This document shows, piece after piece, positions 1 through 59,505 of a stretch of 59,505 nucleotides of DNA (its first letter is position 1; each line of letters starts with the position of its first letter). Made by a program: the position numbers and the translations under genes. The notes beneath the pieces are model-generated. The model was given only the letters and a program-made list of their open reading frames with translations. It did no database searches and was not told the DNA's origin. This stretch comes from Crystallibacter permensis (GTDB lineage Bacteria; Actinomycetota; Actinomycetes; Actinomycetales; Micrococcaceae): positions 1-59,505 of the forward strand of contig NZ_JAODLR010000027.1 in assembly GCF_025960875.1 (NCBI RefSeq), given 5' to 3'.

Positions 1-62
1 CAGCGAGGCCGGCCGATGCCTCCTGCCCGAAAACCAAAACCGCAGCCAGCCCCGAAAAACCA

Positions 63-569
63 TCAGGACCAACTGCGGATCGGTGGATCAAGGCTAAGCG
101 TGACAGGAAGCCCAATCCTCTCCGCGACCCTGGCCTCAGCCTCGACGGCCTCTACTTCCTCAGACTGCTCGGCGTAGATCACGTGCGGATGTCCGCGTTC
201 GAGCATGCAGTCGATGTTAAGGTCACGTTCAAGAGCGAGGATCTCCCCGAATCCGGCAACGTTCGCCTCCGCGTAGGCGGCTGCGGCATCGAACCCCAGC
301 TTCTGCTCGATCTTCGAGTAAAGGGTTCCGTGACCATAGGTCACCTTCACGGTCGAATGCGTGGTCACCGAGCCAGCCAGACGTCTCGCCTCAACCACTG
401 TCACCTTCAGTCCCGCGCGCTGGAGCAGGAGCGCGGTGGTGATCCCGGTGATGCCCGCTCCGAGGACCAGCACGTCAGATGCATCGTCCCGGAATCCTGT
501 TGGCCCCAGTTCCGGTGGCGTCAGGGTGTCTACCCAGGGTGAGATATGGCGGCCGACAGGAAAGCTCAC
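63..569 (-). pseudogene. N-terminal fragment of FAD-dependent (DAO-type) oxidoreductase
   Basis: The 168-residue frame begins like a DAO-type flavin oxidoreductase. It has a dinucleotide-binding Rossmann motif at about residues 35-42 (VLGAGITG) followed by an E-A-R segment at about 60 that would bind the FAD ribose. The GTG start at 569 has a GGGAG ribosome site 7 nt upstream. The family is usually 400-500 residues (often with a C-terminal Rieske domain), but homology fades after about residue 158 and the frame stops, so the gene is truncated. Everything after the FAD-binding half is missing, so it is very unlikely to be active. No junction element could be identified in bases 1-62. Confidence 0.6.
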
Positions 570-731
570 TTGTTGCTCCCTTTCTCAAGTGCTCCTCGCC
601 CGAACTGGTAAGGCTACTTGTCATCAACACTACGCACGGGCCCCCGAAGCTGGCTAGAGGCATTGACCGCGATGAAGGACCGGGCCTAACGTCATTTACA
701 TATGGGGCGACAAACGAGGAGTGTGCGAATA

Positions 732-893
732 ATGAGCGAGACCGAGAGCGAGCACGGGGTGCATGAGTCCCACGGCGGGCACAAGCACGGTGATGAGTGC
801 GGACACGAAAGCCGCCAGCACGGTGACCACCTCGATTATCTTCACGATGGTCATTGGCACGCGGAGCACGACGACCACTACGACGAGCATTAG
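732..893 (+). CDS. small histidine-rich metal-binding-type protein
   Basis: This 53-residue protein has about 15 histidines in HGG, HKHGDECGH, HGDH, HDGHWH and HDDHYDEH clusters. Short His-rich proteins of this kind, with a HGDHxDYLHDGH core, occur beside metal transport genes in Actinobacteria and presumably bind Zn or Cu; the role here is inferred. ATG 732 is preferred over the upstream 702 start because a GAGGAG site lies about 9 nt before it. There is no signal peptide. It is followed 33 bp later by the next gene, and two copper-type genes follow, which suggests a metal-handling transcription unit. Confidence 0.7.
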   Translation: MSETESEHGVHESHGGHKHGDECGHESRQHGDHLDYLHDGHWHAEHDDHYDEH

Positions 894-926
894 TTCGTTG
901 ACGGCATACTCAGAGACTGCAGGCTC

Positions 927-1229
927 ATGACTTCGGAGACCTTGCGGGGATACATTGTGGATCTGGCCTGCCTCCGCAGGTATCCGCACGCGGAGCTGCT
1001 CGACCGGGCGCGTCAGCATACCGTGGAATGCGCCGTGATGGGTCACTGCGTGGAAAGCGGGTACGCCCTCGTTGGTAACCAGGGCGAGCTGTTCCTTCTC
1101 GATACCGGCACCACCCCGCTCGTTCTTGCAGCACTGAAGCGTACCGCTCTCCGGGAGGGCGTAGCGCTGCAAAGCCGGCGCGAACTACAGGATGGCGAAA
1201 TGAAGACGGTTGGGGTGGATCTCCTCTAG
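927..1229 (+). CDS. conserved 100-residue protein of the metal island, function unknown
   Basis: A 100-residue protein with the core HTVECAVMGHCVESGY at about residues 31-46, which contains two Cys and two His and could bind a metal. The first 15 residues (GYIVDLACLRRYP) resemble a conserved actinobacterial hypothetical family. No signal peptide or membrane segment is seen. It starts 33 bp after the His-rich gene on the same strand and is probably co-transcribed with it. A role in metal trafficking or storage is inferred only from the conserved Cys/His residues and the neighbours. Confidence 0.65.
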   Translation: MTSETLRGYIVDLACLRRYPHAELLDRARQHTVECAVMGHCVESGYALVGNQGELFLLDTGTTPLVLAALKRTALREGVALQSRRELQDGEMKTVGVDLL

Positions 1230-1590
1230 CCCCTTCTCCATCCGGTGGGGCGAGGGGAACAACGTGTTCGCGCCCTTCCTGCGACTCCCCGACCTCCAGG
1301 ACCGGGCACGTGTCGATGCGCATGCTTTTGTGCTGGATGGGGTCATGCTTTCGACCAAGCCACAGGGCCGGATTTTCCCCCTTTCAAGCAACCGCTCCCA
1401 CCAGCCCCGGGCGCCGCCCGGTTGCGGACCGGACAGCACCACCGTGAAAGCTTTTTCGAACCGCCCCCGCTCCGGCTTCATCAGCGGCATTGACCGCTGG
1501 AGCACTTGACGGAACAACGAATAGTAAGGTTACTGTGCTTAAGGACGGCCGGCGCCCGTCGGCCCGAAGCCCACGGATTGGAGCAGGATC

Positions 1591-2013
1591 ATGACTCACA
1601 TCACTTCGATGCTCGAAACATACCCGAAAAGCCTTGGCGAAGTGGACCGGCAGAAACTTGCAGAGTGCATTGCCGCGTGTTTTGAATGCGCCCAGGCCTG
1701 TACAGCCTGCGCCGATGCCTGCCTGTCCGAGGACATGGTGACGGAGCTGACCAAATGCATCCGGACCAACCTGGACTGCGCAGACATCTGCGCCGCTACC
1801 GGCAACATTCTTTCCCGTCATACCGGCTATGACGCCAACGTCACCAAAGCGGTGCTGGAAGCCTGCGCCGCAACCTGCAAAGCATGCGCCGATGAGTGTG
1901 AACGTCACGCCGGAATGCATGAACACTGCCGCGTCTGCGCTGAAGCATGCCGCCGCTGCGAAACAGCCTGCCAAGAATTGCTCGGATCCCTGGGCCGCGG
2001 AGCCACCGAGTAA
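1591..2013 (+). CDS. four-helix-bundle copper-binding protein (DUF326 / Csp-like)
   Basis: A 140-residue protein with repeated CxxxC and CxxC spacings (CFECAQACTACADAC at about 30-44, CADIC, CKACADEC, CRVCAEACRRCETAC). This is the pattern of DUF326 and Csp copper-storage proteins, in which Cys thiols line the inside of a four-helix bundle and bind many Cu(I) ions. No signal peptide is seen, so it is probably cytosolic. The start has a GGAGCAGGA site. It is followed by a DUF305 gene. A second copy, about three-quarters identical by eye, lies at 4530-4937 on the other strand. Confident for family; copper as the metal is known for the family and not shown here. Confidence 0.9.
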   Translation: MTHITSMLETYPKSLGEVDRQKLAECIAACFECAQACTACADACLSEDMVTELTKCIRTNLDCADICAATGNILSRHTGYDANVTKAVLEACAATCKACADECERHAGMHEHCRVCAEACRRCETACQELLGSLGRGATE

Positions 2014-2101
2014 AAACTCTTGGCGTTTATCAGGCGGGGACCGGCCAGGCGTCCCGGCCTCCCCAACTACACTCCCCCTAGTGACCGAAGGTACAGAAAC
2101 C

Positions 2102-2704
2102 GTGCAGAAAAACAGGATCAGTAAGCGAATTCCCGCCGCGGCGGCGTCAGCCGTACTGGCACTAGGCGCAGTGGCAGGTACCGGAGCGGTTACCGCCCCT
2201 GCTGTTGCCGATGCGCCGGCCCAGAGCGAGGCTGCTGCCAGCTACGAGGTGGACTTTCTCAAGAACATGATCGACCACCACGCAATGGCAGTAGCGATGT
2301 CCCAGACCTGCCTGCAGAAAGCAACCCATCAGGAGCTGAAAGAACTGTGCCAATCCATTCTCGAAGCCCAGCAGCAGGAGATCGGCCAGATGCAGACCTG
2401 GCTGCAGGACTGGTATGGCATCACCTACGAACCCAAAATGAGCGAAGGCGATATGCGCTCCATGGACAGGTTCGAAAACTACACAGGCGCCGAGTACGAA
2501 ATCCGGTTCATGCAGTCCATGATCCGCCACCACTGGTCCGCCGTCCGCGAAGCGGACGAATGCCTTGAATCGGCCGAACACGTCGAGTTGATCGAACTGT
2601 GCTCGAACATTCGAGAAACCCAGCTGACCGAAATAAGCCAGATGCAGACCTGGCTGGAACAATGGTACGACCGCAGTGGCGGACGGCCGGCAGCCACAAC
2701 CTGA
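2102..2704 (+). CDS. secreted DUF305 protein with two tandem repeats
   Basis: A 200-residue protein with a Sec-type signal peptide (hydrophobic AASAVLALGAVAGTGAV, likely cleaved near AVADA). The mature part is an internal duplication: MIDHHAMAV...QMQTWLQDWYG at about 58-105 and MIRHHWSAV...QMQTWLEQWYD at about 140-188. The MxxHH motif and alpha-helical repeat are DUF305 hallmarks; the family is common in copper and metal clusters. The start is taken as GTG 2102 with GAAGG 10 nt upstream; GTG 2081 is possible. The frame is open back into the preceding csp gene, but that part is out of character. Confidence 0.82.
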   Translation: MQKNRISKRIPAAAASAVLALGAVAGTGAVTAPAVADAPAQSEAAASYEVDFLKNMIDHHAMAVAMSQTCLQKATHQELKELCQSILEAQQQEIGQMQTWLQDWYGITYEPKMSEGDMRSMDRFENYTGAEYEIRFMQSMIRHHWSAVREADECLESAEHVELIELCSNIRETQLTEISQMQTWLEQWYDRSGGRPAATT

Positions 2705-2718
2705 ATTCGAAGGCCGCC

Positions 2719-2768
2719 GGACCTACGGTTTGCCGCTTTCATCCCCGATAGCGGCAAACCATAGGTCC
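2719..2768. terminator. 19-bp inverted repeat downstream of DUF305 gene
   Basis: Left arm 2719-2737 and right arm 2750-2768 pair over 19 positions with one mismatch (GGACCTAcGGTTTGCCGCT against its complement), with a 12-nt loop. It lies 15 bp after the stop codon. There is no T-tract, as is common for actinobacterial terminators. It could also be a REP-like element or an old IS end. Confidence 0.6.
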
Positions 2769-3738
2769 CTGCCCACCCTCCTGCGAATCACCAAGAGGCT
2801 TTCGATGGCGCCCCTCGTCCCTCAATAAGGGATGAGGGGGCACTGAACGTCCCGACCTTGCCGTCCATGTGGACGGAGAGGCTGGCCACGGCGAAGTTTT
2901 GGTACGCCTGCCTCCTCTGACCGGAATTCCGGTTCCACAAGTGTCGGGCCAAAAGGCCTCGTACCGGCTGCGTCCGAATCGGTGCCAGTCTGGTGCCGGC
3001 ACAGGACAACACGCATGGCCAGCAGGATGTTACCTACAATATCGGCAGGTTGAGGACCTGGAGCAGTCCTATCGTTTGCTTCAGCATTCTGCGCACGCGT
3101 AAGTCAATGACGGGCCAACCGGCCACATGCGGACGCCGGTCACGCTGGCATAACTGACTGTCTCGAACTCGTCGTCGCGTCCTCAGACGAGTCGGGTCGG
3201 AACAATCGCCGCTTTGAGCGCGGGTAGCAGCCCAAGTGTGTATTTGGAGTCCGCGGCAGCGGCCATCGCGATCCAGGACCGGTCCCCTGCCGGACTCTGC
3301 CAAGGGGAGAAGTAATCTTCCAGCTCATCACGGGGCAGTTCCCTGGCAACAGTACGTAGGGTGGCTTCACCGGACCGCGACGAAGAGGAAAAGCATCAAG
3401 AAACCCGCTCAATGTGGCCGGAGCACCCGCTCAGAGCCGAGGTGTTCTATTATTGCTGGTACTTCATCGAGCGGCACAACCCCCAACGCCGCCGCCTGTC
3501 AACGAACCCACAACACTTGGCGACAACGTCACCGCAGAAGCGCCAGCCGCGCGACCGGCTCGCCCAATTTCATTTCATAAGACCCTCAAAGCTCGGCGAA
3601 TCGCATCTGATGCATTCGACGGCGATCGGTAAGGGTAGCCAACAACTCCCTGTTCCGAGTCACTTAGTCTCGCAATTTCTGGGCACCTTTTTCTCCTGTT
3701 GAGATCATGGCAGCCGGCTCACTGGGGGCAATTTCTTC
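2769..3738. other. 970-bp region without a convincing gene
   Basis: Several open frames cross this interval on both strands, but none has a ribosome site, recognisable domain or consistent codon use. The frame at 3361-3702 (+) contains a short stretch (AEVFYYCWYFIERHNPQRRR) faintly like the C-terminus of an IS3-type transposase. That is too weak to call. The interval separates the two convergent copper arms. Confidence 0.45.
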
Positions 3739-4338
3739 TCAATCCGTGGGACATTGGCGTTCTGCTGGCTCCTGATAGTCGGGGACTGACCGGGCTTCTG
3801 CCTCTTGGGCCGTCGCGGCCACTCCATTGCGTTGGATGTCTTCGATCAGCCAGTCCATCTCGAAGATCTCCCGGCGCTGCGCCTCGCTGATCTCGACCGC
3901 CAGCTGGCATACCCGCACGTCGGCGAGTTCGGCGCGCTCGGATCGGGTGATGGCCAGCGAGTGGTGCGGGATCATCGAGCTCATGAACCCTGTGTCCTGC
4001 ACCGTGGTCTGGCTGCGGTCAAGGAACACTCCGCTGCCGAGGAGCAGGAGGCTGATTACGACCACGGCCACGTTCGCCTTCGTGTTCCGGTACATGTTCA
4101 GCATCCAGGCGAGCATGATCAGGCCCATGGTCCCGCCCATCGTGAGCGCCATGAACATCCGGCTCTCGCTCCAGCGCACATGACCCCACTCGTAGGAGCC
4201 GACGAACATGGCCGCGTACATCACCACCATCGCCGTCAGGATCATCGCCCCGAAGCGCAGGTACATCTTCATGGCGTCGCGGGACTGGTGCTCAACGTGA
4301 CCCTGTCCGTTCTTCTTGTCTTTTTCCGTGTTCGACAC
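3739..4338 (-). CDS. membrane-anchored DUF305 protein
   Basis: A 199-residue protein with three N-terminal hydrophobic segments (about 29-47, 62-80 and 90-106) followed by a DUF305 domain with MIPHHSLAI at about 122-130 and a following helix (RREIFEMDWLIEDI). GTG 4338 is preceded by GAAGGAG at 8 nt. This architecture (TM helices then one DUF305 unit) is common in Actinobacteria next to copper proteins. It lies downstream of a DUF326 gene on the same strand, mirroring the plus-strand arm at 1591-2704. The exact function of DUF305 is not established. Confidence 0.82.
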   Translation of the reverse strand: MSNTEKDKKNGQGHVEHQSRDAMKMYLRFGAMILTAMVVMYAAMFVGSYEWGHVRWSESRMFMALTMGGTMGLIMLAWMLNMYRNTKANVAVVVISLLLLGSGVFLDRSQTTVQDTGFMSSMIPHHSLAITRSERAELADVRVCQLAVEISEAQRREIFEMDWLIEDIQRNGVAATAQEAEARSVPDYQEPAERQCPTD

Positions 4339-4529
4339 AGAACTGCTCCTTCTCTTATCCGTGGCGCTTCGCTCTACTGCCTGCAGCCGCAGCGTGCCCG
4401 CACCGGGCCTGATTATTCTGCTTTGTCTTATGTCTTTCGTTCACGTTCATGTTTTGGTTCCGGCCGCCGGGTGAGGGGGCGTCCCCCTGGGGACATCCCG
4501 GTACCGCCGCAGGCCGTGCGCGGGCGAGG

Positions 4530-4937
4530 TCAGCCCAGAGAGCCCAGCAGCTCCGCACAGGCCTGTTCACAGCGGCGGCAGGCCTGGGCGCAGACGCGAC
4601 AGTGGTCGTGCCTGGAGGCGTGTTGTTCGCATTCGTCGGCGCAGGCCTTGCAGACAGTCCGGCAGGCTTCCAGGACGGCGCGGGTGACATTGGCGTCGTA
4701 CCCGGTGTGGCGGGACAGCGTGTTGCCGGTCGTGACGCAGATGTCGGCGCAGTCGAGATTGGTGCGGATGCACTTGGTCAGATCGGCAACCACGTCTTCG
4801 CTGAGGCATGCATCCGCGCAGGCCGTGCAAGTCTGCGCGCATTCGAAGCAGGCCCGGATGCACTCGACGAGTCTTGCCTTGTCGATGTTTCCCAGGTCGT
4901 TGGGGTACGTGTCGAGCATTGTCTGTACGTGTGTCAT
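4530..4937 (-). CDS. four-helix-bundle copper-binding protein (DUF326 / Csp-like), second copy
   Basis: A 135-residue Cys-rich protein with the same CxxC/CxxxC pattern as the plus-strand copy (CFECAQTCTACADAC, CADIC, CKACADEC, CRVCAQACRRCEQAC). ATG 4937 is chosen over 4955 because GGAG lies 7 nt before it and the N-terminus then matches the paralogue (MTHxxxML). Cytosolic, no signal peptide. Probably co-transcribed with the DUF305 gene at 3739-4338. A CCCTATAAGGGG near-palindrome at about 4995-5006, upstream, could be a regulator site. That is speculative. Confidence 0.9.
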   Translation of the reverse strand: MTHVQTMLDTYPNDLGNIDKARLVECIRACFECAQTCTACADACLSEDVVADLTKCIRTNLDCADICVTTGNTLSRHTGYDANVTRAVLEACRTVCKACADECEQHASRHDHCRVCAQACRRCEQACAELLGSLG

Positions 4938-5192
4938 TGTGCTTCTCCGTTTCATTTGGTTGCCGCCAGCGGAGGGATCCCGGCCCTCCGCTGTCCCTAT
5001 AAGGGGCGTCCTGGTGTTGCGACTCCGGCCCGTCGTCCTGTTCCGGATCTGCGCAGGGGCAGCCTTTACTGCCGCCCAGTGTTCCGCACACGAAAGACCG
5101 GGCAGGCGGCCTGACGTTATCGTGCGCCGGACGCGCTTCTTTGCCGGGGCCCACTCGATCGGCCACGGCCTTGTGGCAGGGCGCGGAGCGGT

Positions 5193-5651
5193 TTAGGTAC
5201 GGCTGATCGACAGTTGGATGAGGGATGGGGCCGGCGGAGCCGGGCCGGCGTTTACCGGCGACTGCAAGGACTCGAGCAGGAGCGAGTGGGTCGGCACAGG
5301 CGTAGTCACGCCCGCAGGCTGATGCTCTTCGGGACGCTGGGCGGCTGCTTCAGTGGCCGACGAAACGTGGTGTGAAAAGCAGTAGTGGCGGTGGTCTCCG
5401 CCATGAGGCGCCGGGTCCGCCGTGATGAGCACGGGTTCGACGCCCCGGCCCGTTCCAGGTTTTACATGAGGGTCATGCCCGGCTGCCGCTGCCGGCTCCG
5501 CAACAACCCGGTCGCCGGCATCCGGATGCCCGGTGACGCACACGGACACCACGCTCGCAACGAGGAGCGTTAGGGCAAAACCGGCGAAAATGCTTCCCCA
5601 GGACCGCATCCGGTGAAGCATCGCTGCAGCGCGTCTCGTAACCCGGATCAT
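5193..5651 (-). CDS. small membrane or secreted His-containing protein of the copper island
   Basis: A 152-residue protein with one N-terminal hydrophobic segment (SIFAGFALTLLVASVVSVCV, about 18-37) and an extracytoplasmic tail rich in His and Pro (HDPHVKP, HGGDHRHYCFSHH). Similar single-span actinobacterial proteins accompany copper genes; the tail could bind metal, which is inferred. ATG 5651 has GGAAGG immediately upstream; the frame extends to 5687. It lies upstream of and collinear with the second csp/DUF305 pair, but 255 bp away. Confidence 0.6.
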   Translation of the reverse strand: MIRVTRRAAAMLHRMRSWGSIFAGFALTLLVASVVSVCVTGHPDAGDRVVAEPAAAAGHDPHVKPGTGRGVEPVLITADPAPHGGDHRHYCFSHHVSSATEAAAQRPEEHQPAGVTTPVPTHSLLLESLQSPVNAGPAPPAPSLIQLSISRT

Positions 5652-6532
5652 GATCCTTCCATTGGGACGAACATGTGTGGCCCACACTACCTATGGTGTG
5701 CAGGTCCGGCTACCCCTGCGTCGACATCAGAGACGCCTGCGCGGTTCTCCGCAGCGGAGCTGGTGTTGCTTCTTCTCTCATCGTTGAACCACCATCTTTC
5801 GCGATACGCAATCGATGGACAGCCTGTCAGGGCTGGATCCGGCCAACAATAACAACGAGTCCGAGTGCCCCACGGCGATGCACGGTGCTTATCTGGCACA
5901 GGGACGGTGTCGGTGACGGTCGAAAAGTCGCTTGACCATAACGACAGTCTATTGTCGAGCCTTCGTGTTGGGCGCGTAATCGCTTGACTCCGGAATAGCC
6001 GTTTACTCAGGCCAAGGACAAATGAAGTCCCCATTCCGAACAGGGCGGGCACCATGAAGTGCGTTCGGGTTGCTACCCCACGGCTGCGCCGGATCTCTAG
6101 CCCTTACCCTCGTTTTTTCTGGGTCGCACAGATCAGAAACAGCGCCTGCCGGTCGTGTTCTGCATGATGCAAACGTCTCCCTGCGGCCATCGGCACCTCC
6201 GGAGTAGGACTGCTCTCCTTGTCTGCTTCAGCGCGCTGTCCCGAGGACCGATCGACTGAGGTAACACGCAGTGCTCTTTGTCCATCGGCATCTCGAGGAG
6301 CGTCCGATAGACCGACTTCCGAAGCGCTGGCGGAAGGTCCTGCACGAGCGGCGGCGGTTTCCGGGAAACTCTGGCGCCGGAAGGCCCCTGCGCCAAACCC
6401 AATCTGCCGCACTTTATGATGTGACGGTTGAAGGGACGGGATGTCTACCGCTGCACGAGGGTAACCAGTGGGAAGATGGCCGAGCCATCATGAATCAGTC
6501 GTCGAGGATTCCCAAGCGGAGTCCGGAAGAGG
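5652..6532. other. 880-bp region without a supportable gene
   Basis: Open frames on both strands here (for example 5687-6055 minus and 6133-6402 minus) lack ribosome sites and recognisable domains. Runs such as PRGRSPVSPR and compositionally odd residues look like shadow translation. The region probably holds the promoter of the downstream four-gene operon. No clear -35/-10 pair could be fixed. Confidence 0.4.
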
Positions 6533-7078
6533 ATGCAGGGACTGCAATTGCTTAAACTTGTTGGGGGGCCGGGAAGCCATCGAGTACTCCCGGTGGGCGT
6601 TCACCGCATAGGAATGTCCCATTTTCTAGACAACTTCGTACGTGGCCAGCCAGACGAGCAGCACAGGCTTGGGTTGATGAAAGACTTCATCGACTACATG
6701 CAGATTCTCAGAGGCCACGGCTTGCACATCGACACGTGCCTCGTCGACGGCAGCTTCGTGACCAGCAAGCAGTACCCCGCGGACCTGGACTGCACACCGT
6801 TGATTGATGGTGGCCGGTCAACTCCGGCAGCCGGGATACTGGGCAGCATCCACGACCAGTGGATCAGCCCGGGAGGCCGCTACAAAAAAGTCCCGGTTCT
6901 AGGCCTGGGCCGAACGGTGAAACTCGATGTCTACGGCATTGTCAGGATTCCGCAGGAGCATCGAAACCACATGTTTGGGACTGAAGCCGAACAGAAGTGG
7001 GGAAAGTTCTGGCAGATGGCCAAAGGGCACGGCACGGATGCGGTCAAAGGAAGCGTGGAGGTGAGCCTGGATGACTGA
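6533..7078 (+). CDS. DUF6932-like nucleotidyltransferase-fold protein (operon gene 1)
   Basis: A 181-residue protein. Residues about 84-100 read DGSFVTSKQYPADLD, the GS...DxD signature of nucleotidyltransferase-fold proteins, in the form typical of DUF6932. The preceding LPVGVH segment also fits that family's start. The ATG at 6533 follows GGAAGAGG directly, so the true start could be a few codons downstream. It overlaps the next gene by 8 nt (ATGACTGA), showing translational coupling. It could act as an NMP-transferring toxin or modifier, or as an oligonucleotide synthase; the substrate cannot be told from sequence. Confidence 0.65.
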   Translation: MQGLQLLKLVGGPGSHRVLPVGVHRIGMSHFLDNFVRGQPDEQHRLGLMKDFIDYMQILRGHGLHIDTCLVDGSFVTSKQYPADLDCTPLIDGGRSTPAAGILGSIHDQWISPGGRYKKVPVLGLGRTVKLDVYGIVRIPQEHRNHMFGTEAEQKWGKFWQMAKGHGTDAVKGSVEVSLDD

Positions 7079-8096
7079 CCGAGATACCGGATTATCGGCC
7101 TTTCTGCGCGATGTTGAAAATCTTCTCCACGACTACGAGGTGAACTCCTCCGACGACTGGATGACGCGGTCGAACCGCGAAAGCATGGCCGGATTGCAGG
7201 CGAATCTTGAGTCGGTATGGCTGGAATCCCGTAAAGGCATTCGTGCCCGCTTCCACCAAGGTGCCGTTCAGGGCCATGCAGGGCCCGCAAACCAGTTGCT
7301 CAAAGCTGTCCTGGCCCTCAACGAAACAGTTGTGGCCTTGGTGAATAAAACCCTGGACAAGCCCTATACGACAATCGATGACAATGTGCGCGGCCGGCTC
7401 GGCCTGTGGGCCATTCCAGCAACAAAAGGTTCCTTTATCATGGAACTCATCTGCCCGCCTACCGGGGACGTGGAACCCAGAGCCAATGCAAAACCCATTG
7501 ACGGACAGACGACAGTTCCGGAGCTTGACGACATGGTCGTACCCGGGGCTGACGCAGTCGACCAGGTCATGGGCGTACTCCACGAGTTGCTGGACTCGAG
7601 CAAAGGCAAGGTCCTCCAGCTGGAGGAGAAACTCATCGATCTTGGCGCCCACGCCACGACACAACTCGGAAAATTTGCCGACCGCTGCAGTGAACTCGGG
7701 GTATCGGTCGACGTCGACGACCGGACACAGCAGAACAAGCCCCTGGTCATCCGCCCCCAAGATGCGAGGCTGCTCAAAGGAACCATCAGAACTCTCGGCC
7801 TGGAGGAGGAACCCCTCGTCATTGAAGGCGAATGGCTAACCAGCAGCAAGATCCGTGGCGTCTTTGACATCCGGGACAAGGACGGCATCGTCAGGAACGG
7901 AACGGTTCCCAAAACACTGATGGCGGACTCCGTGGCCGCTTTGGAGAAGTACGTCCAAGCTCAGATCAGAGTCATCCACAAGGGCGGACCTGATGGCCAG
8001 GCGCGCATGGTTCTTGAGAAGGTGACAGTCCTGGCAGATTCGGTCCCCGCAGACTTCTATACCGCGGTGAAGAAAGAACCCGGTACTGACGCATGA
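7071..8096 (+). CDS. unrecognised 341-residue protein (operon gene 2)
   Basis: I do not recognise this soluble protein. The N-terminal 100 residues look helical (DVENLLHDYEVN...). A middle segment (LWAIPATKGSFIMELICPP, about 112-130) looks like a beta region. A helical stretch at about 165-210 follows, then a C-terminal part with RLLKGTIRTLGLEEEPLVIEG at about 233-253. No catalytic motif, signal peptide or TM segment is seen. It is coupled to its neighbours on both sides (8-nt overlap upstream, 4-nt downstream), so it is expected to work with the nucleotidyltransferase-like and RelA/SpoT-like proteins, perhaps as a sensor, scaffold or antitoxin. Confidence 0.8.
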   Translation: MTDRDTGLSAFLRDVENLLHDYEVNSSDDWMTRSNRESMAGLQANLESVWLESRKGIRARFHQGAVQGHAGPANQLLKAVLALNETVVALVNKTLDKPYTTIDDNVRGRLGLWAIPATKGSFIMELICPPTGDVEPRANAKPIDGQTTVPELDDMVVPGADAVDQVMGVLHELLDSSKGKVLQLEEKLIDLGAHATTQLGKFADRCSELGVSVDVDDRTQQNKPLVIRPQDARLLKGTIRTLGLEEEPLVIEGEWLTSSKIRGVFDIRDKDGIVRNGTVPKTLMADSVAALEKYVQAQIRVIHKGGPDGQARMVLEKVTVLADSVPADFYTAVKKEPGTDA

Positions 8097-8971
8097 CAGC
8101 CGGCAACCTGCCTTTCGCCCTCGCGCCCCGGCCGCTCGGATCGAAAGCCCTCCGCCGTCTGGGAGAAGCCATCCGGGACGGCAGCCTCAACGAAGACCAC
8201 ATCGACAGCTACGACGAGGTTATGGCCTGGTACAACGACCTTGCCGAAGGAGTACATGAGATTCTGGAACACCACGACTGGAGTGAAATCTTGCCCACCT
8301 GCACGCCGAAAGTCACATCGCGGTCGAAAACCATCGACACCTTACGCGAAAAACTGCAGCGGGACCACAATACTCCCTTCGGCAATATCCAGGACGTTGC
8401 AGGGGTCCGGGTTGAGGCTCCGATGACATTGCACGACCAGGTAAACGTAGCTGCTGAAGTTGCCAGAATATTCGGCCACGCAGACGACTGCATCCGCGAT
8501 CTGCGTACCACGCCGCACAGCGGCTACCGGGCAGTTCACGTTTGGCTACGGGATCCAGGGCGGGTGGAAATTCAGGTGCGCACACGCCTGCAGGGCGCCT
8601 GGGCCAACATGTATGAACGCGCGGCCGACTACATTGGCCGGTACATTCGGTACGGGGAGCTGCCTTCAGACCCGGAGACGCGACAAGCGATCGAAGAACT
8701 TCAGGACATATCGCTGACGCATATCAAAGATCTTGAGGAGATTTTGACGCTGCTGGCCGAGCTTCAGAGCGACCACCAACGTGCCCTGAGCTACGCCGAA
8801 CAGGTCTTCGTCTCCCCCGCACGGGTCCCGCCCGATGTCGCTCGCCAGCTCAGAGACCAGGATGACAAGGTCAAGGAGTTTGAATCCAAGATTGAAAAAG
8901 CGCAGAATGGGATGCTACGCAACGTAGAGTCGCTGCAGAACCTGTTCGAATCATTCAAGAAGGAGCACTAG
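8093..8971 (+). CDS. RelA/SpoT-domain nucleotide pyrophosphokinase-like protein (operon gene 3)
   Basis: A 292-residue small alarmone-synthetase-type protein without hydrolase or regulatory domains. Family signatures are in order: a KTIDTLREKL helix at about 77-86, DVAGVRV at about 99-105 (metal-binding Asp), GYRAVHV at about 144-150 (the GYR/H loop) and VEIQVRT at about 158-164 (EIQxRT, catalytic Glu and Arg). A helical C-terminal tail (about 250-292) may oligomerise. This domain transfers pyrophosphate from ATP to nucleotides; toxSAS relatives instead make toxic alarmones or modify tRNA 3' ends. It overlaps gene 2 by ATGA. Family is secure; whether it is a toxin is inferred from the operon. 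Confidence 0.85.
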   Translation: MTAGNLPFALAPRPLGSKALRRLGEAIRDGSLNEDHIDSYDEVMAWYNDLAEGVHEILEHHDWSEILPTCTPKVTSRSKTIDTLREKLQRDHNTPFGNIQDVAGVRVEAPMTLHDQVNVAAEVARIFGHADDCIRDLRTTPHSGYRAVHVWLRDPGRVEIQVRTRLQGAWANMYERAADYIGRYIRYGELPSDPETRQAIEELQDISLTHIKDLEEILTLLAELQSDHQRALSYAEQVFVSPARVPPDVARQLRDQDDKVKEFESKIEKAQNGMLRNVESLQNLFESFKKEH

Positions 8972-8974
8972 GGA

Positions 8975-9214
8975 ATGTCCGGGTACCTCATACAGTACAA
9001 CCGCCGTACCGGTCGCTCCGACGTTCAGGAGTTCCCCGGTGCTGACGGCTCCCGACAGGCTATGCGGATGCGCCTTCGCCTGGAACGGGAACGCCTCGAC
9101 GAGGACGTCGAAATCGCCTCCATTAACGCAGCTTCCCTGGAGAGCCTGCAGGCCACTCATTCACGGTACTTTGGCCGAGCGGATTTTCACGGAAACGTGC
9201 CAACACCAGCGTAA
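8975..9214 (+). CDS. small 79-residue protein (operon gene 4)
   Basis: A soluble 79-residue protein, starting 3 bp after the RelA/SpoT-like gene and followed 15 bp later by a perfect hairpin, so it is the last gene of the operon. It has a YLIQYNRRTG beginning, a basic helix (AMRMRLRLERERLDED) and an ASLESLQATHSRYF end. It could be the antitoxin or an adaptor. No family motif that I can name with confidence is present. Confidence 0.7.
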   Translation: MSGYLIQYNRRTGRSDVQEFPGADGSRQAMRMRLRLERERLDEDVEIASINAASLESLQATHSRYFGRADFHGNVPTPA

Positions 9215-9229
9215 CCAGCCCACTTGAAC

Positions 9230-9269
9230 GACGGTGGCGGCTGCCCCTTATCGGGCAGCCGCCACCGTC
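9230..9269 (+). terminator. terminator of the four-gene nucleotidyltransferase/SAS operon
   Basis: Perfect 17-bp stem (9230-9246 with 9253-9269, GACGGTGGCGGCTGCCC) around a 6-nt loop, 15 bp after the last stop codon. No long T-tract follows, which is usual in high-GC Gram-positives. Confidence 0.8.
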
Positions 9270-9527
9270 ATATGCTGTGGACATTCACCGGCTAACGGCA
9301 AAAGAGGTTGGGACGTGCCACATGCAACTGGGCTGCCTTTACGTTGGGCACAAGTGATCAGGGGCGACGTACCCCCAGCCATGCGGTTGTACCCGCTGCG
9401 ACTTTTTGCTGCGAGGTTCTTTTGTCGCTTAGGGATAGCAATCGGCTGCTGATCCCAGCTTGTGAATCAAGGCAGCAGAATGGAGCCTACCGTCCTGCTT
9501 GAAGCCGCCCGGCCAGCAACTCGTTTT

Positions 9528-10037
9528 TTAGAAGTACTCGTTCGGGTTTGCCAGTGCGGAAAGCATAAATCCAGCGGCAATGACGAGGGGAAGTAAACTC
9601 TGCACGGCGAAGGGCCACCAATTTGCCCCCGCGCCACGGCTTTGGCGGCATGACCTTGTCAGGAGGAAAGACAGCGTGGCCAAGGGCAGGAATACTGCCC
9701 CAAAGATCAGGACGGCGATGAGAAGTTCACCTTCGTAGCAGCCTGATCCATATCCTGTCTCGGGTGTGCACTGCATCCGGTTGGGATAGTAACCCAGCGC
9801 TGCGCCGAAAAGTGCAGCAGGCGGAGCACTGAGAAGCGCGCCCGCTAAGCTGACAAGAGCCGTCGCAATCCGGTCTCTCCGTGTCTCCCGCCAGATCGCC
9901 CGACCCAAATCCCGCTCCTTTTCCGAGGGATCCCCCGAAATAGGATCACGCTGTAGCCGAAATATGAGCATCTCATTCTTGCTGTCGCGTAATTGTGTCG
10001 GCGACCACGCGAAACTTCCGCCTGGCGGCCATTCCAA
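9528..10037 (-). CDS. hypothetical membrane protein with about three TM segments
   Basis: The 169-residue frame has hydrophobic segments at about 60-84, 102-124 and 145-162, with a charged N-terminal region (RETRRDRIATAL). TTG 10037 would be the start of the longest form; ATG 9971 gives a shorter form beginning MLIFRLQRD. Neither has a strong ribosome site. No family is recognised. Before the IS21 insertion this gene lay directly downstream of abiEii on the same strand, so it may have been read with the AbiE operon. Confidence 0.55.
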   Translation of the reverse strand: MEWPPGGSFAWSPTQLRDSKNEMLIFRLQRDPISGDPSEKERDLGRAIWRETRRDRIATALVSLAGALLSAPPAALFGAALGYYPNRMQCTPETGYGSGCYEGELLIAVLIFGAVFLPLATLSFLLTRSCRQSRGAGANWWPFAVQSLLPLVIAAGFMLSALANPNEYF

Positions 10038-10073
10038 ATCAACGGCTAAGCAGATGGTTCGAGCCCCTTGGTT

Positions 10074-10080
10074 AGAGGAG
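10074..10080 (+). repeat. left target-site duplication of the IS21-type element
   Basis: AGAGGAG here and at 14663-14669 flank the element's outer ends. IS21 elements duplicate 4-8 bp. Reading leftward through this copy on the minus strand gives CTC CTC TAA, which restores the abiEii 3' end (Leu-Leu-stop). Confidence 0.65.
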
Positions 10081-10226
10081 TGGCTGTGACAGGTTTAGAT
10101 GGCCCCGGTAAGACGGTTATTTCTGGCCCCAATTTGTGACTCGCCGGGCACTTGTGACGGTTATTTGTGGCCCCACCTTCAACGTTGGATCCATCAGTGG
10201 ATGGATGCGGCGGAAGGTTGGGCTGG

Positions 10227-11903
10227 ATGGAGTCGAGAGTGGAGTTGTTCGCACGGATCCGAAGGGACGCCCGGCTCGAGGGCCTATCGATTCGTGCGTT
10301 GGCTGTCCGGCACGAGGTTCACAGAAGAACGGTGAGGCAGGCTCTGGATTCAGCGGCCCCGCCGGAACGTAAACCGAGACAAGGTGTGTCCTGGAGGCTG
10401 GAGCTATTCAAGACTGCGATCGACGCGATGCTGGTCGAGGATACAACGGCACCGAGGAAGCAGCGTCACACTGCCCGCAGGATACTGGCCCGGCTCATTG
10501 AAGAGCACGGTGCGCAGGAGCTGTCGTATTCCACGGTGCGTGACTACGTCAGGGTCCGCCGGGCCCAGATCGATGTTGAGGCCGGCCGCCGGATGGAGGT
10601 ATTCGTTCCGCAGGAACACGCGCCGGGGGCCGAGGCCGAGGTGGACTTCGGCGAGGTCTGGGTGGTCCTGAACGGGGTGAAGACGAAGTGCCACATGTTC
10701 GTCTTCCGGTTGTCCCACTCGGGCAAGGCTATCCACCGGAATTACCCGACCCAGGCCCAGGAAGCCTTTTTGGAAGGCCACATCGAAGCGTTCAACAAGA
10801 TCGGCGGCGTGCCGGTCAAGCACATCCGCTATGACAATCTCACCAGCGCTGTCAAGGCTGTGGTGTTCGGCCAGGGCCGGCAACGCCAGGAAAACGACCG
10901 CTGGGTGTTGTTCCGTTCCCACTATGGTTTTGATTCTTTCTATTGCCAGCCAGGGATCGCAGGGGCGCACGAGAAAGGCGGTGTTGAGGGCGAGGTGGGC
11001 TGGTTCCGTCGCAACAGGCTCTCCCCAATGCCCCTCGCCGACTCTCTGGATGAGCTCAACGACCGGATCAGACGATGGGAGGCCCGGGACGACCGCCGGC
11101 GGATCAATGACAGGATCCGCACCATCGGCCAGGACTTCGAGGCCGAACGGCCGTTCCTGGCACCGTTGCCGGTGGAGGAGTTTGATCCTGGGCTGGTGCT
11201 GAATCCCAGGGTTGATAGGTCTTCGATGGTCACGGTGCGGATGGTGAAGTACTCCGTGCCTGCCCGGTTCATCGGCAGGAGGGTCCGGGTCTCGCTGCGG
11301 GCGTCAGAGGTTCTGGTCTTCGACGGCCGTACCGTTGCTGCCAGGCATCAGCGGATTGCCGCCAAACGCGGGCAGTCGGTGCAGCTGGACCACTATCTTG
11401 AGGTCCTCAAAACCAAACCCGGTGCCCTTCCCGGCTCTACCGCCCTGGCCCGTGCCCGCGAGTCGGGAGCGTTTACCAGCGCCCATGAGGCGTTCTGGGC
11501 TGCCTCCCGCCGGGTCAACGGAGATGCCGACGGCACCCGGGAACTCATCGATGTCCTGCTGCTCCACCGCTCGATGGACGCCGGAGACATCCAAGCGGGG
11601 ATCACCGCGGCACTGGGAGTGGGCGCCGTCAGCGCCGACGTCGTCGCTGTCGAAGCCCGCAGAAACGCGTCGGTTTCGTCCGGGGGTGGGGCCGGTTCGG
11701 ACCGTCATCGCGGTGCTCATGCTGAAGTGAAAGTGCACCGGGTTGTCAGTCTCACCCAGCGCCGGCTCATGGACCCCGATGCCGTCATCGCAGGGCTGCC
11801 TCCGGATGCCCGGCCCCTGCCGTCGGTGAGTGCTTATGACGAGCTGCTGGCCAGACGTACCGAACATCCTGCAGGATCCGCGTCGAAGGAGAACATCTCA
11901 TGA
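10227..11903 (+). CDS. istA: IS21-family transposase IstA
   Basis: A 558-residue DDE transposase. An N-terminal HTH (LSIRALAVRHEVHRRTVRQAL, about 18-38) is followed by the catalytic core with EVDFGEVW (first Asp, about 138), RYDNLTSAV (second Asp, about 200) and GGVEGEVGWFRRN (Glu, about 251). A beta-barrel-like C-terminal region with a YSVPARFIGRRVRV segment follows. ATG 10227 has GGAAGG 8 nt upstream; the frame is open back to 10167. The stop overlaps the istB start by 4 nt (ATGA), as usual for IS21. Confidence 0.92.
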   Translation: MESRVELFARIRRDARLEGLSIRALAVRHEVHRRTVRQALDSAAPPERKPRQGVSWRLELFKTAIDAMLVEDTTAPRKQRHTARRILARLIEEHGAQELSYSTVRDYVRVRRAQIDVEAGRRMEVFVPQEHAPGAEAEVDFGEVWVVLNGVKTKCHMFVFRLSHSGKAIHRNYPTQAQEAFLEGHIEAFNKIGGVPVKHIRYDNLTSAVKAVVFGQGRQRQENDRWVLFRSHYGFDSFYCQPGIAGAHEKGGVEGEVGWFRRNRLSPMPLADSLDELNDRIRRWEARDDRRRINDRIRTIGQDFEAERPFLAPLPVEEFDPGLVLNPRVDRSSMVTVRMVKYSVPARFIGRRVRVSLRASEVLVFDGRTVAARHQRIAAKRGQSVQLDHYLEVLKTKPGALPGSTALARARESGAFTSAHEAFWAASRRVNGDADGTRELIDVLLLHRSMDAGDIQAGITAALGVGAVSADVVAVEARRNASVSSGGGAGSDRHRGAHAEVKVHRVVSLTQRRLMDPDAVIAGLPPDARPLPSVSAYDELLARRTEHPAGSASKENIS

Positions 11904-12719
11904 GCCCCATCGCTCCGGCTACGACCATCACACCTACTTTGCGTCGGCGCCGCGGCCTGACCGAGCAGGCCGCGGTCGCGGCCGTGGACCAGGCATGCCG
12001 CCGGCTGCGCCTGCCCACCGTCCGCGCGGTCCTGGACGAAGCCCTGGCCATCGCGGGGAAGGAACAGCTGACCTACCAGGGCTTCCTGGCTGAGCTGTTG
12101 CTTGCCGAGTGTGATGACCGGGACCGGCGTTCATCGATCCGCCGCGTCAAGGCAGCCGGGTTTCCCCGGGACAAGTGGCTGGGCGATTTCGATTTCGACG
12201 CTAACCCGAACATCAAACCCCGCAACGATTCATACGCTGGCGACTGGTGACTGGATCCATAAAGGCGCGCCCCTGTGTCTGATCGGTGACTCGGGCACCG
12301 GCAAATCCCACCTGCTTATCGGGCTCGGCACCGCGGCCGCGGAGAAGGGTTACCGGGTCAAATACACCTTGGCCACGCGGCTGGTGAACGAACTCGTCGA
12401 GGCCGCCGATGAGAAGGTCCTTGCCAAAACCATCGCCCGTTACGGGCGCGTGGACCTGCTGTGTATTGATGAGCTGGGCTATATGGAGCTGGACCGCCGG
12501 GGCGCTGAACTCCTCTTCCAGGTCCTGACCGAGCGCGAGGAGAAGAACTCCATCGCCATCGCGAGCAACGAATCGTTCTCCGGTTGGACCAAGACCTTCA
12601 CCGATCCCAGGTTGTGCGCAGCGATCGTGGACCGCCTGACCTTCAACGGAGCCATCATCGAAACCGGCACGGACTCATACCGCCTCGCCCACACCAAGGC
12701 GCAGCAGGCCGCTGGATAG
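11900..12719 (+). pseudogene. istB: IS21-family helper ATPase IstB, frameshifted
   Basis: IstB is the AAA+ helper of IS21 transposition. The first frame (11900 onward) gives the N-terminus through DFDFDANPNIKP; the second frame (+1) continues ATIHTLATGDW, then Walker A GDSGTGKS at about 12286-12309, Walker B LLCIDELGY and the SNESFSGW sensor region. Removing one C from the CCCC run at 12218-12221 joins the two frames into the expected sequence. So there is either a real 1-nt insertion, a sequencing error or, less likely, a frameshift site. All other motifs are intact. Confidence 0.85.
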
Positions 12720-12812
12720 CATAGAGGCGAAGTGTCTTTCTGCATGGAACACAGACTTGGAGCCGTCCCGATCTAGCCACTGTCCGTAGGCGTAACACTG
12801 CCTTCCTTGTGC

Positions 12813-12977
12813 TACACCTATTTACTCAATCAAAAACGCAACACCGTCGAACGCAGTTTCAACTGGCTCAAGCACTGGGACGGTATCGCCACCCGCTACG
12901 ACAAATACGCCACGACATTCTTTGGCGGCGTCCTGCTCAGCGCAATGATCACATTCCACCGCGTCCCCAAATATTAA
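12813..12977 (+). pseudogene. 3' fragment of an IS5-family transposase
   Basis: The frame reads RNTVERSFNWLKHWDGIATRYDK and ends in PKY-stop, matching the C-terminal catalytic Glu region of IS5-type transposases (NxVERxFxxLKxxRxIATRYDK). Only about 54 codons remain; the rest is absent. It lies inside the IS21 element and marks an older insertion. Confidence 0.7.
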
Positions 12978-12987
12978 TAGACAGAAC

Positions 12988-13311
12988 CTAAGCGAGCACT
13001 ACTGCAGCGCCAACTGCGATGCCGACCCAACCCAGGAAAATCGCTCCCTCGCCAAAGCGTGCGAGCCCTGCGCTGGCTGGCGAATAGGGTCGCGCAGTGG
13101 AAAACATTTGCGCCCCCTTGCCGCATACGGCAATCACCGCCGAAGCGATGCAGATGAAGACTGGGCCGGGGTGCGTCAGTTCCAAAACAGCCCAGGCGAG
13201 CAGAAGCGTGACCACGGTGGCAATGGCAACTGTCGCAGGGATCCCCGGCTTGCTGGGCCCTCGATCTCCGCTTGGGTTCGAAGGTGCGGTGTTCGGTTTG
13301 GACTGCTGCAT
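12988..13311 (-). CDS. small membrane protein inside the IS21 element
   Basis: A 107-residue protein with a polar Pro/Ser N-terminus (about 1-25) and three hydrophobic segments (about 28-45, 49-65 and 85-105). ATG 13311 has an excellent GGGAGG site 8 nt upstream, so the longer upstream frame is ignored. No family recognised. It is transcribed towards the IS5 remnant and away from the secreted-protein gene, i.e. it is cargo between istB and the right IS end. Confidence 0.65.
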   Translation of the reverse strand: MQQSKPNTAPSNPSGDRGPSKPGIPATVAIATVVTLLLAWAVLELTHPGPVFICIASAVIAVCGKGAQMFSTARPYSPASAGLARFGEGAIFLGWVGIAVGAAVVLA

Positions 13312-13573
13312 TGTTTGTTCCTCCCATGTATGGGGACACGGAAATTTATACCACCGAGTATTCCATAGTGCAGTCAAAGAATTGTAACGCCAAAATAACG
13401 TTCTGAGGATTTCAAGATAAAAAATAACGTTCTAAGAATTTTGAGATAAAGAAGCGTCCGGAGTCTTTACGTACAGATTTCACTACTGAATTATGGCCCG
13501 TAGGTTGCACGGTTCATCAGCAGCCGCTCGCACCGTCAAAATACAGTCTCTGCACGCACAAGAGGGGAATCAC

Positions 13574-14143
13574 ATGTCAGCTCTATCCAGAACGCTGTCA
13601 GCGCTAATGACGGCTGGGCTTCTCGCAGTATCGATGGCGGCACCCGCCTCAGCAGCAACGAAGGAAGCCGAACAGCCAGCATTGGACTGTTGGGTCCAGT
13701 ACGAAACGGGGGAAAACCATTGCGTTAAGCAAGGGGAAGGCCTGAATGCCGCTGTCCTCAATCTTTACGACAAGAGAATCGTGGAAGACGGAGATGAGGC
13801 CGCCCAGTACCGTGATGGTTCATCAGTTCAGGCTACCTACATTCTCGGTACCGTCTACATCGATCAAGACTACGGCGGCACCTCGGTTACATTCACCACG
13901 AGCATCTCCACCACCTGCAATACGCACTCTTTTAGGTGGCCGGAGCTAACCGACGTCAGATGGAGTGACTACTGGTCGGGGTACGCGAACGACGACATCG
14001 AATCATTTGTCCTGGGTCCCAACTGTAAAATTGGCCTGTGGGCCGATACTTACTACAACGGCTCTTACTACGACTCGGCTACAAACAGGTCGACACTCGG
14101 CTGGATGAATAACCAGGCATCCTCGCTCTGGTTTACGGGTTAG
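13574..14143 (+). CDS. secreted beta/gamma-crystallin-like or I36-type inhibitor-like protein
   Basis: A 189-residue protein with a clear signal peptide (LSALMTAGLLAVSMAAPASA, cleavage near ASA-AT). The mature part has Cys residues and beta-rich, aromatic, Asn/Ser-rich stretches. These include VYIDQDYGGTSVTF at about 93-106, a DIESFVLG stretch and a final NNQASSLWF, all reminiscent of crystallin/I36 peptidase-inhibitor folds in Actinobacteria. ATG 13574 has GAGGGG 6 nt upstream. Lower GC than neighbouring genes. It is cargo in the IS21 element, followed by a hairpin terminator. The biochemical role is unknown. Confidence 0.75.
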   Translation: MSALSRTLSALMTAGLLAVSMAAPASAATKEAEQPALDCWVQYETGENHCVKQGEGLNAAVLNLYDKRIVEDGDEAAQYRDGSSVQATYILGTVYIDQDYGGTSVTFTTSISTTCNTHSFRWPELTDVRWSDYWSGYANDDIESFVLGPNCKIGLWADTYYNGSYYDSATNRSTLGWMNNQASSLWFTG

Positions 14144-14157
14144 TCGCCCGTCCGTGT

Positions 14158-14199
14158 TGGAGCCTCCCTCCCGCTCTAGATTGTGGGAAGGGGGCTCCA
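14158..14199 (+). terminator. hairpin after the secreted-protein gene
   Basis: TGGAGCCtCCcTCCCgC (14158-14174) pairs with GTGGGAAGGGGGCTCCA (14183-14199) using a few G-T pairs, 8-nt loop; it starts 14 bp after the stop codon. Confidence 0.7.
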
Positions 14200-14219
14200 G
14201 CTTTGTCCGCAGCGGTGCC

Positions 14220-14333
14220 CTAGGTGTATTGACCAGTGAGGTTGCGTACGCGGGCCGCCGACGGAGGCCCTCGTAGTGAAATGTGGCCTCGGTGATGATT
14301 GTAGTGGTGCTACCAGTCATCGAAGGCAGCCAT
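14220..14333 (-). pseudogene. C-terminal remnant of an IS481-type transposase
   Basis: Read on the minus strand, the frame gives MAAFDDW-stop-HHYNHHRGH...PPSAARVRNLTGQYT-stop. The YNHHRxH and RVxNLxGQYT motifs are the ends of IS481 transposases. An in-frame TAG sits after DDW, and another TAG lies a few codons upstream of the Met, so it is dead. Only the last 40 codons can be recognised. Confidence 0.6.
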
Positions 14334-14522
14334 GCGTTCGGACTCCTACCGGACGATCCCAATAGTTGGATTCGGGCGGCTTCCAACCTTTTCCCGTGAG
14401 TGTCGCAGGTATAACCAGTCCCCGACGCGGAAACGGCTAATAGAGTGGGGGCGGGAGCAGCAACACTGATCTCCCTTTTGAGAGGTGTGCCTGTCCCGTT
14501 GTCGCTAAGCAGAGAAGCGGCA

Positions 14523-14559
14523 GAAGGGCCTCCTGGAGCGCGAAACCAGGAGGCCCTTC
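14523..14559. terminator. strong 14-bp hairpin near the IS21 right end
   Basis: GAAGGGCCTCCTGG (14523-14536) pairs perfectly with 14546-14559 around a 9-nt loop. It probably insulates the end of the element. Confidence 0.7.
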
Positions 14560-14660
14560 GGGCGAAAGTGTGTCCAGGCCTCGAGCACTCAGCTGCCCTG
14601 TGATTCGTCAGGTGGGGCCAGTTTCAACCGTCCTACCGGGGCCAAATAGGGTTGACATAG

Positions 14661-15668
14661 TCAGAGGAGGTGCGCCGCTTTTTGAACAGTCATCAGGCAA
14701 TCAGTCAGGCTGGGCTGCTCGCCGTAGATCAGGCCAGTCGCCAGTTCGTAGGATTTTTCCATCTCCAACAGGAGATCAGGCGTCGGCTGGAATGCAGGGC
14801 TGTGCGCGTACCCTCCATCCGGTCTGGGGGTAAAGGAAAATCCTGCCGCAGCGCTGTGGCCATCGATGTCTTCGATCAGCCCGGCGCTGCCGTCCGGCCC
14901 GATCCCAATCAGCAACTGCAGGACGTCCGCGTTGGACAGGAGTCGATGGATGTCGTAGAAGTGGCGCCCGCCCCTCATAAGAGCGCTATGCGCCGTGGCG
15001 TCGGGCATCCGTGAGACGGCGTCGTGCACGGCGGAGATCTTCTCGAGCAGGGTCCGCTCCGGCGACAAGACATTCACGGTGAAAGGCTCGAATTCCTGCC
15101 AGGCTGATTCGAGCTCCCCCAGCACTTCGACAGCATAATCGGCCACCATGGATCGGAGCCTGTGGACCTGGAGCGGGAAGTCGCCGCCTCGGGTGCCCAT
15201 CTCCAGCAGCACGCCCTCCGAAGCCACACCGGATTCGAAGGAACCGGGATAGTGGTAGCGCATGTGGCGCTTGACACCCTTGGTTGGCGCGCCGGAAACC
15301 CTACGGTCCTGGGGGTCGATTCCGAGGTGTTCGCCAACGTCATGGCACACTGCCTTGAGGATCTTGTCCTTGGCGCCGGGAGAGCAGTTCTCCGGGAAGA
15401 CGACCAGCAGATCAACGTCCTCCGAGAACCGCTCGATGAGGTTGTAGGCCCTGCTGAGACTGGTACCGCCCTTGAAGACGAAAGTCACCGGCACCAGCCG
15501 CTGCGACTTGTCGGCGATGACCCTGTCCTTGACGGCTGCACGGAGGACTTCGGTGACCCAAAAGTCCTTTTCCACGAATGCCTGCGGCAGCCTGAAGTGG
15601 AGAGCCGCCCCGTCTACCAGTGCTTCCAGATCATCTGGGCTATCCCGCAAGCGGTAGGCGTCGATCAC
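14661..15668 (-). CDS. abiEii: AbiEii-type toxin nucleotidyltransferase
   Basis: A 335-residue protein of the AbiEii/AbiGii family: KGGTSLSRAYNLIERFSEDVD at about 66-86 contains the GGTSLS...DxD nucleotidyltransferase signature. Members (including the MenT toxins) add nucleotides to tRNA 3' ends or otherwise block translation when a phage disturbs the antitoxin. Overlaps the antitoxin gene by 4 nt (ATGA). The stop codon (14661-14663) lies at the IS21 junction: its last base belongs to the target duplication and the other two to the element. The uninterrupted gene would end at the same residue with TAA. Length is full for the family. Confidence 0.88.
   Translation of the reverse strand: MIDAYRLRDSPDDLEALVDGAALHFRLPQAFVEKDFWVTEVLRAAVKDRVIADKSQRLVPVTFVFKGGTSLSRAYNLIERFSEDVDLLVVFPENCSPGAKDKILKAVCHDVGEHLGIDPQDRRVSGAPTKGVKRHMRYHYPGSFESGVASEGVLLEMGTRGGDFPLQVHRLRSMVADYAVEVLGELESAWQEFEPFTVNVLSPERTLLEKISAVHDAVSRMPDATAHSALMRGGRHFYDIHRLLSNADVLQLLIGIGPDGSAGLIEDIDGHSAAAGFSFTPRPDGGYAHSPAFQPTPDLLLEMEKSYELATGLIYGEQPSLTDCLMTVQKAAHLL
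14663..14669 (+). repeat. right target-site duplication of the IS21-type element
   Basis: Second copy of AGAGGAG, inside the last two Leu codons and the first stop-codon base of abiEii. Confidence 0.65.
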
Positions 15669-16261
15669 GCTGCGATGCTTTCGGCCAGATGCTCAAACCT
15701 GGTTCGCACTGCTGGCGAGCTTTCCCCCGGGACGGCCTCAGCTATCCGGCCCAGGCGGACTTCACCCTTATCAACCGCGTTCCTGGCAGCTGAAACGAGG
15801 GAATCCCACCCCGACTCGACGGTGGACGGTTCGCGCAGAACCTCCAGTAAAGCGATCTCGAGGAATGAGAGGCCTCGCCGGCGCCCGTTGTTACGCTTAT
15901 GCAGCTTCACGCCGTCAATGCCTTGTTTCAGCGGACCGGAAACGGCAAGCTCGACTTTAGCCGGCACCTGTGTGGTGAGTCCGAATGCCCGCGCGGCTGA
16001 ATACCCCGCAGGGCCAATACCCTCGACACCGAGCACTTTCAAGGCAACCTCCAGAACACCAGGCCGCGCCATGCCGTATCGGGTCTTCGGACCTTTGAAA
16101 TAGAGCCCCCGGGAACAATGCACAACGTCACCACGCTTGGCCGCCCGGGAAAGCGCATTGCGGGCGGCCGTGGGAGAACCAGGAAGATCCTTGGCCCTCA
16201 CGAAGGAGCGAACCGGGAGTTCCTCCAACACTTGGCCGGGCGTTTTCGTTGAAGTGCTCAT
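15665..16261 (-). CDS. abiEi: AbiEi-type antitoxin, DNA-binding
   Basis: A 198-residue AbiEi-family protein with an N-terminal winged-helix antitoxin domain (about 10-70; FVRAKDL...NALSRAAKRGDVVHCSRGLYF). The C-terminal domain has the typical AARAFGLTTQVPAKVELAVSG region (about 95-115). AbiEi represses its operon and counteracts AbiEii without direct inhibition (type IV). ATG 16261 lies 8 nt after a TACGAT -10-like hexamer, which suggests a leaderless transcript. The upstream extension of the frame to 16534 is not credible as part of this protein. Confidence 0.85.
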   Translation of the reverse strand: MSTSTKTPGQVLEELPVRSFVRAKDLPGSPTAARNALSRAAKRGDVVHCSRGLYFKGPKTRYGMARPGVLEVALKVLGVEGIGPAGYSAARAFGLTTQVPAKVELAVSGPLKQGIDGVKLHKRNNGRRRGLSFLEIALLEVLREPSTVESGWDSLVSAARNAVDKGEVRLGRIAEAVPGESSPAVRTRFEHLAESIAA

Positions 16262-16509
16262 GACACAAAATCGTACCGAGTTTGTCGCACGTCGGCAAGC
16301 AAGCCGCCGTTGTTTCGGCCGGGAAGAATGGCTTCTGGTGCGGCTAGGACTCGGGCACGATCGAAACCAGTAGTTCACTACCTTTGGACCGCAGAACGAG
16401 ACCATCAGCGGGCTGAGGACGCCGCCTTGGTGAATTCCCCCGCTTAGGCTGAAGACATCGGCCCCTGCTCGCTGCAGGCTTCGGCGCCATCTCCCCAGAA
16501 CTCCGACAC

Positions 16510-17166
16510 TCAGTGTTCCGTTTCGGCCTGACAATTCCTGGGTATCAGATCCACCAGCCGCCCGATCCGGTCTGGCGATATGTCACGCAGAATTCCAGGC
16601 AGAAGGATCTGCCACATATCCCTAATGCGTTCCATGACATCTTCCCTGCCCGTCCGCACATCCGACACCATTTGAACGCCGGTAAAGGAAGCCACCACGA
16701 ATTTCGCCAGGACGGACGGGGCAACGCCCTCCCTGATCGTTCCATCAGTTAAGGCTTGGGTGGCCAGATTTTCCATCACCCTGATCCAGTCTTCATAGGG
16801 CTCGTGAACCGAACGGCCGAAAGAAGAGGCCTCGAACGTGAGCCGGATGCCTGCCCTGACCACGGGATCATGGAGGAGCCTGTGACCGAACTCCCGGCAC
16901 ATAACAATCATGGCATCAAGAGGCGGACGCCCCTCCTGCAGGACCGTCAGTCCGTCGTGGACGACGAGCCGGTGCTGTTCCTCGATGACGGCCTTGGCGA
17001 GATCCTGTTTGGAAGCGAAATGGAAGTACAGGGCTGCCTTTGTCACCTGGGCACGCTCCGCTACCTGGATGAGGCTGGCGCGCCCGTAGCCGCTCTTTTC
17101 GAACACTTCCGCGGCCCCGGCGATAATCGTTTGCCGGGTTGCACATGAGCGATTCTGCACCGCCAC
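16510..17166 (-). CDS. TetR-family regulator (gamma-butyrolactone-receptor-like)
   Basis: A 218-residue protein with an N-terminal TetR HTH (TIIAGAAEVFEKSGYGRASLIQVAERAQVTKAALYFHFASKQDLA in sequence, about 10-55). The wording of the HTH (ASL...VTKxALYFHFxSK) is that of the ArpA/ScbR group, which bind gamma-butyrolactone signals in Streptomyces; the ligand here is unknown. GTG 17166 has GAGG 8 nt upstream; GTG 17160 is an alternative. The upstream part of the open frame is non-coding. It faces away from the PGPGW gene. Confidence 0.82.
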   Translation of the reverse strand: MAVQNRSCATRQTIIAGAAEVFEKSGYGRASLIQVAERAQVTKAALYFHFASKQDLAKAVIEEQHRLVVHDGLTVLQEGRPPLDAMIVMCREFGHRLLHDPVVRAGIRLTFEASSFGRSVHEPYEDWIRVMENLATQALTDGTIREGVAPSVLAKFVVASFTGVQMVSDVRTGREDVMERIRDMWQILLPGILRDISPDRIGRLVDLIPRNCQAETEH

Positions 17167-17404
17167 GATCAATACCTCATTCCTGTGTGACCTCATGGAG
17201 CACGAATATCGAACAATAACAGCAGCCACACGAGAAGCCTGTGCCCGAATCCGGTTCATCGATGGATGGGCGCTACTCCGGGGCACCGAGAGCCGCGCCG
17301 ATTCGAAGTTGTCCATCATGCAGGCGAAACGGCTGTGAAAAGATGTTCCCATCGGCAGAAGGATCGATGCCGTCCCGCGGTGGCTGCGGCGGACCGGCAT
17401 CAAG

Positions 17405-17827
17405 GTGCTTGGCTGGGCCCTCATCGTGCTAGGAATTGCGATGCTCGTGTTACCGGGCCCGGGTCTGCTCGCCATCGTGGGCGGCCTGGTCGTGCTCTCG
17501 GTGCACTATGTCTGGGCGAAACATCTGCTGGGCAGGGTCAAGATCCGTGCGCTCAGGATAGCGATGAAGGAAGTGCAGACATGGCCGCGCATCATGGCCG
17601 GTGCCATGAGCGGGCTTGTGGTTGTTGCTGCAGGCATCGCATGGGCCGCTCAGCCGCCCATCCCGGGCTGGTGGACCATCGGTGACCAATGGTGGCTCCC
17701 AGGAGGGTGGGGTATCGGACTGGCCTTGATTGCCTCCGGCCTGATCGCGCTGCTCCTCCTTCTATACTGCTTTCGCAGATTTCGCCGGCCACGCACCTCA
17801 TCACGCCGCGGTGATTCAGGCCTGTAA
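17405..17827 (+). CDS. PGPGW-family transmembrane protein
   Basis: A 140-residue protein with a hydrophobic first segment containing VLPGPGLLAIVGGLVVLS (about 14-31), the PGPGW-type motif with L in place of W, and further TM segments at about 60-80 and 99-121. The family is a small actinobacterial inner-membrane protein of unknown function (TIGR02611-like). The start is uncertain: GTG 17405 lacks a good ribosome site, and the frame is open upstream to about 17339 with a typical basic lead-in (RRIDAVPRWLRRTGIK) but no start codon, so the 5' end may be damaged. Confidence 0.7.
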   Translation: MLGWALIVLGIAMLVLPGPGLLAIVGGLVVLSVHYVWAKHLLGRVKIRALRIAMKEVQTWPRIMAGAMSGLVVVAAGIAWAAQPPIPGWWTIGDQWWLPGGWGIGLALIASGLIALLLLLYCFRRFRRPRTSSRRGDSGL

Positions 17828-18115
17828 GGGCTCATCTCGGCCGCTAAAAAGCTGCCGCCGTGTATTCGCGGCTTGCCGCAGGGAGAATACGAGCAACAGC
17901 CGTTACGGTCATCGCTCGAGTGCCCCAAAGACCCTCTCGTTCAAAGCTTTGAGGCCCTCCCCTGAGAGGCCAGCTCTACCCTGCCCAGATCTGTGTCGAA
18001 CGCAAGGATTATCTGGCTTGCCCGCAGTACCCGGGGCTGCTTCACCGCGGGCGACGATGATGAGGACGACGGCTCGCCCCCCAGAGCCAGCAGGAATGAG
18101 TCAACCCCTTACTCT

Positions 18116-18148
18116 CATGGCAACCAACGGATAGTGTTGGTTGCCATG
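18116..18148. promoter_or_regulatory. operator palindrome overlapping the toxin-antitoxin promoter and start codon
   Basis: Perfect 13-bp inverted repeat CATGGCAACCAAC / GTTGGTTGCCATG with a 7-nt spacer (GGATAGT). GATAGT in the spacer can act as the -10 hexamer, and the right arm ends with the ATG of the antitoxin, so the mRNA would be leaderless and the operator would cover the core promoter. Confidence 0.75.
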
Positions 18149-18667
18149 ACGGACGAGTCAGAAATCGACACAGTCATCATCCACTTTGAGGGCAAGTCCA
18201 TCCCGGCAGTAGTGAGGGACGGTGCCGTCCTCCTGCCCAAAAGCCTTGCATCTCCTGCTCCCCGTGTCAGGTCCTACAGAGTACTGGGGCCAACAGGTTC
18301 CCCACGGGACCTGCGGATACGGTCTGTAAAACCCTCAGCATCCTATTCGACTGCAGCCGTTGCCAAGCGGGTCATCGACGTCCTGGGCAACAACACCGTG
18401 GCGGCGCTGCTTGGTGTCAATCAGGACCGCCCTGGTCGCTGGGCTTCGAGCAAGGCCGAGCCGACGGAGGAAAACCGAATGCAACTGGCAGACCTGGACG
18501 CTTTCACAGGTCACCTGCTGGCGGCTTTCACACCTGAGCAGGCAGTCCTCTGGCTCGAAGGCCACGACCCGCACTTAGGCGCCCGACCGCTTGATGTGTA
18601 CCGGCTGGAAGGTGCGGCGCCGGTAATCCAAGCCATGAAGGCCCATGAGCAAGGAGCATTCGCCTAG
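18146..18667 (+). CDS. Xre/MbcA/ParS-type antitoxin
   Basis: A 173-residue antitoxin. The middle helical region (about 72-115; VAKRVIDVLGNNTVAALLGVNQDRPGRW) is an Xre-like DNA-binding domain. The C-terminus (about 130-173; AVLWLEGHDPHLGARPLDVYR) is the toxin-binding domain with the conserved GxxP motif. Antitoxins of this kind pair with RES-domain NAD-degrading toxins and neutralise them. The stop TAG overlaps the toxin GTG by 1 nt. The 26-bp palindrome at its start suggests autoregulation. Confidence 0.85.
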   Translation: MTDESEIDTVIIHFEGKSIPAVVRDGAVLLPKSLASPAPRVRSYRVLGPTGSPRDLRIRSVKPSASYSTAAVAKRVIDVLGNNTVAALLGVNQDRPGRWASSKAEPTEENRMQLADLDAFTGHLLAAFTPEQAVLWLEGHDPHLGARPLDVYRLEGAAPVIQAMKAHEQGAFA

Positions 18668-19245
18668 TGCAGTTTTGGCGCGTCTTCAATCGGAATCCGG
18701 AAGCCAGGACGCCGCAGAAAAATGGACACCCACTCTATGTCTGGCCCCATCAGGGAAATGGGCGGGTCGATGACCCGGAACACGACTATCTCGTTCTGTA
18801 TGTCGCCGACTCCCCTGAAGGTGCGGCGGCGGAAGCCTTCGGCCACTTTGTCCGTTGGACACCGGCGGTTCTTGACGTCCCGCCTGGAGCGCCTGCCGGC
18901 TGCATCAAAGCGCTGGCCCAATACGAGGGTGAACCGGCAGTCCTGGACCTTGACGATCCCTACAACCTGCAGGACTGGGGGCTGTGCCCAAGCCAGGTCG
19001 TTCAGCGTGACCGGCCGTCCACCCAGCGCTGGGCGCGGGCCATCTACGATGCCGGAGACCACAAGGGCGTATCCTGGTGGTCTTATTATGAGCCGCGCTG
19101 GGCCAGCATCGGGCTCTGGGACATCACCGGGCTGGAGTTGGCCGCCGAACCCCAGCCCCTGACATTGAACCACGCAGCCGTTCTTGGAGCTGCTGAAGCG
19201 ATTCGCCGCATCGTCGAGAGCCTGCCAGCACGCGTCCGAAGGTGA
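18667..19245 (+). CDS. RES-domain toxin (MbcT-like NAD-degrading)
   Basis: A 192-residue RES-domain protein: WRV at about 4-6, LYVADSPEGAAAE (about 44-56, with the conserved Glu) and SWWSYYEPRWASIGLW (about 139-154). The family name comes from conserved Arg, Glu and Ser residues of an ADP-ribosyltransferase-like fold; MbcT and relatives phosphorolyse or hydrolyse NAD+ and stop growth. GTG start overlaps the antitoxin stop. Cytosolic. Family secure; reaction inferred. Confidence 0.87.
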   Translation: MQFWRVFNRNPEARTPQKNGHPLYVWPHQGNGRVDDPEHDYLVLYVADSPEGAAAEAFGHFVRWTPAVLDVPPGAPAGCIKALAQYEGEPAVLDLDDPYNLQDWGLCPSQVVQRDRPSTQRWARAIYDAGDHKGVSWWSYYEPRWASIGLWDITGLELAAEPQPLTLNHAAVLGAAEAIRRIVESLPARVRR

Positions 19246-19385
19246 GCGGACAGGCAGAGAGCCATAGCGGCCATTGCTTACTGCCATTGTTGATACCCAT
19301 CCCGTTCCCGGCCGGGCGCACAGGTTGACCCGCGAAGTAGGTAAAGAATGGCCTACGCTCATTCCTGTGAAGAAAGTCCCGAGCC

Positions 19386-20648
19386 ATGAGTAGTCCCGCA
19401 CCCGAACTTACGCTGCTTGTCGACGCACCCGATGGATTGATGGTCCGCCGCGTACCCAACGCTTCGTTGCTTCCGACGGATGAGGAGCTGGGCCCGGCCG
19501 CGGAAAATTCGACCCGCGATTCCGCCGCCAGGTGGGGTCTGCCCGACTTCGTGTTCCTCCCCGAGCAACAACGGCAAGGGGCCGGTGTCCGGGAGCGTGG
19601 CGACGGACTCGTGATTGCCGATGGCATTGCCGCCCTCATCCAAGTAAAAGCAAGAAACGCCGTTCCCGGCTCGACTGAACGAGAAGCAAGCTGGCTAACC
19701 AGCAACATCAAGAAAGCCATAAAGCAGGCCAAAGGCAGTATCCGTCATCTTGCGCACCGCCGGGAGAAATTGACAAGCGCCAGGGGACGGCGGGTCGAGA
19801 TCGACGGAGCCCTGTACAACTGGATCGCCGTCGTCATTGTCGAACACCCGCAGCCGCCAGCAGATTTCACCCCCTCCTTAGAGGAAGCCGGCAGTGTGCC
19901 ATGCGTGGTTCTTCTCCGGCGGGACTGGGAGTACCTCTTCGATCACCTTCGTTCCACCCGGGCCGTCCTTCACTACATTTCCCGTGTTGCCGGCGAAGAA
20001 CAGGAACTTGGCGGTGAACCTGCCCGCTACACCCAGGCCGCATTGGCCGATGCTGATGCACTGCCTAAAGAATTGCCGGATGGATTGCGGCGCCTGGCCG
20101 GCCCCGCTGACGTAGCACCGGCCTATTCGGCGCCACTGGCGCCACTGGAACCGGCAGATGATAGCTCGATGCTGTTCCGGATCATCCTGGAAGATGTGGC
20201 CAACACCCACATCGGTGAGGACTCGGAAAGCGACCGGCTCGAACTGCTGACTGCTCTGGATACGTTGCCTGCCTCCTACCGTCCGGAACTGGGTGCGGCG
20301 CTGCTTAAGTTCATGGAATCCGTGGGCCAGTACAAGGGCGATAAAGTCCGCTCGGAATCACGGGTATTCATTCCTTACCCCGGAGACCAGGTTCCGATGG
20401 TATTCATGGTGGCCTCCGCCCACTTTTCCAAGGCACAGCCGTTGCTTTCCATGAGAACCCAGTTGCTCCATCACGAATACTGGACCAGCCTGCAGGAAGG
20501 CCCGGGCTCAGCTGTCGGGGTCATGCTTACGCCGTCCCGTCAGAAGAATCGGGACTGGGATACCTCCACGATCTGGCTCAAAGGCCCGACCGGGCTTACT
20601 GAGGAAGACGCCCAGGAACTTCGAAAACACATAACAGGCCGGATTTAG
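19386..20648 (+). CDS. predicted PD-(D/E)xK-type nuclease-domain protein, unknown family
   Basis: A 420-residue soluble protein. Near the N-terminus, GLPDFVF (about 51-57) is followed by GDGLVIADGIAALIQVKAR (about 72-90), a D-x(9-12)-QxK pattern like that of restriction-endonuclease-fold enzymes, with Glu41 a candidate first acidic residue. The C-terminal 170 residues have no known motif. It starts 140 bp after the RES toxin on the same strand and is probably an independent unit. It could be a defence nuclease. The catalytic fold is inferred from a short motif, and the rest is unrecognised. Confidence 0.7.
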   Translation: MSSPAPELTLLVDAPDGLMVRRVPNASLLPTDEELGPAAENSTRDSAARWGLPDFVFLPEQQRQGAGVRERGDGLVIADGIAALIQVKARNAVPGSTEREASWLTSNIKKAIKQAKGSIRHLAHRREKLTSARGRRVEIDGALYNWIAVVIVEHPQPPADFTPSLEEAGSVPCVVLLRRDWEYLFDHLRSTRAVLHYISRVAGEEQELGGEPARYTQAALADADALPKELPDGLRRLAGPADVAPAYSAPLAPLEPADDSSMLFRIILEDVANTHIGEDSESDRLELLTALDTLPASYRPELGAALLKFMESVGQYKGDKVRSESRVFIPYPGDQVPMVFMVASAHFSKAQPLLSMRTQLLHHEYWTSLQEGPGSAVGVMLTPSRQKNRDWDTSTIWLKGPTGLTEEDAQELRKHITGRI

Positions 20649-21076
20649 CACCAAGAAGTGCACCTATATAGGCTGCATTTGCCGTGCACTCCCGGATCCT
20701 CCTCCCGCCACAGTTCGGGGGCGGCTCCAAATCCCAAAGGATACGGTGAGCCAGATATGTAACATCTTCAACTCAGTAAGGAATGTGCCAAATACGTCAC
20801 TTTTTATTCCAACTTTAGATATGAATCTTGCCTGCATCCTGAGATCGCCGGCGCGCGAGACGGCCCCCGTTGTGCTGGGAGCCGCAGGCTTGCCGGCGGG
20901 ACTCCGCAAAAACTGGGTCAAGTCGACGGCAACGGGTATTTTCAGTTTCCGGGGCAACCTTGTGTCGTGGATCCGTTTCGACCTCGATCCCCAACTCGGA
21001 AGGCGCATCCGGTCTCGCTGGGGCCAGGGCGCGGTCCGTACGCGGCTCAGCAGGACTGCTCCGATACGGTGAGAGC
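20649..21076. other. 430-bp gap with no gene seen
   Basis: Nothing with coding character is present on either strand. The frame that runs from 20870 into the next gene only becomes protein-like at the ATG of 21077. No clear promoter or hairpin found. Confidence 0.4.
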
Positions 21077-21538
21077 ATGACTGAAATATTGAATGACTTA
21101 GCCGTCGGAGAGTGGATCGGTCTTATCTCGCTTGCCGTGGCTGTGTTCCTTGGTATTCCCGGCCTCATTCTGGCTTGGTCGGCCCACAAGCGTGAACGCG
21201 ACACGGAACCATGGAAGCTGACGAAGCTGAACACCGACGTTTGGGAGTTGGAGCGGCGTCAGAAAATGCCGGTCTGGATTACACACCTGCTCAACTTTTC
21301 CGGCGCCGAAGTACAAGTGCTGAACGGCGCGGGCGCTCCGGTGTTTCCGTACGAACGGGGCAAGAAAGTATCCCTCCGCATCTCTCCTTCCATACCCGGC
21401 ACGCAACTTACCGTCTTTTACAGGCCGGTCACGAGGAAAGAGCGCGTGGACGACCTCAACATAGCTCCTGAATACAACACACCTGAAGGCATGGACACAG
21501 AAACCGGAATCGAGCTTTGGAGCGCCAGTGTCTACTGA
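21077..21538 (+). CDS. small single-span membrane protein
   Basis: A 153-residue protein with one N-terminal TM helix (IGLISLAVAVFLGIPGLILAW, about 14-34), followed by a charged linker (KRERDTEPW) and a soluble beta-rich domain (about 58-150). ATG 21077 follows GGTGAGAGC, a weak ribosome site. I do not recognise the soluble domain. It stands alone, between the predicted nuclease and the wHTH-nucleotidyltransferase gene. Confidence 0.6.
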   Translation: MTEILNDLAVGEWIGLISLAVAVFLGIPGLILAWSAHKRERDTEPWKLTKLNTDVWELERRQKMPVWITHLLNFSGAEVQVLNGAGAPVFPYERGKKVSLRISPSIPGTQLTVFYRPVTRKERVDDLNIAPEYNTPEGMDTETGIELWSASVY

Positions 21539-21585
21539 GGGCATTGGCCGTGAGGCGGCCGGGCAGCAGAGCGATTGTTACATAA

Positions 21586-21605
21586 AACCTAACGTAGATT
21601 AGGTT
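21586..21605. promoter_or_regulatory. inverted repeat just upstream of the wHTH-nucleotidyltransferase gene
   Basis: AACCTAA (21586-21592) and TTAGGTT (21599-21605) form a perfect 7-bp inverted repeat with a 6-nt spacer, ending 2 nt before the ATG at 21608. A further AACCTA lies just inside the gene. Likely operator for autoregulation by the wHTH domain; the half-sites also resemble DtxR half-sites, but the spacing is wrong. Confidence 0.5.
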
Positions 21606-21607
21606 CT

Positions 21608-22201
21608 ATGAAACCTACGGCGTCAGGAATCATGCCCCTTCTGCGTTCCGAAACCCAAGGCAGGCTGCTGGCGGAACTCTTTCTCCATCCGGATAGGGAG
21701 TACTCCCTTCGTTCCTTGGCGAAAGGCGTAGGCGTCAGCCCTCCCACCATCCAGCGGGACATTGATCGGCTGGTGAAGGCCGCGTTTCTGCATGAGAAAA
21801 GGGTAGGCAATAGCCGCCTTGTCCGGGCTGCAACAGATCACCCGGTTTTTGGGCAGATCGCCGACATTGCCCTTTTCGGGTACGGGCCGCTGGCTATCCT
21901 GCCGGACATACTCAGTCGGATTTCAGGGATCTCTGATGCGTTCATCTTCGGCTCCTGGGCGGCGCGGTACTCGGACCAGGCTGTCGGCCACGCGGGCGAC
22001 CTCGACGTAGCGGTCATCGGCAATCCGCCCCGGCGCGACCTTTTTCAAGCCGCCGAGCAGGCCAGCCGGCGGTTGAAGATCGAGACCAACATACAGCGTG
22101 TCGGTCCGAAGCAGTGGGAAGACGAGAAAGATCCGTTCGTTGCCTCCATCAGGTCATCCCCCAGACTTCAAATCCGACTATTCGAAGAGGAAGCCTCGTG
22201 A
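21608..22201 (+). CDS. winged-helix fused to MNT-type nucleotidyltransferase
   Basis: A 197-residue protein. An N-terminal wHTH (about 12-75; LRSLAKGVGVSPPTIQRDIDRLVKA) is joined to a minimal nucleotidyltransferase domain with GSWAARYS (about 118-125) and GDLDVAVIG (about 133-141). The GSxxxR/DxD pattern is catalytic in MNT antitoxins, which can AMPylate HEPN toxins. wHTH-NTase fusions occur as orphan regulators or in pairs. The next reading frames downstream are damaged, so any partner may be lost. Confidence 0.75.
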   Translation: MKPTASGIMPLLRSETQGRLLAELFLHPDREYSLRSLAKGVGVSPPTIQRDIDRLVKAAFLHEKRVGNSRLVRAATDHPVFGQIADIALFGYGPLAILPDILSRISGISDAFIFGSWAARYSDQAVGHAGDLDVAVIGNPPRRDLFQAAEQASRRLKIETNIQRVGPKQWEDEKDPFVASIRSSPRLQIRLFEEEAS

Positions 22202-22220
22202 TCAACACGGCGCGAGGACA

Positions 22221-22482
22221 ATGACGATCTCGTCACTCAAAAAAAAGATAACCAAGGTCGTCGCCAGCAGGGAGCTGTCCGCTTCCTACCTAAAAAGCCG
22301 AGACCGACAGGGATCAGGCATCCACCCGCCTCATCAGTTCGCCGTCCTCACGGGCCGCAGTCGAGCTCGTGCAGCACAAGGCGCTGGCCCGCCCCGAGAA
22401 GACCAAGGGTCGTGCGCTCGGTGAGGCAATCGGCGCCGCCAGCAAGGCGAAGCTTCCGGACCGGTTGAGCATCACCGGCTGA
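22221..22482 (+). pseudogene. frameshifted small gene after the wHTH-nucleotidyltransferase
   Basis: From ATG 22221 the frame gives SLKKKITKVVASRELSASYL, then turns non-coding near 22310. A different frame gives a protein-like end (about 22320-22482; AAVELVQHKALARPEKTKGR...SITG-stop) that has no start of its own. Together they look like one gene of about 85 codons broken by a frameshift. Family unknown; could be the former partner of the upstream gene. Confidence 0.35.
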
Positions 22483-22486
22483 GCGG

Positions 22487-23134
22487 ATGACACATTACGA
22501 CAGGGCTGTCGTCTTCTTGTGCCCGGGTTTCCCAAAGACCATCAGGCAACAATGGGGCATGGCCATCTGGGATGCATCGCCGAGGACACCGAAGAGCAGG
22601 CTCGAACGGATAGCCGATCATTCCATATGGTGGCTCCCGCTCGTCGCACTCATCCCGGCCAACATACTGATGCCCAATGCGGACCTACTGCCGCGACTGG
22701 CCGTCGGCTCCCTGGTATTACTCATCGTCGGAGGCGTTATGGGCACCGAGGTCAGACGCCGCAAGACGGCCCGGCTCGCCAAGGATGCCGAGAACTACGG
22801 CATCATCGACTGCCTCATCCGGTATCCGAAAGCCATGCGGGGCTCGCTGCGTGAACGCTGGACGCCAGGATCAGCCGAGCTGAAGCATGGCACCATCGTT
22901 TTCCGCCCGAACAACTCCCTTGAGCCTTTCGGCACAGACCAAGCCGGAGTTCCCCAAATTGTTGAGGTTCGCTCGGTGCCCGAGCCGTTCGAGCTGCCGC
23001 GCGATGAACGCAGGACGCTGCGTGCAAGCCAGGAGGTCATCCGGCTGGACACGGACAAGGGTGTGGTCGAACTTGCGGCAGACAGGATGAGCCTGCGCGA
23101 GCTCATGCGGCGGGTCTACCGCGACGAGAAATGA
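22487..23134 (+). CDS. membrane protein with two TM helices and soluble C-terminal domain
   Basis: The 215-residue frame has a hydrophobic hairpin (about 47-61 and 70-88), then a basic stretch and a beta-rich domain (about 110-215) of DUF2550 or PH-like character. ATG 22559 (MAIWDASPRTPKS) is an equally good start, since the first 24 residues look unlike the rest; neither has a strong ribosome site. Function unknown. Confidence 0.6.
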   Translation: MTHYDRAVVFLCPGFPKTIRQQWGMAIWDASPRTPKSRLERIADHSIWWLPLVALIPANILMPNADLLPRLAVGSLVLLIVGGVMGTEVRRRKTARLAKDAENYGIIDCLIRYPKAMRGSLRERWTPGSAELKHGTIVFRPNNSLEPFGTDQAGVPQIVEVRSVPEPFELPRDERRTLRASQEVIRLDTDKGVVELAADRMSLRELMRRVYRDEK

Positions 23135-23180
23135 CCAAGGCTGAGGCGCGACGCAAGCGTCCCTACGTCATGATGACGGC

Positions 23181-23675
23181 ATGATGAACGAGGTCCTGAC
23201 CCTGGAGGAACAGCTTGTGCCGACAGCAAGCTGGAAGCGCCGGTTCGTCTTCTTCCGGCGGGAAATGAAAACCGTCGATGTCCATCTGGACTTCGTCATC
23301 AACGGCAAGCCGCTCCGCACCTGGATCCAGGAATGGGAGGGTGAGGACACACCACCTGGGGAAGTCCCGCTGATGACGGCGGACCGGCCCGACCTGGCCG
23401 TTCAATAGGTCGAGCGGCTACTGGGGCGTCGGCCTCACCAGTATTGGAACCGGGGCTGGCTCCTGTTCTGCAAAGCGGGCTGGGACGAAGGATGCGGCGG
23501 AGTAACCACGGACATCCGGAGGGAGAACGGAAAGGTCTACTGGTCGCACATCGGCTGGGATGTCTCGTATGAGGAAAGCGCCGACCGGATCGAGAACGCA
23601 GTAGATTTCATTTTCGACGAGACCGAATACGACCGGGTTCTGCTGGAGGCTCGGGAACGGTTCACCGGCCAATGA
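23181..23675 (+). pseudogene. 164-codon gene interrupted by an in-frame TAG
   Basis: The first part (75 codons from ATG 23181) ends at TAG 23406-23408. The same frame then continues with convincing coding sequence (RPHQYWNRGWLLFCKAGWD...IGWDVSYEESADRIENAVDF) to TGA at 23673. The codon before the stop is CAA and the next is GTC, so a single C-to-T change (CAG to TAG) would explain it. The reconstructed protein is acidic, soluble and unrecognised. Either a recent nonsense pseudogene or rare readthrough. Confidence 0.65.
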
Positions 23676-23760
23676 CCGGAGCAGGTGCTGTCGTTCGCCT
23701 GACAACAATCTTCCGCATTTATAGCCGCCCGGCTACCTACTTGTGGGTTAGGCTGCGGCC

Positions 23761-24207
23761 ATGACAAATCGTTCCGCGCTTGTCGCATCCTCGGCAATCC
23801 TGTTCTTTTCAATGACGGCATGCGTGGGTGGCGATTCGGCGGGCTTATCAAGCCTCGACGAGACCGACCCGGCACTGTGGGCGCGGACGGCCTTCGGAGA
23901 TGACGAGTGGCAAGGGCCAGGAACCACGGTTAGCGCCGGTGGACTCGCACCGGGCAGTGACGCCGGATTGAGTTTCACACCGGAGAACCCTGGCTGGTAC
24001 CGCGTCGCCATGTCCTGCAAAGGTCCCAGCTCTATGTCCGTGAAAGTCAGCGGGTCAGGCAATGAGCTCGGAACCGGTTTCACTCCCTGCGGCACAACCG
24101 TTACCACCACCATGAAACTGCCGGCAGGGATGATCGATATAAGGGTGGACGGGGCGAACGCCAGGGGGATGTGGGCCGTGGCCCTCGCACCCACGGATGC
24201 ACCATGA
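23761..24207 (+). CDS. lipoprotein, unknown function
   Basis: A 148-residue protein with a lipoprotein signal: hydrophobic ALVASSAILFFSMTAC with the lipobox Cys at 21. The mature part is Gly/Ser/Thr-rich and beta-rich, with two Cys (about 81 and 107). It is expected on the outer face of the membrane. A short Thr-Val-Thr-Thr-Thr tract and RVDGAN near the end suggest a beta-sandwich. No ribosome site better than GGCC is visible. No neighbours in an operon. Confidence 0.7.
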   Translation: MTNRSALVASSAILFFSMTACVGGDSAGLSSLDETDPALWARTAFGDDEWQGPGTTVSAGGLAPGSDAGLSFTPENPGWYRVAMSCKGPSSMSVKVSGSGNELGTGFTPCGTTVTTTMKLPAGMIDIRVDGANARGMWAVALAPTDAP

Positions 24208-24241
24208 CGTCGCGACAACCCCCGTAAAGGCCGTCTGCCAT

Positions 24242-24427
24242 CTAGACGCCGAGCAGCAGCGCTGCGCCAATAATGCCGAGCAGCAGGCCGATCAAACTCA
24301 GGCTCAGCAGAACCGCCCGCACATGTCCGAAGGGCTCGCCGGACCGGCGCGGCCGCGAGTAGCGGTACATGACGGTCGGAACATCTAAGAGCACACCGAT
24401 CACGATGAGCACTGCCGGCAGCTGCAT
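24242..24427 (-). CDS. small two-helix membrane protein
   Basis: A 61-residue protein with two hydrophobic segments (about 5-20 and 39-60) and a basic loop (YSRPRRSGEPFGHVR). Convergent with the lipoprotein gene. Composition strongly supports a membrane hairpin, although no ribosome site is obvious. Confidence 0.5.
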   Translation of the reverse strand: MQLPAVLIVIGVLLDVPTVMYRYSRPRRSGEPFGHVRAVLLSLSLIGLLLGIIGAALLLGV

Positions 24428-24456
24428 GGACCAAGACTAGGACAAGCTCTGGACTA

Positions 24457-25182
24457 ATGGGCGTGCTCAAGGCCAGAAGGTACCTATCAGTTGCCGACGG
24501 CACCCAGCTTCATCGACTGGTCGCACCAGCCGGCACTCCACAGGACGGGACAACAATGATCGACATTGATCCTGAGTACCTGATCCTGTCCTACCGGCTG
24601 ACATACCTGGGCGTGCCCGACCCTCACGAGTCCCCGGAGACCTACCCGCTGGCGTGGCATATCGACATTCGAGCCCAGGTCTTTCCGGATGACGGCGAAG
24701 ACGGGGAAGAGCACAGCGTCGGTTCCGCCCTCGTCTACACGGTCCTTGACGCCGGGCTCATCGATCTGTTCAAAACTCTCAAAGTCCATCGGAGGCTGGC
24801 ATCGTTCGGAGAGGTCCTCGGGGTTTTGCGCCCCGATCTCTTGGACGAGGCAGGCATGCGCGATTTCGGTGGGGACCTGCTGATCCTGGCCAGCCTGCTG
24901 ATCAAACCGGAGTACCGAGGACAATGGCTCGGCCACCACGTGTTGTGGGCGGTCCTGGACACCATAGGACGCAGCGTCGCCCTCGTCGCTCTGGGCGCTG
25001 CACCACGGATCAAAGATGACGGACCACAGCAGGGAACCCCGGAGCATGACGCCGCCAAGGCCGCTCTGCGGTCGTACTGGGAGTCCTTCGGGTTCATCCC
25101 TGTACTGGACGGCGAGTTAGGTGACTACATGGTCTATTTCACCGGGCCCCGCGAGCTTTCCGATGAGGTGCTGCCTCCTTGA
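24457..25182 (+). CDS. GNAT-like acetyltransferase-fold protein
   Basis: A 241-residue protein. Residues about 139-175 (LLILASLLIKPEYRGQWLGHHVL) carry the beta4-alpha3 acetyl-CoA loop of GNAT enzymes (here RGQWLG for the usual RGxGxG/A). The C-terminal YWESFGFIPV (about 208-217) matches the typical end of the fold. ATG 24457 is the longest start; ATG 24556 (MIDIDPEYL) is a possible alternative. Substrate unknown. Confidence 0.65.
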   Translation: MGVLKARRYLSVADGTQLHRLVAPAGTPQDGTTMIDIDPEYLILSYRLTYLGVPDPHESPETYPLAWHIDIRAQVFPDDGEDGEEHSVGSALVYTVLDAGLIDLFKTLKVHRRLASFGEVLGVLRPDLLDEAGMRDFGGDLLILASLLIKPEYRGQWLGHHVLWAVLDTIGRSVALVALGAAPRIKDDGPQQGTPEHDAAKAALRSYWESFGFIPVLDGELGDYMVYFTGPRELSDEVLPP

Positions 25183-25249
25183 CGCGTTTCCGCCGATCGG
25201 ACTGTCCGCCTAGGCTGGGCAACGTCGACGCTACCCAAGGAGTCCAGCT

Positions 25250-26248
25250 ATGCGAGACCCGGCCCGCCAGTACTACCTGGGCGTCGAGCATTTCGGCGAG
25301 GAGCTTCGCGGATCAAAACTCAATTACAAGATGACCCGCGACCTGTACGCATACCCAAGCCGTTCCCAGCACCAGCGCGCCCACCGTGAGGTGCTGGGGG
25401 AGCAATTGTGGGAGAACATAGCCTGGGCTTATCGGGATGAGGAGCACACCCGGCACTCGGACGCCTACCTGCTGTGGCAACGCGACAAAGCCCTAAGGAA
25501 CTTCGACCTGTCCATGCGGTATTTCGAGTCCCTGGATCCAGACGAGTTCGAGACTGCGTTGGAACACGTCCTCGCGAAGGGCCGGACGTTCAAGCCCGTC
25601 GAGTCGCTGCCCGACTGGGACGGCACTGAAGGCGCCTACGTAATGGTCTTCGACGACTACAAGCAGTTCTACATCGGGCAGTCGAACAACGTCCGCAAAC
25701 GGATCAAGCAACACTGGGGCGGCCGCAAGTCTTTCGACCGGTTGATCTACGGAGGTGTGTACAACTCGATCTTCCCCGTGGACGAGCTTCGCGCCCTGGA
25801 CAACACCAGGATTTACGCAGCCCGAAGCACCAACCCGTACGCCCCGGAAGAGCGCGCCGAGAAGGCTGCCGACCAGCGCTTTTGCCTGAACCGGATGACA
25901 GGCGGCGAGGCTACCCCACTGGCACTGATGCTCACAGCCTTGAGTCCGCGCAGCCGGACCCACGGAGTAGTCTCGGTGCCTTTGTCCTTCGAGGAATATG
26001 AACGGGAGCGGGTCGGCTTGGCAAGCAAGATTGCCCAGACACCGCCACCACACAGGTCCGCGTTGATAGCGGAACTTGCCGGCATGGACATGACGATCTA
26101 TTCAGTGACACCTGAGACTGGTGCGCCGTTCATGTGGTCCAGACGGGACGGCATCGCCGGTGCGGTTCCCCGGGGCGAGCTGAGTGTGGAGGAGTTCACA
26201 TCGTTCCTGGAAGCGATGGGAGAGAAAGTCATCTGGCCCAAAAACTGA
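25250..26248 (+). CDS. GIY-YIG-type nuclease-domain protein
   Basis: A 332-residue protein with a central GIY-YIG-like domain: GAYVMVFDDYKQFYIGQSNNVRKR in parts at about 127-150 (the GIY position is GAY, the YIG is intact, followed by Arg residues), and a downstream Asn/Glu-containing region. The N-terminal 120 residues are helical and charged; the C-terminal 100 are unrecognised. GIY-YIG domains cut DNA in restriction, repair and homing. ATG 25250 follows AAGGAG at 7 nt. A restriction or defence role is possible. Confidence 0.7.
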   Translation: MRDPARQYYLGVEHFGEELRGSKLNYKMTRDLYAYPSRSQHQRAHREVLGEQLWENIAWAYRDEEHTRHSDAYLLWQRDKALRNFDLSMRYFESLDPDEFETALEHVLAKGRTFKPVESLPDWDGTEGAYVMVFDDYKQFYIGQSNNVRKRIKQHWGGRKSFDRLIYGGVYNSIFPVDELRALDNTRIYAARSTNPYAPEERAEKAADQRFCLNRMTGGEATPLALMLTALSPRSRTHGVVSVPLSFEEYERERVGLASKIAQTPPPHRSALIAELAGMDMTIYSVTPETGAPFMWSRRDGIAGAVPRGELSVEEFTSFLEAMGEKVIWPKN

Positions 26249-26359
26249 CCCAGCCTCCCGAGGTCGTTGCGTTCAATGAGGAAGCGTGCTGCCGGGCTTC
26301 TCCCCTATTGTCTGCCGCAACCGTTGCCCCTACGCTGAGGTCAACGACAGGAGTTCAAC

Positions 26360-26575
26360 ATGGGATTCGCCATCGTCATGCTCGTCCTCGTAGTGGCCGC
26401 CATAGTATGGCTGGTGCTGTCGACTCGTGCCGATCGCAGGCCGGCCGCGCACGTCCAACTGTGGCAACGCTCCGACTGGTCGTCCCTTGGCGCCTACACA
26501 CTGGGACCGTTCGGTGGGCATATCGATTCAAGCGGCAACGCCGGCGGTGACTCTGGCGGGGGCGGCGGCGCGTAG
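26360..26575 (+). CDS. small membrane-anchored protein with Gly-rich tail
   Basis: 71 residues with an N-terminal TM helix (IVMLVLVVAAIVWLVLS, about 5-21) and a tail ending GGDSGGGGGA. ATG 26360 has AGGAG 6 nt upstream, a convincing start. Confidence 0.6.
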   Translation: MGFAIVMLVLVVAAIVWLVLSTRADRRPAAHVQLWQRSDWSSLGAYTLGPFGGHIDSSGNAGGDSGGGGGA

Positions 26576-26641
26576 CAGGCTCTCAGCGACCGGATGTAAA
26601 TCAGTAGCTCCGGCCTGTGCGTTTACGGCATAGTGGCTCCC

Positions 26642-26800
26642 ATGGAATCATCCTCCACCGCGATCTTCGCAATCTCCTTGGGCGGCGTATTCGCAGCCGT
26701 CGTCGTCTCCGTGCTCGTCGTTGCCAAGCGTAAGAAGGCAGCTACCGACAAACAGCTGGGCACTGGCCGCATTCAGCGCGACGGCGCGACCGACGGCTAG
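26642..26800 (+). CDS. very small single-span membrane protein
   Basis: 52 residues: MESSSTAIFAISLGG, then a TM helix (VFAAVVVSVLVVA) and a basic tail (KRKKAATDKQ). It starts with ATG, ends with TAG and has a codon pattern typical of the neighbours. No ribosome site stronger than GGCTCC is visible. Confidence 0.5.
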   Translation: MESSSTAIFAISLGGVFAAVVVSVLVVAKRKKAATDKQLGTGRIQRDGATDG

Positions 26801-27025
26801 CTCGTACTCGGATTCCGGCGCTACTTCCTCCGGCTTTAGACGGCGGTGGCGGAGGGCGACTAAGAGCCGTTGGCAGCTTTACCCGCCCTCTGTCGATAAC
26901 AGACGACCGGACAGTGCCGATTCGGTAAGCGCGCGAGCAGACCCATGAGATCACCGCTGTACTGCGACCCGCGTCATTTTAGTGAGCATTTAGAGTTCTG
27001 CTATGGTTCGGCGCGCTGGGCGTTG

Positions 27026-27044
27026 TATGGTTAGGCTCGCCTAT
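27026..27044 (+). promoter_or_regulatory. DtxR/IdeR-like iron box upstream of the iron ABC transporter
   Basis: TATGGTTAGGCTCGCCTAT matches the IdeR/DtxR consensus TTAGGTTAGGCTAACCTAA at 14 of 19 positions, keeping the GGTTAGGCT...CCTA core. It lies 48 bp before the substrate-binding protein start. Iron-loaded DtxR/IdeR would repress transcription here (inferred). Confidence 0.75.
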
Positions 27045-27091
27045 CTTTCGGCTCGAAGCCGCCCTTTCTTTAGCCCTGAGGAGAACCTTTG

Positions 27092-28120
27092 ATGCGTCGT
27101 CGATCCCTGCTTGGAACCACCGGATTCCTGGCCGTCGTGATGACCGCCGTCTCCGGCTGTGGAGTGCCCGGGGTCGGGGCGGAATCCGCCGACCTGCAGG
27201 TCTACACTGCCCGGCATTATGACCTTGAAGCGGCCTTCAGCGAGTTCACGAACCAGACCGGCATCACGGTGGAGTTCATCAGCGGGGGTGACGCGGAACT
27301 GCTGGAACGGCTCAAGGCCGAGGGCGAGGACACACCGGCTGATCTGTTCATGACCGTTGATGCCGGGAACCTCTGGAACGCGGCACGGCAGGGTGAACTG
27401 GCTGCCCTGGAATCCGAGACGCTGGACAAGGCGGTCCCCGAGGACCTCCGCGACCCCGAGGGGTCCTGGTACGGCCTCGCGATGCGTGCGCGCACCGTCG
27501 CCTACAGTCCCGACGCTGTCGCCCCGGCGGAATTCGATGCGAAGGACACCTACGCCGGGCTGGCCGACCCCAAGTGGGAGGGCCGTCTTTGCATGCGCGA
27601 CGCCACCTCGGCCTACACCCAGTCCCTGGTGGCGAGCCTGATCGATCTGCACGGCCGGGACCGGGCGCTGGAGATCGTCCGTGGCTGGGTTGCCAACGAT
27701 GTGCAGATCATGAGCAACGATGTCCTGCTGCTGGAGGCCATCGATGCCGGGCAGTGCGATGCAGGCATCAGCAACCACTACTACGTGGCCCGGGAACAGG
27801 CCGAAAAACCCGACATGAACGTCAGCCTGCACTGGGCGAGCCAGGAGGGCGCGGGCACCCACGTGAATATTTCCGGTGCCGGCGTCGTCGAGGGCTCGGA
27901 CAACCCGGAGCAGGCCAGGCAACTGCTTGAGTGGATCGCGTCCGAAGGGCAGAACGCCTTTGTCGATGCGAGCTACGAGTTCCCGGTGAACCCGGAGGCG
28001 GAGCCGGAGCCGCGGATCGCGGAATTCGGCGAGTTCAAGCGCATGCCGCTGAATGCAGAAGCTTACGGTGACCTCAACGCGGAGGCAATCGACCTGCTGG
28101 CCGAAGCCGGATACGAGTGA
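27092..28120 (+). CDS. Fe(III) ABC transporter substrate-binding lipoprotein
   Basis: A 342-residue periplasmic-type iron-binding lipoprotein of the FbpA/FutA/IdiA class. Signal and lipobox at the N-terminus (VSGCG, Cys near 23). The mature part starts LQVYTARHYD (about 35-44), typical of ferric-binding proteins, and contains the Tyr-Tyr iron-ligand region SNHYYVAREQ (about 229-238). ATG 27092 has GAGGAG 8 nt upstream. The stop overlaps the permease start by 4 nt. An iron box lies upstream. Strong match of motifs and operon. Confidence 0.9.
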   Translation: MRRRSLLGTTGFLAVVMTAVSGCGVPGVGAESADLQVYTARHYDLEAAFSEFTNQTGITVEFISGGDAELLERLKAEGEDTPADLFMTVDAGNLWNAARQGELAALESETLDKAVPEDLRDPEGSWYGLAMRARTVAYSPDAVAPAEFDAKDTYAGLADPKWEGRLCMRDATSAYTQSLVASLIDLHGRDRALEIVRGWVANDVQIMSNDVLLLEAIDAGQCDAGISNHYYVAREQAEKPDMNVSLHWASQEGAGTHVNISGAGVVEGSDNPEQARQLLEWIASEGQNAFVDASYEFPVNPEAEPEPRIAEFGEFKRMPLNAEAYGDLNAEAIDLLAEAGYE

Positions 28121-29829
28121 GCGAAGCCGCCGTCACCACGCAGACGGGCAAAGCCGGGCCGTCACGGGCCGGACGCCGCGGAAGGCACGGATTCCCCGGG
28201 TTCGGCGCGGGGCGCCCGCTGTGGTCGTTCATGGTTTTCGTTGCGGCTGCAGCTGTTGCGGTACCGGTGGTGGCCGTGGCGGTCGACGGCGTCGCCGGGC
28301 TCTCCGGGGCCGACCTGCCGCGGGGCCTCGGTGGCATGCTGCTGACCACGCTGGGGCTGATGCTGGGCGTTGGCACCGGAACCCTTGTGGTGGGTGGCGG
28401 GCTGGCCTGGCTGGTGACCGCGTACCGTTTCCCGTTGCGGAACGTGCTGGTGTGGCTGCTCGTGCTTCCGCTGGCCATGCCCGCGTACATCCTCGGGTTC
28501 ATTTTTCTCTCCGTCTTCGATGTGGCCGGCCCGGTGCAGGCCGTGCTGCGCGCGGTCCTGGGTGCCGAGGCCGGGATTGCGCAGGTCCGCTCGCTGCCCG
28601 GCGCGATCATTGTGATGACGCTGACGCTCTACCCGTACGTTTATCTGCTGGCCCGGAACGCCCTGCTGGAGCAGGCGCCGGGGCCGTACGATGCTGCGCG
28701 CACTCTTGGCGCGGGACGGGCGCGTGCACTGTGGACGGTGCTGCTGCCGCTGGCGCGGCCGTCCCTGGCCGCCGGGCTGGCGCTGGTGATGATGGAAACC
28801 CTCACCGATTTCGCCACCGTGCAGTACTTCAACGTGAAAACCGTCTCGGTGGGGGTCTACCTGGTCTGGAAAGGCAGTTTCGACTTCCAGCTGGCCAGCC
28901 AGCTCTCCGTGCTTGTCCTGCTTTTCGCCGTTGCGGTGCTGGCCGGGGAACGGCTGATGCGCGGCCGGGCACGGTTCCACCAGCGCGGCGGGCGCGGGCA
29001 GGGCCTGGAAACGGTGCGGCTCAGAGGATGGCAGGGGTGGGCCGCCACCGGCGCCTGCCTGGGCGTGCTGGGCGCCGGATTCCTGCTCCCGGCCCTTCAG
29101 CTGCTGTGGTGGGCTGCCGGGGAGCTCGCGACCGGCCCGGTCCCGATGCGCGCCGAACAGTTCGCCGACTACCTCGCCAACAGCGTCGCCCTGGCCACGG
29201 TTGTCGCCCTGGCATGTGCGCTGGTTGCCGTGGTGATAGGGCACAGCCTCCGGCTCGGCGGCGGCGCCCTGGTACGCGGCGCCGCCCAGCTGACCACGTT
29301 CGGCTACGCGGTCCCCGGCGCTGTGATCGGCATCGGGGTCCTCCTGGCCTTCGCCGTCCTGGATGACCTGCTGGAGGCCCTCGGCGTGGCCGGCGGCACC
29401 GGCCTGCTGGTCACAGGTTCCGTACTGGGCATCCTGTACTCCTACACGGTGCGGTTCCTGGCCCCCGCCTACCAGGCCGTGGACGCCAGCTTCGCTAAAG
29501 TTCCGCCGTCCATCACCCGATCCGCGCTCAGCCTCGGCGCCGGGCCGGCCCGCGTCCTGGCCCGGGTACACCTGCCGCTGGTACGGCCCGGCGTCGCCGT
29601 CGCGCTGGTGCTGGTGTCCATCGACGCCGTCAAAGAGCTGCCCCTGGTGCTGCTGCTGCGCCCGTTCGGATTCAGCACCCTGTCCGTCTGGACCTACGAA
29701 CTGGCCCGGGAAAACTTTTGGGAAAAGGCCGCATTGCCGGCCCTGGTGATAGTTTCCCTCGCGGTGGTTCCGGTGTTCTTTTTGTTCCGCCAGGTACACC
29801 TGACAGAGAACCGCCGGAAGGGGCACTGA
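28117..29829 (+). CDS. Fe(III) ABC transporter permease (FbpB-like, fused double permease)
   Basis: A 570-residue membrane protein with about 12 TM helices in two homologous halves. Each half has an EAA-type loop: YDAARTLGAGRARALWTVLLPLARP (about 188-212) and ITRSALSLGAGPARVLARVHLPLVRP (about 467-492). This duplicated BPD_transp_1 layout is typical of ferric-iron (FbpB/SfuB) permeases. GTG 28117 overlaps the upstream stop by 4 nt. The next gene overlaps by 1 nt. Confidence 0.9.
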   Translation: MSEAAVTTQTGKAGPSRAGRRGRHGFPGFGAGRPLWSFMVFVAAAAVAVPVVAVAVDGVAGLSGADLPRGLGGMLLTTLGLMLGVGTGTLVVGGGLAWLVTAYRFPLRNVLVWLLVLPLAMPAYILGFIFLSVFDVAGPVQAVLRAVLGAEAGIAQVRSLPGAIIVMTLTLYPYVYLLARNALLEQAPGPYDAARTLGAGRARALWTVLLPLARPSLAAGLALVMMETLTDFATVQYFNVKTVSVGVYLVWKGSFDFQLASQLSVLVLLFAVAVLAGERLMRGRARFHQRGGRGQGLETVRLRGWQGWAATGACLGVLGAGFLLPALQLLWWAAGELATGPVPMRAEQFADYLANSVALATVVALACALVAVVIGHSLRLGGGALVRGAAQLTTFGYAVPGAVIGIGVLLAFAVLDDLLEALGVAGGTGLLVTGSVLGILYSYTVRFLAPAYQAVDASFAKVPPSITRSALSLGAGPARVLARVHLPLVRPGVAVALVLVSIDAVKELPLVLLLRPFGFSTLSVWTYELARENFWEKAALPALVIVSLAVVPVFFLFRQVHLTENRRKGH

Positions 29830-31001
29830 TGAACATGGGATCCGCACTCGGCCTCCTCACCCGCAGAACCGCCGCGAACGATCAGAGCACTCCTGCCCTC
29901 GTACTCGAAGGGGCAGCCAAACGTTACGGCACAACACCGGCTGTCGACTCCCTCGACCTGAGCGCCGCGCCCGGGGAACTGATCACCATGATCGGGCCCT
30001 CGGGTTGCGGCAAGTCCACCGCGCTGCGGCTCATCGCCGGACTGGAACGCCCGGACGCGGGCTCGGTCCGGATCGCCGGCGAGGTCGTCGCCGGCCGCAC
30101 CCGCTTCCAACCCCCGGAACGGCGCCGCGTCGGCCTGGTGTTTCAGGACCACGCCCTGTTCCCGCACCTGACCGTGGCGCAGAACGTCGCATTCGGCCTC
30201 CATCGCAGTCCCCGTTCCGGCCGCAGGGCCCGGGTGTCCGAAGTCCTGGAACTCGTGCGCCTGCCCCATCTCGCCGGCCGATACCCGCACGAACTCTCCG
30301 GCGGCGAAGCCCAGCGCGTGGCCCTCGCCCGGGCCCTGGCACCCCAACCGGCGGTCGTGCTCCTCGACGAACCCTTCTCCAGCCTGGACGAAAGCCTGCG
30401 CGCGCAGGTCCGGGCCGATACCGTCGCCGTGCTGCGCGAGACCGGCACCACCGGAATCCTCGTCACGCATGACCAGACCGAGGCGCTCTCAGTGGGCGAC
30501 CGCGTGATCGTCATGCGCAACGGGCGGATGGAGCAGGTCGACACCCCGGAGCGCGTGTTCGAACAGCCGGCCACACGTTTCGTCGCCTCCTTCATGGGGG
30601 ACGCGGATTTCCTGCCGGCCCACGTGCACAACGCCGTGCTGACATGCGAGATAGGGGCGGTTTCCACGCTTCCCGGATGGGCCGGCGCCGATGTGGACGT
30701 GGATGTGGTGCTGCGGCCCCACGAAGTGGCGCTGGCGGCGGACCCGGCGTCCGCCGCCAGGGTCGTGGCGGTCGAGTACCACGGGCCCTTTGTGCTACAT
30801 ACCGTGCGCCTTGCCTCCGGGCGGACCGTGCGGTCCTGGCAGCCGCATACCGTGCGCCACCCCGTAGGAACGGCCGTCGCCGTGACGGTGGCCCCGGACA
30901 CAGAACCCACACTGCTTGCCGGCGACACGGCCATCACGTCGCCGCCGGCAACCGGCTCCCGGGTGAAGCGAAAGGGTACATCGGCCGCTGTCCCGCAATA
31001 A
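29829..31001 (+). CDS. Fe(III) ABC transporter ATP-binding protein (FbpC-like)
   Basis: A 390-residue ABC ATPase: Walker A GPSGCGKST (about 57-65), Q-loop FQDHALFPHLT, signature LSGGEAQRVALARAL (about 155-169), Walker B VVLLDEPFSSLD (about 177-188) and H-loop THDQTEALS. The C-terminal 130 residues form a TOBE/OB-like regulatory domain (LRPHEVAL...) as in FbpC/PotA. It energises uptake by the upstream permease. ATG overlaps the permease TGA by 1 nt, so it is coupled. Confidence 0.92.
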   Translation: MNMGSALGLLTRRTAANDQSTPALVLEGAAKRYGTTPAVDSLDLSAAPGELITMIGPSGCGKSTALRLIAGLERPDAGSVRIAGEVVAGRTRFQPPERRRVGLVFQDHALFPHLTVAQNVAFGLHRSPRSGRRARVSEVLELVRLPHLAGRYPHELSGGEAQRVALARALAPQPAVVLLDEPFSSLDESLRAQVRADTVAVLRETGTTGILVTHDQTEALSVGDRVIVMRNGRMEQVDTPERVFEQPATRFVASFMGDADFLPAHVHNAVLTCEIGAVSTLPGWAGADVDVDVVLRPHEVALAADPASAARVVAVEYHGPFVLHTVRLASGRTVRSWQPHTVRHPVGTAVAVTVAPDTEPTLLAGDTAITSPPATGSRVKRKGTSAAVPQ

Positions 31002-31018
31002 ACCCGTAACGAACGAGG

Positions 31019-31040
31019 TTAGGTAAGGCTTGGCTAATAT
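31019..31040 (+). promoter_or_regulatory. DtxR/IdeR-like box with overlapping -10 hexamer
   Basis: TTAGGTAAGGCTTGGCTAA (31019-31037) matches the IdeR consensus at 15 of 19 positions. TAATAT (31035-31040) fits a -10 hexamer, and the GTG start lies 10 nt after its first T group, so the transcript is probably leaderless and directly repressed by iron. Confidence 0.78.
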
Positions 31041-31049
31041 GCTTTCCCG

Positions 31050-33632
31050 GTGACCATACAGCTGGACCTTGCCCGCGCCCCCTTCGCTGCCGATCTGGCG
31101 CGCCACGGAGACCTCCCGGCCGTCCTCATGGCGGACCAGGTGCTGACCTACCGGGAGCTGGCCGAGCGCGTCAACGATGTCGCGCAGCGGCTGGGGCCGG
31201 TGCGGCGGCTGGCCGTGCTGGCGGCGGCCAATGACCTGGATTCGCTCGTCGCGTACCTGGCGGCGCTCTCGGGCGGCCACCCGCTCATCCTCGTGCCAGC
31301 CGACAAGCCTGCCGCCCTCGAATCGATCCTGGCCGGCTATGACCCGGACGTCGTCATGCGCCCGGGCAACGGGCAGCCGGTGTTGGAAGTGCGGCGTGAA
31401 GGGACGGCCCATGAGCTGCATCCCGAACTGGCCCTGCTGCTGAGCACGTCCGGCTCCACCGGTTCGCCCAAGCTGGTGCGGCTCTCCCGGGAAAACCTCC
31501 AGTCCAACGCCGAGTCGATCGCCGAGTATCTGGACATCCGGGCCAGCGACCGCGCGGCCACGACGCTGCCGATGTCCTACTGCTACGGCCTCTCGGTCAT
31601 CAATAGCCACCTGCTGCGCGGCGCCGGGCTGGTGCTCACGGACCTGTCCGTGGTGGACCCCTGCTTCTGGGACCTGTTCCGGCAGCAAAGTACGACAACG
31701 TTCGCGGCCGTTCCGTACACCTTCGAGCTGCTCGACCGGGTCGGGTTCTCACAGATGGACCTTCCGGGCCTACGGTACGTGACCCAGGCCGGCGGCCGGC
31801 TCGATCCGGCAACCGCGCAACGGTACCGCGGGCTGGGCCAGCGCGGCGGCTGGGACCTGTTCGTGATGTACGGGCAGACCGAGGCCACCGCCCGCATGGC
31901 GTATTTGCCGCCGCAGCTCGCGGCCGAAAACCCGGGCACCATCGGCATTCCCGTGCCGGGCGGGGCCTTCCGCATCGATCCGGTGCCGGGGCTGGAGGAC
32001 GGCGAACTCGTCTACACCGGCCCGAACGTCATGCTCGGCTACGCCGAGAAGCCCGAAGACCTCGCGGCCGGCCGCACCATCAACGAACTGCGCACCGGGG
32101 ACCTCGCCCGCAGGCACCCGTCCGGCGTCTACGAGGTCGTCGGGAGGCTAAGCCGGTTCGTGAAGATCGTCGGCCTGCGCATCGACCTCGGCCAGGTGGA
32201 GAAGATCCTCGCCGAACTCGGGGTACCGGCTGCCGGCTCCGGATCCGACCGGGGCCTCGTCGTCGCCGTCGAAGGCGACCACGACACAGCCCTGCTGGCA
32301 AAGGTGCTGGCCCAACGACTCGGACTCCCGCGGGGTGCGTTGGAACTGCACGCCGTCGGCAGCTTCCCCCGGCTGACCAACGGGAAGGTGGACTATCAGG
32401 CCGTGCTGGCCCTCGCCCGGCCGGAACCGGCACCTGACACTGACCCCGCTGCGTCCCAGCACACTCCGGCCAGGCCGGCGGACATCCGGACCATCTTCGC
32501 CGAAGCGCTGGAGTGCGACGACGTCAAGGACACGGACACGTTCGTCTCGCTCGGCGGTGACTCCCTGTCCTACGTGGCCGCCTCGATCCGGCTGGAAAAG
32601 GCACTCGACCACCTGCCACCGGACTGGCACATTACCCCCGTCGGTGAACTGGCACCGCTACCGGCGGCAGCCGGGCACGCCCGGCCGGCACGGCGGCGGT
32701 TGTTCGTGCCGTTGGAGACCGGCGTCCTGCTCAGGGCCGCGGGGATCGTCCTGATCATCGGCACCCACGCGCAGCTGCTGCACTGGCCCGGTATGGCCCA
32801 CGTGCTCTTCGCCGTAGCCGGCTACAACTTCGCCCGCTTCCAGCTCCACGGCGACCGGGTCCCGCGCCTGCGACGGCAACTGCGCAGCCTCGGGCGGATC
32901 ATCCTGCCGAGCGTGGCGTTCATCGCCGTCGCCTACCTGCTCACCGACCGGTACGGCCCGGAGAACATCGTGCTGCTCAACTCCTTCGTGGGGCCGGAGA
33001 CCTGGACCACCCGCTGGGACTTCTGGTTCATCGAGATGCTGGTCTATGTACTGGTCTCCGTGACGGCGCTGCTCGCCATACCCTGGGCGGCCCGGGCCGA
33101 GCGCCGCTTCCCCTTCGCTTTTCCACTGGCCCTGGCCGCGGCCGGGCTGCTGACCCGCTTCGAGATCCTCATCCTGCCGGCGCCGAACCCCGCACCTGTG
33201 CTGTGGCTCTTCGCCCTCGGCTGGGCCGTGGCCCGGACGCGGACCCTGCGTCAGCAGATCCTGGTGTCAGCCATCGCCACGTTAACCGTGCCGGGGTTCT
33301 TCGAGAACCCCTACCGCGATGCGACCATCCTGGCCGGCATCCTCCTGCTCACCTGGCTGCCGGCCGTACCCGTTCCGAACGGCTGCCACCGCCTGCTCGG
33401 TGTCCTCGCCGCCTCCTCCCTGTACGCCTACCTGGCCCACTGGCTCGTCTACCCCGGTCTGGCACCCTTCAGTCCCGCGCTGGCAGTGGCGGCCTCGCTG
33501 GCCGCCGGAGTGGTTTACTGGTCGCTGTCCATGCGGGTGATGGGCGCTGTAGGCCGCTGGATGATGAAAATGCAGGCCGGCCACCGGGTTTCTCCCGATT
33601 CTGCGGCTATCCGCGCTCCAGGCCACCGATAA
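31050..33632 (+). CDS. fused adenylation, carrier-protein and membrane acyltransferase protein, iron-regulated
   Basis: An 860-residue three-domain protein. Adenylation domain about 1-455: A3 STSGSTGSPK (about 132-141), A5 YGQTEATARM (about 273), A7/A8 TGDLARRHPSGVYEVVGRLS and A10 NGKVDY (about 446). Carrier domain about 470-545 with GGDSLSY (phosphopantetheine Ser, about 504). C-terminal about 555-840 acyltransferase_3-type domain with about ten TM helices. It would activate an acyl or amino acid, hold it on the carrier and transfer it at the membrane, plausibly modifying a siderophore or cell-surface molecule. GTG start just after the iron box. Confidence 0.8.
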   Translation: MTIQLDLARAPFAADLARHGDLPAVLMADQVLTYRELAERVNDVAQRLGPVRRLAVLAAANDLDSLVAYLAALSGGHPLILVPADKPAALESILAGYDPDVVMRPGNGQPVLEVRREGTAHELHPELALLLSTSGSTGSPKLVRLSRENLQSNAESIAEYLDIRASDRAATTLPMSYCYGLSVINSHLLRGAGLVLTDLSVVDPCFWDLFRQQSTTTFAAVPYTFELLDRVGFSQMDLPGLRYVTQAGGRLDPATAQRYRGLGQRGGWDLFVMYGQTEATARMAYLPPQLAAENPGTIGIPVPGGAFRIDPVPGLEDGELVYTGPNVMLGYAEKPEDLAAGRTINELRTGDLARRHPSGVYEVVGRLSRFVKIVGLRIDLGQVEKILAELGVPAAGSGSDRGLVVAVEGDHDTALLAKVLAQRLGLPRGALELHAVGSFPRLTNGKVDYQAVLALARPEPAPDTDPAASQHTPARPADIRTIFAEALECDDVKDTDTFVSLGGDSLSYVAASIRLEKALDHLPPDWHITPVGELAPLPAAAGHARPARRRLFVPLETGVLLRAAGIVLIIGTHAQLLHWPGMAHVLFAVAGYNFARFQLHGDRVPRLRRQLRSLGRIILPSVAFIAVAYLLTDRYGPENIVLLNSFVGPETWTTRWDFWFIEMLVYVLVSVTALLAIPWAARAERRFPFAFPLALAAAGLLTRFEILILPAPNPAPVLWLFALGWAVARTRTLRQQILVSAIATLTVPGFFENPYRDATILAGILLLTWLPAVPVPNGCHRLLGVLAASSLYAYLAHWLVYPGLAPFSPALAVAASLAAGVVYWSLSMRVMGAVGRWMMKMQAGHRVSPDSAAIRAPGHR

Positions 33633-33922
33633 GCCGGAACTTGGACCCTGCATCCCTGCTAGCTAACTGAGAATTCCGTCAACTTCATCGGCTTAGCGAT
33701 CGTCAAGTGCCGTCGCTCCTCTAGTCCGCAGAAGCGAGTCCCTAGTTCTAAACTGCGGTGGACCGGCTTACGGGACGCGCTACGCGCACATGCATTGTGG
33801 CTCTTGAACAGCTTTCTGGTGCAGCTTTGCCTCTTGCTGGCCTTGCCTCTGTCCATGTTCGACATGATCTCCCGCTGCGGCACGCCTAGAAATTCCAGTA
33901 CTGGAGCCAACGATTAGGAAGC

Positions 33923-35599
33923 TTGCGTTTTCGTGTCGGGCCAAAACTCGATGACAATGGGACGGTGATTCCGCTGACACCACATGAAGTTGAGCAACTC
34001 GTCGCACTCCGCACGGCGCTCGAGGATGCCTTATCTCGTGCGAAGGCCGCGAACCGGTACCGTCGAGGGACTGCAATAGTTGCACTGGATGCAGTTGTGG
34101 AACGTGTGAGTTCGCTTGTAGCGGTGACCCGAGGGGTGGCTCCTGCAAAAGGCACGTTGGACGATCTGATCAGCCGTCTGGTTCAGAGTATCGGGCCTGC
34201 ATGGAAGCCAGCTGTTCTGCCTGACATTAGGCACCTGCGGCGCGCCCGTAACGCATCCCAGCATGAAGGTCTTGAACCGGACCGGGTCCTGGTTCCGCTT
34301 TGGGCCAGTGCCACTGAATTGTATGTTTCCACTTTAATTGACGCGCAATTTTCCATTGATATTCGACGAGTAGTCCTGTCAGATGCCATCCAAGATGCAG
34401 GTCTTCGCGACCATATACGTCAAGCAGAGCTGGAGCGGAATCTGGGCAACTACGCCTCTTGCGTCGAACACGCGGAAAGAGCGTACCGAACTGCTCTAAC
34501 GAGGTGGAAACAACTAAGAGGCAATCGCGGTCATTGGCGGCGGCCGCAACCTACGACGAGCGAGACTTTCGACCGAAAGAGTCATGACTACCTGAGCAGA
34601 CAACTCAACGAAGTGCAGGCAGTTCTAGACACCTTGGCCTTCTCGATCGATGCAGCCGAGGTTGAATGGTTCCTATCCACTATTGCCGAGCAGGGCGACG
34701 TGCTGAACGCCGAGGACTCCGAAAGGGCCTTGTCGTTTGCGTATGAGTGGATCATTGAATACGAGCGAGCCACTCAATCGTGGACACCCAATCGGCGGCA
34801 TCGAGCCGATGTTGAGGCGCGGCTGGTACGTTCCGCTGATGGCCCCGCACACATTGAGGATTGCGTAAAAGTGGATCTTCAGTCGGAGCGGGTACGTGCA
34901 GTATTTCGTATCGCTGACGTCCCTGATGAGCTCGAGTATCCTACGTGGGCTCAAACGGTCCGGGAGATTCTGCCAGCAAACAGCCATGAGAATGATTATT
35001 GGTGGAGTGTTTCGAACTCTGGAACAGTGGAAATCGAAAAGAAAGCTGAGCGGACAGTCGACTTCTCCACTGAGATTGAGAAACTCTCCTCCGCCCTCCA
35101 AGAGGCACATGGCGTTCTCAAGGAGAACCTACAGGCTACTTCTGAAAAGGAGGAAGCCAAACAGCAACGGCATACCAAATTCGCAAAATCTATAGAGAAC
35201 ATCCGTCACGACTTTCCCGACTGGGTAATGCACCTCGAATGGTCTAACGGTAGTCCCGCCCCGGACGGAACCCAACAGATGATCTTGACCGTTTCAGACG
35301 AGGTCAAAAACCTTAGATTTGGAGAACGAACCGAGGGCAGCTTCTTCGATGACAGAAAGCAGCTCACAGACGTAATTCGCGACCATGAGCTCGTTACTCA
35401 ATGCTACGGACTCGGTGAAGCAAACGAGTGGGGCCTCATGCCCGTGCTCGAAGCCCCTCAATTGATGCGCATGCTCCAGGAGACCGACCTGATTGTGCGG
35501 AACCAGCTTGAGGTTATTGAACGCCGTGAAGAAGAATTAGGCGCCGCTATAGCGAGTGCCAAGGGAAGCATCGCCGCAAAGCTCATCAACCTGCAGTGA
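33923..35599 (+). CDS. HEPN-motif-containing protein of unknown family
   Basis: A 558-residue soluble protein with lower GC than its neighbours. In the N-terminal 150 residues a helical domain ends in RRARNASQHEG (about 108-118), which fits the Rx4-6H motif of HEPN ribonucleases (R-N-A-S-Q-H). The middle is charged and helical; the C-terminus has a coiled-coil-like stretch (about 375-430; SALQEAHGVLKENLQATSEKE). TTG 33923 has AGGAAG just upstream; alternatives exist. It stands alone. HEPN domains are common in toxins and defence proteins; function here is inferred from one motif. Confidence 0.65.
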   Translation: MRFRVGPKLDDNGTVIPLTPHEVEQLVALRTALEDALSRAKAANRYRRGTAIVALDAVVERVSSLVAVTRGVAPAKGTLDDLISRLVQSIGPAWKPAVLPDIRHLRRARNASQHEGLEPDRVLVPLWASATELYVSTLIDAQFSIDIRRVVLSDAIQDAGLRDHIRQAELERNLGNYASCVEHAERAYRTALTRWKQLRGNRGHWRRPQPTTSETFDRKSHDYLSRQLNEVQAVLDTLAFSIDAAEVEWFLSTIAEQGDVLNAEDSERALSFAYEWIIEYERATQSWTPNRRHRADVEARLVRSADGPAHIEDCVKVDLQSERVRAVFRIADVPDELEYPTWAQTVREILPANSHENDYWWSVSNSGTVEIEKKAERTVDFSTEIEKLSSALQEAHGVLKENLQATSEKEEAKQQRHTKFAKSIENIRHDFPDWVMHLEWSNGSPAPDGTQQMILTVSDEVKNLRFGERTEGSFFDDRKQLTDVIRDHELVTQCYGLGEANEWGLMPVLEAPQLMRMLQETDLIVRNQLEVIERREEELGAAIASAKGSIAAKLINLQ

Positions 35600-35937
35600 C
35601 CTAACCTTGGTCGTCGACCGAACAGCATGAAATGAACGGTCCGAACCTTACCCTCTACACAGCTTTGCCTGCCGAGAAGAGGACCTAACTGGCCTGGGAC
35701 ATTTATATGAAAGCCGCTTAACCATTCCACGTCGACACCAGGCGCCAAACGCAGACTTCAGCACAAATTACCCTCGCCGGCTACTGCACCCAAATCTGGG
35801 GATGGCAACGGCGCAAAGGCACGCGCTACGGTTTTCGCTACGGGGAGAGTATCCGTAAATCGCAGGGATTGGGGAACGGCCGCACCTGCTCGCGCACCGA
35901 AACGCGGCTTGCCTCGCAGAGGTTTTGGGGATTTGCG
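35600..35937. other. 340-bp gap with no gene seen
   Basis: Stop-rich in all frames except weak shadow frames. Contains the likely promoter of the SARP gene but no clear hexamers or hairpins. Confidence 0.4.
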
Positions 35938-36633
35938 ATGGGAATTGACCAGTCGTGGGAACTGCAGGTCATTGGCGGCTGGCAGTTGAGCCATAACCGC
36001 AAGGAGATCCGGGTCGTCCTCCGGCAGCAGCGGCTGCTGGCCCTGCTGGCTTTGCGCGGCAGCCTGTCGCGGAACGTAGTGGCCGGAATGCTGTGGCCGC
36101 AAACTACAGAAAGGCAGGCTTCGGGAAGCCTGCGCGCCACGGTATGTGCCCTCCGGCGGGAGTGGCCGGACCTGCTCGAAATCGGCGACGGAAAGCTGGC
36201 CCTGTCCAGGCAGGTCCGGCTGGATTTAGAGCACTTCCGTGAACAGATTTCACATGAGATCCACCCTCCGGGGCGGTCCTTGATGGCCATGCTGCGCCGA
36301 GCTGAACTGCTGCCGGGATGGTATGAGGACTGGGTCATCGATGAGCAGGAGCGATGGACACTGCTGCGGCTGGCGGCGCTGGAGAGGGCAGCCGTCCATC
36401 TTCTGGCAAACGGAGATAATGACGACGCCATTGACGCGGCGCGGACGATGATTGATCTGGATCCTGCTCACGAAATTGCCTATCAACTGTTACTGCGAGC
36501 CCAGCTCGCCGACGGCAACCGGGCAGAGGCGATGCGCACTTATCGAGATTTCCGTTCCATGCTCCACCTCGAGTTCGGCACCGAACCTTCAGAAAAGACG
36601 GCGCTCTTCCTCAGGCAGTCACTGCAGGTATAG
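35938..36633 (+). CDS. SARP/AfsR-type transcriptional activator
   Basis: A 231-residue protein with an N-terminal OmpR-like winged helix (about 1-90; LRQQRLLALLALRGSLSRNVVAGMLWP) and a bacterial transcriptional-activation domain (BTAD, about 95-231; YEDWVIDEQERWTLLRLAALERAA ... HEIAYQLLLRAQLADGNRAEAMRTYRDF). SARP regulators activate secondary-metabolite or stress genes. ATG 35938 follows GGGG at 7 nt; the upstream frame to 35869 is not supported. No target cluster is adjacent. Confidence 0.85.
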   Translation: MGIDQSWELQVIGGWQLSHNRKEIRVVLRQQRLLALLALRGSLSRNVVAGMLWPQTTERQASGSLRATVCALRREWPDLLEIGDGKLALSRQVRLDLEHFREQISHEIHPPGRSLMAMLRRAELLPGWYEDWVIDEQERWTLLRLAALERAAVHLLANGDNDDAIDAARTMIDLDPAHEIAYQLLLRAQLADGNRAEAMRTYRDFRSMLHLEFGTEPSEKTALFLRQSLQV

Positions 36634-36856
36634 CGGCTGTAGGCTTGTCTTCCCTGGGTGCGCCGGTGGTGCCCAACCAGAAAACACGCCGCATTTCGCG
36701 CCTTCTGGCGGCACTGTTCGTGGGAGCCCCTCTGGCCCGCTTCCGGGCCGCGGCCGATAATGATAGTTAGACAATTTACGGCGGACCGCATTCGGGTAGC
36801 GACAGGCTCCGGGTCCTGCCGTAGAAGTTCAGACCGCACCCGGGAAGCAGGCCGCC

Positions 36857-37135
36857 ATGGCGTTGTCGGACGAAGAGCGCAGACGCCTTCAGGAACTTGA
36901 GTAGGAGCTCTTCGCTGACGATCCGGGGCTGGCCCGCAAATTGGGCCGGGACGCTTCCGCTGAGAGTTCAGGTGCCCGCACGGTGTATCGTTTCCTGATC
37001 ATCGTGGCCGGTTTCGCTGTTGTTGCGGTTGTTGCCGGGATCATCGCACAGCTGACGGTGCTTGGGGTCCTGGGTTTCCTGCTGGCGGGCACGGGCGCGT
37101 ACATGGTCCTGAACCGGCACAAACCGCGCCGATGA
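36857..37135 (+). pseudogene. DUF3040-family membrane protein gene with in-frame TAG
   Basis: The frame reads MALSDEERRRLQELE, TAG (36902-36904), ELFADDPGLARKLG, a TM hairpin (FLIIVAGFAVVAVVAG and LTVLGVLGFLLAG) and ends RRx. This is a complete DUF3040 protein (about 92 residues), a common actinobacterial two-TM family, except for the amber at codon 16, where the family usually has Gln, Arg or Glu. A CAG-to-TAG change would explain it. An internal GTG or ATG restart is unlikely to save the N-terminus. Confidence 0.75.
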
Positions 37136-37350
37136 TCTGAATAGCCGGGACTGTGCCAGGGCATTTTCGCCACCGAGAGTAGCGCGGCAATCGTGATCAC
37201 ATCGCGCTTCCGGCAGGGCGGTGGATCGGCTAGGGTAGGCCGTAAGTCGAGCAGCCGGCTTCCAGCATCTATCGAAGTCCTTGCCATGAAACCCAGCATG
37301 AATGCAATGCCCCACCCCGAATTCGTGCCACTTCGCCTGACCGTGCCGTG

Positions 37351-37740
37351 ATGACTCCGCTCAAGGAGGCCGGCGACGGCTGCGGACAGCTGCCCGGCAC
37401 GAAGGTGAAACCGGTGGTGCGGCAGAATCAAGCAGCTGAACAATTTGAGATTTACCTGGGCGGACACCTCGCCGGATTTCTGCGCTACCGCCTTGTGAAC
37501 GGTGAAATGCGGCTAATCGAAACAACCATCAGCCGTGAGCACCGAATCGACAACCTCGTCCCATGCCTCATTTCCCACGCCCTCAGGGTGGCAGGGCTCA
37601 AGGGTCTCACCGTGCTGCCGCTGAGTCCTGCTGTCTGCGGATTCATCTCCATGCACCCGCAGTACATGCATCTCGTCCCGGTCGGCAACCACCGCGACAC
37701 CCTTTTGCAGTACCGGCCGAGGAGGCATCCTCAACGGTAA
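37351..37740 (+). CDS. GNAT (YjdJ/GCN5-like) N-acetyltransferase
   Basis: A 129-residue protein of the short GNAT group: FEIYLGGHLAGFLRYR (about 32-47), a central SREHRIDNLVPCLISHALRVAGLKGLTVLPLSPAVCGFI (in parts about 61-100) and HPQYMHLV near the end (HPEY-like). ATG 37351 (GTG 37348 is adjacent). The family acetylates small amines or proteins; the substrate is unknown. Confidence 0.7.
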   Translation: MTPLKEAGDGCGQLPGTKVKPVVRQNQAAEQFEIYLGGHLAGFLRYRLVNGEMRLIETTISREHRIDNLVPCLISHALRVAGLKGLTVLPLSPAVCGFISMHPQYMHLVPVGNHRDTLLQYRPRRHPQR

Positions 37741-37955
37741 TGGGCGTCCTTCTCTGCTGCACGCCATCTTTGCGTCCGCCGAATCCTGGGCAGGTCACAG
37801 AACTGGATACAGACAAACTGCCTTCCACTACCTGGGCATGGAAGAGCAGGCCACGCACTTCTTCGAGCTCTACCGGCAGTCACCCAGCCGCAGCGGTTGA
37901 ATCCCCTAGGCTGCCTGGCTTGTAGCCGAAGTAAACGCGACTTCCATGGGTGGGA

Positions 37956-38216
37956 CTATGACAAGTCTGCAGTCGGTCTGAGTTGAATCCATGAACGTGG
38001 GCAGGTGAAAGGACGCCGCGCTGACATCGTCCGCGCCGCGCGGCTGACCGAGGCCGTGGCCACCATGTCAACCAGCATCGGATGTCCTTGGTCTTCGCAG
38101 ATGCTGTCGACCGCGATCATTGCGGCCTTGGCGTCCTCTTCCTCGATGCGGGATCCAGGCTCCCACTGCAGGTGCAAGAGCCCGTCGCCTCGCAGCACGA
38201 GCGATGCTTTGCTCAT
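37956..38216 (-). pseudogene. truncated DUF7793-like/STAS-like small protein
   Basis: From ATG 38216 the frame gives MSKASLVLRGDGLLHLQW...PMLVDMVATASVSRAAR, like the first two-thirds of a small actinobacterial alpha/beta family (LVDM..vsrxAR). It then changes into unrelated sequence (RRPFTCPRSW) and stops. The C-terminus is missing, so it is probably dead. Confidence 0.4.
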
Positions 38217-38424
38217 GGATCTCCTGGACACGGATGCTCCCTTTCACTGTCTCGGGCTGTCTTCCACTCTAAACACTGTAGGACAACCACATTGGAAGGA
38301 GCCTGCGCATCAGCTGGCGCCTCTGCAACGGTATCTTCTCCGGCTCTGATGCGAGCTGGAGGTGGCGCGGGAGCGGGCCACCTGTGGTGGAGCACCAACG
38401 GTAACTCCGGATATATCGGCGGTC

Positions 38425-38592
38425 CTAAGCTGCGATGAAACCAGCGAGCACGCACACTGCACCGATAAGGAAGAAAGACAGGTATCGCTTCCGCTCCGGC
38501 GAAAAAGGCTCGTTCCTGCGCCGCGGATGACGGACTGCATAGGTGGCCGCAACCATGACGAGCACCCATCCGACAAGCATGACGAGAAGCAC
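38425..38592 (-). CDS. small two-span membrane protein
   Basis: 55 residues from GTG 38592 (GGAG a few nt upstream) to TAG: TM helix LLVMLVGWVLVMVAATYAV, basic loop RHPRRRNEPFSPERKR, TM helix LSFFLIGAVCVLAGFIAA. The pattern of two hydrophobic spans around an arginine-rich loop supports a real gene. Confidence 0.5.
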   Translation of the reverse strand: MLLVMLVGWVLVMVAATYAVRHPRRRNEPFSPERKRYLSFFLIGAVCVLAGFIAA

Positions 38593-38704
38593 TGCTCCAT
38601 CCTAGGCCACGCCTGCCAGTCATTCGTGGAGTCCTACGACGTCAGGCGCTCTTTCGGGGCTCCACGACCGGTGCCGTGCGCATTCGCGCCTGCATAGGAC
38701 GGGT

Positions 38705-38854
38705 ATGGCTGAGAACTGGAATAAGCGCTTCGGCGGCGACCCCGAAGAGACGAGCAAGAACATCCAGGACTGGATGTACGGCTCCGGCGGCAAGGTGCTC
38801 GGGGCGATCCTCGTCGTCCTGGGCCTGTACTTCGTCCTGCGGATCTTCCTCTAG
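38705..38854 (+). CDS. small single-span protein at the head of the transfer operon
   Basis: 49 residues: a charged N-terminus (AENWNKRFGGDPEETSKN), then a TM helix (VLGAILVVLGLYFVLRIFL) to the end. It starts 9 nt before the NERD gene's ATG region and is collinear with NERD and the FtsK-like gene, so likely the first gene of that operon. It may be a membrane partner of the translocase (inferred). Confidence 0.6.
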   Translation: MAENWNKRFGGDPEETSKNIQDWMYGSGGKVLGAILVVLGLYFVLRIFL

Positions 38855-38863
38855 GGCGCGGGC

Positions 38864-39628
38864 ATGGCGAACGGAACGTTCGGCACCGCCGCGGCCGGAC
38901 TCGACAACGCCCACTGGGCGAAGAACCAGGATGTCGCAGCGATCGGCGCCAAGGGCGAACTGCGCACCGCAGAGATCCTCGACAGCTTCGCCGGCCGGGC
39001 CGCGATCCTGCACGACCTGCGCATCCCGATCAAGGGCATCAGCGCCAACATCGACCACGTCGTCGTCAACGGCCGCCGGGTCCTGATCCTCGACTCGAAG
39101 GTGTGGGCGCCGGGCATCTACTGGTCGCTCGGCGGGGTCAACCGGCGGGGTCTGCAGCGGGTGGTCCACACGCAGAAAAAGACCATGGAAATGGCCCGGT
39201 CCAGCCTGGTCCGTTTCCTGGACCGCACGCGGTCCGAAGTGGTCCAGCCGAAGGTCGTTGTGTGGTCCAGCCGGACCACCCAGCCGGTCCGGACCATCCT
39301 CTTCCAGGTGCCCGGGGCAGACGTCCTCAAGGGCGAAAAACTCGCGCAAACACTGGGATCTTTCATCGGCAGGCAGCCGGCGGACCAACAGATCGTGGAC
39401 CGCCTCTCCGCGCTGCTGGTCCGGTCCAGGCGGACCGCTTTGGACCACCCGCGGACCACTTCGTGGACCACCCCGCGGACCGGTCCGGACCAGCGGGTGG
39501 ACCGGTCCGGTGGACCACTTCAGGACCACCCCGTGGACCACCCGATGTATTCCCGGTCGGGAATGGACGAGAAGGTCCGGGCCAGGCTGGACCGCATGCG
39601 CAACGACGACGATCCGTTCGCCGCCTGA
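38864..39628 (+). CDS. NERD-domain (nuclease-related) protein
   Basis: A 254-residue protein. NERD domain about 25-140: GAKGELRTAEILDSF (Glu), ILHDLRIPIKG, NIDHVVVNGRRVLILDSKVW (Asp and the DSK, equivalent to DxK of the PD-(D/E)xK fold). The second half is a Pro/Thr/Asp/Gly-rich, repetitive tail encoded by the GGWCC repeat tract, then a helix and the end DDDPFAA, shared in kind with the FtsK-like protein. Probably binds or cuts DNA in transfer or maintenance. 9 nt after the upstream stop. Confidence 0.8.
   Translation: MANGTFGTAAAGLDNAHWAKNQDVAAIGAKGELRTAEILDSFAGRAAILHDLRIPIKGISANIDHVVVNGRRVLILDSKVWAPGIYWSLGGVNRRGLQRVVHTQKKTMEMARSSLVRFLDRTRSEVVQPKVVVWSSRTTQPVRTILFQVPGADVLKGEKLAQTLGSFIGRQPADQQIVDRLSALLVRSRRTALDHPRTTSWTTPRTGPDQRVDRSGGPLQDHPVDHPMYSRSGMDEKVRARLDRMRNDDDPFAA
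39163..39540. repeat. cluster of 26 GGWCC repeats, candidate translocase recognition locus
   Basis: GGACC or GGTCC occurs 26 times in 378 bp, often inside GTGGACCAC, a near-perfect palindrome, or as GGACCGGTCC. About one to two copies would be expected at this GC. It lies inside the 3' half of the NERD gene, ends 128 bp before the FtsK-like start, and makes the encoded tail repetitive. Streptomyces TraB translocases recognise short repeats at clt loci beside traB, which this resembles in layout. Confidence 0.6.
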
Positions 39629-39668
39629 CCCTCCCCCGACGCACCCTTTCCAAGGAAGGACCACCGCC

Positions 39669-42600
39669 ATGGCTGCACGTGCCCAGGCACCGCAGAAACC
39701 GGTCACCCTGCCGCTGATTGCCCTCACCATCGCCGCGGCCGGAGCAGCCATCTGGTACGGCTACCCGGGTCTCGCCCTCGTGTGGGCCGGACTGACCGCC
39801 GCCGGCATCACCTACCCGCCGGCACAGTTCACGGGCAAAAAGGACAAGCGGGGCTACGCCACTCCGGCCGACGCGTCCGAACTGCCGGCGATGAACCGCT
39901 ACCGGTTCTGGGAAGACGTCAAATATAAGCTGATGCTGCCCAACGCGGACTGGCTGCCGGGCTGGCCGGTCCGCCTCTCCTGGCTCGCCGCGCTCTGGGC
40001 GGGAGCCGCCGCTTCCCTGATCCCCGTGACCGATGAGTACACGACCGGCTGGGGCCAGTGGGTAAACGCGGCTGCCGCCTACGTCATCGTCGCCCAGCTG
40101 ACCGCATCGCGCCGGCGCACCTGCGTCTACGGGGACGAAAGCCCCGGCGCCCGCACCGACACCCTCATCCGGCTCTTCAAGGAACGCACCGCGGCGATGG
40201 CAGGCATGGCCGGAGGCGGAGCAGCCCTCGGCATCTTCCTGGCCGTGGCAGCAACCATCTTCGAGCCCCTCTACGGCCGCATCGTGCCGATCCCGGTCTG
40301 GGCACTGTGGTTGCTGCTGCCCGTTGGCGGCATCCTCCTGGTCATCTCCCGCACCTGGATCGACGCAGCACTCGAGCACTGGAAGGTCGTGGTCGAAGCC
40401 CGCGCCGAATGGGAGAACCGCTGGCCGCAGCTGAAGATCGACCCGGCCCCTCGTCTGATTGACCGGCAGCAGGTCGGCCCCGCCACCGTGGACACCTTCG
40501 AAGCCCCGGCCTCCATGGGCGCCGGCCAGTTCTGGACCATGGACGCCAAAATCACCCCGACCGTCGGCGGTAACAGCCAGGTCTACGTCCTCGACGTCCC
40601 CGACTCGGATGCAAACGGCCAGCCCGTAGCCGGCTCCCGCAGCCCGTTGAAGTTCGACATCGCCGTCTGGCCGGCCGACCAGATCCCCTCCGTCACCGAC
40701 CCGACCGTCCCGAAAGAGCAGGTAGCCCTGTACGTCCGCTGCGCCCTGGCCAAGGCCTGCGACGCCGGAGCAATGGCCCCGCGCTACATCTTCGATGACA
40801 TCCACCTGCTCACCGAACCGGCCGCGCCGGCAGCCGAGCCTGTGAAGACATCCATCGAAGGCCAGATCGTGGCCTACGGGGAAGACCTGAACGCGGACGG
40901 CATCCCCGACGGCCAGCAGGGCAGCGAGGGCTCCCCCGCGGTGTGGGCGCTGACCTGGCACAACCACGACACCGCCGGGGCGGTCTCGTTCCGCACCAAC
41001 GCCTCGGGCGCCATGGCCGGCATCATCCAGGCCCAGGTCCTCGTCGACCACCGTGCCCGCGGCGGTTCCGGCGTCGCCTACTTCGGCGCCATCGGCGACC
41101 CGGCCGTCCGGTTCGACCCGAACAGCGGCGTCACCGAGGACGCCCTGCACGCCATCGCTGAGGAAGACAAATGGAACCGCCACTGGGGCGAAGTCGTCGG
41201 CTCCATGGTGAACCCGCCGATCGCCCAGATCCCCACCGGCGCGACCGAGACCCTGCGCAACGGAGTCGCTGTCCACCGGATGGCGTTCGTGACCCGGCAG
41301 GGCATGGACCCGATGGAGTTCATGAAGTACGAGAACAAGATGCCGACCGTGCTGAACGCGGCACCGTTCGTCACCCTGACCGGCTGGCCCGGAACCGGCC
41401 AGCGGCCCGGCGAACGGCACAGCCAGGCCCTCGCCGTGTACTGGTCCGACGAATCCGTTCCGGCCAACCCGGACACCCTGCCTGGCACCCGCGGCTCCGA
41501 AGCCGCCAAATGGGTGCTTTCTGGCCGGGTCAACCAGGCCTTCACCGCCGCCCGTCTGCCACGCCCGGAAATCGCCCGCGCCCTCTGCCTGACCAAGGAA
41601 GACTCCAGGAAGCACATCTGGAAGATCGACCTGCGCCTCTACGGGGGCGTCACTCTCGCCGAGGTCCGCGGTGCTGCGCAGAAGATCAAGCAGCACTGGG
41701 CATCCGAATGGCTGCGGGTCACCGCGGCCGCCGACGGCTGCACCATCTACGTCGGGGCCAACCCGTCCAAGGTGAAGCTGGCCAACCCGCGCTACGAGAA
41801 GGACCTGCACGCCCTCGACTGGGAGCAGGCCTTCCTGGACGCGAAGATCTCAGGTATCGGCGGGCTCATGCCCAAGCTGGTGAACGTCGACCACATGCCG
41901 ATGAACCCGCAGGTGAAGATCCTGACCTTCGACCTGACCGGAACCGGATTGGACTTCGCTGCCATGAAGGAAGTCCGGGCCCGCCTGGAATCCACGTCGG
42001 GCAATTCCTTCGTGGACATCCGGCGGGTGAAGAATGATGCCCAGAAGATCCAGATCCTCGCTTCCGAGGTGAACCCGATGCCTGAGCACGCTCCCTACGA
42101 TTACGAGGCGATCGACGGCTCGAAGGGCATCCCGTTCGCCACGGGCGTTGAGGGCGAACCGGTCGAGTTCAGCATCAAGGACCACATTCACCAGATGGTT
42201 GTGGGCGGCTCGGGGTCCGGTAAGTCCGTGATCCTGCAGGCATACATAACGGGGGCGCTGCGCCGCGGTTGCGACGTCTACATCGCTGACCCGACTAAGG
42301 GTGCAGCGGACTTCACCTTCGCCGAACCGTATGCAAAGGCCTTCTGCAAAGATCTGCTGGAGACCGGCGCCATGATGAAGGGGGTCTACGACGAGGTTAA
42401 ACGCCGCGTCAAGCTGAACAGCACTTACGGTGTCGGCTCGTACCGCGACCTGCCCGAGGACGTACGCCCGGCCCACATCGTTATCGTGCTGGACGAGTTC
42501 ACCTCGCTGATCGCCCCGGATGCGGTGGCCAAGCCCTCCGACGACCCGGAAGTCGAGGCCGAGCGGGAGATGGCGCTGGCTATCAATGCCTCCAAGGCCG

Positions 42601-45600
42601 AGGTCGGAGCCTTCACCGCCAAGATCGCCCGCGAGGCCCGCTCCGCCGGTGTCACGCTGCTGCTGGCTACCCAGAAGCTGGTGCAGAAGGATCTTGACCA
42701 AATGCCGGGCGGCGCAACACTCAAGGATTTGGACCTGGACACCCTCCTTCCGGTCCCCGTCTCAATGCGCTTCCCCGAGGGTTGGGCGCGGAACCGTGAC
42801 CTGCAGGTCGGTGACCTCCTGTTCGCCGTTGACGGCAGCACCACTCCTATCGCCGGGTTCTCCCCGGTTATCGACCAGGAGTCGACGTGGGAGGTCATCT
42901 TCGACGACGGCCAGATCGTGCGGACCGGTGCCGGCCACCAGTGGACGGCTTCGAACGAAAGCAGCAGAAAATGGTGGGGACGGGTCGCGCGTGATCACGA
43001 CGGAAACCCGATGTGGCAGCAGCGCGCAGCCACAGCACGCTACCTTTCTGAAACCCTCCCAGTCGGCACTTGGGCCGATTTCGGACAGGTGGCCGAGATG
43101 GCCGGCCTCGACGAAAAGTACGTCCGCATGCTGTCAACGAAGTTCGGAACACCGGTCATGACCGACACGCCGTTCGGTCTGCAGGATGCCGACTGGGGCC
43201 TCCGTCGTGGGCTGCCGGGACGGCAGTACCTAGTGGATTCCACCTGTCTTGCCACGGTGGCTAGGGACAACAAGGTCAACTCCACTACAAACCTCGAACC
43301 CTTCGTTGGTACCCGGCTGACTGCACGCCAGATGCTTCAAGCGGCCACAGGCTCGAAACCGACTTCAACGCAGGCAGGAAACCTGGTTACGCGGCTTGGC
43401 GAAGCCGGAGTCCCGTGGGAGCAGGGCGAGCACGACCGGCTGGTGATCGACTCCGGGGAATTCTTCACCACGATGGCCGACCATTCTGCCCGCATGGCGC
43501 TCACCGGTGCGGACGGCGACGCTCCGTCATTGGAAAAGGTCGTAACCACCGAACAGATGGCGGCGACCCTCAAGTGCCGCAGGGGAGGCTCGAATTGGGC
43601 TGTTCGCCTCAGCGAACCCGCCGAACTGGCGCACGCCGACCTCCCGGTGGACCCTTACGTCCTGGGCGCGTGGCTGGGCGATGGGTCCACCGGAACTGGA
43701 ATCATCTGCGCAGGGAAAACGGAAGCTTGCACCGGAGCGGACGGCATCACCGATCAGGAGCACATGATCAGGCAGCTCACGGCCGCGGGATATGAGGGAC
43801 ACGCTCTGAAGTGCTCGGACCGCCTCATTGGAACGTACGGCCTTAGGGTCGCCCTCCGTGGCCTCGGGGTGCTCTATCGCAAGCACATCCCAGCCGACTA
43901 CCTGAGGGCTTCGGCGGCTCAGCGGCTCGCGTTGCTGCAGGGACTCATGGACACGGACGGCACGGTCGGGAAGGGCAAGCCCATTTTCACGCAAAAGAAC
44001 CGCGGGCTGGCACTACAGGTCCTGGAGCTCGCGCGATCCTTGGGCTTCAAGGCCACGGAGGCCCGGTATGACTCTTGGTACAAAGATGATGACGGGGAGC
44101 GGGTGATGAAAGGGAAGGTCACAGCCGTCGCTTTCCACGCCGGCGTCGAGGTGTTCCGGCTGCCTCGAAAAGCGGTGAAGCAGAAGCTAAATGCCAGCAG
44201 GCGGCTCCGGTACGTAGTTGACGTCCGTCGGGTAGATCCCGTCCAGACTAGGTGCATCGCGGTGGAGCACCCATCGCACCTGTTTCTGGTCGAGGGTTTC
44301 ATCCCGACGCACAACACCAACCTGTCACGGCTGATCGCTGGCAAGTCCACGCCGGGTGAGCGCATGTCCGCGCTGAAGGATGCGATGAATGCCCCGTCGC
44401 TGGGGGATTCGATTCCGCCGGGACGCGCAATCTTCGAGCCAGTCACCTCTGGCCCTGTGCTTATCCAGTGCTGGTACGACAAGAGAGAGCAGGAGGCACT
44501 GGCCGAGTACGTTGGACTCCATCGGAGCCCACTGGCTGAAGACGAGAAGCTCGATCTGAACGCCTACATGCGCAACAGGCCACGTCGGGACGATCCCGGC
44601 CAGCCGGAGGAGCCGGCGGTCATCGACTTGGGCGAGCTCGAACTGGATCTGGATGACCTGGAGCTCGACTGGTCGGATGAGGAAGCCGAAGACGCCGTGG
44701 AGGCCTCCGGCTCGCAGGCGCCCGAAACGGATGCCGGCCCGACTGAGCCGGCGGCCCAGGACCAGCCTGCGGAACCGCTGGAAGCGGACGAGGAAGCAGT
44801 GCCCGCGCCAGTCCGGGACGACCGGTACACGGCAGCGCTCCTTGACGTCGACGGGGTGATCATGCCGTTCGTCCACCGTGAGGGCATGATCTCGCTCAAT
44901 GTCCCCGGCCACGGCACCCTCTCCTACCGTCCGGAGGTGGTCCGCACCCTCTCCGCGCTGCCGGTCCGCCAGGCGTGGCTGACCAGCTGGGGCGAAGACG
45001 CTCCCCGGCATCTCGGCCCGATGTTCCCCTACGCCGGCGAGGTGCTGGATGCCGCGACCGAGGACTACGGCTGGTGGAAGATCGATGCCCTGGCCGCGTG
45101 GCTGGATGCCAACCCGCAGGTGAAGCGGGTGGTGTGGGCGGACGACGAGCTCGCCGGCGAAGACTATGCCCTGGGCCTGCCCTTCCGGGAACTGGCCGGA
45201 GACATGCTCGCAGACCGCGGGGTTGAGGCATTGCTCGTGGTCCCGGATGCGAATGTCGGTTTGACGGCTGCCGACCTGCAGCAGATTGCCGCCTTCGCCG
45301 ACGGTGAGGCCACGATTGCAGTGCCCGTTTCAGCTGCCCCAGCCGTAGTGGAAGAGCCCATAGCAGTCCCGGAGCCGCTGCCATGGGAAGAAGAGGCCCC
45401 TGTCGCGGACCCTTGGAATGAGCCCGCGGCCGCACCCTCCCTGTTCCAAGATGCGGCCCCATCCCGGCCTGCACGCCCGGACGACGATGATCCATTCGCC
45501 TGGGATGGCCCGGCTCGGCGGACTGCCACCGACGAGGACCCCTTCGCCATGGACATTCCGCTCCGGCGCAGCCGCGTCCCGGACGACGACCCGTTCGCCT

Positions 45601-45602
45601 GA
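39669..45602 (+). CDS. FtsK/TraB-like DNA translocase with intein and C-terminal HAD domain
   Basis: The largest gene of the window, 1977 residues before splicing (1447 after). N-terminal membrane part about 1-230 with five or six TM helices; long soluble region; ATPase with Walker A GGSGSGKSV (about 846-854), Walker B HIVIVLDEF (about 936-944), ATQKL and, after the intein, TNLSRLIAGK. The intein covers residues 1020-1549. A Glu/Asp linker follows, then a HAD domain about 1718-1870 (LDVDGV, LTSW, WADDE). The tail repeats DDDPFA three times. ATG 39669 follows AAGGAAGG. Likely the motor of conjugal transfer of this element; no relaxase seen. Confidence 0.85.
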   Translation: MAARAQAPQKPVTLPLIALTIAAAGAAIWYGYPGLALVWAGLTAAGITYPPAQFTGKKDKRGYATPADASELPAMNRYRFWEDVKYKLMLPNADWLPGWPVRLSWLAALWAGAAASLIPVTDEYTTGWGQWVNAAAAYVIVAQLTASRRRTCVYGDESPGARTDTLIRLFKERTAAMAGMAGGGAALGIFLAVAATIFEPLYGRIVPIPVWALWLLLPVGGILLVISRTWIDAALEHWKVVVEARAEWENRWPQLKIDPAPRLIDRQQVGPATVDTFEAPASMGAGQFWTMDAKITPTVGGNSQVYVLDVPDSDANGQPVAGSRSPLKFDIAVWPADQIPSVTDPTVPKEQVALYVRCALAKACDAGAMAPRYIFDDIHLLTEPAAPAAEPVKTSIEGQIVAYGEDLNADGIPDGQQGSEGSPAVWALTWHNHDTAGAVSFRTNASGAMAGIIQAQVLVDHRARGGSGVAYFGAIGDPAVRFDPNSGVTEDALHAIAEEDKWNRHWGEVVGSMVNPPIAQIPTGATETLRNGVAVHRMAFVTRQGMDPMEFMKYENKMPTVLNAAPFVTLTGWPGTGQRPGERHSQALAVYWSDESVPANPDTLPGTRGSEAAKWVLSGRVNQAFTAARLPRPEIARALCLTKEDSRKHIWKIDLRLYGGVTLAEVRGAAQKIKQHWASEWLRVTAAADGCTIYVGANPSKVKLANPRYEKDLHALDWEQAFLDAKISGIGGLMPKLVNVDHMPMNPQVKILTFDLTGTGLDFAAMKEVRARLESTSGNSFVDIRRVKNDAQKIQILASEVNPMPEHAPYDYEAIDGSKGIPFATGVEGEPVEFSIKDHIHQMVVGGSGSGKSVILQAYITGALRRGCDVYIADPTKGAADFTFAEPYAKAFCKDLLETGAMMKGVYDEVKRRVKLNSTYGVGSYRDLPEDVRPAHIVIVLDEFTSLIAPDAVAKPSDDPEVEAEREMALAINASKAEVGAFTAKIAREARSAGVTLLLATQKLVQKDLDQMPGGATLKDLDLDTLLPVPVSMRFPEGWARNRDLQVGDLLFAVDGSTTPIAGFSPVIDQESTWEVIFDDGQIVRTGAGHQWTASNESSRKWWGRVARDHDGNPMWQQRAATARYLSETLPVGTWADFGQVAEMAGLDEKYVRMLSTKFGTPVMTDTPFGLQDADWGLRRGLPGRQYLVDSTCLATVARDNKVNSTTNLEPFVGTRLTARQMLQAATGSKPTSTQAGNLVTRLGEAGVPWEQGEHDRLVIDSGEFFTTMADHSARMALTGADGDAPSLEKVVTTEQMAATLKCRRGGSNWAVRLSEPAELAHADLPVDPYVLGAWLGDGSTGTGIICAGKTEACTGADGITDQEHMIRQLTAAGYEGHALKCSDRLIGTYGLRVALRGLGVLYRKHIPADYLRASAAQRLALLQGLMDTDGTVGKGKPIFTQKNRGLALQVLELARSLGFKATEARYDSWYKDDDGERVMKGKVTAVAFHAGVEVFRLPRKAVKQKLNASRRLRYVVDVRRVDPVQTRCIAVEHPSHLFLVEGFIPTHNTNLSRLIAGKSTPGERMSALKDAMNAPSLGDSIPPGRAIFEPVTSGPVLIQCWYDKREQEALAEYVGLHRSPLAEDEKLDLNAYMRNRPRRDDPGQPEEPAVIDLGELELDLDDLELDWSDEEAEDAVEASGSQAPETDAGPTEPAAQDQPAEPLEADEEAVPAPVRDDRYTAALLDVDGVIMPFVHREGMISLNVPGHGTLSYRPEVVRTLSALPVRQAWLTSWGEDAPRHLGPMFPYAGEVLDAATEDYGWWKIDALAAWLDANPQVKRVVWADDELAGEDYALGLPFRELAGDMLADRGVEALLVVPDANVGLTAADLQQIAAFADGEATIAVPVSAAPAVVEEPIAVPEPLPWEEEAPVADPWNEPAAAPSLFQDAAPSRPARPDDDDPFAWDGPARRTATDEDPFAMDIPLRRSRVPDDDPFA
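42726..44315 (+). other. class 3 intein with LAGLIDADG homing endonuclease in the FtsK-like gene
   Basis: A 530-residue insertion between Lys1019 and Thr1550, in frame. It starts DLDLDT rather than with Cys or Ser, the class 3 feature. Block B has GAGHQWTAS (Trp). LAGLIDADG motifs LGAWLGDGS (about residue 1332) and LLQGLMDTDG (about 1423) mark the homing endonuclease. Block F has RCIAVEHPSHLFLVEGFI (Cys), and the end is PTHN followed by Thr. The W, C and T of the class 3 set are all present. Removal gives GGATLK-TNLSRLIAGK, the normal FtsK sequence. Confidence 0.82.
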
Positions 45603-45615
45603 ACGGAGAATGACA

Positions 45616-45645
45616 AAGGCACCCCTCCGGTTGGAAGGGTGCCTT
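45616..45645. terminator. terminator after the FtsK-like gene
   Basis: AAGGCACCC (45616-45624) pairs perfectly with GGGTGCCTT (45637-45645), 12-nt loop. It lies between two convergent genes and can serve both. Confidence 0.75.
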
Positions 45646-45661
45646 CGTCGTTCGTGGTCGG

Positions 45662-45871
45662 TCAGGAAGCGGCGGCCTGGGCAACACGGACGAGCTGCCG
45701 CAGCTCGTCAGGGCCGAGTTCGATTCTGACGGAGCCTTCCCCGTCGTCGACGATGATCTCCAGGCTGCTGTGCGTCGGCCCGTTGGGGCGGTCGGAAGGT
45801 CCAAGCGCCTTCACCCGGAGCTCGCGGTCTTCGGTGTCGACGTCGAACCGGTCAAGGATGGTGCGTGCCAT
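45662..45871 (-). CDS. small acidic protein, unknown
   Basis: 69 residues, acidic, with alternating charged/hydrophobic beta-type sequence (SSLEIIVDDGEGSVRIEL) and a final helix (DELRQLVRVAQAAAS). Its ATG follows the upstream gene's TGA directly (TGATATG), so the two are coupled. No family recognised. Confidence 0.65.
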   Translation of the reverse strand: MARTILDRFDVDTEDRELRVKALGPSDRPNGPTHSSLEIIVDDGEGSVRIELGPDELRQLVRVAQAAAS

Positions 45872-45872
45872 A

Positions 45873-46136
45873 TCAGAGGAGCCCTTCCAGGGTGTCGGGG
45901 ACGGTGAAGGTTTCCACGGCTCCCTGCCGGTTGGCGGCCAGCTGCTCCACCTGCTTGATGGCTGCGGGCAGCGCGGCCCAGACGATCGGGGTCATCTGGC
46001 TCAGCAGGCGCTCCTGCACGACCTTCGGCAGCGAGTCGAACGGCTCCATGCCTTCGGTGCGCTCACAGTAGGCGGTGGCGGCTTCCTGCATGATCGGGGT
46101 CAGGTTCAGCTCTTCGCGGGTAATCATGGCGGACAT
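45873..46136 (-). CDS. small helical protein, unknown
   Basis: 87 residues, starting MSAMITREELNLTPIMQEAA. Mostly helical, with no motif. ATG 46136 is preceded by the CCGCACACAT element rather than a ribosome site, as at three other genes of this module. Co-transcribed with the gene at 45662-45871. Confidence 0.65.
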   Translation of the reverse strand: MSAMITREELNLTPIMQEAATAYCERTEGMEPFDSLPKVVQERLLSQMTPIVWAALPAAIKQVEQLAANRQGAVETFTVPDTLEGLL

Positions 46137-46151
46137 GTGTGCGGAGCCTGG
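46134..46151 (-). promoter_or_regulatory. CCGCACACAT element, copy 1
   Basis: Read on the minus strand: CCAGGCTCCGCACACATG, whose ATG is the start of the gene at 45873-46136. One of four copies at gene starts in this module. Confidence 0.45.
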
Positions 46152-46329
46152 CGGAACCCTGCTCCTCCCGCTCGTCGCCCAGGGCGAAAGCAAGCCGCTA
46201 CAAGGCCCTCAGAGCCGCCCAGAAGACTTTTACGGGTTTCCGGGCCTGAGAGTGCTTTAGGGCCGCAGAAGGGCCGCTGGCGCCTTTCCTGCGGGGTGAA
46301 ACGTGGAAACCGTCAATCCGCAGCTGCGG

Positions 46330-46503
46330 TTAGGGAGTGTTTTCCCGAAAAAAGGCCTCTGCCTCGGCGTCGGTGACCTCGGAGGTGATGATGGCCCAGA
46401 CCATGTAGCCGGGAATCATGTATTTACGGCCCAGGTCTTCGAGCCGCCAGCCCTGCGACCGCATCCTGACCAGTTCATTCCGGTCGGGCAACTCTCTCGC
46501 CAT
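46330..46503 (-). CDS. small HTH-like protein
   Basis: 57 residues. A helix-turn-helix-like centre (NELVRMRSQGWRLEDLGRKY) with the RSQGWxLxxLGxxY pattern of small DNA-binding proteins. ATG 46503 has GGAGGGG 7 nt upstream, a strong start. The upstream frame extension to 46695 is ignored. It could regulate the module. Confidence 0.6.
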   Translation of the reverse strand: MARELPDRNELVRMRSQGWRLEDLGRKYMIPGYMVWAIITSEVTDAEAEAFFRENTP

Positions 46504-46578
46504 GCCGTTCCCCTCCCGCCCCAACCCTGTCGGGGCGAGTCTAGCCACGGGGTAGGACAGAACGGTTAAGACAGCAGA

Positions 46579-46612
46579 CCCTCCAATACTGTTGGGGGGT
46601 CGCATTGGAGGG
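46579..46612. terminator. hairpin with CCCTCCAAT arms
   Basis: CCCTCCAAT (46579-46587) pairs perfectly with 46604-46612; the 16-nt loop contains a run of six G. Could be a terminator or a protein-binding site. Confidence 0.5.
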
Positions 46613-46655
46613 CCTGCCGGATCCCTGGGGGATCTTGAAACGATGCTATCAGCGA

Positions 46656-46686
46656 GTTTCCGGGCTCTTTTACAGACCCCGGAAAC
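46656..46686 (-). terminator. terminator after the RecB-like gene
   Basis: GTTTCCGGG (46656-46664) pairs with CCCGGAAAC (46678-46686), just after the 46699 gene end on the minus strand. Loop CTCTTTTACAGAC. Confidence 0.6.
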
Positions 46687-46698
46687 CCGTGACAAAGC

Positions 46699-48261
46699 TC
46701 ACAACGACAGCAGCCAGTCCCGCAGCTGGAGCGTGGATTCGCAGTCGTCGAGGTTGTACGCCAGGATCGAGCCGAGGACCTCCTCCGCTGCAGCGGTGTC
46801 ACCGGCGGCGGCCGCGTCCGCGTAGGCCGAGTACGCGGTGATCGAATCCACCGCGTTCGCGACGCCTTCACGCACGGCGGGCCGGTAGAGCGGTTCGAGC
46901 TTCTTGATGCTCAGCGACTTCTCCGAGATCCGGATGGACCGCGAGACGACCGGGCGCAGGTCCACAAGCACCTCGGCGTTCAGCTCCTCCACCTCGTCGG
47001 CGAAAATCCCGTGCCGGGCGGCCAGCTGGGTCAAGGCGTTCTTCTCGTAATGGGCGTAGTGGTAGATGTGCATCTCCGGCCGGGCCTTCCGGCGGGCGGC
47101 GACCAGCTCGATGAAGTCCGTGAACGCCTTGCGCTCCTGTTCCCGGTCATGAGCGGTCAGCGGGTGGAACACCGGGGCTGCGTCCGGGTTGGCCAGCGGG
47201 CGGGCCAGCAGGCCGAAGAGGTACTCCAGCCCCCAGGTGCCGTCCGAGGGTTCGAGCCGGTTCGGGTCGCCCTCGAAGTCGAAGAAAATGTCCCCCGGGT
47301 CCGGTGCGGGCAGCTCCTCCAAGGCGGTCCGGTCGACGACCCGGTAGCGCACTCCCCCGGTCTCGCCGTCGAAGCCGCCGGTGCCGGCCTGAAGCCGGGC
47401 CTGGTCCTGCAGGCCAGCCAGCTTCGCATCGGGTTCGTCCAGAGCGGCGGTGGCCAGCCCGGTCACGGTCGTGATGCCCTGGCTGCGCAGCAGCGTCCGG
47501 TACTTCTTCGCGCCGGGCATGCCGGCCACGAGCAGCAGGTCATCGGCGGCCGCGGCGGCCTCCTGGCATTCCGGGCAGGTGGAGAGCCGGCAGGCGCCGT
47601 CGCCTTTCGGGTCCCAGGCCGCGGGTGCGCCGGTGGCCAGATGCTCGGCCAGGGCTCCCGTGATCCGGTCGCGGACCGCCCGGAACTTCGGCAGGACCTT
47701 CTCCAGCTCGGCCTCCGCCGGGGTGCCGTCGCGCAGGATGACTCGAGCGTACGGGTGCACGGGGACGCCGGCGGCCAGTAGCTGGTCGGCGTAGGCAGCC
47801 AGCTGGATCAGGTACTCGGGCTTGATCTTGGAGGCCAGCTTGGTGTCGTTGACCGACCAGGCCCCGGAGTCCTCGCGGACCAGGAAGTCCGCCTTGCCGT
47901 GGAAGGACCCGTCGAAGAAGGAGCCCTGGTAAACGACGTCGGCACCGGAGGACAGGGCGGCCATGGTGTCGTTGTGGCCCTGTTCGAGCTGCTCGCGGGA
48001 GAAGGCGCCTTCCGTCGTGGTCACGGCGGCTACCTCGCGGTCAGCGGCGAAACCTTCCAGCACCCGGTACTCGTGGGCGAGCCCGCGGTCGCGCAGCAGA
48101 TCCAGCATCTCCTGGTCCTTGCGTGCCGGCGGCAGGGCCAGGCCGGTGCGCACGTCGAGGCGGCGCTTCAGGGCGAACAGGCAGGCGGAGCCGGCCGCAA
48201 GATCCGAGGCGGAGACGACCAGTCCGGTCGGGTTATCGGAGTCGGGTGGAAGGAAAAACAC
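46699..48261 (-). CDS. RecB-like nuclease (TM0106-type), without helicase part
   Basis: A 520-residue protein. The start FFLPPDSDNPTG and ASDLAAGSACLFALKRRLD fit TM0106-type RecB-like nucleases. Further in there is a PD-(D/E)xK core (about 120-150; GKADFLVRE...WSVNDTKLA, Asp and DTK), a Cys cluster (about 245-255; CRLSTCPEC) and an RNase-H-like exonuclease region (about 320-510; FFDFEGDP, YHYAHYEK, YNLDDC). Full-length relatives are about 1100 residues and continue with a helicase; this one stops after LLSL, so it lacks that part. GTG 48261 has AGGAGG at 9-10 nt. Confidence 0.78.
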   Translation of the reverse strand: MFFLPPDSDNPTGLVVSASDLAAGSACLFALKRRLDVRTGLALPPARKDQEMLDLLRDRGLAHEYRVLEGFAADREVAAVTTTEGAFSREQLEQGHNDTMAALSSGADVVYQGSFFDGSFHGKADFLVREDSGAWSVNDTKLASKIKPEYLIQLAAYADQLLAAGVPVHPYARVILRDGTPAEAELEKVLPKFRAVRDRITGALAEHLATGAPAAWDPKGDGACRLSTCPECQEAAAAADDLLLVAGMPGAKKYRTLLRSQGITTVTGLATAALDEPDAKLAGLQDQARLQAGTGGFDGETGGVRYRVVDRTALEELPAPDPGDIFFDFEGDPNRLEPSDGTWGLEYLFGLLARPLANPDAAPVFHPLTAHDREQERKAFTDFIELVAARRKARPEMHIYHYAHYEKNALTQLAARHGIFADEVEELNAEVLVDLRPVVSRSIRISEKSLSIKKLEPLYRPAVREGVANAVDSITAYSAYADAAAAGDTAAAEEVLGSILAYNLDDCESTLQLRDWLLSL

Positions 48262-48326
48262 GGGGCAGGACCTCCTGGGCAGTGCCGGATCAGAACTTCT
48301 GACCTGGAACATGCGCAGACCGCTGC

Positions 48327-48343
48327 CCGGTTCCGCACACATG
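48327..48343 (+). promoter_or_regulatory. CCGCACACAT element, copy 2
   Basis: CCGGTTCCGCACACATG, 17 nt before the start of the membrane protein at 48360. On the opposite strand the same sequence starts an ATG in frame with the RecB-like gene. Confidence 0.45.
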
Positions 48344-48359
48344 GGCCGAAAGAACCTCG

Positions 48360-49097
48360 ATGGAAAGGAACTCCTTGTCCCGCCAGACCGAATATCTGCT
48401 CGCCGACGGATCGCCCCGCTACGGTGTCCGTACCGATGACGCCCCGACGCCTGCTGTCTCAAAACCGGTGACCGGAAAGCTGCCGGCCGAGGTTGCTGCG
48501 GGCCTGCACCGCCAGCAGCTGGCCATGGCAGCGGCCCTGCGCACCGTCCGGTTCCGTTCCGAGGATGCCGAAGGTCTGGTCGCCAAGCTGCGCTCGGAGC
48601 ATCCCGCGGAACACGTCGAGGCCCTGAAGGCGGCCGTGGATCACCTTGGGACGCCGCGGAAGTGGGCCCGGGCATCCCTGTACCGGTTCACCGAGCAGGT
48701 CACCGACTCCCTCATGGACTCCCCCGCTGGGGTATCGCGCTTCCTGATTCCTGCGGTGGCTGCGGTGCTGTTCCTGCTCGGGATTCCGGCACTGGCTATC
48801 GGCCTGCCGCTGGCGGGCTACGAGCTCTCCCTCACCCTGCCGGTCCTGGCCGTGTACTTTTTCGGCGGTGCACGCTTCGTCGGCAGCATGATGGCCAAGG
48901 CCCGCTACCCGGAGCGGTTCAAGCTCAACCGGTACCTGGCCGAAGACCTGTACCTGGACGTCGTCGACGCGACCCTGGTGCGCATCCTGCAGGACAAGGG
49001 CACCGAGATTGACCCGGTCACGGAGCGGATGGCTAACCGCGGCTGGCGGGACATCCAGGCCGTCGCCGCCAAGGTCGAGGAGATCTACTCGCTCTAG
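48360..49097 (+). CDS. membrane protein of the transfer module
   Basis: 245 residues with a cytosolic helical N-terminus (about 40-115), two hydrophobic helices (about 127-147 and 153-172) and a helical C-terminus. ATG 48360 has no clear ribosome site; TTG 48375, with AAAGGA in front, is an alternative. No family recognised. A strong terminator follows. Confidence 0.65.
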   Translation: MERNSLSRQTEYLLADGSPRYGVRTDDAPTPAVSKPVTGKLPAEVAAGLHRQQLAMAAALRTVRFRSEDAEGLVAKLRSEHPAEHVEALKAAVDHLGTPRKWARASLYRFTEQVTDSLMDSPAGVSRFLIPAVAAVLFLLGIPALAIGLPLAGYELSLTLPVLAVYFFGGARFVGSMMAKARYPERFKLNRYLAEDLYLDVVDATLVRILQDKGTEIDPVTERMANRGWRDIQAVAAKVEEIYSL

Positions 49098-49104
49098 CCT
49101 CCCG

Positions 49105-49151
49105 ACACAACGAAGCCCCCGCCCGAAAAACTCTGGGCGGGGGCTACTTTG
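49105..49151. terminator. strong bidirectional terminator
   Basis: AGCCCCCGCCC (49114-49124) pairs with 49135-49145. Outer ACACAA/TTGTGT can extend the stem. T-run TACTTT follows on the plus strand. It serves the gene at 48360 and the convergent YccA-like gene. Confidence 0.82.
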
Positions 49152-49164
49152 TGTCCGGCAGCGG

Positions 49165-49890
49165 TCAGTCTTCGCCGCGCAGCAGCGCGATCAGCCGAAG
49201 CATTTCCACATACATCCACACGATGGTCATCAGCAGGCCGGCTGCCAGCTTCCAGCCGGCGGACTCCGGGGCTCCGGCCTTCACCGCGTCCTCGACCTCG
49301 GTCAGGTCCAGGATCAGACACATCGAGGCCATCAGCACCGCGAGCAGCCCGATCGGCACACCCCAGGGGATGCCGGTGCCGGGAATCGCGGCGCCGTGCA
49401 GGCCGAACATCGTGTCGGTGACACCGGCGAACATCAGGGCGATGTTCAGCAGGCCGAAGAGCAGGTAGCCGCCCATAGCGACCAGCAGGAACACGAGTAC
49501 CTTGCCCTGGACCCGGACGCCCTTCTTGCGGAACAGCCAGAAGGTAACCGCCGAGGTGGCGAACACCGCCAGGACCGCCTGCATGGCGATGCCGGGCCAG
49601 CGGGTTTCCAGGGCGGCCGAGATGGCGCCGAGGAACATGCCCTCAAACGCGGCGTAGCTGAGCACCAGGCCGGGGCCGACGTCGCGTTTGAACACGACAA
49701 CCAGGCCGAGGATGAAGCCGCCGATGATTCCCGGGACGTAGAGGATCGGGAACTGCCAGGAAACGGCTGCGACCAGGACGGCCACACCGAACGCGGCCAA
49801 CGTCTTGCGCATGACGCTGTCGTAGGTGGCGGGAGCGAAGCCGCCCGCGTAACGGGGCAGCCGGTCGAGCACGGGGTTTTTCAGTGCCAA
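49165..49890 (-). CDS. Bax inhibitor-1/YccA-family membrane protein
   Basis: A 241-residue protein with seven TM helices. The start NPVLDRLPRYAGG is typical of the actinobacterial BI-1/YccA group, and the C-terminal YVEMLRLIALLRGED resembles the family end. BI-1 proteins are pH-sensitive ion channels that interact with membrane proteases such as FtsH. TTG 49890 has AAAGGA 6 nt upstream. Why one sits in a transfer module is not clear. Confidence 0.82.
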   Translation of the reverse strand: MALKNPVLDRLPRYAGGFAPATYDSVMRKTLAAFGVAVLVAAVSWQFPILYVPGIIGGFILGLVVVFKRDVGPGLVLSYAAFEGMFLGAISAALETRWPGIAMQAVLAVFATSAVTFWLFRKKGVRVQGKVLVFLLVAMGGYLLFGLLNIALMFAGVTDTMFGLHGAAIPGTGIPWGVPIGLLAVLMASMCLILDLTEVEDAVKAGAPESAGWKLAAGLLMTIVWMYVEMLRLIALLRGED

Positions 49891-49973
49891 CAGGATTCCT
49901 TTCTGTTGGCAGCTCCTATGCAGGTTCGCACGGGATCGGCTGCAGGCGGATGGCCAGCGCTCAGATCGAGCTA

Positions 49974-50627
49974 TTAGTACGTCCTCTGGTTTCCCGTTTC
50001 TGTGAAGGCGGTCTTGAGGGTGGTCCGGTTGAAGCTCACCAGGCCATCGTCCTGCTTCTCGACGTACCCATAGAGTCTTTTCAAATCGGCCATGTCGGGA
50101 ATCAGGCCACGCTGCACACACTCGTGGAAGAGGTCGACCGTGCTGAACGTCGGTATGCCGGCTCTCTCAGCCAGGGCGATGGCGTCGCCATCATCAATCA
50201 TTGCGACAACGTCGCGCCCCTGTGCGGTGAGGTGCCGGGCGTGGGCGACGAGAACCATTTCGCCACGGTGCTTCCCGGAGGTAAGCCATCCTGAGGGGCA
50301 GTTGGTCGTCACCCATGCCCAGTGGAAGTCGTACTCCTCGTCTTTGTGCTGGACTGGCGTCGTCAGTTCTTCGATGTACCCGCCTTTGATGATGTCGCCC
50401 AGTTTCCTCCCGCAAAGTTCGAACCGGGGGTCGCGTCGGGACTTGTTCGTCACTTCGTCCACGACAGCGTCAGGAACAATTACCGTGTCGGTCATCATGG
50501 CGAGTGTCTTCATGTAAAGCGTTGCAGTCTCTTTGCGGCCCATGAAGTTCAGGACCGGGCCGGCGTCCAGAATCGTCAGCTCGCTGTGCGCCTCCGGGGC
50601 CTCCGGATGGCCTTCCTGTGCGGTCAC
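49974..50627 (-). CDS. PIN-like domain protein
   Basis: 217 residues. ILDAGPVLNFMG (about 18-29; first Asp), a VIVPDAVVDEV helix (about 48-58; Glu) and VVAMIDDGDAIALAE (about 138-152; Asp-Asp-x-Asp) give the acidic positions of a PIN ribonuclease fold. ATG 50627 overlaps the ImmA/IrrE gene's end by 4 nt, so it belongs to that operon. Possible toxin or effector of the operon. Confidence 0.75.
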   Translation of the reverse strand: MTAQEGHPEAPEAHSELTILDAGPVLNFMGRKETATLYMKTLAMMTDTVIVPDAVVDEVTNKSRRDPRFELCGRKLGDIIKGGYIEELTTPVQHKDEEYDFHWAWVTTNCPSGWLTSGKHRGEMVLVAHARHLTAQGRDVVAMIDDGDAIALAERAGIPTFSTVDLFHECVQRGLIPDMADLKRLYGYVEKQDDGLVSFNRTTLKTAFTETGNQRTY

Positions 50628-51418
50628 GGACGCCGGCCGAATCGCTTCAGTGGAGCCGCGACCGGCTTTGGGTGAATTCCGTACTCGTCCAACTCGGCCT
50701 GCAGTTCGGCCGCGCTCATCCCCCGGATCCCGGCGACGGCCTCGAGGCCGATCAGGTTGTTTTCGTACGCCTCCATCGCTTCGGCCACAATGCGCATCGG
50801 CGGTTGCGGCATCTGGGCCTTCCGCTGCGAGGCCCGGTGCTCGTCACCCCAGCCATGACGGGCGGCAAGCCTGCCGACAGAAAGCGTGCTGAGCCCGTCC
50901 ATCTGCCCTGGCGCAAGCCAATTCGACCGGTCGAGCTGGATGAGAATGATCATGGGAGACACGCCGAAGTACCGGACTGCGTGGGACAGATCAGCCTCGG
51001 TCACAGAACCAGGGGCACGCCCGAGGCCGCGTAGAAAGTCGAGGAGCCCTTCACGGGGAGCGAGCAAGTGCCGGGCGAAGGCATCGGCCCGGATCTCCTC
51101 ATCGTCACGGACTCCGCACCGAATAACACCATCCTGCGCGAAGTCGCCGAGTTCCAAGTGGCCCAGCTCGTGCGCTAGCGTGCTGCGCTGGCGCTCCATC
51201 GACGTCGTGCACGCGACCGAAATGATCCTCTGCCCGGTCTCCGGGTCCTGAATAACCATGCCATCAAGACCCTGGTCCATTTCCAGCACGGCCACATCGA
51301 TGCCCATACGCCCCTCGACCAAATCGGTTAGGTCGTTGATAGGGGCGTGCCCGAGATCATATTTCCGCCGCAGGGCAGCCGCAGCTGCGGCTGCCCTCGC
51401 ATCATTCGTCATGCTCAT
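50624..51418 (-). CDS. ImmA/IrrE-family zinc metallopeptidase
   Basis: 264 residues with HELGHLELG (about 83-91; zinc-binding HExxH) and DDEEIRADAFARHLLAP (about 104-120; third ligand Glu/Asp and the family ADxFAxxLLxP motif). ImmA/IrrE peptidases cleave XRE-type repressors upon DNA damage or cell-density cues. It is 14 bp downstream of the XRE gene and overlaps the PIN gene by 4 nt. Confidence 0.88.
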   Translation of the reverse strand: MSMTNDARAAAAAAALRRKYDLGHAPINDLTDLVEGRMGIDVAVLEMDQGLDGMVIQDPETGQRIISVACTTSMERQRSTLAHELGHLELGDFAQDGVIRCGVRDDEEIRADAFARHLLAPREGLLDFLRGLGRAPGSVTEADLSHAVRYFGVSPMIILIQLDRSNWLAPGQMDGLSTLSVGRLAARHGWGDEHRASQRKAQMPQPPMRIVAEAMEAYENNLIGLEAVAGIRGMSAAELQAELDEYGIHPKPVAAPLKRFGRRP

Positions 51419-51432
51419 GCTTACCGGGTCCG

Positions 51433-51774
51433 TCAGGCGGTTCGGATGGACCTAAGGGCACGCTTCAGATAGTTATCCATCTCCAGAAAGTAGAAGAGCT
51501 TGTCTTTGACTGGCTCTTCATCCGGGGTGCCGCTGGTGTTTGTCCTAGCCGCGTATTGAACGCGATCGCGCAGCGGATGACTTTCCAGGAGAGAGGATTC
51601 CGGGCATCCGAGGGCGGCAGCAATGGCCGTGAGTTCATAGGGCTTCGCTGGCCGCTCTCCCGATTCGATGCGGGTGATCGTCGACTGGGAGAAATCGACA
51701 CGTGCCTCAAGGGCACGCTGAGAGAGGCCCGTCTGTTCGCGGTAGCGCCGAATGCGTGCAGCTGTACTTTCCAT
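51433..51774 (-). CDS. XRE-type transcriptional regulator
   Basis: 113 residues with an N-terminal HTH (IRRYREQTGLSQRALEARVDFSQSTITRIESGERPAKPYEL in order, about 8-50) and a C-terminal helical tail. Probable repressor of the XRE/ImmA/PIN operon and the likely substrate of the peptidase. The inverted repeat TGAATCA-N13-TGATTCA lies 24 bp upstream of the start. A ribosome site (AGGAGG) overlaps this region. Confidence 0.88.
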   Translation of the reverse strand: MESTAARIRRYREQTGLSQRALEARVDFSQSTITRIESGERPAKPYELTAIAAALGCPESSLLESHPLRDRVQYAARTNTSGTPDEEPVKDKLFYFLEMDNYLKRALRSIRTA

Positions 51775-51797
51775 CGTTTCCCCCTACGGTGTCCTCC

Positions 51798-51824
51798 TGA
51801 ATCACGGAGGCTTACTATGATTCA
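51798..51824. promoter_or_regulatory. candidate operator of the XRE/ImmA/PIN operon
   Basis: Perfect 7-bp inverted repeat TGAATCA / TGATTCA with 13-bp spacing, 24-50 bp upstream of the XRE start. Spacing and position suit a dimeric XRE repressor. Confidence 0.6.
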
Positions 51825-51913
51825 ATTCTAGGCCATCGGCAAGCGCTCCGCACCTTGAGGGCTGAAATTCGGCCTGCTGGTCTTTCTATGCGGGCACGAA
51901 CCCGGTCAGGCAG

Positions 51914-52117
51914 CTAGGACTCTCCGAGGCGCTTGATCACCTCTGCATCGTGCTCGAGCACAAAGTCGAGGCCGGATGACACCTCAGAGCTACGGCGCCC
52001 TTCGACGACTCGCCTGGCGCCCTGCAGAAGCAGCTCCTCCTTGGAGACGCGCCGGGCCACGGCGATTTCGTCCAGCTCCCGGTCGAGCCCCTCGGGCAGG
52101 TGCAACGTGATGTCCAT
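51914..52117 (-). CDS. ribbon-helix-helix antitoxin-like protein
   Basis: 67 residues: MDITLHLPEGLDRELDEIA gives the beta-strand and helix of an RHH (CopG/VapB-type) protein; VSKEELLLQGARRVVEG is the second helix. No toxin gene is next to it, so it may be an orphan regulator. Weak ribosome site. Confidence 0.7.
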   Translation of the reverse strand: MDITLHLPEGLDRELDEIAVARRVSKEELLLQGARRVVEGRRSSEVSSGLDFVLEHDAEVIKRLGES

Positions 52118-52146
52118 CGACCCACTCTAGGGGAGGCCGTACCGGC

Positions 52147-53016
52147 TCAGCCGGCAAACTTTGCCAACCGCTCCTTGACGCTGGCGACGTAGACGAGCGT
52201 CTCCTGGTACATGCCGCCGTATGTCGCAACGCCGTAAGCACCCTGGTAATAGGACGCGATCGCAATGTCCTGGTCCGGGCTGGTGTCGAGCAGATGCCGG
52301 ATGATGGCGATCCCGGCGGTGATGTTGTCCTTGGTATCGTGCAGGTCCAACGGGCGGCCGGCCAGGTCGGAGGCCCATTCTTCGTTGAACGGCATGACCT
52401 GCATGGTGCCCAATGCGCCGGCGACGGAGACGGCCTTGGGGTCGAACCCGGATTCCTGCTCGGCGAAGGCGAGAGCCAGGGCCGGGTCGACACCCATGTC
52501 CTCGGCCGTGGCGGCGACGAGTTCCATGACGCCGGCCCGTCCGGTCAGGTCGGGCTCGGCTGCATGCCGTCCGGTTTTCGGAGCGGGCGTTGCTGCGGGT
52601 GCGGAGGCCGGCGCCGGGATCTCCAGCCGGATCTGCTGGCCGGGGCGGATGACGGTGTCGTCCCAGCCCTTGCCGTTGGCGGCGAAGATGTCGCCAAGGT
52701 CGAGGCCGTACTGCAGGGCGATCAGCGAGAGGGTGTCGCCGGAGACGACTTCGTGGATCCGAGGTGCGGGTCCAGAATCCTCCTCCTCGCCGGACCCGCC
52801 GCCGGCCACCGGTTCCACCTGCACTTCGGCCGGCTGTTCCGCCCGGGCAGGTCCGGGGAAGAGCGCGTCGAGGTTGATGCGGATGCTCATGATCCGTTCG
52901 CCGGCATCGCCGTCGGATTCACCGTTGGCGGCGGAGGCTGCCTGGGCGGGGCCGAGGATGAGCGCGGCGGCCGCAGCGGCGGCGCAGGCGGAGCGGACAG
53001 CAGAAGGGCGGGGCAT
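52147..53016 (-). CDS. secreted LysM and lytic-transglycosylase protein
   Basis: 289 residues. Signal peptide (ACAAAAAAALILGPAQAASA, cleavage near ASA). LysM domain about 88-135 (HEVVSGDTLSLIALQYGL...IRPGQQIRL). SLT lytic transglycosylase domain about 160-285 (ALAFAEQESGFDPKAVS with the catalytic Glu at about 188, GTMQVMP, SYYQGAYGVATYGG). Such VirB1-like enzymes open peptidoglycan for conjugative machinery. ATG 53016; the CCGGACACAT element lies 6 nt upstream. Confidence 0.85.
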   Translation of the reverse strand: MPRPSAVRSACAAAAAAALILGPAQAASAANGESDGDAGERIMSIRINLDALFPGPARAEQPAEVQVEPVAGGGSGEEEDSGPAPRIHEVVSGDTLSLIALQYGLDLGDIFAANGKGWDDTVIRPGQQIRLEIPAPASAPAATPAPKTGRHAAEPDLTGRAGVMELVAATAEDMGVDPALALAFAEQESGFDPKAVSVAGALGTMQVMPFNEEWASDLAGRPLDLHDTKDNITAGIAIIRHLLDTSPDQDIAIASYYQGAYGVATYGGMYQETLVYVASVKERLAKFAG

Positions 53017-53021
53017 GCACA

Positions 53022-53039
53022 CTATGTGTCCGGAGCCGG
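53022..53039 (-). promoter_or_regulatory. CCGCACACAT-like element, copy 3
   Basis: Minus-strand CCGGCTCCGGACACATAG, 6 nt before the LysM/SLT start; one base differs in the core. Confidence 0.4.
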
Positions 53040-53067
53040 TTCAAAGACTCCCCCGCTAGCCCGAATC

Positions 53068-53330
53068 CCGGTGTTGCACCCCGAATCAACCGGGTGCAAC
53101 CTGCTGCCACCGGTGTTGCACCCCCAGGTGGAAGGGAAATGGCGTATAGGGGGCCTCTATATAACCCTCTCTCTCATGGATTAAGAGAGATATGTATGTA
53201 TAGCTGCCACCTCTGCCACCCATTTCACCCCCTCCTACTACACATGCAGGGCATAACAACCAAAGCCCTTACATCCCTCTATTGTGTTAGGGGGCTCTTG
53301 TATGGACGCTTGTACCCCGGTGCAACTGGT
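53068..53330. repeat. iteron-like repeats in a 590-bp non-coding region
   Basis: CCGGTGTTGCACCCC occurs exactly at 53068-53082 and 53110-53124 (42 bp apart), with inverted relatives GGGTGCAACC at 53092-53101 and GGTGCAAC at 53319-53326. Between them lies an AT-richer stretch (53155-53205, with CTCTCT/AGAGAG arms). Such layouts are seen at plasmid origins; no rep gene is adjacent. The gap from 53040 to 53632 has no coding frame I would defend. Confidence 0.5.
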
Positions 53331-53462
53331 GGAAAAGTGGCACAACACCCAAAAACACCGCTCTGACTAGGCGTTTTACTGTTTCCGGTGCCGCCACCGA
53401 GGTGAACAGGCGGTGCCCGAATTGAGCAGAAACGGTGGACACGCCATTTTGGCCATTTGACT

Positions 53463-53544
53463 TCACATGCTACGCTGAAGACGTAGCGTGAGCTTGCGAA
53501 CGGGAGCCTGCGACCTAGCGGCGGAGTCGAGGCGTAGCATGTGA
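53463..53544. repeat. 13-bp inverted repeat enclosing a structured GC-rich segment
   Basis: TCACATGCTACGC (53463-53475) and GCGTAGCATGTGA (53532-53544) are perfect complements 56 nt apart. The enclosed sequence has further short complementary runs (ACGCT/AGCGT; repeated GCG-GAG blocks). It could be an oriT-like site or a structured RNA. Confidence 0.5.
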
Positions 53545-53632
53545 GGCAAAACCGCGCCTCCCGACCCAGAAAAAGCCCTTCAGTGCACGATCCGGTCATT
53601 CGAGGCATTTCGGCCCCGATAGAGTCGGGATT

Positions 53633-54148
53633 ATGGATTTTGAGCAGATGACAGCACTGATCGGCAAGCGGAACAAGGATGCCCTGGACGCCCTGAGGCG
53701 GGATCTTTTCAACGAATCCAACCTGCTTTCGCCGGCAAATCCGTACGAAACTTTCCGCCCGTCAGGCACCGGCCAGCTGCGCTCAGTTACGGACAGGCAC
53801 ACCGATCTGTCCATCGGTGCGGACCAGGGCGAGCTCGCCTACGTCGAAGAACAGCCTGGTTTGGAGGGCTACCGGATCACGGTATCCATGGCCGGCAGCA
53901 ACCGGATCATGGGCGGCCGGACCGCGCTGCCGACGGCCGAAACGGACGCCTGGCTGTACGCCCTGCTCGGGGAAGATCTTGCCCGCTTCGCCTACCATGC
54001 CGGAGCCCTGTCAGGTCCCGCCTCCGGCCTGCGGCCGAGCACCGTTTACTACTTCCTGTTTTTGGATAGTGGGCGCAAACCGATGCCGCGGCCGGCCGGA
54101 TCCGAGGACGTCGTCATGGCCCCGGTGGACCCCACGGCGTTCAGCTGA
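53633..54148 (+). CDS. hypothetical soluble protein
   Basis: 171 residues, no signal peptide. N-terminal helix (DFEQMTALIGKRNKDALDALRRDLF), then mixed alpha/beta with a Tyr-rich segment (STVYYFLFLDSG, about 137-148). ATG 53633 has GGGA at 5 nt. I do not recognise it. Its 3' end overlaps the convergent membrane gene by 8 nt. Confidence 0.6.
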   Translation: MDFEQMTALIGKRNKDALDALRRDLFNESNLLSPANPYETFRPSGTGQLRSVTDRHTDLSIGADQGELAYVEEQPGLEGYRITVSMAGSNRIMGGRTALPTAETDAWLYALLGEDLARFAYHAGALSGPASGLRPSTVYYFLFLDSGRKPMPRPAGSEDVVMAPVDPTAFS

Positions 54149-54554
54149 CCGGCTTGGCAGGGACCGGTTTCCGGGGCGGCAGGAGCTTCTGCCCCGTATA
54201 GAGCACGGCGGCGCACAGCGCGATGCCGGCGGTACTCCACAGGCTCGGTGCCACGAAGTAGAAGAAGAGGACGTTCACGACGAGGGCGAAGACCCCGAAG
54301 GTCAGCAGAGCGGTCACGGCAGGTTTCCAGCGGGACACGATGACCGTGATCCCGGCAGCGAGTGCGGTCAATGCGACCGTGAACATGGCGCTGTACAGCA
54401 GCCCGTGGAGTCCGCTTTTCGGGGACTGGACGGCGTTGACGGCAGCCAGGAAAGTCAGCAGTTCCCAGGCGGCCAGGACGATGGCGCTGGTGCCGGCAGT
54501 AATCCTGCCGGACTGCCCGGCACACGGCTCCGCTGTGGTCTTCCTGTCGCCCAT
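54141..54554 (-). CDS. four-span membrane protein
   Basis: 137 residues with hydrophobic helices at about 23-42, 49-73, 79-99 and 104-122, and a basic tail (KLLPPRKPVPAKP). ATG 54554 has GGGAG 6 nt upstream; the upstream extension to 54635 is dropped. No family recognised. Confidence 0.65.
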   Translation of the reverse strand: MGDRKTTAEPCAGQSGRITAGTSAIVLAAWELLTFLAAVNAVQSPKSGLHGLLYSAMFTVALTALAAGITVIVSRWKPAVTALLTFGVFALVVNVLFFYFVAPSLWSTAGIALCAAVLYTGQKLLPPRKPVPAKPVS

Positions 54555-54646
54555 GCCCGTCTCCCTTTTCGTGGTGTTGGGGACGATGCTATCCGGCACC
54601 GCTGTCAGTTCAGCAGCCAGGCGTCGGTCCGGCACCGGAGCCGGAT

Positions 54647-55072
54647 TCAGGCGTAGGGGTTGTAGATGACCCGGACGGGGAACTTCATCGCCGCAGCGTT
54701 GTAGGTTTCACTGTCGCCAACGCGTCCGAGTTCGCCGTCGACGACCTCCCAGACGTAGCCGGCACTGTCGCGGTAAACGACGGTTTCGGGCAGGTCGAAC
54801 AGCTCGTCCACCGATTCGATGGTCTCCTGACCGGCGGCCAGCCGGGCTTCCAGTTCACGGATCTTCACCTCGCCCGCCACCTTATCTGCCTGGAACTTCT
54901 CGTTGAGCGCGGCCAGGGACCGGTGGTACCGGCTGCCGGTGATGACCGTCTGCTCGAGTTCAAGAATGCGGGCACGCAGCGCTTCCGGGCTGGCATCCTC
55001 GGCACGGACGGACAGGGGGCCGATGATCTTGTCGGGGCCGGTGTACTGGGAGTCGGTTTCCACGGGGCTCAT
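54647..55072 (-). CDS. coiled-coil protein, unknown
   Basis: 141 residues with a coiled-coil-like centre (about 28-80; ALRARILELEQTVIT...LNEKFQADKVAGEVKIRELEARLAAGQET) and a short C-terminal domain (VVYRDSAGYVWEVVDGEL). ATG 55072 overlaps the ATG of the divergent XRE gene in a shared CATG. Confidence 0.65.
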   Translation of the reverse strand: MSPVETDSQYTGPDKIIGPLSVRAEDASPEALRARILELEQTVITGSRYHRSLAALNEKFQADKVAGEVKIRELEARLAAGQETIESVDELFDLPETVVYRDSAGYVWEVVDGELGRVGDSETYNAAAMKFPVRVIYNPYA

Positions 55073-55089
55073 GTGTGCGGACGACACGG
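55070..55089 (-). promoter_or_regulatory. CCGCACACAT element, copy 4
   Basis: Minus-strand CGTGTCGTCCGCACACATG, ending in the ATG of the coiled-coil gene; on the plus strand its ATG starts the XRE-type gene. Confidence 0.45.
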
Positions 55090-55892
55090 GGCTCAGCAAC
55101 ACCGGCGACTTGGGCCGGCTGGTTAAGATGCACAGAACGGGGCAGGGGCTGACCCAGCATGATCTGGCGTCACGCACCGGTGTCAGCCGCTCGACGATCG
55201 TTGACCTGGAGCAAGGCCGCAATACTTCCATCGGGACCGCTCTCAAAGTCCTCGCGGCGATTGGCACGAAACTCTCCTTGCCGGAGCCAGCGCAGGAGCC
55301 AGACCTTTACTGGACGGCGGATAAAGCCGCTAAGGCCATCAAGCGCGAGCTCGACAAAGGGGACCAGGACTTTGCCATTCGAGTGCTGGCCATGTCCGTC
55401 GATTTCTTCGACGATCTCGACAACCGGCATCGTCAACTGTTTCTGCGCCAGCCGTCCTCGACTGGGCGTAAACGCTGGGACGCGCTCCTCGCCCGAACCT
55501 TCGCCTACCGGTGCCGGGAACACGGGATGAAGGCCCCAGCATGGACACAGACAGGACGCCTTGCGCACAAATGGTACGCAACGCCGCGGCAGCATCCCTC
55601 CGAGGCGTGGAAACAGCGGATGGAGCGCCGAACGCCCGCAGAACAGCGGAGGAAGCAGCCGATATTGCCTTCGAGCTGTACGGCGAAGACTCGATGCAGC
55701 TTAGCGACCGCGATGACGTCGTTCTTATTGCTCAGTCCCCTCGACACCCTGGGCGCCAAGGGGACTGATCGGCCGGGCCAACCCTCGCAGCCGACCCCGT
55801 CACCGTCGCGATCAAGCTTCTGGTCCCACCCGAGGTCCCCGACTTTGGTCGGGGCTGCACCGTTGGCCTTCACATCGGTGCAGTTCTCGTAG
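55071..55892 (+). CDS. XRE-type HTH protein with degenerate C-terminal end
   Basis: N-terminal HTH about 11-60 (GRLVKMHRTGQGLTQHDLASRTGVSRSTIVDLEQGRN), then a helical region ending in a segment like known HTH-containing proteins (GRKRWDALLARTFAYRCREHG...AWTQTGR). From about residue 200 the sequence becomes unlike the family and runs antisense over the Excalibur gene, so the true 3' end may be lost. 273 codons as read. Starts in the CATG shared with the divergent gene. Confidence 0.6.
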   Translation: MCADDTGLSNTGDLGRLVKMHRTGQGLTQHDLASRTGVSRSTIVDLEQGRNTSIGTALKVLAAIGTKLSLPEPAQEPDLYWTADKAAKAIKRELDKGDQDFAIRVLAMSVDFFDDLDNRHRQLFLRQPSSTGRKRWDALLARTFAYRCREHGMKAPAWTQTGRLAHKWYATPRQHPSEAWKQRMERRTPAEQRRKQPILPSSCTAKTRCSLATAMTSFLLLSPLDTLGAKGTDRPGQPSQPTPSPSRSSFWSHPRSPTLVGAAPLAFTSVQFS

Positions 55893-56080
55893 ATGATGGT
55901 CGCCTCGTCCCAACAGGGTGCTTCCTGCTGAGTCTGCTCGGCGGCCGGTGCCTGTTGCTTCGGCGCTGATTGCTTGGGGGCCGACTCCTTTGCAGGGGCC
56001 TGCTTGGCCGGAGTCTCCTTCACGGCTACTGGGACGGTCACTCCCCCGTTGTCGGCCTCAACTCGCGAATCTCGATCCAC
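55505..56080 (-). CDS. Excalibur-domain protein, ends damaged
   Basis: Contains a Lys/Pro/Ala-rich linker (about 20-50; AKQAPAKESAPKQSAP) and an Excalibur calcium-binding domain (about 62-99; YENCTDVKANG...DRDGDGVGCE). The domain normally ends shortly after its last Cys-Glu, but this frame runs another 90 codons into Cys/Arg-rich nonsense-like sequence, and no N-terminal signal or TM is present. Probably a fragment of a cell-surface protein; the GTG at 56080 is only the frame's first start. Confidence 0.5.
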   Translation of the reverse strand: MDRDSRVEADNGGVTVPVAVKETPAKQAPAKESAPKQSAPKQQAPAAEQTQQEAPCWDEATIIYENCTDVKANGAAPTKVGDLGWDQKLDRDGDGVGCEGWPGRSVPLAPRVSRGLSNKNDVIAVAKLHRVFAVQLEGNIGCFLRCSAGVRRSIRCFHASEGCCRGVAYHLCARRPVCVHAGAFIPCSRHR

Positions 56081-56407
56081 CGAACGTCGCCGGGGTTCGC
56101 ATGCTCGTACCGATAAAGCGCTCGTACGATCTCCATCTGTGACTCACCCTCAACATTAGTTTGTAGCGCAGCGCGTCAGTCAGCAGGCATCTGGGCGAGA
56201 GTCTCCAAAAGCGCAGCTTCGGCGGCAGCAAGGCTGGCGTTGTCCATATGCCTAGTTTGGCAGACGCCCCGAGACGCACTGAACTGGCCCGAGCGAGTGT
56301 CTCTCATGTGGATCCATCTGGCGCAGCTGCTGGACGAGCGCCGGCCGCATCTTACTGAGTGGCAGGATAGGTACAACAAGGGGAAGGACAACCTGGCGGG
56401 CTGCCGC

Positions 56408-59266
56408 ATGTCGCAGCTGAGTCACCAACTCCGCGAAGAAGAGTTAGGACTGATCCTGATGACTGAGGTTCCGCAAAAGCTCGCTACGGGCAGTATGGGC
56501 GAATCGCTGGTACGAGTGGCGTTTCAACGTATCGGGTGGGCACCCCCAGCAAAAATAGACCAGGACATTGGCGACGATCTGATGACATTTGCGCGCGACC
56601 GATCCATCAGTGATGAGCCTGCGACCACCTATGATCTCAGCGCACCAGTCTTCATGCAGGTGAAGGCGAGTTATACGGAGTACAGCGAGCCAACCCACAA
56701 CGAAGATGGAAGGGACGGCTGGTGGTTCTCCGAGTCGGACACAGATCACTTTGATCACTGGCTGATGTTCGGTCTCCCTTACCTACTGGTGCTTGTGGAC
56801 GCTTCGAAGGAGGTTGCCTACTGGGCCCATATCACGGGTCCAAAGATCGTGACGACTGGGAAGGGGCGCAAAGTGTTCGTGCCTTCTGACCAGCGCGTAG
56901 ACGATGCATGGCTCGAGGCCTTGAATGCGATAGCAGTAGAGCATCGATCGTCTTCCATGGAGGGCAGCGCGTGGGCGGGAGTACTTGAGAACCTGGCGCC
57001 GGCGGCGCGCCTTCGTAACGCCCTAATCATGCCCCGACTTGTCGCGCCACACCCTAATCGTCCGCCAAACAGAATAGGCTACGAGCAAGCGGCTGCCATG
57101 CTCCTTCGTAATCGCATCAATGATCTCAGGGATGCTTCGGAAAAGGGCCTGTGCCCGGCACCTGACGCTTGGAAAGGCCATCGGCAATGGGGCTGGAGGT
57201 TCGTTGCCGCCCTTCACACTCTGATAGTGCACGAGGATCGTTCAGGGCTCGACGAGCTCGCCTCTGCTTCCGTCCCTAAGAGGCTGGTGTTCGAGCGGGA
57301 GGCCTGCAATATCGTCAGAGCTTGTTCAGCTCACGCCGCAGGACACACGGGTGAGGCTGTGCGGATGCTGAGCATACGTCCCAACATCAAGATCGCCGAT
57401 AGAGGATGGATGCACGCGCAACGCGCACACATGCTCTTCGAGTTGAACGAGCCAAAAGCTGCTGCGAAAGCCGCGCAGGACGCTCTGGTCGCGCTGAAAT
57501 CGCTAGAAGGAGACTTATCCGTCAGCGCTATCAGAGGCGGTTGTGCGGCAATCTTGTATGCGCTGGCAGAACTGGGAACAGGTGACCTAGAGGGGACAGT
57601 GTCGGCTCAGGACAACGCGGTTTCTTGGTGGCGTGCACAGGACACAAGCTTCGCTATGAGCAAAGCGTTAAACGATCGGTTCAAAGAATGGTCAGATGAT
57701 GGATCCATCACATTCAGAACTGTCGACCCCATCGACGAGTTGAGCACTGCTGCACTTCACGCAGCGTTTTCCGCCAATTGGAGCAGCTGGCGGCATCATT
57801 CCTTTCTTATGGCGCAACTCGTTCTCACTACGACAAGGAATCCGGAATCTGTTCAGGAGGCATTGGCTCTGCTCGCCTATACCGGTCAGAAGAAGGCAGC
57901 AAAGGCGGCAGCACGTCGCCTCTGGATTGGAGGACCGTTAGAACCACTGCGTCAAACTTCATCGCGTTTCGCCGAAGCGCCCTGGTCGAGGCGCTCAGAG
58001 GGCGCCGTCATGGCGATTTTCGCTCATGGAGGCGACTTGCTATCACCGGAACTCGCGGACAGAGCGGTGACACGAATACTCGAAGTATTGCAATCGGATG
58101 GGCCAGTCCGTCAACTTGGTCGTGAATGGGCGGATCGCTGGAGCGAAATTGGCGTCGCTCTTGCTAGGCTCCTCTGTGCAGCATCAGAGGTTTCGCATCG
58201 CGCTTGCGCAGAGCTTGTATGTTCGAACTTTACTCAATCGTCAGTTCAGGCGATGGCCTCAATTCAAATTGCGTCAAGTCTGAATTTTTCCCGTCTGGAA
58301 GCCGAAGTAGCCGTGAAGGTTCGCGATGCCGCCCTCCAGCGTGAGGATTCATATCGTTACGAGCTTCTTCAACTCCTCGGCCCGCAACTTCCGGCAGCAA
58401 TGGAATCGCTCCGGAACCTGGCCATCGCTGGCGAGCCACCAGCGATTCGTGGTCTTCTCGCGGTCAATTCAGGCGAGATCGAGTTTTATCAACAATTGGG
58501 CAGCTCTGCAGGCGCGGCGGTCGAGAAGGCCCTTGTGGCCGCTAGAGGGATCGAAGGCAATTTCGTCTACAGCTATGGTGGTAATGACCATCTGCACGAC
58601 CTCACCGTGGCAGCCTTGAAGACTGAGAACAGCCAGCTGTGGGAACAAGTCCTGGTCGCGTTAGATGCCGGCGCTCTTCCTACTGATCAGGTGTTCAGAG
58701 CAGTTGAACTTATCGCTAGTCGCTTCCAAACCCTTCCTGAGGATGTTCGAAAGCGTTTAAGGAAGATGGCGCCGGGCCTGTCTGCAGTCACGGATTCTTA
58801 CGCCCATAACGACGGCTTCGAGGGCGCTGTCACTGCACTTCAGATTGTGGCTAGCGCGACGACTGAGCCCAAGGTCTTCAATAGGTTGTTGCAGTTTCGT
58901 CGAGATGATCCAGCCACCTTCACGAGGCTGCTGAGATTTTGGACCAGCCCTCAGAAGTTATTTCTCCTAGCCAGCTTGGCGGCCGATTCAGACCCGCAAG
59001 TGCGCGGCAGTGCCGTATACGGGTTGATTGACTTGGCTGACCAGCGTCCTGAGAAGGAGGATGAAATCGCTGATCTAATTGTGACCGCTCTAGCTTTGAG
59101 TGAAGGGAGCTTGATGCACAAATCTGCAGCATTCGCGCTTAATGGATCGTCGAACCAGGGTTTCCAGAAGGTTCGTAATGTCCTAATGGCGCACCCATCC
59201 GCTCTCATCAGGAATCAGATGGAGCAGCCAAATTCGTCCGATCCAACGGGCACAGTGGACGCATGA
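56408..59266 (+). CDS. DUF4365-type nuclease domain with long helical-repeat C-terminus
   Basis: 952 residues from ATG 56408; the frame is open upstream to TTG 56240, and ATG 56306 is also possible. N-terminal about 28-150: GESLVRVAFQRIGW (Glu), DIGDDLMTF (Asp) and PVFMQVKASY (QxK), the restriction-like DUF4365 pattern. The rest (about 230-940) is helical with TPR- and HEAT-like repeats (AQRAHMLFELNEPKAAAKAAQDAL; QVRGSAVYGLIDLADQ). Lower GC and separate from the transfer genes. Nuclease plus repeat sensor is a typical antiphage design; function inferred. Confidence 0.75.
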   Translation: MSQLSHQLREEELGLILMTEVPQKLATGSMGESLVRVAFQRIGWAPPAKIDQDIGDDLMTFARDRSISDEPATTYDLSAPVFMQVKASYTEYSEPTHNEDGRDGWWFSESDTDHFDHWLMFGLPYLLVLVDASKEVAYWAHITGPKIVTTGKGRKVFVPSDQRVDDAWLEALNAIAVEHRSSSMEGSAWAGVLENLAPAARLRNALIMPRLVAPHPNRPPNRIGYEQAAAMLLRNRINDLRDASEKGLCPAPDAWKGHRQWGWRFVAALHTLIVHEDRSGLDELASASVPKRLVFEREACNIVRACSAHAAGHTGEAVRMLSIRPNIKIADRGWMHAQRAHMLFELNEPKAAAKAAQDALVALKSLEGDLSVSAIRGGCAAILYALAELGTGDLEGTVSAQDNAVSWWRAQDTSFAMSKALNDRFKEWSDDGSITFRTVDPIDELSTAALHAAFSANWSSWRHHSFLMAQLVLTTTRNPESVQEALALLAYTGQKKAAKAAARRLWIGGPLEPLRQTSSRFAEAPWSRRSEGAVMAIFAHGGDLLSPELADRAVTRILEVLQSDGPVRQLGREWADRWSEIGVALARLLCAASEVSHRACAELVCSNFTQSSVQAMASIQIASSLNFSRLEAEVAVKVRDAALQREDSYRYELLQLLGPQLPAAMESLRNLAIAGEPPAIRGLLAVNSGEIEFYQQLGSSAGAAVEKALVAARGIEGNFVYSYGGNDHLHDLTVAALKTENSQLWEQVLVALDAGALPTDQVFRAVELIASRFQTLPEDVRKRLRKMAPGLSAVTDSYAHNDGFEGAVTALQIVASATTEPKVFNRLLQFRRDDPATFTRLLRFWTSPQKLFLLASLAADSDPQVRGSAVYGLIDLADQRPEKEDEIADLIVTALALSEGSLMHKSAAFALNGSSNQGFQKVRNVLMAHPSALIRNQMEQPNSSDPTGTVDA

Positions 59267-59414
59267 GTTGCCGGCGGTCCGCGCGGCGGACGCTGACGCC
59301 GTCGTACTGGACGACGGCTACCCGTGCCACACCCAGCTGGAGGATTCGAGCGAGCGGAAGGGGATCGTCTTACGGGCCGCTAAGGCCTGGCCTGGACTCG
59401 GCACAGTCCCCTAG
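59262..59414 (+). pseudogene. C-terminal fragment of an FAD-linked oxidase/Fe-S protein
   Basis: The frame reads ELPAVRAADADAVVLDDGYPCHTQLED...KGIVLRAAKAW-stop, resembling the end of FAD-linked oxidases with a Cys-containing cluster (ADADAVLADGFSCRTQI-type). It has no start and overlaps the end of the DUF4365 gene. A short remnant. Confidence 0.35.
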
Positions 59415-59505
59415 GAATGCGCTGAATAATTTTGGGGGGGTTTAAGGCGCGCCTGCTGGAATATTTTCCTGCCTCGTTAAGACTGGATTCATGCAAGGAG
59501 TTGAA

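Follow-up and report, generated by a model that had tools for sequence, protein, structure and literature searches.

Class 3 inteins are defined by a Trp at position B:12, a Cys at F:4 and a Thr at G:5 (excerpts of PMC3196547 and PMC5222942), and the class 3 hosts named in excerpts of PMC3196547, PMC5222942, PMC7664689, PMC5050341 and PMC6195587 are DnaB, Snf2, terminase and IcmO. The closest described systems are the DnaB mini-inteins of Mycobacterium smegmatis (DnaBi1, 6bs8), which is located between GVGK and STLGL of DnaB (excerpt of PMC5222942), and Mycobacterium chimaera (DnaB1, 6rix and 6riy). The Burkholderia vietnamiensis IcmO intein is also class 3 and also in a plasmid-borne gene, but is a 142-aa mini-intein followed by Cys+1, and its flanks, ARSLGF and CITFA, include no Walker A motif (excerpt of PMC5222942). 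Mycobacteriophage terminase inteins occupy several sites in one ATPase domain, Walker A among them (excerpt of PMC5050341). They share a related endonuclease half with the intein described here, but the host is a terminase and the identity is 38.6-39.0 % over 49 % of the intein among the matches listed.

The window analysed here, a stretch of 59 505 nt, is the whole of contig C27 of Crystallibacter permensis, and its status as a plasmid is putative. The intein found in it has the W-C-T triad, the block B His, the THN end and the Hint fold of the DnaB mini-inteins and, like them, lacks an N-terminal Cys. However, it is 530 aa long, includes an endonuclease and an additional insert, is followed by Thr+1, and differs in host and in site. 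The literature searched on inteins and FtsK (including excerpts of PMC8987985 and PMC11219805) yielded no intein in an FtsK-type protein, though absence there is no proof. The features of the locus are listed in Table 1.

Table 1. Features of the translocase gene and its intein
Feature	Position	Strand	Evidence
Gene for the intein-bearing precursor of a TcpA/FtsK-like DNA translocase; HAD-like domain on the C-terminal side, DDDPFA tail	39669..45602	+	PF01580; PF18143 below cut-off; solved relatives; start by homologues
Walker A (GGSGSGKS) of the translocase, unbroken in the window; site a, occupied by related inteins in other hosts	42204..42227	+	
Class 3 intein of 530 aa, splitting LK-TNLSR between its Lys and Thr (site b)	42726..44315	+	Translation; homologue alignment; signature
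N-terminal splicing part, blocks A and B, residues 1-77	42726..42956	+	Profile/fold match to class 3 DnaB inteins
His71 (B:10) and Trp73 (B:12)	42936..42944	+	Same residue in 44/44 rows
Insert of about 190 aa, following the N-terminal splicing part and preceding the endonuclease; made of two winged-helix-like units	42957..43535	+	AlphaFold models; secondary-structure reading
LAGLIDADG homing endonuclease	43536..44171	+	PF14528, E 4.7e-7; PI-SceI top fold match
Asp319, first LAGLIDADG aspartate, motif GAWLGDG	43680..43682	+	Translation; alignment of relatives
Asp411, second LAGLIDADG aspartate, motif GLMDTDG	43956..43958	+	Translation; alignment of relatives
C-terminal splicing part, blocks F and G, residues 483-530	44172..44315	+	Profile match; TIGR01443 below cut-off
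Cys510 (F:4), nucleophile of the first step in class 3 splicing	44253..44255	+	Translation; alignment of relatives
Thr528 (G:5), His529, Asn530 and Thr+1	44307..44318	+	Translation; alignment of relatives

Boundaries, class and predicted fold of the intein

The precursor frame is open over 1977 codons from the ATG at 39669, which is the start position common to the homologues (MAARAQAPQKPVT). A TTG at 39258 was considered as the gene start and was dropped, as the homologues point to the ATG. The intein itself is free of stops, starts with DLDLDT, ends with PTHN and is flanked by GGATLK and TNLSRLIAGK. All five aligned intein-free plasmid homologues have no residue between LK and the next [VT]N, and DLK-VNLSR is read in Paenarthrobacter YJN-5, Pseudarthrobacter A6 and BIM B-2242, Arthrobacter zg-Y1110 and Glaciihabitans. 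Of five further genome loci in the alignment, four (L028, L029, L031 and L032) are also uninterrupted at site b. The row of the fifth, L030, represents the wrong ORF and was disregarded; a different locus from that genome, L018, has an empty site and reads DLK-SNMGR. Because the intein-free homologues are unbroken exactly at the junction, both boundaries are right. An earlier note, made from the sequence, had called them well defined and had set this alignment beforehand as the check; with the alignment run, the insertion point is confirmed.

The first residue is Asp, its place fixed by the empty homologues, and not Cys, Ser or Thr. The class 3 residues are His71, Trp73, Cys510, Thr528, His529-Asn530 and Thr+1; the Trp, Cys and Thr named in the earlier note are W73, C510 and T528, and the first position that it described as lacking Cys or Ser is Asp1. 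Counting the window intein, His71, Trp73, Cys510, His529 and Asn530 are kept in 44/44 relatives and Thr528 in 43/44, the sole exception being a Ser in L163. At position 1, Cys or Thr occurs in none and Ser in two of 32 rows; the other 12, namely L047 and 11 viral contigs, open where the match starts and not at a mapped boundary. There is one departure. Mycobacterial class 3 inteins carry an Asp in block B (excerpt of PMC6195587), and this is replaced by Gly in the window intein and in the inteins of Arthrobacter sp. SF27 and Curtobacterium.

A profile of 12 inteins matched the solved class 3 DnaB inteins 6bs8, 6rix and 6riy with E values from 6.6e-32 (6bs8) to 7.8e-31, gave weaker matches (1.4e-16 and 2.4e-12) to gp41-1, which is not class 3, and matched PI-SceI in the endonuclease part (E 2.1e-13). 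What Pfam and NCBIfam recognise in the window intein is limited to the endonuclease and a C-terminal motif that scores below threshold (TIGR01443, 11.9 bits, cut-off 15.6). Pfam PF14890 did not report it. The only match of PF14890 in this genome is a different intein, in a protein on contig C1 (L001) read as DnaB. This protein has two inteins: the one at Walker A is a mini-intein of class 3 type, and the second begins with Cys and ends with HN-Ser.

The AlphaFold model of the whole intein, made from a 20-sequence alignment, has a mean pLDDT of 89.3 and a pTM of 0.71. Foldseek placed PI-SceI first (1vde, E 9.2e-15), with I-DmoI and the class 3 DnaB inteins 6riy, 6rix and 6bs8 (1.7-1.8 Å over 75-76 columns) at lower ranks. 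PI-SceI, the yeast VMA intein, has the same combination of a Hint domain and a LAGLIDADG endonuclease, but the host is unrelated and the identity only 11-13 %. It is a class 1 intein with an N-terminal Cys, and has an extra DNA-binding region. The two LAGLIDADG motifs claimed in the earlier note are GAWLGDG (D319) and GLMDTDG (D411).

In the model, residues 78-270 form an extra domain of two strand-helix-helix-strand-strand units. Relatives at both insertion sites have this domain too, though at low identity; in L044 it is partial, and Curtobacterium lacks it. The insert matched no Pfam family. Alone in a PDB fold search, it gave nothing under E 0.001, the weak matches including winged-helix regulators, and the winged-helix label is therefore a reading of secondary structure. 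On the model, the insert is presumed to be a DNA-recognition domain of winged-helix type, and no description of such a 190-aa insert was found in the literature searched on inteins. An origin of the insert by internal duplication was considered and rejected (score 20 against a shuffled mean of 23).

The signature residues, the best profile match and the fold all agree on a class 3 intein with a LAGLIDADG endonuclease, as had been proposed. Judged from its sequence, it is a genuine and intact-looking intein, a fresh case of a known class. If it behaves as its class does, Cys510 would attack the Lys-Asp1 bond after translation, the N-extein would then pass to Thr+1, Asn530 would cyclise and the exteins would be joined as GGATLK-TNLSR. 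Once free, the intein would be expected to cleave site b in alleles that lack it and to be copied in by repair, with the insert probably aiding DNA binding.

The host translocase and its neighbourhood

The translocase matched PF01580 (E 1.4e-7, over the cut-off), and so includes an FtsK-type ATPase core with Walker A. The closest solved relatives of a profile of this core, made from five intein-free homologues, are the coupling proteins 6o1z, 6o1x and 6o1w (E 3.1e-14 for 6o1z, to 7.8e-14), which we take to be TcpA of plasmid pCW3. FtsK (E 1.7e-8) and TrwB (E 1.6e-5) are next. As the nearest solved relatives are coupling proteins, the designation 'conjugative-type' is reasonable. The earlier note had referred to a conjugative-type FtsK/TraB translocase; the type, an FtsK-like translocase of conjugation, is supported, but the label TraB is weak, as the NCBIfam model for plasmid TraB (NF041214) gave 30.1 bits against a cut-off of 800. 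To our knowledge, the three coupling proteins have no intein. The extein here also differs from them in its long N-terminal part, its HAD-like domain and its DDDPFA tail.

The HAD-like domain (44838-45275; PF18143, E 4.3e-4, under the Pfam cut-off) is C-terminal of the coupling-type ATPase. Its D[VI]DG motif is present in all five of the aligned plasmid homologues from outside Curtobacterium and absent in two from Curtobacterium. The acidic-aromatic end, DDDPFA(A), is common to the translocase, whose final 60 residues (45420-45602) contain it three times, and the NERD-domain protein encoded upstream (motif at 39590-39628), and SF27 carries it on both proteins. Translocases with similar ends were seen in Paenarthrobacter YJN-5, Pseudarthrobacter A6 and BIM (DPFG), Arthrobacter zg-Y1110 and genome G115; the NERD proteins are less regular. 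The Curtobacterium translocases end in FDDLF or YDELFDA. The shared tail recalls the docking tail of SSB proteins.

In the alignment with these solved proteins, the intein is inserted in the ATPase core, after the ATQ segment and adjoining IKNNVPVR, where an arginine of FtsK presumably acts on the neighbouring active site. It can fairly be inferred that the unspliced precursor would be inactive as an ATPase. This position would suit a domesticated switch, in which conditional splicing, for example redox control via Cys510, times the activity of the translocase and so controls plasmid transfer. In M. smegmatis, H2O2 inhibits the class 3 DnaB intein by way of a disulfide that involves the catalytic cysteine (excerpt of PMC6195587), and the window intein has five cysteines besides Cys510, a further point for such a switch. 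However, none of these five is in the splicing parts, and we return to this reading below with the distribution of the intein.

The translocase homologues fetched are on plasmids of 149-608 kb. In all seven annotated stretches they are directly behind a NERD-domain gene or one small gene away from it, and four of the seven also have, ending 2.6-3.8 kb upstream, a gene annotated as a type IV conjugative DNA transfer protein. One of these upstream genes (L002) scored 17.6 bits against TraG-D_C (cut-off 22). PLSDB typing recorded 17/17 matching plasmids as non-mobilizable. Mechanical listing found 131 ORFs of 120 aa or more in the window, and a scan of 33 window ORFs other than the translocase revealed no recognisable transfer gene. 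Elsewhere in the genome, a gene on contig C3 (L201) shares 66 % identity with the conjugative-transfer-type neighbour of the pYJN5-1 translocase gene and has one in-frame TGA, and on contig 10 a TraG-like gene (TraG-D_C, E 7.7e-17) adjoins an AAA_10 match. The window also contains an IS21-type istA/istB pair (10167-12719) and a possible toxin-antitoxin pair (14661-16534), made up of an AbiEii-type nucleotidyltransferase and a neighbouring ORF that matches DUF6088 weakly.

Divergence, selection and the distribution of alleles

Arthrobacter sp. SF27 has a 530-aa intein at the same site, 81 % identical to that in the window and without indels. Nei-Gojobori estimates for this pair give dN 0.123, dS 1.49 and a ratio of 0.08 for the intein, and dN 0.016, dS 0.25 and a ratio of 0.07 for the N-extein; dN/dS is also low in the first 120 codons of the C-extein. 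By part, dN/dS is 0.095 for Hint-N, 0.10 for the insert and 0.06 for the endonuclease (dS 2.5), and Hint-C is saturated and gave no ratio. As dS for the intein is near saturation (above 1), the intein ratios are rough, and as rough estimates they indicate purifying selection on the intein, endonuclease included.

The dS for the intein is about six times that for the N-extein, and the two therefore have different histories. Within the N-extein, dS is 0.14-0.17 over the first 510 codons, 0.23 over the next 170 and 0.43-0.46 over the last 340, and in the C-extein it is 0.66 in the first 60 codons and 0.88 in the second 60. The gene is therefore a mosaic, with greater divergence in the intein and in the stretch that follows it. 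This mosaic may have arisen either by homing with co-conversion or by ordinary recombination. The third-position GC content is 0.76 for the intein, 0.71 for the insert, 0.87 for the N-extein and 0.78 for the C-extein; the intein and the C-extein thus have similar values, and the composition does not mark the intein as foreign.

The N-extein was found at E 1e-20 or better in 11 of 395 family genomes, two with the intein (the window genome and G122) and nine without. In those nine, the residue after the empty site is Val (three), Thr (three), Ser (one) or Glu (two, the distant homologues L021 and L022, which were read by eye). The genome set and the plasmid set overlap, as two of the nine, G322 and G317, match by length two of the listed plasmid records. 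Site b is filled in the window, SF27, Agromyces humi and three Curtobacterium plasmids. Thr follows it in all six of these alleles, and can serve as the +1 nucleophile. The lineage is spread over several actinobacteria, and in Curtobacterium, where it is plasmid-borne, the endonuclease residues are gone: all three inteins there lack both aspartates (Asp319 replaced by Ser or Gly, Asp411 by Ala) and the insert, with the splicing residues kept. The Leifsonia intein, located at site a, also lacks both aspartates and keeps the splicing residues. Full, empty and endonuclease-dead alleles side by side across species are the pattern of a homing cycle. At the other end of the record of Curtobacterium pusillum pCPAA3, there is a second translocase-intein copy (L048) with a discontinuous frame.

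More widely, a single scan of the genome contigs found 11 intein loci, two of them on one plasmid, and the profile searches matched 50/396 genomes of the order and 41/395 of the family. Of 58 loci inspected, 44 were read as DnaB from their flanks; the labels DnaB, VirB4-like and AAA used here for hosts come from the flanks or from record annotation, not from family searches. The first scan of viral contigs with the window intein as query found no relative.

These data bear on two other readings of the locus. The first is that the intein is decaying or dead, with splicing or homing lost, or that the translocase gene is a pseudogene. The decayed endonucleases of relatives (3/3 in Curtobacterium, and Leifsonia) are in line with this, as is the in-frame TGA in a TraG-like gene of the same genome that is homologous to a neighbour gene in Paenarthrobacter. 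However, the precursor frame is open throughout, every catalytic residue is intact, and dN/dS relative to SF27 is low in the N-extein, in the first 120 codons of the C-extein and in three of the four intein parts (the fourth being saturated), making this reading very improbable. The second is the switch. The intein is absent from 9 of the 11 family genomes that have the gene, its history differs from that of the N-extein, and its endonuclease, intact and under selection, speaks for a homing parasite, which accounts for the data without any control of transfer. The suggestion of the earlier note that splicing could control transfer is thus not supported, and we regard a switch as unlikely, though slightly less so than a dead intein. 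The sporadic distribution and the conserved endonuclease favour a mobile parasite, and this is very probably a functional-looking class 3 intein of homing origin in a TcpA/FtsK-like translocase gene.

Two insertion sites in one translocase family

As a rule, inteins are tied to one site, because their endonuclease recognises that site. Inteins related to the one in the window were found 167 codons upstream of site b, at the Walker A lysine (site a), in four hosts filed as FtsK-like: Xylanimicrobium (L042), Arthrobacter H14 (L044), Leifsonia Leaf264 (L049) and genome G646 (L132). Two more are at the Walker A-like lysine of other proteins, in G163 (L162) and G115 (L163), for which Pfam gave endonuclease matches only. 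L049 and L132 clearly belong to the translocase family of the window, as an empty site b is readable in both. L042 and L044 are too divergent, and site b was recognised in neither. Aligned rows show that the site a relatives share with the site b inteins a longer block A, PVPVSxxFPxGWA or near it.

The intein tree was made from 44 rows and leaves out class 1 and class 2 inteins. One clade of 12 rows (96/84) contains the six site b inteins and six at Walker A-like lysines, with the site b rows forming one side of a weakly supported branch (42/90). The next group outside it (L043, the first intein of L034, L138 and L035) is also at Walker A. Class 3-type inteins were also seen at Walker A of TraD, of an AAA ATPase (two in one protein) and of VirB4-like proteins (L033 on pKAZ5, L034, L035, L043 and L138), the hosts being enterobacterial-type, Streptomyces and Bifidobacterium plasmids and two other actinobacteria. 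The extein tree has long branches and a warning of false joins, but it pairs Agromyces, with the intein at site b, and Leifsonia, with it at site a, as sisters (100/99); these sister exteins hold related inteins at different sites.

As its close kin are at Walker A, the intein lineage occupies two places in one protein family. The simplest account of the sequences is a site shift within the translocase family, which could have gone from a to b or the reverse, and we give this account roughly even chances. An origin from the Walker A relatives in the same protein family, with settlement 167 codons downstream, would be the most likely course, and is held with the same evenly balanced confidence. 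Alternatively, sites a and b may have been invaded separately from outside, with no move within the family. Neither a forced clade of the four FtsK Walker A rows (p-AU 0.096) nor one of those four with L162 and L163 (p-AU 0.112) was rejected, which leaves room for separate invasions. The DNA around the two sites is also not clearly alike, with chance-level likeness in 4/5 genes and a slight one in the fifth (20/42, p 0.015, five tests). The placement of ten inteins filed as FtsK-like, from both sites, in one clade with two ATPase inteins, and the longer block A shared by the aligned members, argue against separate invasions, which we consider rather unlikely. The full form of the site-shift account, that one class 3 lineage moved from the Walker A lysine to LK-TN and is still a live homing element with its winged-helix-like insert, is tentative and somewhat short of an even chance.

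With this intein, class 3 hosts come to include ATPases of the plasmid-transfer type, besides DnaB, Snf2, terminase and IcmO. For specialists, the part of most value is the second insertion site within one protein family. A lineage at two sites, with empty, full and endonuclease-dead alleles among actinobacteria, is a natural series for the change of target and the decay of an intein.
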